Below, piece after piece: positions 1-44,434 of a stretch of DNA of 44,434 nucleotides. Made by a program: the position numbers and the translations under genes. The DNA lies in contig JAJXZF010000101.1 of assembly GCA_021780225.1 (NCBI GenBank), forward strand, positions 1-44,434. The letters are read 5' to 3'. Origin of the DNA: Deltaproteobacteria bacterium (GTDB taxonomy: Bacteria > Desulfobacterota > Binatia > Binatales > Binataceae). The notes beneath the pieces are model-generated. The model was not told where the DNA came from, searched no databases, and saw only the letters and a program-made list of their open reading frames with translations. The number at the start of each line of letters is the position of its first letter. Within the stretch, counting starts at the first letter, position 1.

Positions 1-1
1 C

Positions 2-1051
2 CGCGACGAGGAACCCGCCGAGCCGGCGAAAGGCGCGATCGCGGGCACGGTCGAGGCGCCGCCGCCGGAGTTCCATCCGGCGCTCAGCGCGGTTCGATCC
101 GCCGGTCCGACCGCGATTCCGGCGCCGCCGGCGCGCGACCTGACCATCGCGACGCCGGTCAGCGACGTTCCGGCGCCGTCGGGCGAAGCGGGCAGGCTGC
201 GCGCCTCGCCGCTGGCGCGGCGCGCGGCCGAAGAAGCGGGAATCGATATCGCGCACATTCGCGGGAGCGGTCCCGACGGCCGCATCACCAAGCGCGACGT
301 CGATAATTTCGTCCGCGAACAGCAGTTGTTCAAATTCCGCCGGCTGATCGCGCCGCGTGAAGGAATGCCCGGTACGCGCGAAGAGCTGTCGAAGATGCGC
401 AAAACGATCGCGCATCGGATGGCCCAGTCCAAGCGCGAGATCCCGCACTTTTACGTGACCGTCGAAGTGGACATGGAAGAGGCGGTCAAGCTCAAGAGCT
501 CGCTGGAAGCGACCGAGCTGTTCGAGGAGGACATCACCTACAACGACATTATCGTGAAAGCGACCGCGCTCGCCCTGTCGCGCTACACGCGGATGAACGC
601 GAGCTACGAGGACGACGGCATCGTCATCTATCCGAACATCAATATCGGGATGGCGGTCGCGGTCGAAGACGGGCTGATCGTGCCGGTGATCCACGAATGC
701 GAGCATCTGACGCTGCCGGAGATCGCGCGCGCGGCCCATCGGCTGGTCAACAAGGCGGCGCATGGCGGCTTCACGTCCGAGGATTTGTCGGGCGCGACCT
801 TCACGATCTCGAACATGGGGATGCTCAACGTCGAACACTTCGCGGCGGTGATCGTGCCGCCGCAGGCCGGAATCCTCGCGATCAGCGCGATCAAGGATCG
901 GCCGGTGGTGCGCAACGGCCAGCTTGCGATCGGCAAAACCATGATGATGACGGTCGCCTGCGATCATCGGATTATCGACGGCGTGGTGGGCGCGCGCTTC
1001 CTCAATGAAGTGAAACGCTTTCTCGAAAATCCGGCGAGTCTGCTGGTCTGA
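2..1051 (+). CDS. pdhC: Dihydrolipoamide acyltransferase (E2) of a 2-oxoacid dehydrogenase complex, 5' partial
   Basis: The frame is open from base 2, so the start and the N-terminal lipoyl domain(s) lie outside the window. Visible in order: an Ala/Pro-rich linker (about 2-190), a peripheral subunit-binding domain (about 195-310, RASPLARRAAEEAG...GRITKRDV) and the CoA-dependent acyltransferase core (about 380-1051). The core carries the catalytic DHRxxDG signature (DHRIIDG) near its end. The protein moves the acyl group from lipoyl-lysine to CoA and forms the core of the complex in the cytoplasm. lpdA (E3) and the lipoylation genes lipB and lipA follow on the same strand, which favours the pyruvate dehydrogenase complex; a branched-chain or 2-oxoglutarate E2 cannot be excluded without E1. 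Confidence 0.93.
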   Translation, partial: RDEEPAEPAKGAIAGTVEAPPPEFHPALSAVRSAGPTAIPAPPARDLTIATPVSDVPAPSGEAGRLRASPLARRAAEEAGIDIAHIRGSGPDGRITKRDVDNFVREQQLFKFRRLIAPREGMPGTREELSKMRKTIAHRMAQSKREIPHFYVTVEVDMEEAVKLKSSLEATELFEEDITYNDIIVKATALALSRYTRMNASYEDDGIVIYPNINIGMAVAVEDGLIVPVIHECEHLTLPEIARAAHRLVNKAAHGGFTSEDLSGATFTISNMGMLNVEHFAAVIVPPQAGILAISAIKDRPVVRNGQLAIGKTMMMTVACDHRIIDGVVGARFLNEVKRFLENPASLLV

Positions 1052-1093
1052 GCCGGCCGCGCGCCGGCCGCGCGCATCATCAAGGAGCGAAGT

Positions 1094-2506
1094 TTGGCCA
1101 ACTCCAAATACGATCTGATCGTGATTGGCTCGGGACCGGGCGGCTACGTCGCGGCGATTCGCGCGAGCCAGCTCAAGCTGCGCGTCGCGGTAATCGAGCG
1201 CGATCTGCCCGGCGGCGTCTGTCTGAACTGGGGATGCATTCCGTCGAAAGCGCTGCTCAATTCCGCCGAGACGATGGAATCGATTCGGGGCGCGGGCGCG
1301 GAACACGGCATCGCGGCCGGCGAAATTTCCTTCGACTTCAAGCGCGTAATCGCGCGCAGCCGCGCGGCGGCCGACAAGCTCTCCAAAGGCGTGCGCTTCC
1401 TGTTGCGCAAGAACAAGGTCGATTACTTCGAGGCGAACGCGTCGATCGCGGGGCCGAATACGGTCGCGCTGGCGCCGGTGGCGGGCAAGCCCGCGCCGCC
1501 GGCCGAAGCGCTCACGGCCGAACGGATTTTGATCGCGGCGGGGTCGGGCGAGCGGCTGCTGCCGGGGATGAAAATCGGCGACGGCGTGATGACCAGCCGC
1601 GAGGCGCTGGCGCACGACCGCCTGCCCGCTTCGATCCTGATAATCGGCGCGGGCGCGATCGGCGCCGAATTCGGCTACTTCTACCAGGCCTTCGGCGCGC
1701 AGGTGACGATCGTCGAGCTGGAGAAGCAGATGCTGCCCGGTTTCGACGCGGAAATCGCCGAAGAGCTGCGCAAGAATTTCGTCAAGCGCGGCGTCAAGGT
1801 GATGCTCGGGCACGGCTACAAATCGCTCGCGCGCAACGGCGGCGGATGGAAAGTCGCGCTCGAAGCCGGCGGAGCCGCGGCGACGGTCGAGACCGAAGCG
1901 GTGCTGGTCGCGGTCGGACGCGGCCCGCTCAGCCGCGACCTCAAACTTGACCGCGCCGGTATCGAGGCGGATCGCGCCGGCTATCTTAAAATCGACGAAT
2001 CATTCCGCACCACCTGTCCGTCGATCTATGCGATCGGCGACGTCGCGCGCCCGCCCCTGCTGGCGCACAAGGCGTCGGCGGAGGGCGTCGCGGCGGTCGA
2101 AATCATGGCGGGCGTGCGCGAACCCGGCTTCGATCTGACGAATATCCCCGGATGCATCTACTGCGAGCCGGAAGTCGCGAGCGTCGGCCTCAGCGAAGCA
2201 CAGGCGCGCGAGCGCGGAATCGAGGTCAAGGTTGGCAAATTCCCGTTCCGCGCGAACGGCAAGGCGGTCGCGGTCAATCAGACCGAGGGCTTCGTCAAAA
2301 TCGTCGCGAGCAAGCAGTACAGCGAAGTGCTCGGATGCCAGATTATCGGCCATCATGCGACCGACCTGATTTCCGAGATCGTGTTGGGGCGCACGCTCGA
2401 AACCACCACGCTGGAGCTGGGCCGCTCCGTCCATCCGCATCCGACGCTGTCCGAATCGATTATGGAAGCGGCGCTCGCCGCGGAAGGCGAAGCGATCAAT
2501 TTCTGA
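1094..2506 (+). CDS. lpdA: Dihydrolipoamide dehydrogenase (E3)
   Basis: A 470-residue flavoprotein that reoxidises dihydrolipoyl groups of E2 with NAD+. FAD-binding GSGPGGY lies at residues 12-18, the redox disulfide at C43/C48 (CLNWGC), a second Rossmann motif GAGAIGAEFG near 190, the FAD motif YAIGDV near 315, and the catalytic His-Glu pair in HPHPTLSE near the C-terminus. Length is normal. The start is TTG at 1094, backed by AAGGAG at 1082-1087; no better start exists before the conserved N-terminal beta strand. It sits 42 nt after E2 and 4 nt before lipB, so one operon is likely. The 1052-1093 spacer holds only GC-rich sequence and the ribosome-binding site. Confidence 0.97.
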   Translation: MANSKYDLIVIGSGPGGYVAAIRASQLKLRVAVIERDLPGGVCLNWGCIPSKALLNSAETMESIRGAGAEHGIAAGEISFDFKRVIARSRAAADKLSKGVRFLLRKNKVDYFEANASIAGPNTVALAPVAGKPAPPAEALTAERILIAAGSGERLLPGMKIGDGVMTSREALAHDRLPASILIIGAGAIGAEFGYFYQAFGAQVTIVELEKQMLPGFDAEIAEELRKNFVKRGVKVMLGHGYKSLARNGGGWKVALEAGGAAATVETEAVLVAVGRGPLSRDLKLDRAGIEADRAGYLKIDESFRTTCPSIYAIGDVARPPLLAHKASAEGVAAVEIMAGVREPGFDLTNIPGCIYCEPEVASVGLSEAQARERGIEVKVGKFPFRANGKAVAVNQTEGFVKIVASKQYSEVLGCQIIGHHATDLISEIVLGRTLETTTLELGRSVHPHPTLSESIMEAALAAEGEAINF

Positions 2507-2510
2507 GACG

Positions 2511-3218
2511 ATGGACTCTGCGAAAACCCTGCGCGTCGCATGGATGGGCGTAGCCGGCTACGCGGCGTCGCTCGAACTGCAAAATGCGATCGTCGCGGCG
2601 CGGATGCGCGAAATGGCGGGCGACACGCTGCTCCTGCTCGAGCATCCGCACGTTTACACGCTCGGCCGCGGCGCCGACGAACGGTTCGTGATCAGCCGAA
2701 CGCCGGCGATTCCGATCCATCGCGTGTCGCGCGGAGGCCAGGTGACCTACCACGGTCCGGGCCAACTGGTCGGCTATCCGATAATCAAACTGGAAGGCGC
2801 CGAGCGCGACGTGCTGCGCTATTTGCGCAAGCTCGAAGCGGCGATAATCGCGGCGCTCGGCCGGTTGGGAATCGCGGCGACGCGGCGCGCCGGGATGACC
2901 GGCGTGTGGGTCGGCCAGCGCAAAATCGCTTCGATCGGCGTCGGCATCCGGCGCTGGACTACGCTGCACGGCTTCGCCCTCAACATCGCGACCGATTTGG
3001 CATATTTCGACGCGATCGTGCCGTGCGGCATCGAGGGCTGCCGGATGACGTCGATCGCTCATGAAGGCCGGCCCGACGCGACCATGATCGACGTTGCTCA
3101 TCTGGTCGCCGACGCATTCGTGGAGGAATTCGGCTATTCAGCGTCGGAGACCGTCGCGGCCGATCGGCTCTGGAGCCTGCTTGAATCCGCTCCCAGCGGC
3201 TGCGAAGCTCAAAAGTGA
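2511..3218 (+). CDS. lipB: Octanoyl-[ACP]:protein N-octanoyltransferase
   Basis: LipB transfers octanoate from acyl carrier protein to lipoyl-domain lysines, first step of protein lipoylation. The 235-residue protein has the family signature RGGQVTYHGPGQLVGYPI (73-90), the catalytic lysine in GQRKIASIG (K138) and the catalytic cysteine in AIVPCGIEG (C172), matching the Lys/Cys dyad of the family. ATG at 2511 lies 4 nt after the lpdA stop and lipA begins 6 nt after the lipB stop, so the genes are almost surely co-transcribed. The product prepares the lipoyl domains of the E2 encoded two genes upstream. Confidence 0.97.
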   Translation: MDSAKTLRVAWMGVAGYAASLELQNAIVAARMREMAGDTLLLLEHPHVYTLGRGADERFVISRTPAIPIHRVSRGGQVTYHGPGQLVGYPIIKLEGAERDVLRYLRKLEAAIIAALGRLGIAATRRAGMTGVWVGQRKIASIGVGIRRWTTLHGFALNIATDLAYFDAIVPCGIEGCRMTSIAHEGRPDATMIDVAHLVADAFVEEFGYSASETVAADRLWSLLESAPSGCEAQK

Positions 3219-3224
3219 AAATCG

Positions 3225-4097
3225 ATGGCTGAGAACGCACAACGGAAACATCCGGACTGGATCAAAGTGCGCGCGCCCGCGTCGCCGGAATATTTCCGCA
3301 CGCGCGCGCTGCTCGCCGAATTGAAACTCCACACTGTATGCCAGGAGGCCTGCTGCCCGAATATCGGCGAATGTTTTTCGCATCGCACGGCCACGTTCAT
3401 GCTGATGGGCGACGTGTGCACGCGGAATTGCCCGTACTGCGCGGTCGCGCACGGCAAGGTCAGACCGCTCGATCCCGATGAGCCGCGGCGCATCGCCGAA
3501 GCGGTCGCGCGGCTGGGCCTCGATCACGTCGTGGTGACTTCGGTCGATCGCGACGATCTGGCGGACGGCGGCGCCGCGCACTTCGCCGCGACCGCGGAAG
3601 CGATTAAATCGATGCGGCCGGCGGCGCGGGTCGAAGTTCTCGTGCCGGATTTCAAGGGCGATCACGCCAGCGTCGCAACCGTCGTGCGTTCGCCAATCGA
3701 CATCTACAACCACAATATCGAGACCGTGCCGAGCCTGTACCGGCGATGCCGTCCCGGCGGCCATTACGAGCTTTCGCTCGACGTGCTGGCCGAGGCGAAG
3801 CGCTCAGCCCATGCGTCCGGACGCGAAATCCTGACCAAGGCGGGCCTGATGCTCGGATTGGGCGAGGAGCGGGACGAACTGATGCGAGTGCTGGAGGATT
3901 TGCGCGGCGTCGATTGCGACATCCTGACGCTCGGGCAGTATCTGCGGCCTTCGCTCGACCATCTGCCGGTGGTTCGCTACGTCACGCCCGATGAATTCGC
4001 CGAGTTGCGTGGCGCGGCGCAGGCGATGGGCTTCCGGCATGTCGAATCCGGCCCGTTGGTGCGCAGCTCCTACCACGCATGGGAACACGTGAACTGA
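3225..4097 (+). CDS. lipA: Lipoyl synthase (radical SAM)
   Basis: LipA inserts two sulfur atoms into octanoyl-lysine using S-adenosylmethionine and an auxiliary [4Fe-4S] cluster that is consumed. Both cluster motifs are complete: auxiliary CxxxxCxxxxxC (C39, C44, C50) and radical-SAM CxxxCxxC (C65, C69, C72). The C-terminal RSSY motif that binds the auxiliary cluster is present (LVRSSYHAWE). Length 290 is normal. It closes the E2-lpdA-lipB-lipA operon; downstream sequence turns at once into transposase debris, and no clear terminator was found. Confidence 0.97.
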   Translation: MAENAQRKHPDWIKVRAPASPEYFRTRALLAELKLHTVCQEACCPNIGECFSHRTATFMLMGDVCTRNCPYCAVAHGKVRPLDPDEPRRIAEAVARLGLDHVVVTSVDRDDLADGGAAHFAATAEAIKSMRPAARVEVLVPDFKGDHASVATVVRSPIDIYNHNIETVPSLYRRCRPGGHYELSLDVLAEAKRSAHASGREILTKAGLMLGLGEERDELMRVLEDLRGVDCDILTLGQYLRPSLDHLPVVRYVTPDEFAELRGAAQAMGFRHVESGPLVRSSYHAWEHVN

Positions 4098-4136
4098 CGT
4101 TCGCGCCCTCATTCATTCCGATCCGGCGCGCAAGAA

Positions 4137-4401
4137 GAGAGTGCCTACAACGGCCACTTTGAGTCCACCTGCTATCATCCCTTGCTCCTCTTCAATGACG
4201 AAGGCGACTGTCTGGCGGTGAAACTTCGCCCCGGCACGTCCATAGCGCTGAGGGTTGGGAGGAACTGTTGCCGCCTGAGATCGACCGGCAGCAGGCGCGG
4301 GCCATCGAAGTCGCCTGGATTTGCCCCGTTTCGGTGGACGGCGGCGGCTGTTTGGCGGCATGCTGCACAAGATCGCGGCGCTGCCGTCGCCGGCGGGATA
4401 A
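4137..4401 (+). pseudogene. IS1380-type transposase remnant, frameshifted and internally deleted
   Basis: Reading from 4137 gives ESAYNGHFESTCYHPLLLF followed by a run ending KLRPG, the conserved middle of IS1380-group DDE transposases. The match then jumps frame: VHSAEGWEELLPPEIDRQQA is read from 4238, so one base is missing between 4235 and 4238. After about 4310 the middle and catalytic C-terminal half are gone, and a short tail LFGGMLHKIAALPSPAG-stop (4348-4401) resembles the end of the same family. No terminal inverted repeats were recognised. Family assignment is from remembered consensus, strong for the first two blocks, weaker for the tail. Confidence 0.75.
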
Positions 4402-4624
4402 GTAGATCACGGAACCGAGCAAGTTGGGCGACGCGGAGGAAGGGAAGGAGACAGGTGCCCGAGAATACGGTCTGAAAACCTCAAGCCTTGGCTGGTTCGA
4501 TGCCAAGGCGGGGCGGAACTGGTCAAAGGGACGCCGGGGAGTACGCCTCTGCACTTAAGAACAGGCTCGATCTTGCGTTTGCAAAGAGCTTGGCGCCTGT
4601 GCGAGCTTGAGCCGGAACTCCAAA
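4402..4624. other. Non-coding flank between transposase remnant and lipoprotein genes
   Basis: No convincing gene. The only structure seen is a hairpin at 4486-4508 (CCTTGGC / GCCAAGG, 9-nt loop) with no T-run after it. It may be the eroded end of the IS1380 remnant or leader of the following lipoprotein gene; neither can be shown. Confidence 0.35.
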
Positions 4625-5176
4625 ATGAAAATTCCGGGTGGATTCGCGTGCGGCGTGTTCGCAGTTGCCGTTTTGTGGGCCTGCGCCACCGAGCCGCCGC
4701 CACTTGTGACCGATCCCGGCGTATCGCTCGCCGGCCGCACGAACCTCGTTGTCGCCACCGCCTCAAACGAGACCGGCAAGACTTTCGACTACGATTTCAC
4801 CGATACCTTTACCGACGATCTCAAATCCAGCCTGCGGGAGAAAGGTTACACCATCACCGGCGCAAAAGCTGCGCCGCCGGACGCTCTGCTTATTCAATGC
4901 AGCTTCCTGAGCTATTCGCCCGGTAATGCCGCGGCTCGCGTAGTCGGAGCAGGAACCACCGAAGCCAGAGTCAAGACTACAGTGATCGACAAAAAGACTG
5001 GCGAGGTAGTTGGAGACCTGTTGACCACTAAACAAGTTGGCGGAGGCTTTCCGCTGCTGTGCCCTATATGCGCGGCAGCAGTGGTTACGACCACGGTCGG
5101 TGAATACGAGACGATCCTGAAGGGTGTTGCCGACGACGTGGCAACCGCGATCGACCGCAGTATCAAGGGCGATTGA
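4625..5176 (+). CDS. Predicted lipoprotein, DUF4410-like
   Basis: A 183-residue protein starting at ATG 4625 (a TTG 18 nt earlier is possible but spoils the short signal peptide). Signal peptide MKIPGGFACGVFAVAVLWAC ends in a lipobox LWAC with C20 as lipidation site. The rest is a single periplasmic domain with the pattern of DUF4410-type lipoproteins: a strand, a helix in TFTDDLKSSLREKGY, a strand, then IDKKTGEVVGD. No enzymatic motif seen and no function is known to me. The next lipoprotein gene starts 4 nt after its stop, so they form a pair. Codon use looks less GC-extreme than in the lip and mla genes, and the pair is bracketed by transposase relics, so acquisition by transfer is plausible. 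Confidence 0.72.
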   Translation: MKIPGGFACGVFAVAVLWACATEPPPLVTDPGVSLAGRTNLVVATASNETGKTFDYDFTDTFTDDLKSSLREKGYTITGAKAAPPDALLIQCSFLSYSPGNAAARVVGAGTTEARVKTTVIDKKTGEVVGDLLTTKQVGGGFPLLCPICAAAVVTTTVGEYETILKGVADDVATAIDRSIKGD

Positions 5177-5180
5177 CCGT

Positions 5181-5765
5181 ATGACGGCCACGGCGAGGGT
5201 CGGACCGAATTTCCGCTACGGATTTAGCCTTCTAGTGGCCATGTGCGCCGCTTCATGCGCGGCCGCTCGAAGTCAAGACATGGTTCCACAGGTCAAGCAT
5301 GTAGCAGCACAGCCGTTCGCCGCGACCAAAACAGTTCGCATTGTCGCCTCAGCTCCCGCCGGGCTCGGGCTTGCTGCCATGGTTGCGGGCTCCGGCGTCG
5401 GCGAACCGGCCCCCCAGTCGCGAGTCACGAACGATGCGCTGCGCGATGCGTTGCGCAGTACAGTTGAAGAATCGGGCCTGTTCAATAGCGTTCACTCGCA
5501 GGGGCGCACCGACTATGAGTTGCGAGCACTGATCTTTTCCCAGCAGATAAAGGGCGGATGGCATGACACGGGAACCATCGGCGCGCGCTACAAGCTGATC
5601 GACGCCGTATCCGGCAAAACAGTGTGGCAGGACAGCATCGTGACCGACTGTTACTCCGATGTGAACAGCATAATGGGGGTTAGTGCGCAATCGGACGCAG
5701 AGGAATGTGCGATGCAAAAAAACCTATCGGAGATGGTCGATGAGCTTTCCAAGCTTTCGCTTTGA
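5181..5765 (+). CDS. Predicted lipoprotein of unknown function
   Basis: A 194-residue protein, start ATG 5181, 4 nt after the previous stop. The N-terminus has a basic patch, a hydrophobic run (FSLLVAMCAA) and a possible lipobox AASC (C26). The body contains a DALRDALRSTVEESGLFNSV helix like those in small envelope lipoproteins of the LptE/DUF799/DUF4410 type, and a later IDAVSGKTVWQDSI strand pair. I do not recognise a named family. It likely acts in the periplasm with its neighbour. Cys residues late in the protein (TDCYS, EECAM) could form a disulfide. Confidence 0.65.
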   Translation: MTATARVGPNFRYGFSLLVAMCAASCAAARSQDMVPQVKHVAAQPFAATKTVRIVASAPAGLGLAAMVAGSGVGEPAPQSRVTNDALRDALRSTVEESGLFNSVHSQGRTDYELRALIFSQQIKGGWHDTGTIGARYKLIDAVSGKTVWQDSIVTDCYSDVNSIMGVSAQSDAEECAMQKNLSEMVDELSKLSL

Positions 5766-5820
5766 GGGGCGATGTCCCGAGGTCAGCGTGAACTTGGGAT
5801 GGCGGTTGGCATCGGTCATG

Positions 5821-5922
5821 TTAAGCGGCCTTCTCTCCAGTAGCAACTTGATCCTCATTTAGTATCGCCTTCAGCATCCAGAGATCGCGGTAGCCGAGGA
5901 TACGACGGAAGCTTTTCTCGGT
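5821..5922 (-). pseudogene. IS256-type transposase C-terminal remnant
   Basis: On the minus strand, 33 codons ending at TAA (5823-5821) read TEKSFRRILGYRDLWMLKA and then ILNEDQVATGEKAA. The FRRI-GYRDLW-LKA block is typical of the end of IS256/mutator-type transposases. A stop codon directly upstream and a different sequence beyond it show that only the tail remains. It overlaps the short frame at 5855-6037 in another phase. No inverted repeats were identified. Confidence 0.6.
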
Positions 5923-6037
5923 TCAATCGTTCATCAACCGTCGCATATAGCGGATGACCGTTTAGAATCGCCTCGCCGAAGACTTCCCCCTGGTAGATGA
6001 ATTCGTTGACGGCGTTCAGATATTCGGCGCGGTCCAT
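5855..6037 (-). pseudogene. Short reading frame, probably a 5' gene fragment truncated by transposon debris
   Basis: The frame has a good ribosome-binding site (GGGAGGA about 10 nt before the ATG at 6037) and an N-terminus, MDRAEYLNAVNEFIYQGEVF, that looks like a real protein start. After about residue 27 it loses family-like character and runs out of phase over the IS256 tail. The simplest reading is a truncated gene whose 3' part was replaced. A genuine 60-residue protein is possible but less likely. Function unknown. Confidence 0.35.
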
Positions 6038-6090
6038 CCTTGATTCCTCCCGGAGATTTCGCCGCGCATGCGAGCTTTGTGTTGATCCAG

Positions 6091-6251
6091 TGTGGCGCCC
6101 TCTGAATAAGTTTGCGCTCCGCGTCTATCTTGCGCTTGGCGTGGATGCCCGGATCAAGTCCGGGCATGACCAACTCTGTTCGTCATCGCCGGGCCCAGAC
6201 CCGGCAATCCATCCCTGGTCGCCCGACAGTGGGCGACCTGCGCGCCAAGCT
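6091..6251. repeat. Dispersed ~160-bp repeat, copy 1 (contains REP-like palindromes)
   Basis: This stretch is nearly identical to 12580-12741: both begin around AATAAGTTTGC, carry the palindrome GATGCCCGGATCAAGTCCGG with GCATGACC (6143-6170), a second palindrome CGCCGGGCCCAGACCCGGCA (6187-6206), and end near CAGTGGGC...GCGCC-AGCT. The CCGG-rich palindromes resemble REP/BIME elements. The two copies lie in the same orientation about 6.5 kb apart, both in intergenic space. Confidence 0.85.
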
Positions 6252-6300
6252 CAGAATGACAAAACCGGCTTGGCGCTTACGGCTGCCGGCGCCCGATCAA

Positions 6301-6338
6301 ACCAAAGGGCCGCGCACCGATCAGGTTCGCGGCCCCTG
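6301..6338 (-). terminator. Hairpin terminator candidate of the mla operon
   Basis: GGGCCGCG (6307-6314) pairs with CGCGGCCC (6328-6335); an inner ACC/GGT pair extends the stem. On the minus strand the hairpin is followed by TTTGGTTTGATC, a weak T-tract. It lies 29 nt past the mlaA stop, as expected for a terminator of the leftward operon. Confidence 0.6.
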
Positions 6339-6366
6339 GTTCAAACGTCGTCCAAGACGTATGGAG

Positions 6367-7107
6367 CTATTCTTCCTTGACCTGCTTGAGCGAGGCGGCG
6401 CGTCTCTGCATGTAGCCGTCCTGCACCGCGCCGTACAGATCGATCGCGTAGCGGTCGACCTCCTCGAACAGGTTCAGATGCAACGAACGATAGTTGATCG
6501 CGGGCAATACCGTGTTGCCCGCTCCCGCCGGCAGCCAGATATACCACGGCACGAAATACGACAGCGGAAACATCGCGCCGTCCGCGGCGATGCCGACGGT
6601 ATCGCGGATGGTCGAGGGCCCAAGGAACGGCCAAACGACATAGGGACCGGACGGCATGCCGTAATAGCCGAGCGTCAGGCCGAAATCATCGTCATGCTTT
6701 TTGAGGCCAAACCAGTCGTCGGCCACGTCGAAGAAGCCGCCGACGCCAAGGGTGGTATTGATTCCAAAGCGCGCCAGTTCGCCGCCGGCGTTCGCGACGT
6801 GCAACTGGGCGAGATTGTTGACCATTCGGGGGATGAAATTGACGTTGGAAAAGAAGTTGCCGACGCTCACCCGCACCGGTCGCGGCGCAACCGCGGCATA
6901 CCCGCTCGCCACCGGATGCATGATGTACTTGTCGAGCTTCAGGTTGAACCAGAACATCTTTTCATTGAACGGCGCGAGCGGATCTCCGTAGGGCTGCGCG
7001 TACTCTCCCGGCGGACCAGGCGGCGGCGGAGCCTGGTCGGCGCTGAATGCCGGCGCCGCGGCCATCGTGAAGAGCAGCGCCGCCGCCATGATAATAATCT
7101 TCTTCAA
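6367..7107 (-). CDS. mlaA: MlaA/VacJ family outer-membrane phospholipid-transport protein
   Basis: A 246-residue MlaA: the family core DPLAPFNEKMFWFNLKLD, NNLAQLHVANAGGELARFGI and NTTLGVGGFFDVA is present. MlaA removes mislocalised phospholipids from the outer leaflet of the outer membrane and passes them to MlaC. The signal peptide MKKIIIMAAALLFTMAAAPA, then FSA, ends in a signal-peptidase-I type site with no lipobox cysteine, unlike the E. coli lipoprotein. It is 133 nt downstream of mlaC on the same strand, so it is either the last gene of the operon or has its own promoter. A weak hairpin at 7183-7200 lies between them. Confidence 0.93.
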   Translation of the reverse strand: MKKIIIMAAALLFTMAAAPAFSADQAPPPPGPPGEYAQPYGDPLAPFNEKMFWFNLKLDKYIMHPVASGYAAVAPRPVRVSVGNFFSNVNFIPRMVNNLAQLHVANAGGELARFGINTTLGVGGFFDVADDWFGLKKHDDDFGLTLGYYGMPSGPYVVWPFLGPSTIRDTVGIAADGAMFPLSYFVPWYIWLPAGAGNTVLPAINYRSLHLNLFEEVDRYAIDLYGAVQDGYMQRRAASLKQVKEE

Positions 7108-7240
7108 AATCAGTCCTCCCGTTCCATTCCGCTTTCGAGGCCCCCGCCGTGCCCCTGATTATCTACCCTTCTCGTCTGATAAGGAAGCGACGATGCTTCC
7201 GAGAGCCGTCGTATTGGACGGTTTTTGAAGCATATTGCAG

Positions 7241-7966
7241 TTAATTCGTCGCACCAAGCGATGAGGCCAACTGCTGCTGTTTCGATCGCAGGTCGGCCAT
7301 CAGCTTGTCGAAGCCCTGATCATTGATCACGCGGTTAAACTGGTTGCGATAATTAGCGATGATGCTGATGGCGTCAACGGTGACGTCGTAAATCTTCCAC
7401 GAGCTGTCCTTCTGCAGCATCAGATAGTTCACCGCGATCGGGTTTTTGCCCGGCTCGATAATGTTGGTGTTGATCTGGACGTATCCGGGCGCCAACTGCG
7501 ACTGGCCGAGGAAATCGACCTTCTGGCCCGAATAATCCTGAATTTTGCTCAGGTAGGCGTCTTCGATAAACGCCGTGAAAAGATGGGTAAAATCCTGCCG
7601 CTGGGAGGGCGTCAGGCCGCGCCAATGATAACCGAGCGCGGATCGCGACATCTCGGTGAAGTCGAAGTTGTTCTCGATCGCTTCGCGCAAATCTTTGCGG
7701 CGCTGAACAACCGGCGCCGATTTGTTCGCGAGCACGGAGAGCGCGCGATCGACCATCGCCTTCGCGACTCCCATCGCAGCGCCGCCGGTATCGGCGCGCG
7801 CCACGCCGTGTGGCCGCACCATGGCAAGCATCGCCACCGCCGCGAGGATCGCGATCATGCGGCCAACCGCCGCGCCGCCAGAACGGACTTGCACAGACGC
7901 CCCGCCTTCAACCGCGCGCGCGAGGCCGTCCGTTTTTAATGCCTGGTTACTCATCACCCTCTTCAT
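7241..7966 (-). CDS. mlaC: MlaC-type periplasmic phospholipid-binding protein (Ttg2D)
   Basis: A 241-residue protein with the MlaC/Ttg2D core: RRKDLREAIENNFDFTEMSR, LGYHWRGLTPSQRQDFTHLF and later DSSWKIYDVTVDAISIIANY. It ferries phospholipid between MlaA and the MlaFED complex. The N-terminus is long: a hydrophobic run (MIAILAAVAMLAM, about 37-49) follows a polar lead, so the real start may be further in, for example the Met of MSNQ at residue 5. The ATG overlaps the mlaD stop (ATGA), indicating translational coupling. Confidence 0.93.
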   Translation of the reverse strand: MKRVMSNQALKTDGLARAVEGGASVQVRSGGAAVGRMIAILAAVAMLAMVRPHGVARADTGGAAMGVAKAMVDRALSVLANKSAPVVQRRKDLREAIENNFDFTEMSRSALGYHWRGLTPSQRQDFTHLFTAFIEDAYLSKIQDYSGQKVDFLGQSQLAPGYVQINTNIIEPGKNPIAVNYLMLQKDSSWKIYDVTVDAISIIANYRNQFNRVINDQGFDKLMADLRSKQQQLASSLGATN

Positions 7967-8430
7967 TTTCCGCTGCCGCTTTTGCCGCCCGAGCCGGCGT
8001 TATTGATAAACGAGCCGATCGCGTTCTCGAGTATGAAGGCCGATTGGGTTTGCCGGATCGTTCCGCCGTCCTTCAGGTTTTCGCCTGCGCCGAGCGCGAT
8101 CGACACATATTTGTCGCCAATCAATCCGCTGGTCAGAATCGACGCGATCGCTTCGCTGTCGACGTCAACCCCGCGCCAGATAAGCATCCCCACATGGGCG
8201 CGATTATCCTGCAGGCCGACCGTGGTCACCCGGCCCACCTTGACGCCGGCGATTTCAACGTTGTCGCCGCCCTTCAGGCCAGCGATATTGTCGAAGTTGG
8301 CGTAGAGCGTATAGCCCGGCTGCGGAAACAATTCGACGTTTCCAAGCTTGACCGAAAGCACGATCAACGCGCCGATTCCGAGCAGCGCGAAGATTCCGAC
8401 GATTAGCTGAGTAGTTCGACTCGCGTACAT
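7963..8430 (-). CDS. mlaD: MlaD-type MCE-domain protein
   Basis: A 155-residue protein with one N-terminal membrane anchor (LIVGIFALLGIGALIVLSV, about 9-27) and one MCE domain (YTLYANFDNIAGLKGGDNVE then IAGVKVGRV). It forms the hexameric ring on the inner-membrane MlaFE transporter. The C-terminus is a Gly/Ser-rich tail. Length matches MlaD. It sits between mlaF (8 nt) and mlaC (4-nt overlap). No mlaB-like STAS gene is seen in the cluster. Confidence 0.95.
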   Translation of the reverse strand: MYASRTTQLIVGIFALLGIGALIVLSVKLGNVELFPQPGYTLYANFDNIAGLKGGDNVEIAGVKVGRVTTVGLQDNRAHVGMLIWRGVDVDSEAIASILTSGLIGDKYVSIALGAGENLKDGGTIRQTQSAFILENAIGSFINNAGSGGKSGSGK

Positions 8431-8438
8431 TTCACACT

Positions 8439-9245
8439 CTATCGGGCCGCGGCCGCCAGCGGTTCGTCGATTCCCGAGGCGCGGCCGGCCAGAAACAGTT
8501 CGAAGTTTTCATTTTTGGCCGCTCGCGCCTCCGCGACCGTGCCGTTGAGCGCCATGCGCCCCTGATGCATAAACGCTATCCGATCGGAAAATTCAAATAC
8601 CGCCGGCACGTCGTGGCTGACCATCACCGCGGTCAGGCCAAACTGCCGCTGGGTGCCGCGAACCAGTTCGTGAATCTGATGGGTGCGGGTCGGATCGAGT
8701 CCGGTGGTCGGCTCATCGAGCATCAGGATTTTCGGCCGCCGGATTAACGCTCGCGCCAGCGCGGCCCGTTTCTGCATGCCGCCGCTCATCTCCGAAGGAA
8801 ATTTCCGCTCCATCCCGTTGAGACCGACGGCCGCCAGGACTTCCTCGACCCTGCCGGCGATTTCCGCTTTGCCCATCCGGGTCAACTCGACCAGCGGAAA
8901 GGCGACGTTGTCAAAGACGGTCATCGAATCGAACAACGCGCCCGCCTGAAAGAGCATCCCGAATTTTTCCCGCACGTCATTCCGCGCCCGGCCGCTGAGC
9001 GCGGTCACGTCGTGGCCGTCGATTATTATCGTTCCCGAGTCAGGCCGCAGCAGCAGATTAAGATGCTTCAACAAAACGGTTTTGCCGCATCCGCTGGGAC
9101 CAACGATCGTCGTGATCTGCCCGGTCGGGCAGTCGAGATTGACGCCGTCGAGCACCTGCTGCCGGCCAAAGCGCCGGCGCAGATCGCGCACTCTGATGAT
9201 AGCGTCAGGTGCGCCAGCGTTTGGATTCGTCGTCGCCATCCGCAT
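8439..9245 (-). CDS. mlaF: ABC transporter ATPase of the Mla system
   Basis: A 268-residue ATPase. Walker A is GPSGCGKT (about 49-56), the signature is SGGMQKRAALARAL, Walker B is ILMLDEPTTGLDP and the H-loop is VSHD. The SGGM(Q/K)KR signature is typical of MlaF rather than general importers. It powers phospholipid movement by MlaE. The first Met (9245) and third residue Met (9239) are both possible starts. It lies 18 nt after mlaE and 8 nt before mlaD. Confidence 0.96.
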   Translation of the reverse strand: MRMATTNPNAGAPDAIIRVRDLRRRFGRQQVLDGVNLDCPTGQITTIVGPSGCGKTVLLKHLNLLLRPDSGTIIIDGHDVTALSGRARNDVREKFGMLFQAGALFDSMTVFDNVAFPLVELTRMGKAEIAGRVEEVLAAVGLNGMERKFPSEMSGGMQKRAALARALIRRPKILMLDEPTTGLDPTRTHQIHELVRGTQRQFGLTAVMVSHDVPAVFEFSDRIAFMHQGRMALNGTVAEARAAKNENFELFLAGRASGIDEPLAAAAR

Positions 9246-9263
9246 CCACCGAATTTGGCAGTT

Positions 9264-10040
9264 TTACAGAAGGACCGAGGTCAGAAAATAGTCCCAGACC
9301 AGAATCAGCACGCTCGAAAGCACGACCGCTTCCGTGGTGGCGCGGCTAACGCCCGTCGCCATCCGCTGCGCGTTGTAGCCCTTGTAGCAGCAGACCCACA
9401 TCACGACCACGCCGAAGACCAGCGCTTTGTAGAGTCCGATCGCGATGTCATGGGAGTCCATGTTCTGCTTGATGCCGTTGAAAAAGGGGCCGTTCGGCGC
9501 GCCCATCAGGCCGACGCCGACCGCCCATCCGCCCCAGATGCCGATCACGTCGAACAGTCCGGTAAGCAGCGGGAAACTTACGATTCCCGCCAGCACCCGC
9601 GGCGAGACCAGATACTGGACCGGATTGATCGCCATCACGCTCAGCGCGTCGATCTGCTCGGTCGCCTGCATCGAGCCCAATTCCGCGGCCATCGCCGAAC
9701 CGGCCCGCGCGGTGACCATCAAGGCCGCCAGCACGGGACCCAGCTCCCGCACCAGCACCAGCGCGACCACCGTGCCGAGCGCGCCTTCGGAACCGAACCG
9801 GCTCAGCGTGTTGTAGCCCTGCAATCCCAGCACCATGCCGGTGAACAGGCCGATCAGTCCGACGAGAAAGAAGGATTCGGCGCCGATCGAGCGCAGTTGG
9901 CGAATCGCAAGCCGGGGTTTGTACGGGGGCGCCGCCAGATAAAACAAGGATTCGGCAAGAAAGATAACGAACGCTCCCAGCGCCGCCACACGGTCAATCA
10001 CGAGAGCGCCAAGACGCTCAATCATCGCCAAAATAGACAC
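9264..10040 (-). CDS. mlaE: MlaE-type ABC transporter permease
   Basis: A 258-residue polytopic membrane protein of the MlaE/Ttg2B family, with about five to six membrane helices and the family motifs FTGMVLGLQGYNTLSRFG, VLVRELGPVLAALMVTARAG and MQATEQIDALSVMAINPVQY. The start shown is GTG at 10040; an ATG at 10025 is the alternative. cofC ends 13 nt upstream on the same strand, so the operon probably begins with cofC. Confidence 0.95.
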   Translation of the reverse strand: MSILAMIERLGALVIDRVAALGAFVIFLAESLFYLAAPPYKPRLAIRQLRSIGAESFFLVGLIGLFTGMVLGLQGYNTLSRFGSEGALGTVVALVLVRELGPVLAALMVTARAGSAMAAELGSMQATEQIDALSVMAINPVQYLVSPRVLAGIVSFPLLTGLFDVIGIWGGWAVGVGLMGAPNGPFFNGIKQNMDSHDIAIGLYKALVFGVVVMWVCCYKGYNAQRMATGVSRATTEAVVLSSVLILVWDYFLTSVLL

Positions 10041-10053
10041 CGGACCCGCTTTC

Positions 10054-10698
10054 TCAATTAATCATACCGAGGCGCGCGACATGGCTGAAGGTGTGCGTCA
10101 TACTCTGCGTGCGCGCGAACTCGATCAAGTCCTCGGGCGCGTCTATATCGATCGCGGGACCCGACATCGGCACAATCTCGCAGGCTATGCCGCGCTCGCG
10201 GCAGCTTTCGCGATGGCGCGCGAGGCTGAAGCGTCCGAAGCTGGTCGGAATCGCATCGGGCGGACGCCGCACGATAATATTGGTGCCTGAAAGATCGCGC
10301 GAGGGAACCAGCGCCACCGCCCGCGCCGCCGCTGGAAGCGCCGCGAAAGCGGCATCCACGTCATGCGGCGTGGTCAGCGGGCAATCCGAAAGCAGCGTGC
10401 ACAATTCAGTCGCGCCCATGCCGATCAACGCATCGGCCCCCATCCGCGCCGCGACATTGAGGCCGCGCGGAAATCCTTCGTCGATCGCGATTGCGCCTTT
10501 CGCGCACGCCAGCGCCAGCAATTTCGCATCGGAAGTGATCACCGCGATCATGGAGGGGGTGCGCGCGCCCAGCGCGGCCGCCAGCACGTCGCGATACATC
10601 GCGCCCGCCAGTGCGACGCGTTCCGCCGGGGGCAACGCCGGCGCCAGCCGCGTCTTGGCGAAGGCGAGCGCTTTTGCGGCGATCAATACGGCGCGCAC
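10054..10698 (-). CDS. cofC: 2-phospho-L-lactate guanylyltransferase (CofC/FbiD family), coenzyme F420 synthesis
   Basis: CofC activates phospholactate or phosphoenolpyruvate with GTP for coenzyme F420 assembly. Seen: AAKALAFAKTRLAPALPPAE at the N-terminus (nucleotide-binding loop), TLLSDCPLTTP (the metal-binding D-x-P region), DLSGTNIIVRRPPDAIPTSF followed by GRFSLARH, all CofC-type. I place the start at GTG 10698, which puts the conserved loop close to the N-terminus; the frame is open upstream to ATG 10740, overlapping sequence before the divergent gene. About 214 residues, a normal length. Its place ahead of mlaE with a 13-nt gap is unusual. Other F420 genes are not in the window. Confidence 0.85.
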   Translation of the reverse strand: MRAVLIAAKALAFAKTRLAPALPPAERVALAGAMYRDVLAAALGARTPSMIAVITSDAKLLALACAKGAIAIDEGFPRGLNVAARMGADALIGMGATELCTLLSDCPLTTPHDVDAAFAALPAAARAVALVPSRDLSGTNIIVRRPPDAIPTSFGRFSLARHRESCRERGIACEIVPMSGPAIDIDAPEDLIEFARTQSMTHTFSHVARLGMIN

Positions 10699-10758
10699 GG
10701 CGATTCTTATAGCCCATGAAGACGCCCTCGCCAACCGCAAACCTCGGCCGGGCGCGGC

Positions 10759-10790
10759 TTGACAGATCGCGCGGGTCGGCGAAAGATTTC
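10759..10790 (+). promoter_or_regulatory. Possible promoter of the TPR lipoprotein gene
   Basis: TTGACA at 10759-10764 is a perfect -35 hexamer, with an A/T-richer AAAGAT patch 17 nt later as a poor -10. It lies in the only intergenic gap before the rightward gene at 10890. The weak -10 keeps confidence low. Confidence 0.3.
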
Positions 10791-10889
10791 TCCGTGCCGC
10801 CTGAGCAATCGGTGGGGGTGAGTCTCAGGCGCTGGTGCGAACGCCCAGATACCGTTTCTAAATCTTGTATTCAAACAAGGAGCCTGCTC

Positions 10890-11816
10890 ATGCCAGGGAC
10901 CGGATTCCGCCGCGCCCCCAAAACCTTCACGTCCATTGCGCCGCTCGCGGCGATTGCGGCGCTATGCATCGCTATGCTGGCCGCGTGCGCGCACAAATCG
11001 TCGGTCGACGATCTGCTCTCAGCCGGCGACCAGGCGATGCAGAACACCAAATTGGCCGACGCCGAAAGCGATTACGCGCAGGCCGCGTCGCTCGCGCCCG
11101 GCGATCCGCGTCCGCATATCGCGCTGGGCAATCTCTACGTCTTCGAGCAAAAGCCGTCTCAAGCGGAAACCGAATATTTGAAAGTGTTGCAACTCGATTC
11201 GCGGAACGCTCCGGCCCATTCGGCGCTGGCGAGCCTCTACGCCGGCCAATCGAATTTGGGCGCGGCCGAGGAACAGTATCGCGCGGCGGTCGCGATCGCG
11301 CCGGCCAACGCCGCCTACCGCATCGATCTTGGCGCGCTGCTGCAGCGTGCGAATAAGCTCGGCGAGTCCGAAGCCCAATTGCGCACCGCGGTCGGACTCG
11401 AGCCCAAGAATCCGCACGCCCATCTGGCCCTCGGCAAGCTGTTCAGCGCGATGCCGGGGCGTGGCGAAGACGCGCAGTCGGAATTCGATCAGGTGCGCGC
11501 GATCGATCCGTCGTTGGCGCCGGCCGCGCCTCCCGCTCCCACACCCGCGCCGACTCCGGCGGCGAATCCTGAGGCGGGCGTCGGCGCCCCCGCTCCATCG
11601 GCTCCAGCGGCGACGGCCAGAGTCCGTCCCTTGAACCGCCGTTTCCTGTTGACGCACAACTCTCCGGTCTATGACACTCCGGACGAGAATGCGACGGTCG
11701 TCGCGCAGGTGCATCGCGGCAAGTTCGTCCATGTGACCGGCATCACGGGACAATGGTTCCGCATCCAGCTTCGCAACGGAACTGTGGGATTCATACCGCT
11801 GTCCGCCGCGGAATGA
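10890..11816 (+). CDS. TPR-repeat lipoprotein with C-terminal SH3-like domain
   Basis: A 308-residue envelope protein. Start ATG 10890 is chosen over longer readings because AAGGAG lies 6-12 nt upstream and the signal peptide then starts correctly. A hydrophobic run ends in lipobox LAAC (C33). Residues about 37-200 hold four to five TPR units (for example GDQAMQNTKLADAESDYAQA, ALGNLYVFEQKPSQAETEYL). A Pro/Ala-rich linker follows (about 213-245), then a bacterial SH3 domain (LTHNSPVYDTPDENATVVAQ, GQWFRIQLRNGTVGFIPLSA). SH3b domains often bind peptidoglycan; the TPR part suggests a scaffold. Exact partner unknown. Confidence 0.85.
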   Translation: MPGTGFRRAPKTFTSIAPLAAIAALCIAMLAACAHKSSVDDLLSAGDQAMQNTKLADAESDYAQAASLAPGDPRPHIALGNLYVFEQKPSQAETEYLKVLQLDSRNAPAHSALASLYAGQSNLGAAEEQYRAAVAIAPANAAYRIDLGALLQRANKLGESEAQLRTAVGLEPKNPHAHLALGKLFSAMPGRGEDAQSEFDQVRAIDPSLAPAAPPAPTPAPTPAANPEAGVGAPAPSAPAATARVRPLNRRFLLTHNSPVYDTPDENATVVAQVHRGKFVHVTGITGQWFRIQLRNGTVGFIPLSAAE

Positions 11817-11877
11817 ACGGCCGACGCGCCTGTATTGCGGTCGCGAAAATTCGCACAATCGCAGAAGGTGAATCGCG

Positions 11878-12579
11878 ATGGCATCGGTGAACGGACATGA
11901 AGTCAGTTTCGCGGGCAAAGCGGGCGCGCTGCGCGCCCATGTGGCCGAACCGTCCGGCGGCGGCGCCCATCCCGCGGTGATCGTCGTTCAGGAGTGGTGG
12001 GGACTCGACGGCCACATCAAGGACCTCGCGCGGCGGTTCGCGGCCGAAGGCTATTTCGCCGTCGCGCCCGATCTTTACTCGCGGCAGGGCAACAAGGTCA
12101 CCAACGATCCGAACGTCGCGGGCGAACTGATGGGCGGTCTGGCGATGACCGACGGGATCGACGATCTGCTCAGCACGATCGGCTGGATCAAAACGCAGAA
12201 AGCCGCCAATCCGGCCAAAATCGGCGTGACCGGCTTCTGCATGGGCGGCAGCTACGCGACGCTGCTGCCTTGCGTCAGCCGCGATATCAAGGCGGCCGCT
12301 CCGTTCTACGGCGAAATTCCGCCCGACGAAAAACTCCGCGAGCTGAACTGTCCGATTTTTTACGCCTATGGCGAGAACGACGGATGGATCCAGCGCGGCG
12401 ACGTCGACCGGCTCGCGGCCGCGCTGAAGAATTTCGGCAAACACGGCGAGGTCAAGGTTTACGCCAGATGCTCGCACGGCTTTTTCAACGACACGCGCAA
12501 GGATGTTTACAACGCGAACGCCGCGCGTGACGCCTGGACCCGAACGCTGGCGCTGTTCGACAAAAATCTAAAGCATTAA
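11878..12579 (+). CDS. Dienelactone hydrolase family protein
   Basis: A 233-residue alpha/beta hydrolase of the DLH family. The catalytic triad is visible: C121 in GFCMGGS, D168 in GENDGW and H200 in CSHGFFND; E39 in QEWWGLDGHIKDLARRFA is the glutamate that activates the nucleophile. Classical members open dienelactones in chlorocatechol breakdown, but many homologues act on other esters or lactones, so the substrate is open. ATG 11878 is preceded by GAAGGTG. No chlorocatechol genes are adjacent, and a repeat element follows at once. Confidence 0.9.
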   Translation: MASVNGHEVSFAGKAGALRAHVAEPSGGGAHPAVIVVQEWWGLDGHIKDLARRFAAEGYFAVAPDLYSRQGNKVTNDPNVAGELMGGLAMTDGIDDLLSTIGWIKTQKAANPAKIGVTGFCMGGSYATLLPCVSRDIKAAAPFYGEIPPDEKLRELNCPIFYAYGENDGWIQRGDVDRLAAALKNFGKHGEVKVYARCSHGFFNDTRKDVYNANAARDAWTRTLALFDKNLKH

Positions 12580-12741
12580 TGCGGCGTCCCTTAAATAAGT
12601 TTGCACTCCGCGTCGATCTTGCGCTCGGCGTGGATGCCCGGATCAAGTCCGGGCATGACCAACTCCGTTCGTCATTGCCGGGCCAGGACCCGGCAATCCA
12701 TCCCTTGCCGCCCAACAGTGGGCGGCCGGCGCGCCGAGCTG
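12580..12741. repeat. Dispersed ~160-bp repeat, copy 2
   Basis: Near-identical, same-orientation copy of 6091-6251, starting at the stop codon of the dienelactone hydrolase gene. It carries GATGCCCGGATCAAGTCCGG plus GCATGACC (12633-12660) and CATTGCCGGGCCAGGACCCG plus GCAATCC (12673-12699), two CCGG-centred palindromes. The sequence 12742-12840 after it contains nothing I can name. Confidence 0.85.
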
Positions 12742-12840
12742 ATAAGGCATCAGGTGGAAGTTATCTGCGGGACACCGCACCAGGTTAGATTTGCCGGCGT
12801 CCGGCCATCCGGCATCGCCCGCCGCGAGGCGCGATGCGTC

Positions 12841-13719
<879 letters not shown>

Positions 13720-13752
13720 ACGATCGGAGCCTGCGGCAAGGAGCGAATGCCC

Positions 13753-14559
13753 ATGACGATTATCGCGGCCGCCGTGCAGATGACCACCCGGAGCGACAAA
13801 CGCGCGAATCTCGAACGCGCCGAGCATCTGATTCGCCTTGCCGCCGCGCGCGGCGCGCAATTCGTCGCCCTGCCCGAGACCTTCAACTGGCGCGGCAAGC
13901 GCGCGGAGGAAGCCGAGGCCGCCGAATCACTTGACGGCGAATCGCTCGCGCGGATGGCGCGGCTGGCGCGCGAACTGGAAATCCATCTGCTGGCCGGCTC
14001 GATCGCGGAAAGCGCTCCGGGCCTGGACAAGCGCTACAACGCCTCGGCGCTATTCGATCCCGACGGCGCGCGGATCGCCGTCTACCGCAAGATTCATCTG
14101 TTCGACGTCGATTTGCCCGGCCGCGTCACCGTCAAGGAATCGGACGCCAAAATACCCGGCGCGGAAGTCGTAACCGCATCAACCGCGATCGGCAAAATCG
14201 GGATGAGCGTATGCTACGACCTGCGCTTTCCCGAATTGTACCGGCGTCTCGCTTTCGCCGGCGCCCGGATAATCGCGATTCCGAGCGCCTTCACTTTCCC
14301 GACCGGCGAGGCGCATTGGGAAACGCTGATTCGGGCCCGCGCGATCGAAAACCAATGCTACGTGATCGCGCCGGCGCAGTTCGGCCCCAACGTCCACGGC
14401 TTCAGCGACTATGGCAATTCGATGATCGTCGATCCGTGGGGCCGGGTGATCGCGCGTGCGCCGGAACAGGAGTGCGCAATCGTCGCGCCGATCGATCTCG
14501 AATATCTCGAACGGGTGCGGCGCGAATTGCCCGCGCTGACTCACGCGCGCCTGCGCTGA
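13753..14559 (+). CDS. Carbon-nitrogen hydrolase (nitrilase superfamily, Nit1/Nit2-like)
   Basis: A 268-residue amidase fold protein. The Glu-Lys-Cys triad is E42 (ALPETFNW), K113 (YRKIHLFDVD) and C154 (GMSVCYDLRFPELYR). The YRKIHLFD and CYDLRFPELYR blocks are typical of the Nit1/Nit2 branch, whose members hydrolyse deaminated glutathione or omega-amides. Two ATGs compete; 13753 fits AAGGAG (13738-13743) with 9-nt spacing, while 13747 would leave only 3 nt. A rhodanese gene lies directly upstream. Confidence 0.92.
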   Translation: MTIIAAAVQMTTRSDKRANLERAEHLIRLAAARGAQFVALPETFNWRGKRAEEAEAAESLDGESLARMARLARELEIHLLAGSIAESAPGLDKRYNASALFDPDGARIAVYRKIHLFDVDLPGRVTVKESDAKIPGAEVVTASTAIGKIGMSVCYDLRFPELYRRLAFAGARIIAIPSAFTFPTGEAHWETLIRARAIENQCYVIAPAQFGPNVHGFSDYGNSMIVDPWGRVIARAPEQECAIVAPIDLEYLERVRRELPALTHARLR

Positions 14560-14706
14560 TGCGTCATCGGGCGCATCCGCTTGACGATCAGCGGCGGTAG
14601 GATTAAGCAGGCTTTCACGTTCGGTAATGCGCCGCGTCCAGAGAGCGGCGTTCGCTCCGCACCGCGGCGCGGCGGGCGGAACTAAAAGCGCGCAAGGAAT
14701 CAGTTT

Positions 14707-15879
14707 ATGGCAGATGGTCCATTGGCGGGTTTTCGCATCCTCGATTTGACGCAGGTCGTGTCGGGGCCGTTTTGTACGATGCTGCTCGGCGATTTGGGCG
14801 CCGATGTGATCAAGATCGAACCGCCCGAAGGCGACGCCACGCGCCTGTTCGGACGCCCCTTCAAAAACGGCGTCACCGCGACCTTCATCAACTTCAACCG
14901 CAACAAGCGCAGCGTCGTCGTCGATCTGAAACTCGAGCACGGACGCGATATCGTGCGGCGGCTCGCGGTGAAGGCCGACGCGATTATCGAGAACAATCGG
15001 CCGGGCGTCGCCGATCGCCTCGGCATCGGCTACGCCGATATCCGCCGCGCCAATCCCAAGATCGTCTATTGCTCGATCTGCGGCTTCGGGCCCAAAGGCC
15101 CGCACGCCAACGCGCCCGCCTACGATCCGGTGATTCAGGGATATTCCGGGATGGCGTTCGTGCAGGGCGGCAAGGAAAACAAGCCGACCGCCGTCAAGAT
15201 GGCGCTGGCCGATAAGATCGCCGGCATGACCGCCGCGCTCAGCATCGTGAGCGCGCTCCATGCCGCGCGCAATCGCGGGGTCGGCCAGTATATCCGCGTG
15301 CCGATGACCGACGCGATGATGGCGTTCTCCGCCAACGATTCCGCCTTTCTCGGCTACACCTTCCTGCCCGACTCGGAATTCAAGGACAAAGTGCCCAAGA
15401 GCGGCAGCCTCGACCCGTTCCGCACGGCCGACGGATGGGTGACGATCGCGCCCTTCAAAGACGACCAATGGGAGCGGTTGTGCGAAGGCATGGGCCATCC
15501 CGAATGGTGGAAGGTGGAAAATCGCACCGAGCGGATGCGCACCGTTCTGCGCGGTATCGCCAAACTCTTTCCCGAGCGTGAAAGCGCGCACTGGCTGGAA
15601 GTGCTCGAACGCGCCGACGTTCCCGGCGGTCCCGTGCACAATTACGACACGATTTTCGACGATCCCGACGTCATCGCCAACGAAAATTTCGCCGAATACG
15701 ACCATCCGGAAGGCGGCCGCGTGCGCTCGGTAAATCCCGGGATGCGCTTCAGCGAAACGCCCGCGAAAATCTGGCGCACGCCGCCGCGCCTGGGCGAACA
15801 TACCGAAGAGGTGCTGCGCGAGGCCGGGATGTCGCGCGCGCAACTGGAGGAGTTGCGCGCCGAAAAAGCGATTAACTGA
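14707..15879 (+). CDS. CaiB/BaiF family (family III) CoA-transferase
   Basis: A 390-residue family III CoA-transferase. Seen: GFRILDLTQVVSGPFCTMLL, LGADVIKIEPPEGD (CoA-binding Rossmann half), NRNKRSVVVDLK, and the catalytic aspartate D140 in APAYDPVIQGYSG, which forms the acyl-anhydride. These enzymes move CoA between carboxylates (formyl/oxalyl, carnitine, succinyl/mesaconyl, aromatic succinates); the substrate cannot be told from sequence. AAGGAA lies ahead of ATG 14707. The 147-nt gap before it (14560-14706) has no evident terminator or promoter. Confidence 0.93.
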   Translation: MADGPLAGFRILDLTQVVSGPFCTMLLGDLGADVIKIEPPEGDATRLFGRPFKNGVTATFINFNRNKRSVVVDLKLEHGRDIVRRLAVKADAIIENNRPGVADRLGIGYADIRRANPKIVYCSICGFGPKGPHANAPAYDPVIQGYSGMAFVQGGKENKPTAVKMALADKIAGMTAALSIVSALHAARNRGVGQYIRVPMTDAMMAFSANDSAFLGYTFLPDSEFKDKVPKSGSLDPFRTADGWVTIAPFKDDQWERLCEGMGHPEWWKVENRTERMRTVLRGIAKLFPERESAHWLEVLERADVPGGPVHNYDTIFDDPDVIANENFAEYDHPEGGRVRSVNPGMRFSETPAKIWRTPPRLGEHTEEVLREAGMSRAQLEELRAEKAIN

Positions 15880-15905
15880 TCCGCATCAGCGGCCGGCGAA
15901 GCAGC

Positions 15906-16001
15906 CCGACGGTCACGGCGAACCTGCTGACTGGATTGGGGATCGACGAGTATTTCACGCGGACGGATGCGAACGGGACGACGGCCTTTCTTTCCGACGC
16001 G
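15906..16001 (+). pseudogene. RHS-repeat protein relic
   Basis: Frame 15906-16001 reads PTVTANLLTGLGIDEYFTRT then DANGTTAFLSDA. TANLLTGLG(I/L)DEYFTRTD is a hallmark of the RHS repeat-associated core, normally followed by LGSTIAL; here it dissolves after SDA. Nothing else of an RHS gene remains in the 151-nt gap between the CoA-transferase and SDR genes. It is a scar of a much larger toxin or wall-associated gene, or a fragment carried in by recombination. Confidence 0.7.
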
Positions 16002-16030
16002 CCGGACGCGAACTGCGCGCCCTCTCGCCC

Positions 16031-16798
16031 TCAGGTCGCGGAGACGCCGCCGTCCACCATGTAAACTCCGCCTGTGCAGTAGCGGCTCTGGTCCGACGCG
16101 AGGAACAGCATCACGTCCGCGACTTCCTCCGGATGGCCATAGCGGCCGAGCGGGACGCCGCTCTGGAATTGCTCTTTGGCCTGGCCGGCGTGTCCGGGCG
16201 CCATCTGCTCCTCGATCGAGCGCATCATCCGCGTTTCGATCGGCGCGGGATTGACCGTGTTGACGCGAATCTTCATCGGCGCGCATTCGAGCGCCGCCGT
16301 GCGCATCAGTCCGATCACCGCATGCTTGCTCGCGACATAGGCCGCGCCGCCGGGGAAGCCGTGGATGCCGGCGACGGACGAGGTAATCACGATACTGCCG
16401 CCGCCGCTTTTCGCCATCGCCGGAATCGCATGCTTCAGGCCGAGAAACACGCCGCGCACGTTGACCGCGATCACGCGGTCGAAAGCGTCAAGCGACAATT
16501 CCCGGATCGGTAAAAATTTACCCTCGACGCCGGCATTGGCGAGGTAGATATCGAGCCGGCCGTAGCGCTCGACGGCGGCGTCCACGTATTTCCGCGTATC
16601 GTCGTCGCTGGTCACGTCGGCGACGATCGAACTCGCATGATTTCCGCCGATCGCCGCGACCGCGGCGCGCAACGCCCGCTCGTCGAGATCGACCAGCAAC
16701 GCCTTCGCGCCCTCATCGACGAAACGTTTCGCCGCCGCGCGGCCGATTCCGCCCGAACCGCCGGTGATTACCGCCACGCGCCCATCGAGTTTGCCCAT
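16031..16798 (-). CDS. Short-chain dehydrogenase/reductase (SDR)
   Basis: A 255-residue classical SDR. The cofactor motif is TGGSGGIGR (about 12-20), NAG appears in YLANAGVEG, the catalytic Ser lies in VITSSVAGIHG and Tyr/Lys in YVASKHA. An acidic residue after beta-2 (LLVDLDE) favours NAD(H). Start ATG 16798 has GGAGG at 16803-16807 on its strand; a TTG 12 nt earlier is worse. It lies 46 nt downstream of the GMC oxidoreductase gene on the same strand, so the two may act in one alcohol/ketone pathway. Confidence 0.92.
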   Translation of the reverse strand: MGKLDGRVAVITGGSGGIGRAAAKRFVDEGAKALLVDLDERALRAAVAAIGGNHASSIVADVTSDDDTRKYVDAAVERYGRLDIYLANAGVEGKFLPIRELSLDAFDRVIAVNVRGVFLGLKHAIPAMAKSGGGSIVITSSVAGIHGFPGGAAYVASKHAVIGLMRTAALECAPMKIRVNTVNPAPIETRMMRSIEEQMAPGHAGQAKEQFQSGVPLGRYGHPEEVADVMLFLASDQSRYCTGGVYMVDGGVSAT

Positions 16799-16844
16799 CT
16801 TCGCCTCCAATGAATCCGTCCAGCGACGCGCCCGTACGATATCG

Positions 16845-18374
16845 CTACGCCTGCGCGCGCATCCAGTCCGCGACCCGTTCGCCGATCATGATGCAGGTCA
16901 AATTGGTGTTGGCCCGCACGATATTCGGCATCACCGACGCATCCGCGACGCGCAATCCTTCGACGCCGCGCACCCGGCAATACTGATCGACCACCGCCGC
17001 CGGATCGCTCTCCGGTCCCATCTTCGCCGTGCCCGCGGGATGGTAGATCGTGCCGCAGTTGTTGCGGACGAAATCCGCGACGGCGGCGTCCGAGGCGGCG
17101 GTTTCGGCGGTTATATTGAAGAATTCCTTGATATACGGCGCGAAGCGTTTGCCGTTCATGATCCGCCACGCGAGCCGCACGCCGCCGGCCATCCGGCGCA
17201 TATCCTCCGCGTCGCCGAAATAATTCAAATCGATCGCCGCCGGCACGTGCGGATCGGCGCTACGCAGAGCGACGCGGCCGCGCGCACGCGGGCGCTGCAG
17301 GCCGGGGGCGAGCGCGATGCTCGGAACCGGCAAATCGAGTTCGGAGCCGATCCAGAGCGATTTGTCGAAAAAATTCAAAATGTACATCTGCATGTCGTTG
17401 AATTCGTTCGAGCCGTCCGCGGTGTAGCGGATTCCGACCGGATTCGTGACCTGCGGATCGTGCGGAACGCCCGGCGCCGGAATCGCGACGACCGGAGCGA
17501 GCACATGATCGATTAGATTCGCGCCCACGCCCGGCAAATCGACGACGCAACGGACGCCAAGCGCCGCAAGCTCGGCGCGCGGGCCGATTCCGGAGCGCAT
17601 CAGGATCGCAGGCGAGTTGATCGCGCCCGCCGCAAGCGTAATCCGGCGCCCGCGCACGGTTTGCGCCGCGCCGCCGCATTCAAGCGCGACAGCGGCGGCG
17701 CGACCGCCCTCGACGATTACGCGATCGATATTGCAGAACGGACGAATCGTCAGGTTCAGGCGATGGCGCGCCGGATGCAGGTAGCCGATCGCGGTGGAGA
17801 TGCGCACGCCGTCGCGCCGGTTGCGCGGCCACGGCCCCACGCCGGTCGAGCGCGGATCGTTGTGGTCCCACGCCTCCGCATAGCCGAGCTCGCGGCACGC
17901 GCCGTAAAACGCCTGATTGATCGGCTGCCAGGTCTCGCGGCGCGGCCGCTCGATCCAGATCGGACCGTTGGCGCCATGAAAATCACCCTCCGCGTCGCGA
18001 TCGTTTTCGAGCTTGCGGTAGAAGGGAAGAATCTTCTCGAAACCCCATTCCGGATTGCCCCACGCCGCCCATTCGTCGAAATCCTCAGGCGTGCCGCGCA
18101 GAGCGATATGCCCGTTCACCGCCGAACATCCGCCCGCGACTTTGCCGCGCGGATAGTTGATTTCCCGATCCGCCGTGGCCTTCGCCACAAAACCCCAATC
18201 GTGCGGGCCGGCGGAAATCCAGGTGCGCAACAGATCGCCCGGGGTCTGTTCGACCGCTTGATAATCCGCACCCGCCTCGAGCAACAAAACGCTGCGATCC
18301 GGATCTTCGCTCAGGCGCGCGGCCAGGGCCGCTCCGGCCGAACCGGCGCCCACAACGATGTCGTCGTATTCCAT
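16845..18374 (-). CDS. GMC-family FAD oxidoreductase (choline dehydrogenase-like)
   Basis: A 509-residue flavoprotein. FAD-binding GAGSAGAALAARLSED sits at about 9-24; GMC signature 1 is NYPRGKVAGGCSAVNGHIAL, signature 2 is ITLAAGAINSPAILMRSGIG. The C-terminal active site has H in IYHPAGTAKMG and N in RANTNLT. Members oxidise alcohols in the cytoplasm or at the membrane; the substrate is unknown. No signal peptide. It is divergent from the PerR-like gene (212 nt between starts) and followed by an SDR gene. Confidence 0.93.
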   Translation of the reverse strand: MEYDDIVVGAGSAGAALAARLSEDPDRSVLLLEAGADYQAVEQTPGDLLRTWISAGPHDWGFVAKATADREINYPRGKVAGGCSAVNGHIALRGTPEDFDEWAAWGNPEWGFEKILPFYRKLENDRDAEGDFHGANGPIWIERPRRETWQPINQAFYGACRELGYAEAWDHNDPRSTGVGPWPRNRRDGVRISTAIGYLHPARHRLNLTIRPFCNIDRVIVEGGRAAAVALECGGAAQTVRGRRITLAAGAINSPAILMRSGIGPRAELAALGVRCVVDLPGVGANLIDHVLAPVVAIPAPGVPHDPQVTNPVGIRYTADGSNEFNDMQMYILNFFDKSLWIGSELDLPVPSIALAPGLQRPRARGRVALRSADPHVPAAIDLNYFGDAEDMRRMAGGVRLAWRIMNGKRFAPYIKEFFNITAETAASDAAVADFVRNNCGTIYHPAGTAKMGPESDPAAVVDQYCRVRGVEGLRVADASVMPNIVRANTNLTCIMIGERVADWMRAQA

Positions 18375-18549
18375 CGATCCCCGCTCCGTATTCGATTCGC
18401 GCGGAGTTACGCGCTGGTCTGGCGCGAGTCCCCCCTGTCGCGCCTCGCCCCTCGTCTATCAGAAGGCGCTCAAAAACGACAACGATCGCGCGCCGGGAGC
18501 GTTGGACGGATTATTCCGGCGAAAAATCGCCGGCCGATCAAAAATCCGT

Positions 18550-18581
18550 TTGACAGGCTTCTCGAATTAGAATTAATCTAA
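18550..18581 (+). promoter_or_regulatory. Promoter and PerR/Fur-type operator of the regulator gene
   Basis: TTGACA at 18550-18555 is a perfect -35. The 15-bp palindrome TTAGAATTAATCTAA at 18567-18581 overlaps the expected -10 region and ends 5 nt before the GTG start. It has the 7-1-7 layout of PerR boxes (TTATAATNATTATAA) with a few differences. Its position suggests autorepression. The assignment is inference from layout. Confidence 0.6.
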
Positions 18582-18586
18582 AGTTC

Positions 18587-19003
18587 GTGGAGGCACGGAT
18601 CGCGGAACTACTGCGCGCGGCCAACGTGCAACCCTCCGCGCAGCGCGTCGCCGTGGCCGCGTACGTGCTCGACACCGACGATCATCCGACCGCCGATCAG
18701 GTTTGGTCGCAGGTGCGAAAGAATTTTCCGATGATTTCGCGGGCCACCGTCTACAACACGCTCAATCTCTTTGTGAAAAAGAGGCTGCTTCGCCAGTTCG
18801 TTTTCGGCGACGGACGGACCGTCTTCGACCCCAACGTCGGCCGCCACCATCATTTCGTCGACGAACGAAGCGGCCGGATTCACGATATTCCATGGGAAGC
18901 GCTCTCGGTCTCAAAGCTCGACGCGCTTTCGGGTTTCGACGTGCGGGATTACCACGTCGTGGTCAGCGGGCGCACGCGGAATTCGCGCCGCCGGAAGGCG
19001 TGA
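18587..19003 (+). CDS. Fur-family regulator, PerR-like, lacking the structural zinc cysteines
   Basis: A 138-residue Fur-family repressor. The winged-helix part has TADQVWSQVRKNFPMISRAT followed by VYNTLNLF. Residues matching the PerR regulatory metal site are in register: H33, D81, H87, H89 and D100 (spacings 48, 6, 2, 11, as in B. subtilis PerR H37, D85, H91, H93, D104). The CxxC pair that follows HHHF in most Fur/PerR proteins is replaced by D92 and S95, and there is no cysteine at all. Start is GTG 18587; no ATG fits. katG lies 237 nt downstream, supporting a peroxide-response role. An Irr-like heme/iron regulator is the main alternative. Confidence 0.85.
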   Translation: MEARIAELLRAANVQPSAQRVAVAAYVLDTDDHPTADQVWSQVRKNFPMISRATVYNTLNLFVKKRLLRQFVFGDGRTVFDPNVGRHHHFVDERSGRIHDIPWEALSVSKLDALSGFDVRDYHVVVSGRTRNSRRRKA

Positions 19004-19021
19004 TATTTTTTTGCATGTAAT

Positions 19022-19053
19022 TTAGACGATGTTTAAGGTTTGAAGAAATCTAA
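19022..19053 (+). promoter_or_regulatory. Possible operator half-sites upstream of katG
   Basis: TTAGA (19022-19026) and AATCTAA (19047-19053) repeat the two halves of the 18567-18581 palindrome, but are separated by 20 nt instead of being contiguous. The rest of the 19004-19240 gap shows no clear gene; a short minus-strand frame there was rejected. Weak evidence. Confidence 0.25.
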
Positions 19054-19165
19054 CTGCAATAACGGAAGCGGCCAGGACGCGCGGCGACGCTCCGCGAAAT
19101 AAGGATTGAGGCGTCGAGAATCCGGCAAAGACGGCGCCATGCGCTCCGGCCGGCTTAACGGCTAA

Positions 19166-21433
<2,268 letters not shown>

Positions 21434-21447
21434 TCGGATTCAGGACG

Positions 21448-21519
21448 GTCTTCTTTTGAAGACTTCCGGAGCGCAGCCGCGGCCGAACCTTCGGTGCTTC
21501 GGCGCGGCCGCGGCTGCGC
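21448..21519. terminator. Tandem hairpins after katG
   Basis: GTCTTC / GAAGAC with a TTTT loop (21448-21463) is followed by a perfect 15-bp arm pair, GCGCAGCCGCGGCCG (21471-21485) and CGGCCGCGGCTGCGC (21505-21519). There is no downstream T-run, so intrinsic termination is uncertain, but the fold would be very stable and could protect the katG mRNA 3' end. Confidence 0.5.
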
Positions 21520-21622
21520 AAAATTGGCGCGAGCGACAGAAAAGTTTAAGAGAAAATCGATGCGGCGCGTCAAAACGACCTGAGTCGTTGAACCAAATCA
21601 CGCCGCGAAGGGAAGCCGATCC

Positions 21623-21649
21623 GGCCGGGGCGAATGGTTTCGCCCCGGC
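21623..21649. terminator. Perfect 12-bp hairpin between convergent genes
   Basis: GGCCGGGGCGAA and TTCGCCCCGGCC flank a 3-nt loop. It lies 28 nt past the stop of the leftward zinc-ribbon gene and 190 nt past katG. No T-run on either strand. It may serve the leftward gene or both. Confidence 0.5.
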
Positions 21650-21677
21650 CGCCATATGATCCGCGCGCTCTCCGCGT

Positions 21678-22472
21678 TCAATTGCCGACGCGCGATTTGC
21701 TGTCGATCGTCGTCAGCAGTTTGCCTTCTTCCCGCACTTTGGCGTCAAGTTGCCCAAGCTCCTGCGGAGTAAGCGAATGCAGGTCGCCCGCGTACTTGAC
21801 ATCGACATGGCCGCCTCCGCTCGCGAACGCATACGTATCGCATTCGGCGGAAAGTTTGTCGTTTGCGACCAGCGTCAGACGAGTCGTTTCAGTCTGGCTG
21901 ACCGGAGGCATGCAGCTCGCGCAAACGGAATTGAGCGTAAATTCTACGCTTTTGGGACTCAGCACCTTCACCGAACTCTTCACAACCGGCCATTTCGGGT
22001 CGCCATAGACGCGGGTCTTGAGAAACACTTCGCCATTGCGTTCGCCGAACAGATAACTCATCGGCACGTCGCCGGTCGTTGATGGGCTACCCTGCCCGCT
22101 CACGGATACAACGTGCACCGTCCCGCCCCACGTGCCGACGAAGCCGGTATCGGCATGCGGCAGATAAAGCAGGTTAGCGTCGGGAATGATGGTGGAGGCC
22201 GCATTCCATGAATGCGCATGCACCGGAGCAAGTCCGGCGGCCAGATTCGCGCTGCTTGACGCCTTTACGCTGCCGCCGAACATCCCGCTTCGCTCCGCGA
22301 CAAGCGCCGCGATTGCGATAAAGATGACGGCGGCGCCCGCGCCGGCCATGACGATTCGGCTGCGGCTATTTCTCGTCGATTCTGCGCCCCCGATCTGAGC
22401 GGTATCGGCGCCGCAGGCCGAACAATGCCGCGCGTTGTCGTGAATCCTGGCTCCGCATTTCTTGCAGTACAT
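21678..22472 (-). CDS. Zinc-ribbon, single-pass membrane protein of unknown function
   Basis: A 264-residue protein. Start ATG 22472 places a zinc ribbon at the very N-terminus (C3/C6 and C17/C20, MYCKKCGARIHDNARHCSAC). A membrane helix follows (IVMAGAGAAVIFIAIAALVA, about 40-59), then an extracytoplasmic domain with no recognised fold, including a CASC pair. Zinc-ribbon plus one helix plus a variable outer domain is a common layout of uncharacterised proteins. It is flanked by a hairpin downstream and the glycosylase gene upstream. Confidence 0.75.
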   Translation of the reverse strand: MYCKKCGARIHDNARHCSACGADTAQIGGAESTRNSRSRIVMAGAGAAVIFIAIAALVAERSGMFGGSVKASSSANLAAGLAPVHAHSWNAASTIIPDANLLYLPHADTGFVGTWGGTVHVVSVSGQGSPSTTGDVPMSYLFGERNGEVFLKTRVYGDPKWPVVKSSVKVLSPKSVEFTLNSVCASCMPPVSQTETTRLTLVANDKLSAECDTYAFASGGGHVDVKYAGDLHSLTPQELGQLDAKVREEGKLLTTIDSKSRVGN

Positions 22473-22580
22473 CGATACCTGTGCGTTTCCCGCTATCAAT
22501 TGCGGCTAATCGCGGACCGTCGAGCCTCTATTACTGATACGTTCCGCGGCAAGGTTTCGTTACGCCCGCGCACAACGCGA

Positions 22581-23123
22581 TCATCCGGTCGCGGCGCGCG
22601 TCCAAGGCGGCCGCATCTGCACGATTTTCCGAAATACCGGACACGACTCTTCATGCGCGCCCGGCAGATAGCCGGTGCTAAGCAAAAATTCGCCGGTTAT
22701 CTCGCCGCCGGTGAACATAAAGGTCTGTTTGAACAATTTGACCCATTCGGGCTTGCTCAACGGATGATGCCGGTCGAGCCAGCCCGCGAACGATCCGTGC
22801 TCGCACCTTAATTCGACGACCTTGCGCGCGTTTCCGATCGCCGCGTCGATCTTCAGCCGATTGCGAATGATGCCTTCATTTGCGAGCAATTTCGCGCGCT
22901 GGCGCTCGCCATAGCTCGCCACTTTGTCCACCTCGAAATCGTCGAAAGCCGCGCGAAAATTGTCCCGCTTCTTCAAAATTGTCAGCCAGGAAAGTCCCGC
23001 CTGATTGATTTCAAGCACCAAACGCTCGAATAACGCGCGCTCATCCCGAGTCGGAAAGCCGTATTCGCGGTCATGATAGGGACCGTGCAGCGGATGATCC
23101 GGAGCGATTTTGCAATAGCTCAT
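22581..23123 (-). CDS. tag: DNA-3-methyladenine glycosylase I
   Basis: A 180-residue base-excision repair enzyme that removes 3-methyladenine. Family blocks: HGPYHDREYGFPTRDERALF, INQAGLSWLTILKKRDNFR and AFDDFEVDKVASYGE. The zinc-snap ligands are conserved: C4 and H17 at the N-terminus and the H and C of GAHEESCPV at the C-terminus. The usual W after the first Cys is absent (SYCKIAPDHPL). Start ATG 23123 puts C4 in the E. coli position; the longer open frame upstream is not needed. Confidence 0.9.
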   Translation of the reverse strand: MSYCKIAPDHPLHGPYHDREYGFPTRDERALFERLVLEINQAGLSWLTILKKRDNFRAAFDDFEVDKVASYGERQRAKLLANEGIIRNRLKIDAAIGNARKVVELRCEHGSFAGWLDRHHPLSKPEWVKLFKQTFMFTGGEITGEFLLSTGYLPGAHEESCPVFRKIVQMRPPWTRAATG

Positions 23124-23340
23124 CGATGCGCCTTGAATGACGCCCCGATACGCGACCCGTACCGAGCCTGCGTCAATTCGTTTTATTCGACACGATTGAC
23201 GGCCATAAATGCAAATTCCGCAATGCCGATTCACCCGGATTCAATTAAATAACGATCGCCCGCTTGCGCACCCGCATCAGGCACCGTAATTTTCATCGGC
23301 TTGCGCCGCTTATCGGACGCATCAAGCCGCCCATCGCGAA

Positions 23341-24603
23341 ATGTCTCTCGACGAATCCGCCAATCACTCGAACGCCATTTCGCCCGACTCAGGCCAGCCC
23401 GCGCTCGACTCGCCGCGCGCCTGGCGGATGGCGCTCGCGGCGTTCTTCGCATGTTTCACGATATTCGGCGTGGTTTACAGCTTTGGCGTTTTTTTCAAGC
23501 CGATGGCGGCGGAATTCAACGCTTCCCGCGCTCACACCTCGATCGTTTTTTCGCTCACCGCCGCGATTTACAACCTGCTTGGCCTCGCCGCCGGACACTT
23601 AAGCGATCGTTTCGGCCCGCGCCGGATTATGGCCGCCGGAGCGGTCGCAATCGGCGCCGGACTTTGCCTTACCGCGTCGGCGGACCGCTTGTGGTTCGGA
23701 TGCGCCGCCTATGGATTGGGCGTCGGGATTGGCGTGGCGTGCTGGTATGTGCCCGCGCTCGCCGTGGTCAGCGGATGGTTTCTGAAACGGCGCACGGCGG
23801 CTTTGGGAGTCGCGGTCTCGGGCGTCGGCTGCGGCACGTTGGTGGTCGTCCCGATCGCCGCCGCCCTGATCCAGCGGTTCGGATGGCGCGAGGCGTACCT
23901 GATGATGGGCGCGGCGTCGTCGTTGGCGTTGCTCGGATGCGCCTGGATCGTCGAAGCGCCTCCCGTCCATGAGATTACTCTGGCGGCGCCTATTCAACTG
24001 ACGGCCGCGATGGGTACGCAGGATTTTATTTTGCTCTACCTGTCTTCAGTGCTTTCATCCGTCTCAATTTATATTCCGCTCGTCTATTTGCCCGATTTCG
24101 CACACAACCGCGGCGCGAGCCAAGTCGCGGCGGCGGCTTTGGTTGGAATCATCGGCGCCGCCAGCGTCGGTGGCCGGCTGGGGCTCGGAACGATCGGCGG
24201 CCGCGCCAGCACAATCGGTCTATACAAGGCCACGATGCTGCTATTGGGCTTAAGCTATGCGTTCTGGATCGGCGCGCACTCCTACGCGACGCTGGTCGTA
24301 TTCGCGCTCGTGATGGGCGCCTCGTACGGCGGGATGATCGCGTTGTCGCCCGCCGTGGTCGCCGAAATCTTTGGCGTGCGCGGCCTTGGCGCGATTCTCG
24401 GCGCGCTCTACACAAGCTCCTCGATTAGCGCGCTCGCCGGCCCTCCGCTCGCCGGACTCATAATCGATCGCACCGGAAGCTACCTGTGGGTCGCGGCGAT
24501 GGCGGGCGGATGCAGCCTGCTTGGATATGCCGCGCTTATTCCCCTCAAAGCGCGCGCGATCGCTTCCATCGACAGCTCCGCACGATCATCAGCGGCTGAA
24601 TAA
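23341..24603 (+). CDS. MFS transporter, monocarboxylate/oxalate-formate antiporter type
   Basis: A 420-residue major-facilitator protein with about 12 membrane helices. Helix 1 is in FFACFTIFGVVYSFGVFFKP, a pattern of the monocarboxylate porter and OxlT-like branch; the loop 2-3 motif is GHLSDRFGPRRIM. The Ser-rich short N-terminus is cytoplasmic. Substrate is likely a small organic acid, but not determinable here. It stands alone between the glycosylase gene (divergent) and the methyltransferase gene. Confidence 0.9.
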   Translation: MSLDESANHSNAISPDSGQPALDSPRAWRMALAAFFACFTIFGVVYSFGVFFKPMAAEFNASRAHTSIVFSLTAAIYNLLGLAAGHLSDRFGPRRIMAAGAVAIGAGLCLTASADRLWFGCAAYGLGVGIGVACWYVPALAVVSGWFLKRRTAALGVAVSGVGCGTLVVVPIAAALIQRFGWREAYLMMGAASSLALLGCAWIVEAPPVHEITLAAPIQLTAAMGTQDFILLYLSSVLSSVSIYIPLVYLPDFAHNRGASQVAAAALVGIIGAASVGGRLGLGTIGGRASTIGLYKATMLLLGLSYAFWIGAHSYATLVVFALVMGASYGGMIALSPAVVAEIFGVRGLGAILGALYTSSSISALAGPPLAGLIIDRTGSYLWVAAMAGGCSLLGYAALIPLKARAIASIDSSARSSAAE

Positions 24604-24711
24604 AACGTCAGATTCTTATCGCTATCGCGTAATCTTTCGTCTTTTCAATTATTTTCTATTCTTAGCAATCGATTTCGTGTAATTTTGCGGCGAAGGGTTC
24701 CGCGACGCCAC

Positions 24712-25407
24712 ATGAGCGACACGATCGAAGGATTGCTGCCGGATTCGCAAAGTTTTTCCGCCTCCGTCGAAGCGACGGAAAATTCCGGCGAGTTCAAGGG
24801 ATTTACCCGAAAAGGCTTGGCTAACGCCGCCGGAAACCTGTTGCTGGCGGGATGGTTCTTTTCGAGCGCCTTCACTCTCAACGGCCATCACGATTTCAGC
24901 GCAGCTAATGTCATCTGGAGCGTCGGCGCTTTTCTGATGGGCTTTTTTTCGCTGATTCGCACGATGCCGAAGGCCACCATGGTCAACCTCCGCAGTCTGG
25001 CCGCGACCACCGGGATGTTGATCATACCCGCGATGGTTGAAATGACCACGCCGTCGCAGGGCGTCGTACAGACGATAGGAATCGGAATCGAAATTGTTGG
25101 AATGCTGTTTACGCAAGTTGCGCGCGTCTTTCTTGGGCGCAGTTTCGGCCTGTTGCCGGCCAATCGCGGCATCATCAGCAGTGGCCCATTCCGCCTGATA
25201 CGCCATCCGATTTACGCGGGATGGCTGCTGCTGACGATCGGCTACGCGATTTGCTACCCGAGCGCGCTCAACGTGATGGTAAATCTCGTCAGCCTGCCGT
25301 TCATGATGTGGCGGATCGAGCAAGAAGAAGAACTGCTAATGGCCGATCCGGAATATTCCGCCTACGCCGGCAAAGTCCGCTACCGCCTGATTCCAGGCCT
25401 GTTCTAA
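24712..25407 (+). CDS. Membrane methyltransferase of the ICMT/phospholipid methyltransferase type
   Basis: A 231-residue membrane protein starting at ATG 24712. The C-terminal half has the ICMT/PEMT signature: RNRGIISSGPFRLIRHPIYA (RHPxY binds S-adenosylmethionine), then EQEEELLMADPEYSAYAGKV and RYRLIPGLF. Four to five membrane helices precede and surround it. Bacterial members methylate lipids, thiols or other hydrophobic acceptors; the acceptor is unknown. A repeat field begins after its stop. Confidence 0.85.
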   Translation: MSDTIEGLLPDSQSFSASVEATENSGEFKGFTRKGLANAAGNLLLAGWFFSSAFTLNGHHDFSAANVIWSVGAFLMGFFSLIRTMPKATMVNLRSLAATTGMLIIPAMVEMTTPSQGVVQTIGIGIEIVGMLFTQVARVFLGRSFGLLPANRGIISSGPFRLIRHPIYAGWLLLTIGYAICYPSALNVMVNLVSLPFMMWRIEQEEELLMADPEYSAYAGKVRYRLIPGLF

Positions 25408-25642
25408 GCGATCGCGTCGCGCTCGTTTTGTGGCAATTGCCATGATACGGGCGTTCAAGAATTGCTTCTAATTATCGCTGTTCATCGCCTGAACGAGATA
25501 TTGCGCGCTTGAATAGGCGCGCCGGCTCGCGCGATCGTCAAAATCCCCGATTTGGGACTGGCCAAATGGCGCCCGATCGTGTCCGTTCACGCCGGATCGC
25601 GGCTTTTGGCGCCGCTTCAGCGACATCCGCGCGCCCGCCCGC

Positions 25643-25733
25643 CCGATTAGTCATTCGCGGGCTTGACCCGCGAATCCATGACTTGCGGCGCCGCCATCGT
25701 TATGGATGCCCGGGTCAAGCCCGGGCATGACGA
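25643..25733. repeat. REP inverted pair, copy A
   Basis: Left arm TCATTCGCGGGCTTGACCCG plus CGAATCCAT, linker with GGCGCCGCC, right arm ATGGATGCCCGGGTCAAGCC plus CGGGCATGAC. Each arm is itself a palindrome around TTGACC/GGTCAA and the two arms face each other, a BIME-like layout. Copy B at 26167-26257 differs at only a few positions. Confidence 0.8.
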
Positions 25734-25736
25734 ATG

Positions 25737-25927
25737 AGGGCGCAGTCGCATAGGCGCCGGGGCGCGCCGGGTAGGACGAATGAGCGGGCGCGATCGGATG
25801 GGCGTCATGGTCAAGCGGCGCGACCGAAATACGGCGAGCGCGATCGCATAGATGTCAGGTCGAGTCGGGCGGGACTGAAATACTGCGGGCGCAATCGGAT
25901 GGAGGCCAGCGTCACGCCTGCGCATGA
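25737..25927. repeat. Degenerate tandem repeat, about 4 units of ~43-51 bp
   Basis: Units start with GGGCGC(A/G)(A/G)TCG-AT and include a decayed REP core ending in GAC-GAAT or GACTGAAAT. Related units recur at 26971-27050 and 27210-27310. The repeat unit looks like the right REP arm plus a GGGCGCAATCGGA linker. Confidence 0.6.
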
Positions 25928-26166
25928 CCCAGCATAGGAGACGCGGCTACCCGCGCGAGATCCTTCGCTGCGCTCAGGATGACGCTTGCGCGCGACAGAA
26001 TAAATTTCCAAGGCGCTCTAGCGGCGAGCGTTTCAACTAGCGAGTTGATCGTTCCGGTCGCGGGCCGAACCACCCTCTGTCATCCTGAGCGGAGCGAGGC
26101 TGCGAGCGCAGTTGAAGGATCTCGCGCCGCAGGCGCGCCACTTAGCCCGCAATCAGCGGCGCCAAC

Positions 26167-26257
26167 CCGATTAGTCATTCGCGGGCTTGACCCACGAATC
26201 CATAACTTGCGGCGCCGCTATCGTCATGGATGCCCGGGTCAAGCCCGGGCATGACGA
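26167..26257. repeat. REP inverted pair, copy B
   Basis: Near-identical to 25643-25733, including the CCCGATTAG lead and the ACTTGCGGCGCCGC linker. The left arm carries one change (CCCACGAATC), which partly breaks its own palindrome. Confidence 0.8.
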
Positions 26258-26481
26258 TCAAGAGCGCCGGCATCTGGCAAACGGGACGCTCCGATTGCCG
26301 CGAGCGCGCCGCGCGTTCATTAGCAAGTCGTTCGCGGGCATGACTAATGAGAGCGCCCCGACATGACGAATGAAATAGCGCCGGGCGTTATAGACGCCGC
26401 AGCGCGCGCGGCAACGCCGGCCAAATGTCCATGCCGGTTCTGCCCATCGCACAGTCGCCGCGGCGCGCGCTGGGCCACCGG

Positions 26482-26877
26482 TCAGCCGAGGTATTGTTCG
26501 TCGCTGACTTTTTCCATCCAATCGACCGCCTTGCCGTCGAGTTTTTCGACGATCGCGATATGCGACATCGCGGTTTTCGCGGTCGCGCCGTGCCAATGCT
26601 TTTTGCCGGGCGGGCACCAGACGACGTCGCCGGGGCGGATTTCCTCTTTGGGCTCGCCCCAGCATTGCGTCCAGCCGCATCCGGCGGTGACGATCAAGGT
26701 CTGGCCAAGCGGATGGGTATGCCAGGCGGTGCGCGCGCCCGGCTCGAACGTCACCAACGCGCCATAGCAGCGGGCGGGCGCGGGCGGATCGAACAGAGGA
26801 TCGACGCGCACGTCGCCGGTGAAATTTTCGGCCGGTCCCTTGCGGGACGATCGCGAACCTGCTCGCTTGATTTCCAT
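26482..26877 (-). CDS. Cupin protein, manganese hydroxynitrile-lyase-like
   Basis: A 131-residue single cupin. With start ATG 26877 the metal ligands fall at H53, H55, Q59 and H94 (WHTHPLGQ and KHWHG), exactly the numbering of the metal-dependent cupin hydroxynitrile lyase of Granulicella tundricola; this supports the start. Related cupins are often called carboxymuconolactone- or mandelonitrile-lyase-like and their natural roles are mostly unknown. The C-terminus [20 protein letters not shown] is family-typical. The gene stands alone between two repeat fields. Confidence 0.88.
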
Positions 26878-27340
26878 CGCTGACTCCATTTCCGATCGTT
26901 CCGGCCGTGATCGCGGCCGCTTGCGAGCGTCAATCTAGAACGGGCGGGAGTGCGCCGCCAAACGGTGTGGTGGAGGCCCGGGTCAAGCCCGGGCATGACG
27001 AATGAGCGGGCGCAATCGGATGGAGGCCAACGTCAAATCCGGACGGGACGACTAAGAACGTGCCGACACGATCAACAGCAAATTCGGCGTTTCCGGCCAT
27101 CTTTCGCACAAAACCGCAAAGTCATTCGCGGGCTTGACCCGCGATTCCATAGCTTCGCGAGACCGCCGGCGGCATGGAGGCCCGGGTCACGCCCGGGCGG
27201 GACGATCAGGGGCGCAGTCGCATAGGCGCCGGAGCGCGCCGGGCAGGACGAATGAGCGGGCGCAATCGGATGGAGGCCGGGGCGCGCCGGGCAGGACGAT
27301 CAAGAGAGCCTCGGGCGTTACGGTCGCGGCGGCGCAATCG
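26878..27340. repeat. Second intergenic repeat field downstream of the membrane-protein gene
   Basis: No gene seen. Two ~50-bp units lie at 26971-27050 (first with intact core GAGGCCCGGGTCAAGCCCGG, second decayed). A degraded REP pair similar to copies A and B is at 27121-27213 (TCATTCGCGGGCTTGACCCG intact, right arm changed to CCCGGGTCACGCCCGGGCGG), followed by two more tandem units to 27310. Confidence 0.8.
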
Positions 27341-27991
27341 TCAGATGACCAGCGAGAGGAGGCCGGCGGCGATCAGCGCGACCGCCCAAATCGTATCGAG
27401 GTTGATCCAGGCGCTGCGCAGAATCTTGAGTCCGATCCATTCATAGACGGCGATCGCAATCGACCCCATCACCAGCAGCATCGCGGAAGTATGCATGACG
27501 ATCACGAGAGCCGCGGTAAGCGGGCCGAGATGGCCGACCGGAGGCGGCATCGGCATGTGATGATGCGGCATCGGCGGGGCCGCGCCCGCCGGAATCGCCA
27601 TCAGGATGGGAAAGAGCATCAGGCCCGCGCCGTGCGCGGTCGCCATCAGGAACGACCACAGCGCGAGGTCGAAGAATCCGACCCGCATCGCGACCCAGCG
27701 CGGATGCGCCAGCGGGCGGCGCAGGCGGAAAATGCCGAAGCCGGCGAGAACGATCGCGCCGAGCGGCCGCAGCCAGACGAAGCCGCGGCCCATCGCGGAG
27801 GCGATCAGCGCGACGACGGCGGCGATCGAAATCAGATGGCCGATCGCGATCGGGAAGAGCGCGGCGAAGACGCGTTTGCGGCTGCGATCCTGCAGGCCGA
27901 GCGCGACCGCGAACAGCCATCCCATCGAGGGATCGACGCCGTGATATGCGCCAAGCAGCGCGACGGCGATCCACGGCCATACGCCGTTCAC
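27341..27991 (-). CDS. Polytopic membrane protein with His/Met-rich loop, coupled to methanethiol oxidase
   Basis: A 216-residue protein with about six membrane helices. Start is GTG 27991, overlapping the upstream stop as GTGA; the open frame further upstream is out-of-phase sequence of the selenium-binding protein. Helix-embedded motifs are AYHGVDPSMGWLFAVALGLQ (15-34), MATAHGAGLML and VMHTSAM. A loop at 139-154 reads PPMPHHHMPMPPPVGH, typical of copper or other soft-metal binding. I do not know a named family; the HG-x-(N/D)P-x-MGWLFAVALG motif recurs in uncharacterised membrane proteins. Metal delivery or export for the partner enzyme is a plausible job. Confidence 0.78.
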   Translation of the reverse strand: MNGVWPWIAVALLGAYHGVDPSMGWLFAVALGLQDRSRKRVFAALFPIAIGHLISIAAVVALIASAMGRGFVWLRPLGAIVLAGFGIFRLRRPLAHPRWVAMRVGFFDLALWSFLMATAHGAGLMLFPILMAIPAGAAPPMPHHHMPMPPPVGHLGPLTAALVIVMHTSAMLLVMGSIAIAVYEWIGLKILRSAWINLDTIWAVALIAAGLLSLVI

Positions 27992-29379
27992 GGATAGCAG
28001 TAGGAATCGGACGAAGAGTCGCCGCCCTCGAGCCTCATCTGATGCGGCCGTTCGCCGCTGAACGGCACGAAGAAATTCGGATCGAGCGTCAGCTTGCCGC
28101 CGGCGCCGACGTTGACCAGCGTGATCCATCCGCGCACGCCCTCGGGATAGAACGCCTTGTCCCACGGCCCGTAGAGCGAGTTGGTGACGTAGATGCGCCG
28201 GCCGTCGCGGCTGATTTCGAGCATCTGCGTGCCGCCGTTGAGCGCGCCGGCTTTGGGATGCGGCGCGTGCGAAACGATGCCGCCGAGGCGGATGGCGCCC
28301 GCGAACCTGGGGTTGAACGGATCGGATACGTCGTACTGGCGGAGATCGCCGGTGCCGAAGCAGGCGGCGTAAAGATAGCGATCGTCGGTGCTCAGCGCGA
28401 TTTCGGTGACGAGCGGCGGGACGGCCTTGAAGCCCTTGATCGCGGGCGGCAGCAGCGCGGGATCGGCCGGTTCGGCGGGAATTTCGATTACCTTGCGAAT
28501 TTTCCAGTCGCCGTCCTCGCGATACCACATCCAGATCGAAGACGAGAGATCTTTGGTCGAGACGGTCACGCAGACAAAGCCGTAGGCCTTGGTCGGATCG
28601 TGCGCGGGTCGCAATTCAAGGACGATCTGCTGCTCTGGGCCGAAGTCGAACGCCTTCAGATGGCGGCGGCGGCGCAGGTCCCACAGATGCAGTTGATGGC
28701 CGTACTTGCCCTGCGTCAGTAAATCGAGATCGGGGCCGTTCTCGACCATCTTCGGCGTGCCCCATTCGCTGGTGATCGCGACGTCGTAGCCGAGATGCCA
28801 CCAGAAATCGTAGCCGAGGAACTGCGGGCCGCGATCGACCTCCCATCGGCCGAGCACCTCGAAGCTATCGTGATCGAGCAGGAAGACTCCGCCCGGCCCT
28901 CCGCCATCGGCCGCGCCGAGCGCGCTGACGTAAATCGCGTCGGGGCCGCAGTGGATGGTGTGCGGGCGGCTGTAGCCGGAGCGCGCGGCGATTTCGGCGG
29001 CCTCGATCGTTTTAATCAGCTTGGGACTGCGCGGGTCGGGCTTGGTGTCGAAGATGTAGATGCGCGAGGAGCGCAGGCCCGGCACGAGCAGGTAGCGGCG
29101 CTCGACGTGCGGATGCGGCGCATAGGGGCAGAGCGCGGCGCTGCACGCGTTCCATCCGAAGTGATGCAGCTCGTCGCCGACGTTGGGGACCTCGGCGCGG
29201 CCGACGATTTTGCCGTAGGCGGAGGATTGCGGATCGGTGTCGAGGACGCAGAGCGCGTCGTGGCGGCCGTTGGCCGGATCGGGGTTGAAGACGACGACGT
29301 AGGCGAGGTTTTCGCGCGGCCCCTCGGCGGCCATCCGGGGCGACGGATAAAAACTCGGATCGGGTTTCCAAAGCGCCAT
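27988..29379 (-). CDS. mtoX: Selenium-binding protein SBP56 / methanethiol oxidase
   Basis: A 463-residue SBP56-family beta-propeller. Family blocks: SFYPSPRMAAEGPRENLAYV, ELHHFGWNACSAALCPYAPH, RPHTIHCGPDAIYVSALG, FWWHLGYDVAITSEWGTP, YGHQLHLWDLRRRRHLKAFD and GGTQMLEISRDGRRIYVTNS. Studied bacterial homologues oxidise methanethiol to formaldehyde, H2S and H2O2 and need copper. No secretion signal is evident, whereas some MtoX proteins are exported. AAGGAGG precedes ATG 29379. The stop overlaps the GTG of the membrane-protein gene. Symbol given by family; a different oxidase role is possible. Confidence 0.9.
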   Translation of the reverse strand: MALWKPDPSFYPSPRMAAEGPRENLAYVVVFNPDPANGRHDALCVLDTDPQSSAYGKIVGRAEVPNVGDELHHFGWNACSAALCPYAPHPHVERRYLLVPGLRSSRIYIFDTKPDPRSPKLIKTIEAAEIAARSGYSRPHTIHCGPDAIYVSALGAADGGGPGGVFLLDHDSFEVLGRWEVDRGPQFLGYDFWWHLGYDVAITSEWGTPKMVENGPDLDLLTQGKYGHQLHLWDLRRRRHLKAFDFGPEQQIVLELRPAHDPTKAYGFVCVTVSTKDLSSSIWMWYREDGDWKIRKVIEIPAEPADPALLPPAIKGFKAVPPLVTEIALSTDDRYLYAACFGTGDLRQYDVSDPFNPRFAGAIRLGGIVSHAPHPKAGALNGGTQMLEISRDGRRIYVTNSLYGPWDKAFYPEGVRGWITLVNVGAGGKLTLDPNFFVPFSGERPHQMRLEGGDSSSDSYCYP

Positions 29380-29585
29380 CGCAACAACCCTCCTTGATGG
29401 ATTGCCGGCCCGCAGTCAGATGACCCGCGAGACCGCGGTCGGTCGGATCGGCGATCCATGTCGGTGGGATGATTTAAGCCCTAATCGGCGCTCCCGGCAA
29501 CCGCGATTCCAGCGTCGATTGAATCAACTGATTTAGATAATGGATTCTCCGGAACAATCGGGCGCGGTATTTGTTTTGAACCAAA

Positions 29586-30218
29586 ATGGAAACGCGACGA
29601 ATCGGCACGAAACCAAGGAGCGGCGCGCGACGCCGCGGATGGCGTGGGGCGGCGATCGGAGCGGCGATCGCGCTGGCATGCGCGGGATGCGCGGCGGTGC
29701 AGCCGTGCGCGCCGCCGCGCACCGGAAACGTCAGCACGACGGGCGAAGCGGTCGTGCGTTTGCCGCATGATCGGCCGGCCGGAATGGAGCTCTGCACCTA
29801 CCATCCGACGCCCGAGGACAAGGTGATTCAGCTTGAGTTGGAATTCGCGATGCGCAATCAGGCGGAGTTCAACCAACTGATGCGGCAGATCCAGGCGCCG
29901 GGCGCGCCGAAACACAAGGAATGGCTCACGCCGGAGCAAATTCACGAGCGTTTCGGCGAAACCCGCGCCCAGTTCGACGACGTGAAGTCGTGGCTGCAAG
30001 CGCAGGGTTTCACGATTATCGGAGAAAACTACGGCGGCAGTTCCGACTATATCCGCTTCAAAGGAACGATCGGGCAGATTGAAAAGGCGTTCGACATCCG
30101 GATCGTCTCGCCCGAGTACGATCATTACGCCAGCATGGACGATCCGGCGGCGCCGGCGCGCTTCAGCGGCGTGATCGGATCGATCGACGGTCTCGAAGTC
30201 GAAGGCCCGCTGTATTAG
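29586..30218 (+). CDS. Orphan pro-kumamolisin (S53 propeptide) domain protein, probable lipoprotein
   Basis: A 210-residue protein. The N-terminus is Arg-rich, then a hydrophobic run ends in ALACAGC, giving a possible lipidation Cys at 32 or 35. Residues about 78-185 match the activation domain of sedolisins: LELEFAMRNQAEFNQLMRQI, HKEWLTPEQIHERFGETRAQ, VKSWLQAQGFTIIGENYGGS, RFKGTIGQIEKAFDIRI. In normal proteins this pro-domain precedes an S53 peptidase, but here the frame stops soon after, and the DNA downstream does not encode one in any frame I read. It may be a stand-alone inhibitor/chaperone or the remnant of a split protease. Confidence 0.82.
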   Translation: METRRIGTKPRSGARRRGWRGAAIGAAIALACAGCAAVQPCAPPRTGNVSTTGEAVVRLPHDRPAGMELCTYHPTPEDKVIQLELEFAMRNQAEFNQLMRQIQAPGAPKHKEWLTPEQIHERFGETRAQFDDVKSWLQAQGFTIIGENYGGSSDYIRFKGTIGQIEKAFDIRIVSPEYDHYASMDDPAAPARFSGVIGSIDGLEVEGPLY

Positions 30219-30468
30219 CGGAGGGCGGCGGGACAGCGGGCGCGCCTTGCAAAAACGCGCGCGGTTGCGGTATGGCCAAAGTTCGGGGGCGGCGTGCGCG
30301 CGCATCCACGCGAGCGAACCCGAATCGTTGCGAACCAGCATCGGCGCGCCGCGAAGGATCGCCGTAACGGCCGATTACGTCGATTCCGAACCACTCGCGA
30401 ATTCGTCGGCGACTTACTGCCAAGCCGAACAAGATGACGGCCAACGCCGTCGGGAACGAGGACGAGAG

Positions 30469-31242
30469 ATGGCAAACGCAAAAAAGATGTGGGCGCTGCC
30501 CGGAGCGCAACTGACCGCGCCCGAGGCGCTGCTGATGCATGGCGGCGATCCGGCCAAGTTGCTGAATCTGCCCTGCCCGTCATTCCTGATCGAGCATCCC
30601 AAGGGCCTGGTGCTGTTCGACACCGGGTGCAACCCGAAGATCATCGACGACGCGGCCGGCTACTGGGGAGAGGTCGCGGCGCATCTGCCGGTCAAGTGGA
30701 GCAAGAACGATACGCTCGACAAGCAGATCGAGGGCGTCGGTTACAAGACGTCGGACGTTAAGTACGTAATCCTGTCACATTCGCATCTGGACCACTCCGG
30801 CGGACTGACCTACTTCCCGAAGGCGAAGTTTATCGTCGGCGCGGGCGAACTGAGATACGCCTACTGGCCCGAGCTTGATCGGCGCTGGGCGTTCATCTTC
30901 AACGACTTCGCGCCGACGCGCGGCTACGACTGGCTGGAGCTGGGGCAGGATTTCGATCTGTTCGGCGACGGCGCGCTGCAATTTCTCTACACTCCCGGCC
31001 ATACGCCGGGCGAATGCTCGCTGCTGGTGAATCTGCCCAACCAGAGCTTTCTGCTGACGGGCGACACGGTGCATCTGCGCGCCGCGATCGACAACGAGGC
31101 CGGGATGCCGATCGACGTCGATCCTGGAACCTCGAGCCATTCGATTCGCCGCGTCAAGGCGATTCGCGACATGCACGGCGCGAAGGTCTGGATCACGCAC
31201 GATCCCGACGATTGGAAAGAACATCCGCATCGCGTGGGCTGA
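30469..31242 (+). CDS. Metallo-beta-lactamase-fold hydrolase, N-acyl-homoserine-lactonase-like
   Basis: A 257-residue MBL protein. The binuclear site is H104-x-H106-x-D108-H109 (SHSHLDHSGG), with the later His in YTPGHTPGECSLLV, Asp in LTGDTV and His in WITHDPDD. The N-terminal PCPSFLIEHPKGLVLFDTGC pattern matches AHL lactonases (AiiA/AttM branch), whose members open lactone rings. True substrate unknown. Start ATG 30469 is chosen because upstream residues look like non-coding translation. The FmdB gene starts 15 nt after the stop. Confidence 0.88.
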   Translation: MANAKKMWALPGAQLTAPEALLMHGGDPAKLLNLPCPSFLIEHPKGLVLFDTGCNPKIIDDAAGYWGEVAAHLPVKWSKNDTLDKQIEGVGYKTSDVKYVILSHSHLDHSGGLTYFPKAKFIVGAGELRYAYWPELDRRWAFIFNDFAPTRGYDWLELGQDFDLFGDGALQFLYTPGHTPGECSLLVNLPNQSFLLTGDTVHLRAAIDNEAGMPIDVDPGTSSHSIRRVKAIRDMHGAKVWITHDPDDWKEHPHRVG

Positions 31243-31257
31243 ACGGCGGCGCGCACG

Positions 31258-31692
31258 ATGCCGATTTACGAATGGCGCTGCCGGCCCTGCGCATTGACGT
31301 TCGAGGGGCTGGCGGCCGCGTCCGCGGCGGCGCTCACGCGCGCCTGTCCGGAATGCGGGCGGCGCGCGAAACGAATCATGTCGGCGGCGCGCTTCGCGGC
31401 AAAAGGCGAAGCGCGCGCCGCCGGCGCGGAAACGCCGCGCGCGGATGACGTGACGAAGCTGCAACCGCCGCCGTGGGCGCGGATGTGCTGGATGGACGAT
31501 CGGTCGGCCGCGCGTCTGGCCGCGCACAAACTCGGCCGCGGCGCGGAATACGACGACACGATGGCGGCGCGCGCGGAGCGCCGCGAGAGCGAAGGGCTGC
31601 CGCCGGAGCAACCGGCGGCGTCCGCGCATGGCCATAACCACGGCCACGCGAAACCGCATCGCGAGCCGCGCGTCAAGCGGCTCGGCGAATAG
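31258..31692 (+). CDS. FmdB-family zinc-ribbon protein
   Basis: A 144-residue protein with an N-terminal FmdB/CxxC zinc ribbon: MPIYEWRCRPC (C8, C11) and CPECG (C30, C33), followed by KRIMSAARFAAKG. FmdB-type proteins are small putative regulators linked to formamidase and C1 genes; their mode of action is not settled. The C-terminal tail is His-rich (AHGHNHGHAKPH) and may bind metal. It probably shares a transcript with the lactonase-like gene. Confidence 0.85.
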   Translation: MPIYEWRCRPCALTFEGLAAASAAALTRACPECGRRAKRIMSAARFAAKGEARAAGAETPRADDVTKLQPPPWARMCWMDDRSAARLAAHKLGRGAEYDDTMAARAERRESEGLPPEQPAASAHGHNHGHAKPHREPRVKRLGE

Positions 31693-31723
31693 CGCTTGCG
31701 TTGAAATCAGCAGAGGTATGCGC

Positions 31724-32149
31724 ATGGACGGATTCCGGAAGCTGCTCACCTTGGTCGGCCGTATCCTGCTGGCGCTGATTTTCGTGCTGTCGGGATTCGG
31801 CAAAATCACCAACCTGGCGGGTACGGCGGGCTATATGGCGCACGTCGGAATGCCGCACGCCCTGATCTATCCCGGCCTGATCGCCAGCATCCTGGTGGAA
31901 CTGGGACTGGGCCTGCTGGTGATGATCGGCTACAAGGCGCGCTGGGCGGCGATCCTGATGTTCCTGTGGCTCATCCCGGTCACGATTCTTTTCCATCTGC
32001 TTCCCTGGCTGGACGCGAGGGCGAAGGGTCAGGCGATGGTGGCGCTGATGCAGCAGATCAACGTGCTGAAAAACATCTCGATCATGGGCGGCCTGCTGAT
32101 GCTCGCGGGGTTCGGATCGGGGCCGTACAGTCTGGATGGCGGCGCATAG
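31724..32149 (+). CDS. DoxX family membrane protein
   Basis: A 141-residue protein with four membrane helices and DoxX-type motifs: LLALIFVLSGFGKITNLAGT, GLIASILVELGLGLLVMIGY and the last helix with ISIMGGLLMLAGFGSG. DoxX proteins are subunits or relatives of quinone/thiosulfate oxidoreductases and of envelope redox complexes, but most are uncharacterised. Start ATG 31724 has AGAGG with 7-nt spacing; ATG 31718 is too close. Confidence 0.87.
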   Translation: MDGFRKLLTLVGRILLALIFVLSGFGKITNLAGTAGYMAHVGMPHALIYPGLIASILVELGLGLLVMIGYKARWAAILMFLWLIPVTILFHLLPWLDARAKGQAMVALMQQINVLKNISIMGGLLMLAGFGSGPYSLDGGA

Positions 32150-32172
32150 ATCGGCGACGCGGACCGGAATTC

Positions 32173-32203
32173 AAAAAGACGGAGCGGCGCGGGCCGCTCC
32201 GTC
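32173..32203 (-). terminator. Rho-independent terminator of bolA-grxD
   Basis: GACGGAGCGGC (32178-32188) and GCCGCTCCGTC (32193-32203) form a perfect 11-bp stem with a 4-nt loop. On the minus strand it is followed by TTTTT (32177-32173). It lies 49 nt past the grxD stop. The hairpin also sits 28 nt past doxX and may stop both convergent transcripts. Confidence 0.85.
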
Positions 32204-32251
32204 CCGATTCGATCGAAAAACTATCGCCCCGAAGGGCGGCGGGTGGGGACG

Positions 32252-32578
32252 TCAGGCCGCGGCGCCGGTCGCGCTTTTGACCATCTGCCGCAATTCGCCC
32301 GACTCGTACAGCTCGCGCACGATATCGCATCCGCCGACGAATTTGCCGCCGATATAGACCTGCGGAATCGTCGGCCAGTTGCTGTACGCCTTGACCTGAT
32401 CGCGGACTTCGGGGTCGCTGAGCACGTCGATGGTTTCGTAAGGAGCGCCGAGCTCGTCGAACACCGCGACGGTCGCGGCGGAAAATCCGCACTGCGGAAA
32501 ATTGCGATTGCCCTTCATGAAGATGAGGATTTTGTTCTGGGCGATCGCGGATTGGATGCGGTCAAGAGCGGTGGCCAT
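32252..32578 (-). CDS. grxD: Monothiol glutaredoxin, Grx4/GrxD family
   Basis: A 108-residue class II glutaredoxin. The active site is C30-G-F-S (FPQCGFS); WPTIPQVYIGGKFVGGCDI holds the glutathione-binding TIPQ and GGCD motifs. Such proteins bind a [2Fe-2S] cluster with glutathione and pass it on, often with BolA. The bolA gene lies 7 nt upstream on the same strand, which fits the known Grx4-BolA partnership. Start ATG 32578 removes an unneeded 20-residue extension. Confidence 0.95.
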   Translation of the reverse strand: MATALDRIQSAIAQNKILIFMKGNRNFPQCGFSAATVAVFDELGAPYETIDVLSDPEVRDQVKAYSNWPTIPQVYIGGKFVGGCDIVRELYESGELRQMVKSATGAAA

Positions 32579-32585
32579 CGTTGGA

Positions 32586-32831
32586 TTACCTCCGGGACTG
32601 ATACTGCGCGGGCGTGAGGGTTTTGAGCGAAAGCGCATGGACGCGCGCGCGCATCGCGTCGCCCAGGGCGTTATAAACGAGCTGATGCCGTTCGACGAGA
32701 CCTTTGCCGTCGAAGCGATCGCTGACGACCAGCGCTTCGAAATGGTCGCCGCCGCCGGTGGTGTCGCGCACCTGGACGGTCGCGCCGGGCAAGCCGGTCT
32801 CGATCATGCGTTGCAATTCGTTCGGATCCAT
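32586..32831 (-). CDS. bolA: BolA/IbaG family protein
   Basis: An 81-residue BolA-fold protein: LQRMIETGLPGATVQVRDTT, DHFEALVVSDRFDGKGLVER and HQLVYNALGDAMRARVHALS. The conserved C-terminal H in RVHALS and the RH of VERHQ are the usual cluster-contact residues. Short length and the HFEALVVS loop point to the IbaG/BolA2 side. It partners monothiol glutaredoxins in Fe-S trafficking; grxD follows after 7 nt. It is divergent from the Rieske oxygenase gene, itself an Fe-S enzyme. Confidence 0.92.
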   Translation of the reverse strand: MDPNELQRMIETGLPGATVQVRDTTGGGDHFEALVVSDRFDGKGLVERHQLVYNALGDAMRARVHALSLKTLTPAQYQSRR

Positions 32832-32942
32832 CCCGGCTATCATAGCGTCCGGCGGGCGCTCAAATCCACACGCGCGGCGCGGCGGTTGACAGCGGCGGCC
32901 GCTCCGCGCCAAGGCTAGGACAGGAGGCGGATTGGAACCGCT

Positions 32943-34202
32943 ATGAACTCAGGAGATCGAACTGCCGGCGGCGGCGCGCCGCGCGGCTCGATCGCGCCGA
33001 GCCGGCAGTACCAACCGTATCTCGAAGCCGCGTGGGGCTTCAAAAACGCCTGGTATCCGGCGTTGTTCGGCGCCGAGCTGAGCAAAAACGTGGTAGCCGG
33101 CGTGACGATTGCGGGCCACGAAATCGCGCTCAGGCTGGTGAAGGGCCGCGTGCATGCGATTCGGGACCGCTGCGCCCATCGGGGCGTGCGGATGTCGCTG
33201 CGGCCCCGCTGCTTCGCCGACGACACGATCACTTGCTGGTATCACGGTTTCACTTACGGACTCGACGACGGCGTGCTGAAGACGATCGTCGCGTCGCCCG
33301 AAGACCCGCTGATCGGGAAGGTGCGCATCCGGACCTATCCGGTCGAGGAGCGCGCCGGAATCGTCTTCGTTTTCGTTGGCGACGAGGAATACGCGCCGGC
33401 GCCGCCGCTTGCGGCCGATTTACCGATACGGATCGCGGACGACGCGAATCCGGTCGCGCATCTCCTTGACGAAAACGTCCACGTCCGCGGCGTGCATCGG
33501 CGGGTCGAATCGAACTGGCGGCTCGGCGTCGAAAACGGCTTCGACCCCGGCCATCTGCTGATCCATTGGGACAACCAGATCGTCGCGGCGACCGATCGGC
33601 GGATGGGCCTCGGCGCGCTGCCGATTTCCGAGGACGCGATCAAAATTATCGACGAACCGAACGGCCCCAAGGGCATGATGAACATGTACAACCTGCGCGC
33701 GTACAAGTTCTACATGGAAAACGCCGTGATCGGGATGAAGGCGCGCGGCAAAAAGCCGTACTACGCGCGCACGTCCGTGTTCCTGCCGGGGCTGCTGCTG
33801 GTCGAACATTGGCCGATACCCGGATGGGCGCAGTACGAATGGTACGCGCCGATCGACGACCGGCGCCACGAATATTGGGAGGTGCTGGTGGGGCGCGCGG
33901 CGAACGACGCCGAGCGGCGCGAAGCCGAATATCTGTACGAAACCTTCTTCGAACCGCTCGCGCTCAAGGATTTCAACGACAACGACGTTTTCGCGCGGGA
34001 GGCGATGCGGGACTTTTACGAATCGCGCGGCGGCTGGGACGCGGAGACGCTTTGCGCGTTCGACGAAGCGACGATCGTATGGCGCAAGGTGGCGGCGCGC
34101 TTCAACCGCGGAATCCAGGAGCCGTCGGCGCGGCGCGCTGAACGGCCGCGGGCCTCGCGATGGCGGCGGACGGCGACAGCGCGGACGCGCGCGGCGGCGT
34201 GA
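32943..34202 (+). CDS. Rieske non-heme iron oxygenase, carbazole 1,9a-dioxygenase (CarAa)-like
   Basis: A 419-residue ring-hydroxylating-type oxygenase alpha subunit. Rieske ligands: C77-x-H79 (RCAHRG) and C98-x2-H101 (CWYHGF). Mononuclear iron ligands: H204 and H208 in ENGFDPGHLLIHWDN, with an Asp expected in ALKDFNDNDVFAREAM. NWRLGVENGFDP, the LPGLLLVEHWPIPG region and QYEWYAPIDDRRHEY line up with CarAa, whose members are homotrimers without beta subunit. Substrate unknown. TTGACA occurs at 32886. AGGAGG at 32922-32927 is 15 nt before the ATG, longer than ideal. The Arg-rich last 25 residues overlap the next gene and are unlike CarAa. Confidence 0.92.
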   Translation: MNSGDRTAGGGAPRGSIAPSRQYQPYLEAAWGFKNAWYPALFGAELSKNVVAGVTIAGHEIALRLVKGRVHAIRDRCAHRGVRMSLRPRCFADDTITCWYHGFTYGLDDGVLKTIVASPEDPLIGKVRIRTYPVEERAGIVFVFVGDEEYAPAPPLAADLPIRIADDANPVAHLLDENVHVRGVHRRVESNWRLGVENGFDPGHLLIHWDNQIVAATDRRMGLGALPISEDAIKIIDEPNGPKGMMNMYNLRAYKFYMENAVIGMKARGKKPYYARTSVFLPGLLLVEHWPIPGWAQYEWYAPIDDRRHEYWEVLVGRAANDAERREAEYLYETFFEPLALKDFNDNDVFAREAMRDFYESRGGWDAETLCAFDEATIVWRKVAARFNRGIQEPSARRAERPRASRWRRTATARTRAAA

Positions 34203-35211
34203 GCGTGACGCTGCGCTTCGAGGACGGCGCGGAACGGCGCATCGTGGTGGCGCCGGGCCAGTTCGTGCTCGACGCGGCGCTCGCGCAGGGCGTGCCGCTG
34301 ATTCATCAGTGCCGTTCCGGCAATTGTTCGACCTGCGTCGCCACGCTAATCGAGGGCGAGAGCGCAACGGCTCCCGGACGTCCAGTCGCGCTGCTGGCGA
34401 GCGAAGCCGCCGCCGGCCGCCGCCTGCTGTGCGTCTCGTACGCGCACGCGCCGAGCGTGATTCGCGAGCATTATCCGGCGACGCCGATCGACGCCGCCGC
34501 CGCGCCGCGCCGATTTTCGGCGACGCTCGGCGCGCTCGCGCGGCCGAATCCCAAGGTCGCGATCTTCACGCTCGCGGTCGCAGATGAAACCTTTGCGTTC
34601 GCAAGCGGACAGTACGTGCGAATCCGCATTCCGCATACTGATGAATGGCGGTCGTATTCGATGGCGTCGGCGGCGCACGAACTGCCCGCCATGACTTTCA
34701 TCGTGAAGCTGATCGCGGGCGGCGCGATGTCGGAATATCTGCTGCGGGCCGCGCGGCCGGGCGATCGGCTGGAGATCGAAGGGCCGCGCGGCGCATTCGT
34801 TTTGCGGCGCTCGCGCGGGCAGCACGTTTTCGTCGCCGGCGGCACGGGCCTCGCGCCGATTCTTTCGATGCTCGACGCGATTCGCCGCCGGCCCGGGATG
34901 CGCCCGCCGATGCTGCCCAGTTTCGGATGCTCGCGCGACGCGGAGTTTTTCGCGCGCGACGAGATCGAACTGCGCCGGTGGTGGATGCCGGAACTGCGGG
35001 CGATTTTGAGCGCCGGGCGAAGCGATGGCGCGGACGACGGCCTGCGGCGCGGAAATCCGGTGGACGCCCTCGATGCGGCCCGATCGACGCGGCCGGCGCC
35101 TCCGCCTATCTGTGCGGCCCGCCCGCGATGATCGAAGCGGCGCGGGTTCGTCTGACCGCGCTCGGCGTCGCGCCGGAACGGATTTACGCCGAACGCTTCG
35201 TCGCGAGTTGA
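34160..35211 (+). CDS. Ferredoxin-NAD(P)H reductase partner of the Rieske oxygenase, with apparent frameshift
   Basis: Electron-transfer partner with an N-terminal plant-type [2Fe-2S] domain (CRSGNCSTC, then C in RRLLC), an FAD domain (RSYSMAS) and an NAD domain (GGTGLAPILSML). Reading is continuous from 34160 to about 35082 (...GNPVDALDAAR). The expected C-terminus AYLCGPPAMIEAARVRLTAL and YAERFVAS-stop is in another frame, consistent with one missing base near 35082. Unrepaired, the protein ends at 35131 without the CGPP motif. ATG 34160 overlaps the Rieske gene by 43 nt; GTG 34199 would overlap its stop as GTGA and give a typical MSVTLRFEDG ferredoxin start. Confidence 0.85.
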
Positions 35212-35230
35212 CGCGGAGGAGGCGCGAACG

Positions 35231-36469
35231 ATGGACCTTACCGACGAACAACGCCGCCTTTACGAAACGGCTTGCGCGAAACTCGACTCCGCCCGTCTGG
35301 GGCGCACGCTGATGGAGTTGGTGGACATCCCAAGCCCGACCGGCGCCGAACGCGCCGCGATCGAATTCGCGGCGGAGCGGATGCGCCAGCGGATTGGCGG
35401 GCGAGTTGAAATTCAGCCGATCGACGGCGCGACCGCGAACACCTTCTGCGAGATGCGCGGCGCGGGCGGCGGCGCCGCACTGTTGCTCTATGCGCCGATC
35501 GATACGCATCTGGAGGGCGACCCGGCGCGCGATTTTCCGTGGGCCGCATCGGCGCCGCGCGCCGACCTCGCGGCCCGCGCGCACGCCGAAGGCGATCTCA
35601 TCTACGGATTGGGCGCGGCCAATCCCAAAGGAATGGTCGCGGCGTTGATCGAAATCGCGACCGCGCTGCACGAGATCGGAACGCCCCTGATGGGCGATCT
35701 GATCGTCGCGTTCGCCGGCGGCGGGATGCCCGTCAACGTCGCGGAGCGCGGCAACTACGGCATGAGCGACGGCGTCTATCATCTGCTCACCCGCGGGGTC
35801 GCGCCGGATTTCGCGATTATCATGAAGCCGTTCGCGCGCGTTTACGCCGAGGAGCCGGGGATGTGCTGGTTCAAGATTACCGTGCGCGGCACGCTCGGCT
35901 ACGCGGGAATTCCGCGCGGCGCGCCCGGCTATCGTCCTTCGATCGCTCCGGCGGCGTGGCTGATCGAGCAGCTTGAGCGCTGGCTGCCCGACTACACCGC
36001 GCGCAACACCGCCGGCGAAATCGCGCCCGAGGGCCATATCGCGGCGGTCCGCGCGGGATGGCCGGAAAAGCCGGCCTTCCCTTCGGCCGCGACGGAAATT
36101 TATCTCGACCTGCGATGCAATCCGCGCACTTCGCCGGCCGCGGTCAAGGCGCAGTTCGCGGCGGCGCTCGGAGAAATCCGGTCGCGCCGAACTGATCTAG
36201 ATTGCGACTGGGAGATGATCGGCGCGTGTCCGGGCGGCATGACCGATCCGAACAACTGGATCGTTCAATCCGCGCGCCGCGGATGGGAACTCGTGCGCGG
36301 CCGGCCGCACGGCGATCCGCCCAAGCTGAGCGGCCAGACCGACGGCGCGCTCATCCGCCGCCTCGGCGTCCCGTGCGCGCGCGTGGGCTTTACCGCGCCG
36401 CCGCGCAAATGTCCGCCGGAATATCGCGAGGGATTGGGCGGGATGGGCGTCGTCGATGTGAACGATTAG
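35231..36469 (+). CDS. M20 peptidase-like protein lacking the canonical metal ligands; amber stop before an in-frame tail
   Basis: A 412-residue protein with M20-type overall layout (catalytic domain, dimerisation insert about 205-320, C-terminal SGQTDGALIRRLGVP). The motifs are altered: the usual GHxD reads APID (88-91), the bridging Asp of GxGxxDxKG is N131 (GLGAANPKG), and the catalytic DEE is replaced by FAGGGM (161-166). A TAG at 36467-36469 ends it, but the same frame continues LECARIILYAAIDTLTRPRA then ALGL to TGA 36542-36544, which looks like the natural C-terminal helix. It follows the reductase by 19 nt. Peptidase activity as usual is doubtful. Confidence 0.8.
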   Translation: MDLTDEQRRLYETACAKLDSARLGRTLMELVDIPSPTGAERAAIEFAAERMRQRIGGRVEIQPIDGATANTFCEMRGAGGGAALLLYAPIDTHLEGDPARDFPWAASAPRADLAARAHAEGDLIYGLGAANPKGMVAALIEIATALHEIGTPLMGDLIVAFAGGGMPVNVAERGNYGMSDGVYHLLTRGVAPDFAIIMKPFARVYAEEPGMCWFKITVRGTLGYAGIPRGAPGYRPSIAPAAWLIEQLERWLPDYTARNTAGEIAPEGHIAAVRAGWPEKPAFPSAATEIYLDLRCNPRTSPAAVKAQFAAALGEIRSRRTDLDCDWEMIGACPGGMTDPNNWIVQSARRGWELVRGRPHGDPPKLSGQTDGALIRRLGVPCARVGFTAPPRKCPPEYREGLGGMGVVDVND

Positions 36470-36559
36470 CTCGAATGCGCGCGGATCATCCTGTACGCCG
36501 CGATCGATACGCTCACGCGGCCGCGCGCCGCGCTGGGCTTGTGAATCTCGGCCGCGCGA

Positions 36560-37759
36560 TCAGATAACGCCGTCCGCGCGCAGCCGGGCGATCCGATCGG
36601 CGTCGTAACCGAGCACTTCGCCAAGCACGGCGTCGGTGTTTTCGCCGAGGGCGGGCGATCGGGTCGGCGGCGCGCTGGTCACGCCCGCGGTCTTGAGCGG
36701 AGAGCCGGGCACGATCAGATCGGCGAACGCCGGATGATCGGCGCGCAGGATCATGCGGCGCTCGTGCAGATGCGGATTCACGGCGACTTCGTCAACCGTC
36801 GCGATCGGCGCGGCCGGCACGTTGGCCGCCCCGAGCAGTCCGAGCCAATGCGCGCGCGGCAGCGCCGCGAAGTGGGCCTGAAGGATTGGTTCGAGGGCGG
36901 CGTGGTTCGCGGTGCGGCCGGCGTTGGCGAGGAAACGCGGATCGTCCTTCAACGCGGGCAGTCCAATCGCGTCGCAGAAGCGCCGCCAAATCGGCTCGTT
37001 GCCGCATCCGGCGACGAAATATCCGTCAGCGGCCTTGAACTGCTGGAACGGCGTAATCGACGGATGGCGCGAACCGATCGGTTTCGGCGCGACTCCGGTG
37101 GCCGAGAAGCGCGCGAGCGCGTCTTCGAGCCACGCCACCTGGCAATCGAGCATGGCGATATCCAGATGGCGTCCGGCGCCGCTCAGATCGCGCTCGCGCA
37201 GGGCGGCGAGAATCGCGATCACGCCGTAAAGCGCGGCGGCCAGATCGCCGACCGAGACGCCGCATCGCGTCGGTTCTCCGCCCGCCGGGCCGGTGATGCT
37301 CATCGTGCCGCCGAGCGCCTGCGCGACGATATCGTAGGCCGGCGCCGCCGCCATCGGACCGCTCTGGCCGAAGCCCGAAATCGAGCACAGGATGATGCGC
37401 GGATTGGCCGCGGCGAGCCGGCTGTAGCCGAGATTGAAGCGTTCCATCGTGCCGGGCGAAAAATTTTCGAGCACAACGTCGCTGCGGCCCGCGAGTTCCA
37501 GCAGCAGGCCGGCGCCCGCCGGCCGGCGCAAATCGATGGTCACGCTGCGCTTGCCGCGATTGACGCTGTAGTAGTAGCCCGAATCGTTGGAATTCGGGAT
37601 GCGCGGCGCGTAGCCGCGCGAGTCGTCGCCGCGGCCAGGCAGTTCGACCTTGATCACGTCGGCGCCAAGGTCGGCGAGGTTCATCGCGCAGAACGGTCCC
37701 GCCAGCACCCGGCTGAGATCGAGAACGCGGATTCCGCGCAGCGGTTTTTGTTCAATCAT
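36560..37759 (-). CDS. CaiB/BaiF family (family III) CoA-transferase
   Basis: A 399-residue paralogue-level relative of the 14707-15879 gene. Motifs: IRVLDLSRVLAGPFCAMNLA, LGADVIKVELPGRGDDSRGY, NRGKRSVTIDLRRP, catalytic D143 in APAYDIVAQALGG, and GDLAAALYGVIAILAALRER. The GGG(D)DSRG stretch and GYYYSVNRGK pattern are of the formyl-CoA/succinyl-CoA transferase branch. It is convergent to the M20-like gene, about 15 nt from that gene's extended end, and 31 nt downstream of an unknown gene on its own strand. Confidence 0.93.
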   Translation of the reverse strand: MIEQKPLRGIRVLDLSRVLAGPFCAMNLADLGADVIKVELPGRGDDSRGYAPRIPNSNDSGYYYSVNRGKRSVTIDLRRPAGAGLLLELAGRSDVVLENFSPGTMERFNLGYSRLAAANPRIILCSISGFGQSGPMAAAPAYDIVAQALGGTMSITGPAGGEPTRCGVSVGDLAAALYGVIAILAALRERDLSGAGRHLDIAMLDCQVAWLEDALARFSATGVAPKPIGSRHPSITPFQQFKAADGYFVAGCGNEPIWRRFCDAIGLPALKDDPRFLANAGRTANHAALEPILQAHFAALPRAHWLGLLGAANVPAAPIATVDEVAVNPHLHERRMILRADHPAFADLIVPGSPLKTAGVTSAPPTRSPALGENTDAVLGEVLGYDADRIARLRADGVI

Positions 37760-37790
37760 CGCTCGAGCAATCTTCCGGCCGGGCCGCGTC

Positions 37791-38978
37791 CTAACGCGGC
37801 CGGCGCATCGCGGCCTGCCGCGCGCGCATCGCTTCGGCGGGCGTCATGATCAGCCGCGGCTCCTCGCGGCGCTGTTCCTCTTCCCGGGCGATCACGGCGC
37901 CCAGTTGCGCGCGCACGAACGCCTGGAAAAACGGGATGCGTTTCAAGTCGGCGCCATCGCGCAGCCGCGCCGCCGCCGCCGCGGCCCATCCGGCCTGCGT
38001 CCGCCGTCCGGTGCGCGCAAGGTAATGGGCGGTGTCCTCCAGATGACGCCGCAAACGGACGCCGTTGCCGCCCGCCAACAGTTCGCCGATCGCGCGCTCG
38101 ACGACCAGCAGCGCGCGCTCCTCCTGCTGGGCGCGGTTCAGAACGATCACGCTGTTGCGGAGATTCGCGATCTCCTCGGCGTAGCCGCGAACCGCCTCGG
38201 GTCCGAAGGTGAACGCGCCGGCTTCCGGCTCGGCCATCAGTTCCGCGGGCGGATCGTGCTCGATTTCGCCCGCGAAATCCCGATAGATCGGATGGTCGAG
38301 TGCGGCGGGCGGCGACGCCGCGACCAGCTCCGCGCGCATCGCGAAGAAATTTCCCGCCTCGCGCCGTCCGGCTTCGGGCGTGCGCCGCCATGCGTCGCAG
38401 AGAATGAAATCGGCCACGCGCCAATCCGCCTCGACCATCGGCACGCCGGCGCGCCGTTCGAGATCGGCGCGGTCCTGACGCAATTCCTTGCGCGTCAGCG
38501 AGGTCAGGTTGACGCCGAGCATCCCGTCGCGCTCGGAAACCAAGCCCCACAGCCGGCGGATTCCCCCGCCCGGACGCGATTTCAGCAGCCAGACCACGCG
38601 GGCGCCGTCGGCGTCGGCGGGAGAGAGCAGCGCGTCGAGTCCCGCTTCCGCCGCCCCGGTACGCGCCTCCGCGATCGCGCGCGCCGCCTGCATGACCGTG
38701 CGCGGCGGCTCGATTCCGCGCTGGCGCAGGCGATAAAGCGCTCTGCGGATTTCCCGCCGGACCGCGCCGGCCGCCTGCGCCTCCATTCGCGCCAGCGCCG
38801 CGGCGGCGGCTGGCGACGCGATTGCGCCGAGGGCGCGCGCGATCGCGCCATCCGCGACGCCGGGCGCGCCGCGCAACGCTTCGAGCTTTTCGACCGCGCG
38901 ATCCGGCGCGGCGGCGGGATCGAAACCCGCTTCGCGCAGCCGCGCGTCTTCCGCGTCGCTTGCCTTGAGGTTGGCCAT
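37791..38978 (-). CDS. Hypothetical protein, helix-rich, partly HEAT-like
   Basis: A 395-residue protein I do not recognise. No signal peptide or membrane helix. The first ~90 residues are Ala/Arg-rich helices resembling HEAT repeats (AIARALGAIASPAAAAALAR). The middle has conserved-looking blocks (RRLWGLVSERDGMLGVNLTS, VEADWRVADFILCDAWRR), and the C-terminus is basic and charged (REEEQRREEPRLIMTPAEAM). It probably shares a transcript with the CoA-transferase that follows after 31 nt. Absence of long clean antisense alternatives with motifs supports this strand. Confidence 0.65.
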   Translation of the reverse strand: MANLKASDAEDARLREAGFDPAAAPDRAVEKLEALRGAPGVADGAIARALGAIASPAAAAALARMEAQAAGAVRREIRRALYRLRQRGIEPPRTVMQAARAIAEARTGAAEAGLDALLSPADADGARVVWLLKSRPGGGIRRLWGLVSERDGMLGVNLTSLTRKELRQDRADLERRAGVPMVEADWRVADFILCDAWRRTPEAGRREAGNFFAMRAELVAASPPAALDHPIYRDFAGEIEHDPPAELMAEPEAGAFTFGPEAVRGYAEEIANLRNSVIVLNRAQQEERALLVVERAIGELLAGGNGVRLRRHLEDTAHYLARTGRRTQAGWAAAAAARLRDGADLKRIPFFQAFVRAQLGAVIAREEEQRREEPRLIMTPAEAMRARQAAMRRPR

Positions 38979-39063
38979 CTTGTCAGCTTTCCAAACCGCT
39001 TCGGATCGTGAAAGCCTATTTGGCGATTTCTCGCGCTGTCAAGCGGAGAGCGAGCTTGCGACG

Positions 39064-39567
39064 ATGCGCAACCTGGAAGCGAAATTCCGGCTGACCGATC
39101 CGGCGCGGGCGCGGGCCGGCGCTGCGGCGATCGGCTTCGAGCGGCGCGGCGAATTGATTCAGCGCGATACGTTTTTTCGTGTGGCCAACGGCAAGCTCAA
39201 GCTGCGCGAGGAAACCGGCGGCGCGGCGTTGATCCATTACGCACGGGCGCGGCGCGGCGGCCTTGATGTGAGCGACTACGCGATTGCGCCGGTCGCCGAC
39301 CCGGCGGCGATACGCGCGATACTGACCGAGGCGCTTGGCGCGATCGCGACGGTATCGAAAGTCCGCACGCTGCTGCTGCGCCGCAACGTGCGCCTGCATC
39401 TGGACCGGGTCGAAGGCCTTGGCGACTTCGGCGAAATCGAGGCGGTCGCCGGTCCCGGCGAAAATCCCGACGATTATCGCGAAGAGGTCGCGGCGATCCT
39501 GAGCGCGCTCGGCGACGCGATCGGCGAGACGCTCTCGCTCTCCTATTTCGAGCTGATGCGCGGTTAA
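39064..39567 (+). CDS. CYTH-domain protein (class IV adenylate cyclase / thiamine triphosphatase-like)
   Basis: A 167-residue CYTH fold. N-terminal NLEAKFRL is the charged ExExK-type strand (here LEAK), followed by RDTFFRVANGKLKLREETGG, LIHYARARRGGLDVSDYAIA and GLGDFGEIEAV, which supply the tunnel Arg/Lys/Glu residues. Close relatives include CyaB-type cyclases and triphosphatases; which activity applies is unclear. Start ATG 39064 fits the motif at the N-terminus. Its stop overlaps the stop of the convergent NUDIX gene by 4 nt. Confidence 0.85.
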   Translation: MRNLEAKFRLTDPARARAGAAAIGFERRGELIQRDTFFRVANGKLKLREETGGAALIHYARARRGGLDVSDYAIAPVADPAAIRAILTEALGAIATVSKVRTLLLRRNVRLHLDRVEGLGDFGEIEAVAGPGENPDDYREEVAAILSALGDAIGETLSLSYFELMRG

Positions 39568-40211
39568 CTTCCCCGCGAAGTTTCGGTCCGCGCGCGAGGG
39601 AGCAATTCGAGCAGCGTGAGCGTGAGATGATAGGTCAGGCCCCAGATGATCTGGCCGCCGTAAAGAATCGCCGGATAGCCGCTGGCGGTTCCGTCGCGAT
39701 TCACTTGATGCTGGCCGCGGTAGCGCGGATCGCTCAAGGCGTCGAGCGGGACAGTAAAGATATCCGCGACCTCGCGCGGGTCCGCACGCAGGGCCGGCAT
39801 TCCGTAAATCACGCCGACGAACGGCGTCACGTCGATATTGGTGCCGAAGGTGCGGCGGCCGGGAAAGCTGCCGAGCACGTGAATCGCGGCCGGGTCGAGA
39901 CCGACTTCCTCATGCGTTTCACGAAGCGCCGTGGCCATCAGGTCGTTGTCGCGCCGATCGAAGCCGCCGCCGGGAAACGCGACCTGGCCGCGATGGCTGG
40001 CAATGCGATCGGACCGGCGGGTGTACAGGACCTCGATCGCGTCGTCGCGCACGATCAACGGCGCCAGTACGGCGGCAACGCGGCCGTTGCCCGTCCGCGG
40101 GCGCGGCGCCGATTCGGCGGGCGTGAGCCGGCGGCGCAACCGATCGAAATATTCGTGAAGCGGCGGAATCTGGTCGTCGATATTCATCAGGCGGCGGATG
40201 CTCTCGATCAT
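39564..40211 (-). CDS. nudL: NUDIX hydrolase, CoA pyrophosphatase (NudL) type
   Basis: A 215-residue NUDIX protein. The NUDIX box is GGGFDRRDNDLMATALRETH followed by EEVGL, complete with REXXEE. Ahead of it is the CoA-pyrophosphatase motif LYTRRSDRIASHRGQVAFPG. It would hydrolyse CoA and acyl-CoA to phosphopantetheine and ADP. Start may be ATG 40211 or 40187; longer forms overlap the thiI start region. Two CoA-transferases in the window also use CoA, but no direct link is shown. Confidence 0.9.
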   Translation of the reverse strand: MIESIRRLMNIDDQIPPLHEYFDRLRRRLTPAESAPRPRTGNGRVAAVLAPLIVRDDAIEVLYTRRSDRIASHRGQVAFPGGGFDRRDNDLMATALRETHEEVGLDPAAIHVLGSFPGRRTFGTNIDVTPFVGVIYGMPALRADPREVADIFTVPLDALSDPRYRGQHQVNRDGTASGYPAILYGGQIIWGLTYHLTLTLLELLPRARTETSRGS

Positions 40212-40263
40212 CGCGCCCGCGCTCTTCCAGCGCAAGCCCGATGCTGGCAAGTTAATTCCCGCG

Positions 40264-41499
40264 ATGAGCATGGACGAACAGGGCGAAGGCTCGCGCCGCG
40301 AAGCTGAAGCGAACGGGCGGACGCCGGCGCCGCGGGTATTGATCGGCCGATGCCACGAAATTGTGCTCAAGGGCGGGAATCGATGGCGTTTCGTCGATCA
40401 ACTCAAGCGCAATCTGCGCGGCGCTTTCGCCGACATACGAATCGGGCGGGTGCGCGCCGAGGGACCGCGCATCCTGGCGGAACTGCCTGACGACGCGGAC
40501 GAAGCATTGGTCCGCGAGCGCGCCGCCCTGCTCTTTGGCCTGCAGAATTTCACCATCAGCCGGCCGGCGCCGCTCGCAATGGAAGCGCTCAAGCGCGAAG
40601 CGATCGCGGCCGCCCGCGCTCATCCAGCGCGCAGCTTCAGAGTGGCGACGCGGCGGGCCGAGAAGCGCTTTCCGCTGAATTCGATGGAAATCGATCGCGA
40701 GGTTGGCGGCGCGATCGTAGCGGCGCTGGGCTTGAAGGTCGATCTGGAAAACCCCGACCTGACGATCACGATCGAAATCCTGCCGCACAGCGCCTACCTC
40801 GCCGCCGGCAAGCATCCCGGCGCGGGCGGGCTGCCGGTGGGCGTCACCGGCAAGGCGACCGTCCTGCTGTCGGGCGGAATCGATTCGCCGGTCGCCGCGT
40901 ACCGGATGATGCGCCGGGGACTCAGGCTCGATTTCGTGCACTTTCACAGCCATCCGCTGGTTTCGACCGCCAGCCGCGAGAAAGCCTGCGATCTGGCGGC
41001 CCATCTCACGCGCTACCAGATGCGCTCGACGCTCGCGCTCGCGCCGTTCGCCGATGCGCAGCGCGAGATCGTGGCGCGCGCCCGCCGGCCGCTGCGCGTG
41101 GTGCTTTACCGCCGGATGATGCTGCGAATCGCGAGCGCGCTGGCCCGGCGCGCGGGGTCAAGCGCTTTGGTCACGGGCGAGAGCCTCGGGCAGGTGGCGT
41201 CGCAGACGCTGGAAAACATGACGGTGATCGAGCAAGCGGCGCCGCTGCCGGTTCTGCGTCCGCTAATCGGGATGGACAAAAATGAAATCATCGCCGAGGC
41301 GCGAAAGCTCGGCACTTTCGAAACGTCGATACTGCCCGACCAGGATTGCTGCTCGCTGTTCGTGCCGGCCCATCCGGAAACCCGCGCGCGGATCGAAGCG
41401 GTGGCCGAAGAGGAAGCCGCGTTCGACATCGGCGCGATCGTCGCGTCGGCCGTCGAGCGAACGGAGCTGGTGCGGTACGAATTCCCGCCGCGCGGATGA
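40264..41499 (+). CDS. thiI: tRNA 4-thiouridine synthase ThiI, without rhodanese domain
   Basis: A 411-residue ThiI: ferredoxin-like and THUMP domains (about 20-180), then the PP-loop ATPase with SGGIDSPVA and LVTGESLGQVASQTLENM. The QDCCSLFVP motif keeps the acceptor cysteine. The C-terminal rhodanese domain found in enterobacterial ThiI is absent, as in many short ThiI proteins, so sulfur must come from a separate carrier. It makes s4U8 in tRNA and may feed thiazole synthesis. Two starts (40264, 40270) are equally good. It is divergent from the NUDIX gene. Confidence 0.92.
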   Translation: MSMDEQGEGSRREAEANGRTPAPRVLIGRCHEIVLKGGNRWRFVDQLKRNLRGAFADIRIGRVRAEGPRILAELPDDADEALVRERAALLFGLQNFTISRPAPLAMEALKREAIAAARAHPARSFRVATRRAEKRFPLNSMEIDREVGGAIVAALGLKVDLENPDLTITIEILPHSAYLAAGKHPGAGGLPVGVTGKATVLLSGGIDSPVAAYRMMRRGLRLDFVHFHSHPLVSTASREKACDLAAHLTRYQMRSTLALAPFADAQREIVARARRPLRVVLYRRMMLRIASALARRAGSSALVTGESLGQVASQTLENMTVIEQAAPLPVLRPLIGMDKNEIIAEARKLGTFETSILPDQDCCSLFVPAHPETRARIEAVAEEEAAFDIGAIVASAVERTELVRYEFPPRG

Positions 41500-41511
41500 C
41501 GGATGCGCGGA

Positions 41512-42744
41512 TTATCCGCCGGCGGCGACGATCGCGACGCCAAGCGCGAGCGTCACAATCGTCACCGGAACGCCCACCCGCAGGTATTCGTAAAAGCCGA
41601 TTTCAATCCGCTCGCGCCGGGCGTGCTCGACGACGATCAGGTTGGCGATCGAGCCCAGCATGGTCAGGTTTCCCGCGAATGTGCTGGCGAGCGCGATAAT
41701 CAGCGCCTGCCGCGATCCCATCGCGAGCGAATGGTACAGCGGCCGCATCAACATCACCGCCGGCACGTTGCTGACCAGATTGGAAAGCGCGGCGACGACG
41801 ACGGCGAGCGTGACCGCTCCGGTCATTCGCGCCGCTCCCACCGCCCGCACCAGGTCGTCCTGAAACCCGGTTCGTTCCGCGCCGCCGACCACGACGAAAA
41901 GACCAGCGAACATCAGCAGCATCGTCCAGTCGATCAGCCGATAGACGCGCGCCGGCTTGACCCTGCGCGTGAAAAGCGAAACGGCGGCGGCGCCCATCGC
42001 CACCAGATCCGTGCGCCATCCGGCGGCGAATCCGGCGAGCACGCCCGCCGCGATCACGATCGATTTGAGGCGAAACCAGCGCGAGACGGTTCGGACGCGC
42101 GGCGCGGACGGCGCCGGATCGCGGCGCAATCCGCGCAACTCGCCGCGATATAGAAAGGCGATTATCGCGTAGTCGGCGACAAGGCCGGCGAGCGCCGCCG
42201 GCGCCACGCGCATCGCGAATGCGCCGTAACCGAGATGCGCAAAGCCCGCGACGATCATGTTCTGGGGATTGCCGGTGATCGTGGCGGCGCTGCCGATATT
42301 GCTGGCGGTCGCGAGCGCGAGCAGAAACGGAATCGGCGGCGCGCCGGCCATCGCCGTCAGTTCGATAATCAGCGGCGTGAGCGCCAGACAGACGATATCG
42401 TTAATGAAAAAAGCGGCGAGCAGGCCGGACGCTGCGACCGTCATCGCAAGCATCCCGAAGGCCGAACTGCCGCGGTTGAGCATCGCGCGCGCCACGCCCG
42501 CGAGCGCGCCGGAAAGACGAAGGTTCGCGACGACGATCATCATCGCGAAAAGGAGACCGAGCGTGTGGAAATCGATGGCGTTGAGCGCGGCGCGCTCGCC
42601 CAGCCCGCCGATCGCGACCATCGCGACCGCGCCGACAAACGCGGCGCCGGCGCGGTCGAGCCGCAGCCGGGGAAATTCGCCCGCCGCCATCACGAAATAA
42701 GTCAGCGCGAATATAAGGAGCGGCGTGAAGGACGACCCAGTCAT
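41512..42744 (-). CDS. ArsB/NhaD-type ion transporter (IT superfamily permease)
   Basis: A 410-residue membrane protein with about 11-12 helices. Two repeated hairpin motifs typical of the ArsB/NhaD/CitM group are seen: SGLLAAFFINDIVCLALTPL with ATASNIGSAATITGNPQNMI in the first half, and ALSNLVSNVPAVMLMRPL with STFAGNLTMLGSIANLIVVE in the second. Substrate could be arsenite, Na+/H+ or a dicarboxylate. Start ATG 42744 removes a basic 24-residue lead. Its stop lies 12 nt from the convergent thiI stop. Confidence 0.9.
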   Translation of the reverse strand: MTGSSFTPLLIFALTYFVMAAGEFPRLRLDRAGAAFVGAVAMVAIGGLGERAALNAIDFHTLGLLFAMMIVVANLRLSGALAGVARAMLNRGSSAFGMLAMTVAASGLLAAFFINDIVCLALTPLIIELTAMAGAPPIPFLLALATASNIGSAATITGNPQNMIVAGFAHLGYGAFAMRVAPAALAGLVADYAIIAFLYRGELRGLRRDPAPSAPRVRTVSRWFRLKSIVIAAGVLAGFAAGWRTDLVAMGAAAVSLFTRRVKPARVYRLIDWTMLLMFAGLFVVVGGAERTGFQDDLVRAVGAARMTGAVTLAVVVAALSNLVSNVPAVMLMRPLYHSLAMGSRQALIIALASTFAGNLTMLGSIANLIVVEHARRERIEIGFYEYLRVGVPVTIVTLALGVAIVAAGG

Positions 42745-42908
42745 CGGCGCTTGAGCATCATCGGCGACGCGCATCCGCCGCGCAAGCCGCGGGCGGCGTG
42801 CGGCATTCAGGTTCACGCCCGCGGCCGGCGGCGCTATAGTTCCTGAGCGCGCGCGCGACGAGCCGGCGCCGGATCGAAAAATCGCCGTCCACCCGGAGGA
42901 TCGGCCTG

Positions 42909-43946
42909 ATGAGATTCAGCGAACTCAACCACGCCAAGTGCAAGACCTACCTATTGGCCGATGAGCGCGCGCGCGCCGCCGTCCTGATCGACCCGCTCCG
43001 CGACCGGATCGAGCGCTATATCGCATTGCTGGCGTACTTCGGATGCCGGCTGGAAATCATCATCGACACGCACACGCATGCCGACCATCGCAGCGGAGCG
43101 ATCGAGTTGGGCGAGCTTACGGGAGCGCCGGTGGCGATGCATCGGCGGGCGCCGGCTCCACATGTGTCGCGGCACGTTGATGACGGCGACGTTTTGAAAA
43201 TCGGCGAAATCTCGCTGAAAGTGTTATACACGCCCGGCCATACGCCCGACTCGATCAGCCTGTACGCCGGCGATCGGGTAATCACCGGCGACGTATTATT
43301 GATTCATGGCGCCGGCCGCTGCGATTTCGCGGGCGGCGACGCCGGGACCGGCTATGATTCGATTAGCCGCAAACTCTTCACGCTGCCGGACGACACGCTG
43401 GTGTTCCCCGCGCACGACTACCGCGGCCATACGCAATCGACCATCGGCGAGGAAAAGCGCTCGAATCCGCGCATCGCCGGCCGCACGCGCGAGCAATATA
43501 TCGACGTTATGAATAATCTCGGGTTGCCTCTGCCCGAAGGAATCCAGGAGGCGCTGCAGCCCAACCAGTCGGAAATCGACGCCTCGAACCTGCACTTTCC
43601 CACGCTCGCCCAGCTCAATCAGGTGCGTCAGCTCGATGCCGCGGAGGTGCTGGCCCGGCTCAACGCCCCGGAACCGCCGCTGATTCTGGACGTGCGCGAA
43701 GACGAAGAGTTCCGCGGCGAGCTTGGCCATATACCGGCTGCGACGCGAATTTCATTGCGCGAATTGACCGATCGCGCCGGCGAGCTGGAGCCCTTCAAAA
43801 CCAAAGACATCGTCGTGGTCTGCCGCGTGGGCGTGCGCAGCACCACCGCAGCCGCTATTCTGACCGGGCTCGGCTTCGATCACGTTTGCAATTTGAAAGG
43901 CGGGATGATCGACTGGAATGAGGCGCGGATGCCGACCGAACATTGA
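42909..43946 (+). CDS. Persulfide dioxygenase-rhodanese fusion (ETHE1-like)
   Basis: A 345-residue two-domain protein. The MBL-fold persulfide dioxygenase part (about 1-230) has H55-x-H57-x-D59-H60 (THTHADH), H111, D128 and H169; the iron site of ETHE1 uses the corresponding residues. The rhodanese part (about 243-342) has LILDVREDEEF and active-site C305 in VVCRVGVRST. The fusion oxidises glutathione persulfide to sulfite and exchanges sulfane sulfur. GGAGG precedes ATG 42909 by 8 nt. With the methanethiol-oxidase gene it points to H2S/persulfide handling. Confidence 0.93.
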   Translation: MRFSELNHAKCKTYLLADERARAAVLIDPLRDRIERYIALLAYFGCRLEIIIDTHTHADHRSGAIELGELTGAPVAMHRRAPAPHVSRHVDDGDVLKIGEISLKVLYTPGHTPDSISLYAGDRVITGDVLLIHGAGRCDFAGGDAGTGYDSISRKLFTLPDDTLVFPAHDYRGHTQSTIGEEKRSNPRIAGRTREQYIDVMNNLGLPLPEGIQEALQPNQSEIDASNLHFPTLAQLNQVRQLDAAEVLARLNAPEPPLILDVREDEEFRGELGHIPAATRISLRELTDRAGELEPFKTKDIVVVCRVGVRSTTAAAILTGLGFDHVCNLKGGMIDWNEARMPTEH

Positions 43947-44006
43947 AGCCAGCCGCGGCAACAGCTATGCGACAATCCGTAAATTCGTGGAGCGTCTAGC
44001 GCAGTC

Positions 44007-44411
44007 ATGAATCCGCCTTTCAAAACCGCCGAGCTCGATCATCTGGTGCTGCGCTGCCGCGATCAGGCGGCGATGCTCGCCTTTTACACGGATGTCATTG
44101 GCTTGAACGAAGAACGGCGCACCGAGTCGATTGGCTTGATTCAATTGCGCGCGGGCGCGGGGATGCTCGACCTGGTTCCGACCGTTGGCGCGCCGGCCGG
44201 CGTCGCGCGCAACCTCGATCATTTCTGCCTCGGCGTCGAAGTCGCCGACCTGCAATCCGCGATCGATTATTTGCGCACCTGCGGCGTCGAGGTTGTCGGC
44301 GAGCCGACGACAAGGTACGGCGCGCGCGGCCTCGGACTGTCGATTTATATTCGCGATCCCGAGGGCAACCTTGTCGAACTCAAGCAGATTCGGCCTCGTG
44401 CAACCGCCTGA
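44007..44411 (+). CDS. VOC-superfamily (glyoxalase-fold) protein
   Basis: A 134-residue vicinal-oxygen-chelate protein with two beta-alpha-beta-beta-beta modules. Likely metal ligands are H12 (ELDHLVLRC), the H of LDHFCLGVEV and the E of PEGNLVELKQ. Pattern RDQAAMLAFYTDVIGLNEER is that of small glyoxalase/dioxygenase-like VOC proteins. The substrate is unknown. It follows the persulfide dioxygenase gene by 60 nt and may be co-transcribed. Confidence 0.9.
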   Translation: MNPPFKTAELDHLVLRCRDQAAMLAFYTDVIGLNEERRTESIGLIQLRAGAGMLDLVPTVGAPAGVARNLDHFCLGVEVADLQSAIDYLRTCGVEVVGEPTTRYGARGLGLSIYIRDPEGNLVELKQIRPRATA

Positions 44412-44434
44412 TGCGCTCGCAATATCGCAGCCGC

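Follow-up and report, generated by a model that had tools for sequence, protein, structure and literature searches.

What does a protein do that has the fold of an M20 peptidase and none of its metal ligands, and whose gene stands in an operon with a Rieske oxygenase? The question is raised by the window, by which we mean the whole 44,434-nucleotide stretch of a Binataceae genome analysed here, where such a gene is also closed by an amber codon ahead of a helix that looks conserved. The sequence-only reading of this DNA had proposed two answers: a non-peptidase M20 branch tied to Rieske oxygenase clusters, with stop readthrough or a point mutation, or a decaying gene. We call the gene M20L, for M20-fold protein without metal ligands. 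It and its neighbours are the following (L numbers designate homologous loci).

32943-34202, forward strand: Rieske oxygenase of the 2-oxo-1,2-dihydroquinoline 8-monooxygenase (OxoO) / carbazole dioxygenase kind; best PDB match 1z01 (418 bits), carbazole dioxygenase at most 299 bits.
34160-35211, forward strand: OxoR-type reductase (2Fe-2S, FAD and NAD domains in the L055 homologue), with a frameshift near 35080 by comparison with the intact L002 and L003 copies.
35231-36469, forward strand: M20L, an open reading frame with homologues at 73 loci; the model of the L002 protein (93% identical) best matches NaaA.
36560-37759, reverse strand: putative CaiB-like CoA-transferase; the gene is also kept next to M20L in the closest relatives (73-93% identical in L002-L006).

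The Rieske and reductase genes thus lie upstream of M20L, and the CaiB-like gene downstream on the opposite strand. Gene calls in the window rest on a simple heuristic of GC content by codon position, with no trained gene finder. M20L begins with an ATG at 35231 and has 412 codons up to the TAG at 36467-36469. Its product scores 23.3 bits against Pfam PF01546 (Peptidase_M20), below the cut-off of 24.6, and NCBIfam returns only sub-threshold names, with ArgE/DapE deacylase at the top. An AlphaFold2 prediction for the L002 protein (pLDDT 91, pTM 0.91) matches the M20 proteins 7lgp (DapE), 7rsf (ArgE) and 1cg2 (CPG2) at E <=3.5e-22 and Z 29.5-32.8, and further DapE entries at Z up to 34.6. The window protein is accordingly predicted to adopt the M20 fold. 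With ArgE, DapE and the other metallo-hydrolases of PF01546 it would share the two-domain fold over nearly the whole chain, but it falls under the Pfam cut-off, lacks their metal ligands and general base, and is only 11-22% identical to them in the fold alignments listed.

In both fold and sequence, the closest relative of M20L is NaaA, the 5-nitroanthranilate aminohydrolase of Bradyrhizobium sp. JS329 (PDB 5k8m-5k8p). NaaA is the nearest solved protein by sequence (27% identity; E 6e-26, or 1.9e-31 with a profile), and the L002 model aligns to it with E 1.6e-34, TM 0.83/0.86 and Z 41 (about 405 residues aligned), against Z 35.3 for the next protein. This enzyme is reported to swap an aryl amine for a hydroxyl, a step before a ring-cleaving dioxygenase (PMC10306065). 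NaaA and M20L both have Asn in place of the bridging Asp. They differ in that NaaA, solved with Mn or Zn, has H86, E158 and E196 (alongside N124; numbering anchored on R289 of entry 5k8p) where M20L has Pro, Gly and Lys, and in that R289, the residue changed in the intermediate-bound entry 5k8p, corresponds to A282 in M20L. The positions concerned are listed below, with their states in the two metal-less branches described further on and in 13 aligned metal-type relatives.

35495-35497, forward strand: P89, in place of the metal-ligand His of GHxD, whose D91 is retained; Pro in 76/76 proteins of both branches, His in 13/13 metal-type relatives.
35621-35623, forward strand: N131, in place of the bridging Asp and common to NaaA (N124); Asn in 76/76 and in 13/13 metal-type relatives.
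35720-35728, forward strand: G164-G165-M166, in place of Asp, Glu (general base) and Glu (metal); G165 in 75/76, Glu in 13/13 metal-type relatives.
35825-35827, forward strand: K199, in place of a metal-ligand Asp or Glu; Lys in 76/76, Asp (10) or Glu (3) in the 13 metal-type relatives.

The ligands of PF01546 (His, Asp, Glu and Asp/Glu) and its general-base Glu are thus absent in 75 or 76 of the 76 proteins. The motifs first read from the letters were borne out (YAPID, YGLGAANPKG and FAGGGMP); the canonical D-E-E aligns to G164-G165-M166, which puts G165 at the place of the general-base Glu and M166 at that of the second metal Glu. K199 adds a replacement that was missing from the earlier list. 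In the alignment of the window protein with 69 intact homologues, P89, D91, H93, N131, K133, G164 and K199 are identical in 70/70 rows and G165 in 69/70, and the 90 columns without variation among the 69 are all preserved in the window. Judged from this alignment, the fixation of the substitutions is far beyond chance. Five charged residues, K199, E207, E208, R376 and R384, are invariant in 76/76 proteins and mostly different in the metal-type relatives, whereas H93 is fixed in the first branch only and is Val or Leu in the second. An alternative alignment that would give back HxD or DEE can be rejected, as 13/13 metal-type relatives place their own His, Glu and Asp/Glu on P89, G165 and K199; homologues with intact motifs, which would have spoken against the sequence-only reading, were not seen. 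Decay of the whole family is likewise rejected by the fixed substitutions and the 90 columns present in the window.

The family is broad. Relatives of M20L are encoded at 73 loci of the genome collection scanned, with 51-96% identity over the best segment. By record titles their hosts are Binataceae-type metagenome-assembled genomes (MAGs), Actinomycetota (Nocardia, Rhodococcus, Mycolicibacterium, Pseudonocardia) and Pseudomonadota (sphingomonads, Burkholderiales, Pseudomonas, Stutzerimonas, Colwellia). The gene is intact, that is, at least 400 residues in frame counted from the match start, at 69 of the 73 loci, and broken in frame at L003, L063, L071 and L074. Twelve plasmid records match; in just one does the match span most of the query, and no features are annotated in the matching stretch. 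Two MAG contigs titled Klebsiella pneumoniae (L013, L035) carry an M20L cluster with 58-59% identity to the query and a sphingomonad-like arrangement; these titles look doubtful.

A second branch without metal ligands is found in the Rhodococcus family, with twelve matches at 36-43% identity to M20L. All six that we read (L141-L146) have APIDT, SNPK, GGM and AKP at the equivalent places, and one of these proteins, when searched, matched no Pfam family at 1e-4. At 6/6 loci read, the gene lies between a CarAa-like Rieske gene and an MhpB-like LigB dioxygenase gene, followed by an alpha/beta hydrolase. The Rieske protein of L144 is closest to carbazole dioxygenase (149 bits, against 123 bits for 1z01), and its LigB protein to 3-carboxyethylcatechol 2,3-dioxygenase, at 159 bits and thus below the cut-off of 286. 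Comparing the loci of both branches, the order Rieske oxygenase, metal-less M20 protein, extradiol dioxygenase, hydrolase recurs with dioxygenases of different families.

The window's class, Binatia, also holds many more NaaA-like proteins, from which the 13 metal-type relatives were taken; all 13 have His, Asn, Glu and Asp/Glu at the places of Pro, Asn, Gly and Lys in M20L. Two families of this class have many such M20 proteins, with up to eight matches per genome and the residues of one metal site kept (L129-L140 and other matches). A tree was built from 33 rows, namely 14 of the 69 intact M20L, the six second-branch proteins read, nine of the 13 metal-type relatives, three other M20 proteins of the window genome, and NaaA. 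It unites both metal-less branches in one clade (100/99), beside a clade of NaaA and the metal-type relatives (98/95). Long branches are flagged in this tree, NaaA enters it as a 309-residue fragment, and the joins within the NaaA side are weak. NaaA and its kin retain the residues of one metal site and the M20L branch does not; the Asn is common to both, and the other three residues were therefore lost on the way to M20L.

A Rieske protein closest to 1z01 beside a reductase with 2Fe-2S, FAD and NAD domains, the arrangement of OxoO and OxoR, is found both in the window, where the reductase is frameshifted, and at L055 of Pseudomonas alkylphenolica, where the partner oxygenase is OxoO itself (953 bits to 1z01). 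The L055 cluster further encodes two amidases, an Asp/Glu-racemase-like protein, a BphC-like VOC dioxygenase, two alpha/beta hydrolases and an AraC-type regulator. Among the 73 loci, tblastn (E 1e-10, >30% of the query, within the stretch read) finds OxoO at 64, OxoR at 67, an amidase at 66, a VOC dioxygenase at 54, the racemase-like gene at 43 and an alpha/beta hydrolase at 55. OxoO was not found at nine loci, five of them on short contigs and four not (L041, L044, L057, L067). In the stretch read, a VOC-type dioxygenase was not found at 19 loci, nor an amidase at L002-L007, which include the window's nearest relatives, and L014.

Co-occurrence was examined in three samples of whole genomes. 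M20L is present in 6 of 298 Pseudomonas genomes, and OxoO in the same six. Of the 118 genomes of the window's class, 28 are hit by the profile and eight carry true copies (E <=4.6e-197), the other 20 having distant relatives only (E >=5.8e-44); the Rieske gene is in the same eight. In the Rhodococcus family 17 of 201 genomes match, ten with M20L copies of at least 82% identity and seven with the second branch only, and OxoO is in the same ten. The boundary for true copies was set after the gap had become visible. In G352 and G360 the M20L and Rieske genes are on separate contigs, a separation that in a draft assembly is compatible with close neighbourhood. Another genome, G007, has eight places matching the OxoO-type Rieske query at 42-65% identity, the most of any genome in that search. 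The distance matrix of M20L correlates with those of OxoO (r=0.920, n=60) and OxoR (r=0.926, n=63), and less with those of the VOC dioxygenase (0.792, n=49) and the amidase (0.716, n=56); host relatedness inflates all four values, and mixed gene kinds lower the last two. None of 1000 permutations reached any of them. M20L thus represents a true family, found in many lineages, of NaaA/M20-fold proteins that lack the metal ligands and go closely together with a Rieske oxygenase; this upholds the first of the two earlier answers, a real non-peptidase branch tied to Rieske operons.

What might such a protein catalyse? We know of no activity for any M20L member. From the observed conservation and linkage and the predicted fold, we tentatively infer, at a likelihood just under even, that M20L may be a metal-free aromatic C-N hydrolase, which would turn a hydroxylated N-heterocycle into a catechol in the 8-hydroxycoumarin route; its catalysis, substrate and place in the order of steps are all conjectural. 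The M20L branch would have arisen from NaaA-like aminohydrolases of the M20 fold that lost their metal ligands and were re-used as a dedicated partner of quinolone 8-monooxygenase. The Rieske enzyme would hydroxylate ortho to the ring nitrogen, giving the o-aminophenol-type 8-hydroxy-2-oxo-1,2-dihydroquinoline. Its ortho hydroxyl would permit a keto-imine tautomer, and water could then add at the nitrogen-bearing aromatic carbon with general acid-base help, for which D91, N131, K133, K199, E207/E208, R376 and R384 are the candidate residues and no metal hydroxide would be needed. Because this tautomer would be open to the substrate, acid-base catalysis could suffice, which would explain how the metal could be lost. 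For NaaA, by comparison, an SNAr-type route that employs a metal hydroxide is proposed, the pairing of enzyme with intermediate being our own reading (PMC11903332).

Cleavage of the aryl C-N bond would yield 2,3-dihydroxycinnamamide, from which the amidase near most clusters could free ammonia. The product would be 2,3-dihydroxycinnamate or 8-hydroxycoumarin, which is its lactone. Extradiol enzymes require a catechol, and the extradiol dioxygenase and hydrolases of the cluster would then open either compound. The primary amide left by aryl cleavage fits the putative linear-amide amidase of the L055 cluster. One L055 amidase scores 602 bits, above the cut-off of 532, for indoleacetamide hydrolase, a linear-amide enzyme; the second stays below every NCBIfam cut-off among the rows listed. 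This model was applied to the L055 amidases only, and the cluster amidases are of several kinds. The proposed route resembles one put forward for a Rhodococcus gordoniae-like strain, JH145, in which a catechol derivative would arise from a hydroxylated quinolone with loss of the nitrogen, with an 8-hydroxycoumarin step and release of ammonium proposed from mass spectra; it differs in that the accessible part of that report does not name the enzyme of the nitrogen-loss step (PMC9029321). Another R. gordoniae strain carries the M20L cluster (L022). Several observations weigh against aryl C-N cleavage: NaaA's R289 is replaced by A282, H93 differs between the two branches, and some loci show no amidase, VOC-type dioxygenase or OxoO in the stretch read.

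More tentative still is the wider proposal that the metal-free M20 clade as a whole, each of its two branches with its own Rieske enzyme, hydrolyses the aromatic C-N bond of ortho-hydroxylated N-heterocycles through imine tautomerisation, with a lysine at the place of a metal ligand, and would supply the missing enzyme for nitrogen removal in the 8-hydroxycoumarin route. The substrates may vary among hosts. The single MoCoBD_2 protein of P. alkylphenolica is a xanthine dehydrogenase and not a quinoline 2-oxidoreductase; this host thus has no candidate for the latter, so that quinoline is not the substrate in every host, and in P. alkylphenolica it may be 2-quinolone or something else. Quinoline 2-oxidoreductase was discarded as a marker of growth on quinoline, since PF20256 was present in 8/8 genomes tried and the two proteins identified were a xanthine dehydrogenase and a CO dehydrogenase. 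The Asp/Glu-racemase-like gene was considered as a maleate isomerase and dropped, as its nearest PDB matches are hydantoin and allantoin racemases; it has no clear place in the proposed scheme.

M20L could instead be a metal-free hydrolase of the same pathway acting on another bond, either the C2-N lactam bond in the hydroxylated quinolone or the 8-hydroxycoumarin lactone. Linkage and fold would fit this equally, classical M20 enzymes cleave amide bonds, and the want of an amidase near the operon in the window's nearest relatives means that M20L might itself cut the amide. Yet NaaA, which stands nearest to M20L, cleaves aryl C-N bonds and is no amidase, and most loci have a separate amidase (66/73) or alpha/beta hydrolase (55/73); we regard this alternative as unlikely. 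Slightly less probable is that M20L is a dead M20 fold serving as partner or scaffold of the Rieske oxygenase and its reductase, or as a product binder. The loss of every metal ligand and of the general base fits a non-catalytic protein as well, as would the very tight co-occurrence and co-evolution with OxoO and OxoR; against it stand the five charged residues that are invariant in both branches and mostly different in the metal-type relatives, and OxoO and OxoR have reportedly been purified and found active without an M20L-like partner. Aromatic C-N hydrolysis remains the reading that we prefer for the family.

The amber codon is a separate matter, and concerns two features at the end of the gene.

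36467-36469, forward strand: premature TAG within the last helix of the fold (model residues 410-428); Leu (54) or Val (15) at this column in the 69 intact homologues.
36470-36544, forward strand: the 24 remaining codons of the conserved C-terminal helix, then TGA; DTL[TMS]R near the end in 69/69 intact homologues.

As had been read from the letters, the frame goes on past the TAG for 24 codons (LECARIILYAAIDTLTRPRAALGL) up to the TGA at 36542-36544. The homologues, besides sharing the substitutions, pass this column in 69/69 intact cases and extend 24-30 residues beyond it, none of them ending at VDVND as a genuine terminus there would have entailed; because all continue with Leu or Val, the stop is local to the window. 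TAG is also an ordinary stop in the window, as it terminates 8 of the 43 other gene calls, two of which have it at the same place in L002. Programmed readthrough yielding a full protein, part of the original proposal, is hence highly improbable: the 24 codons after the TAG are indeed protein-like, with 5 of 7 codon differences from L002 synonymous, but a young lesion accounts equally well for the conserved tail, no intact homologue (0/69) has a stop at that column, TAG is not avoided in the window, and the reductase next door is frameshifted too.

The second lesion is clear from the L002 and L003 reductases, which match the window in two frames, up to residue 306 and then from 307-308. The other matched genes of the window show no frame change or internal stop relative to these loci, except for a stop two codons before the end of one, and some align only partially at an end. 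A 374-residue gene of L002 (L002 1744-2868) has no match in the window (30236-30421). Against L002, dN/dS is 0.118 for the M20L gene and 0.101 for its CaiB-like neighbour, within a range of 0.075-0.24 over the nine genes or gene parts compared, the reductase being highest. Other carriers have lesions as well: the M20L of L003 is frameshifted, and the Rieske gene of G018 has one in-frame TAA. Two lesions in one operon suggest that the window operon is freshly broken or mis-assembled, and as the TAG cuts the last helix and the reductase is frameshifted, this M20L copy is probably inactive or mis-assembled. The notion of a decaying gene thus fails for the family and may hold for the window genome, given the frameshifted reductase, although dN/dS remains low. 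The amber codon looks like a local defect of that genome and is no part of the biology of the family.

Our literature search, which covered few subscription journals, returned no paper on the M20-like gene of quinoline or OxoO clusters, and an earlier description is possible, for instance in the article on the gene cluster of Pseudomonas putida 86.

Overall, automatic names such as 'ArgE/DapE deacylase' mislead for this metal-less clade. M20L is a concrete and widespread candidate gene for the removal of nitrogen from quinolones, a step that the literature searched, in the parts accessible, was not found to assign to a gene. If it is catalytic, a metallo-hydrolase fold would have turned into a metal-free enzyme for the rare hydrolysis of an aromatic C-N bond.
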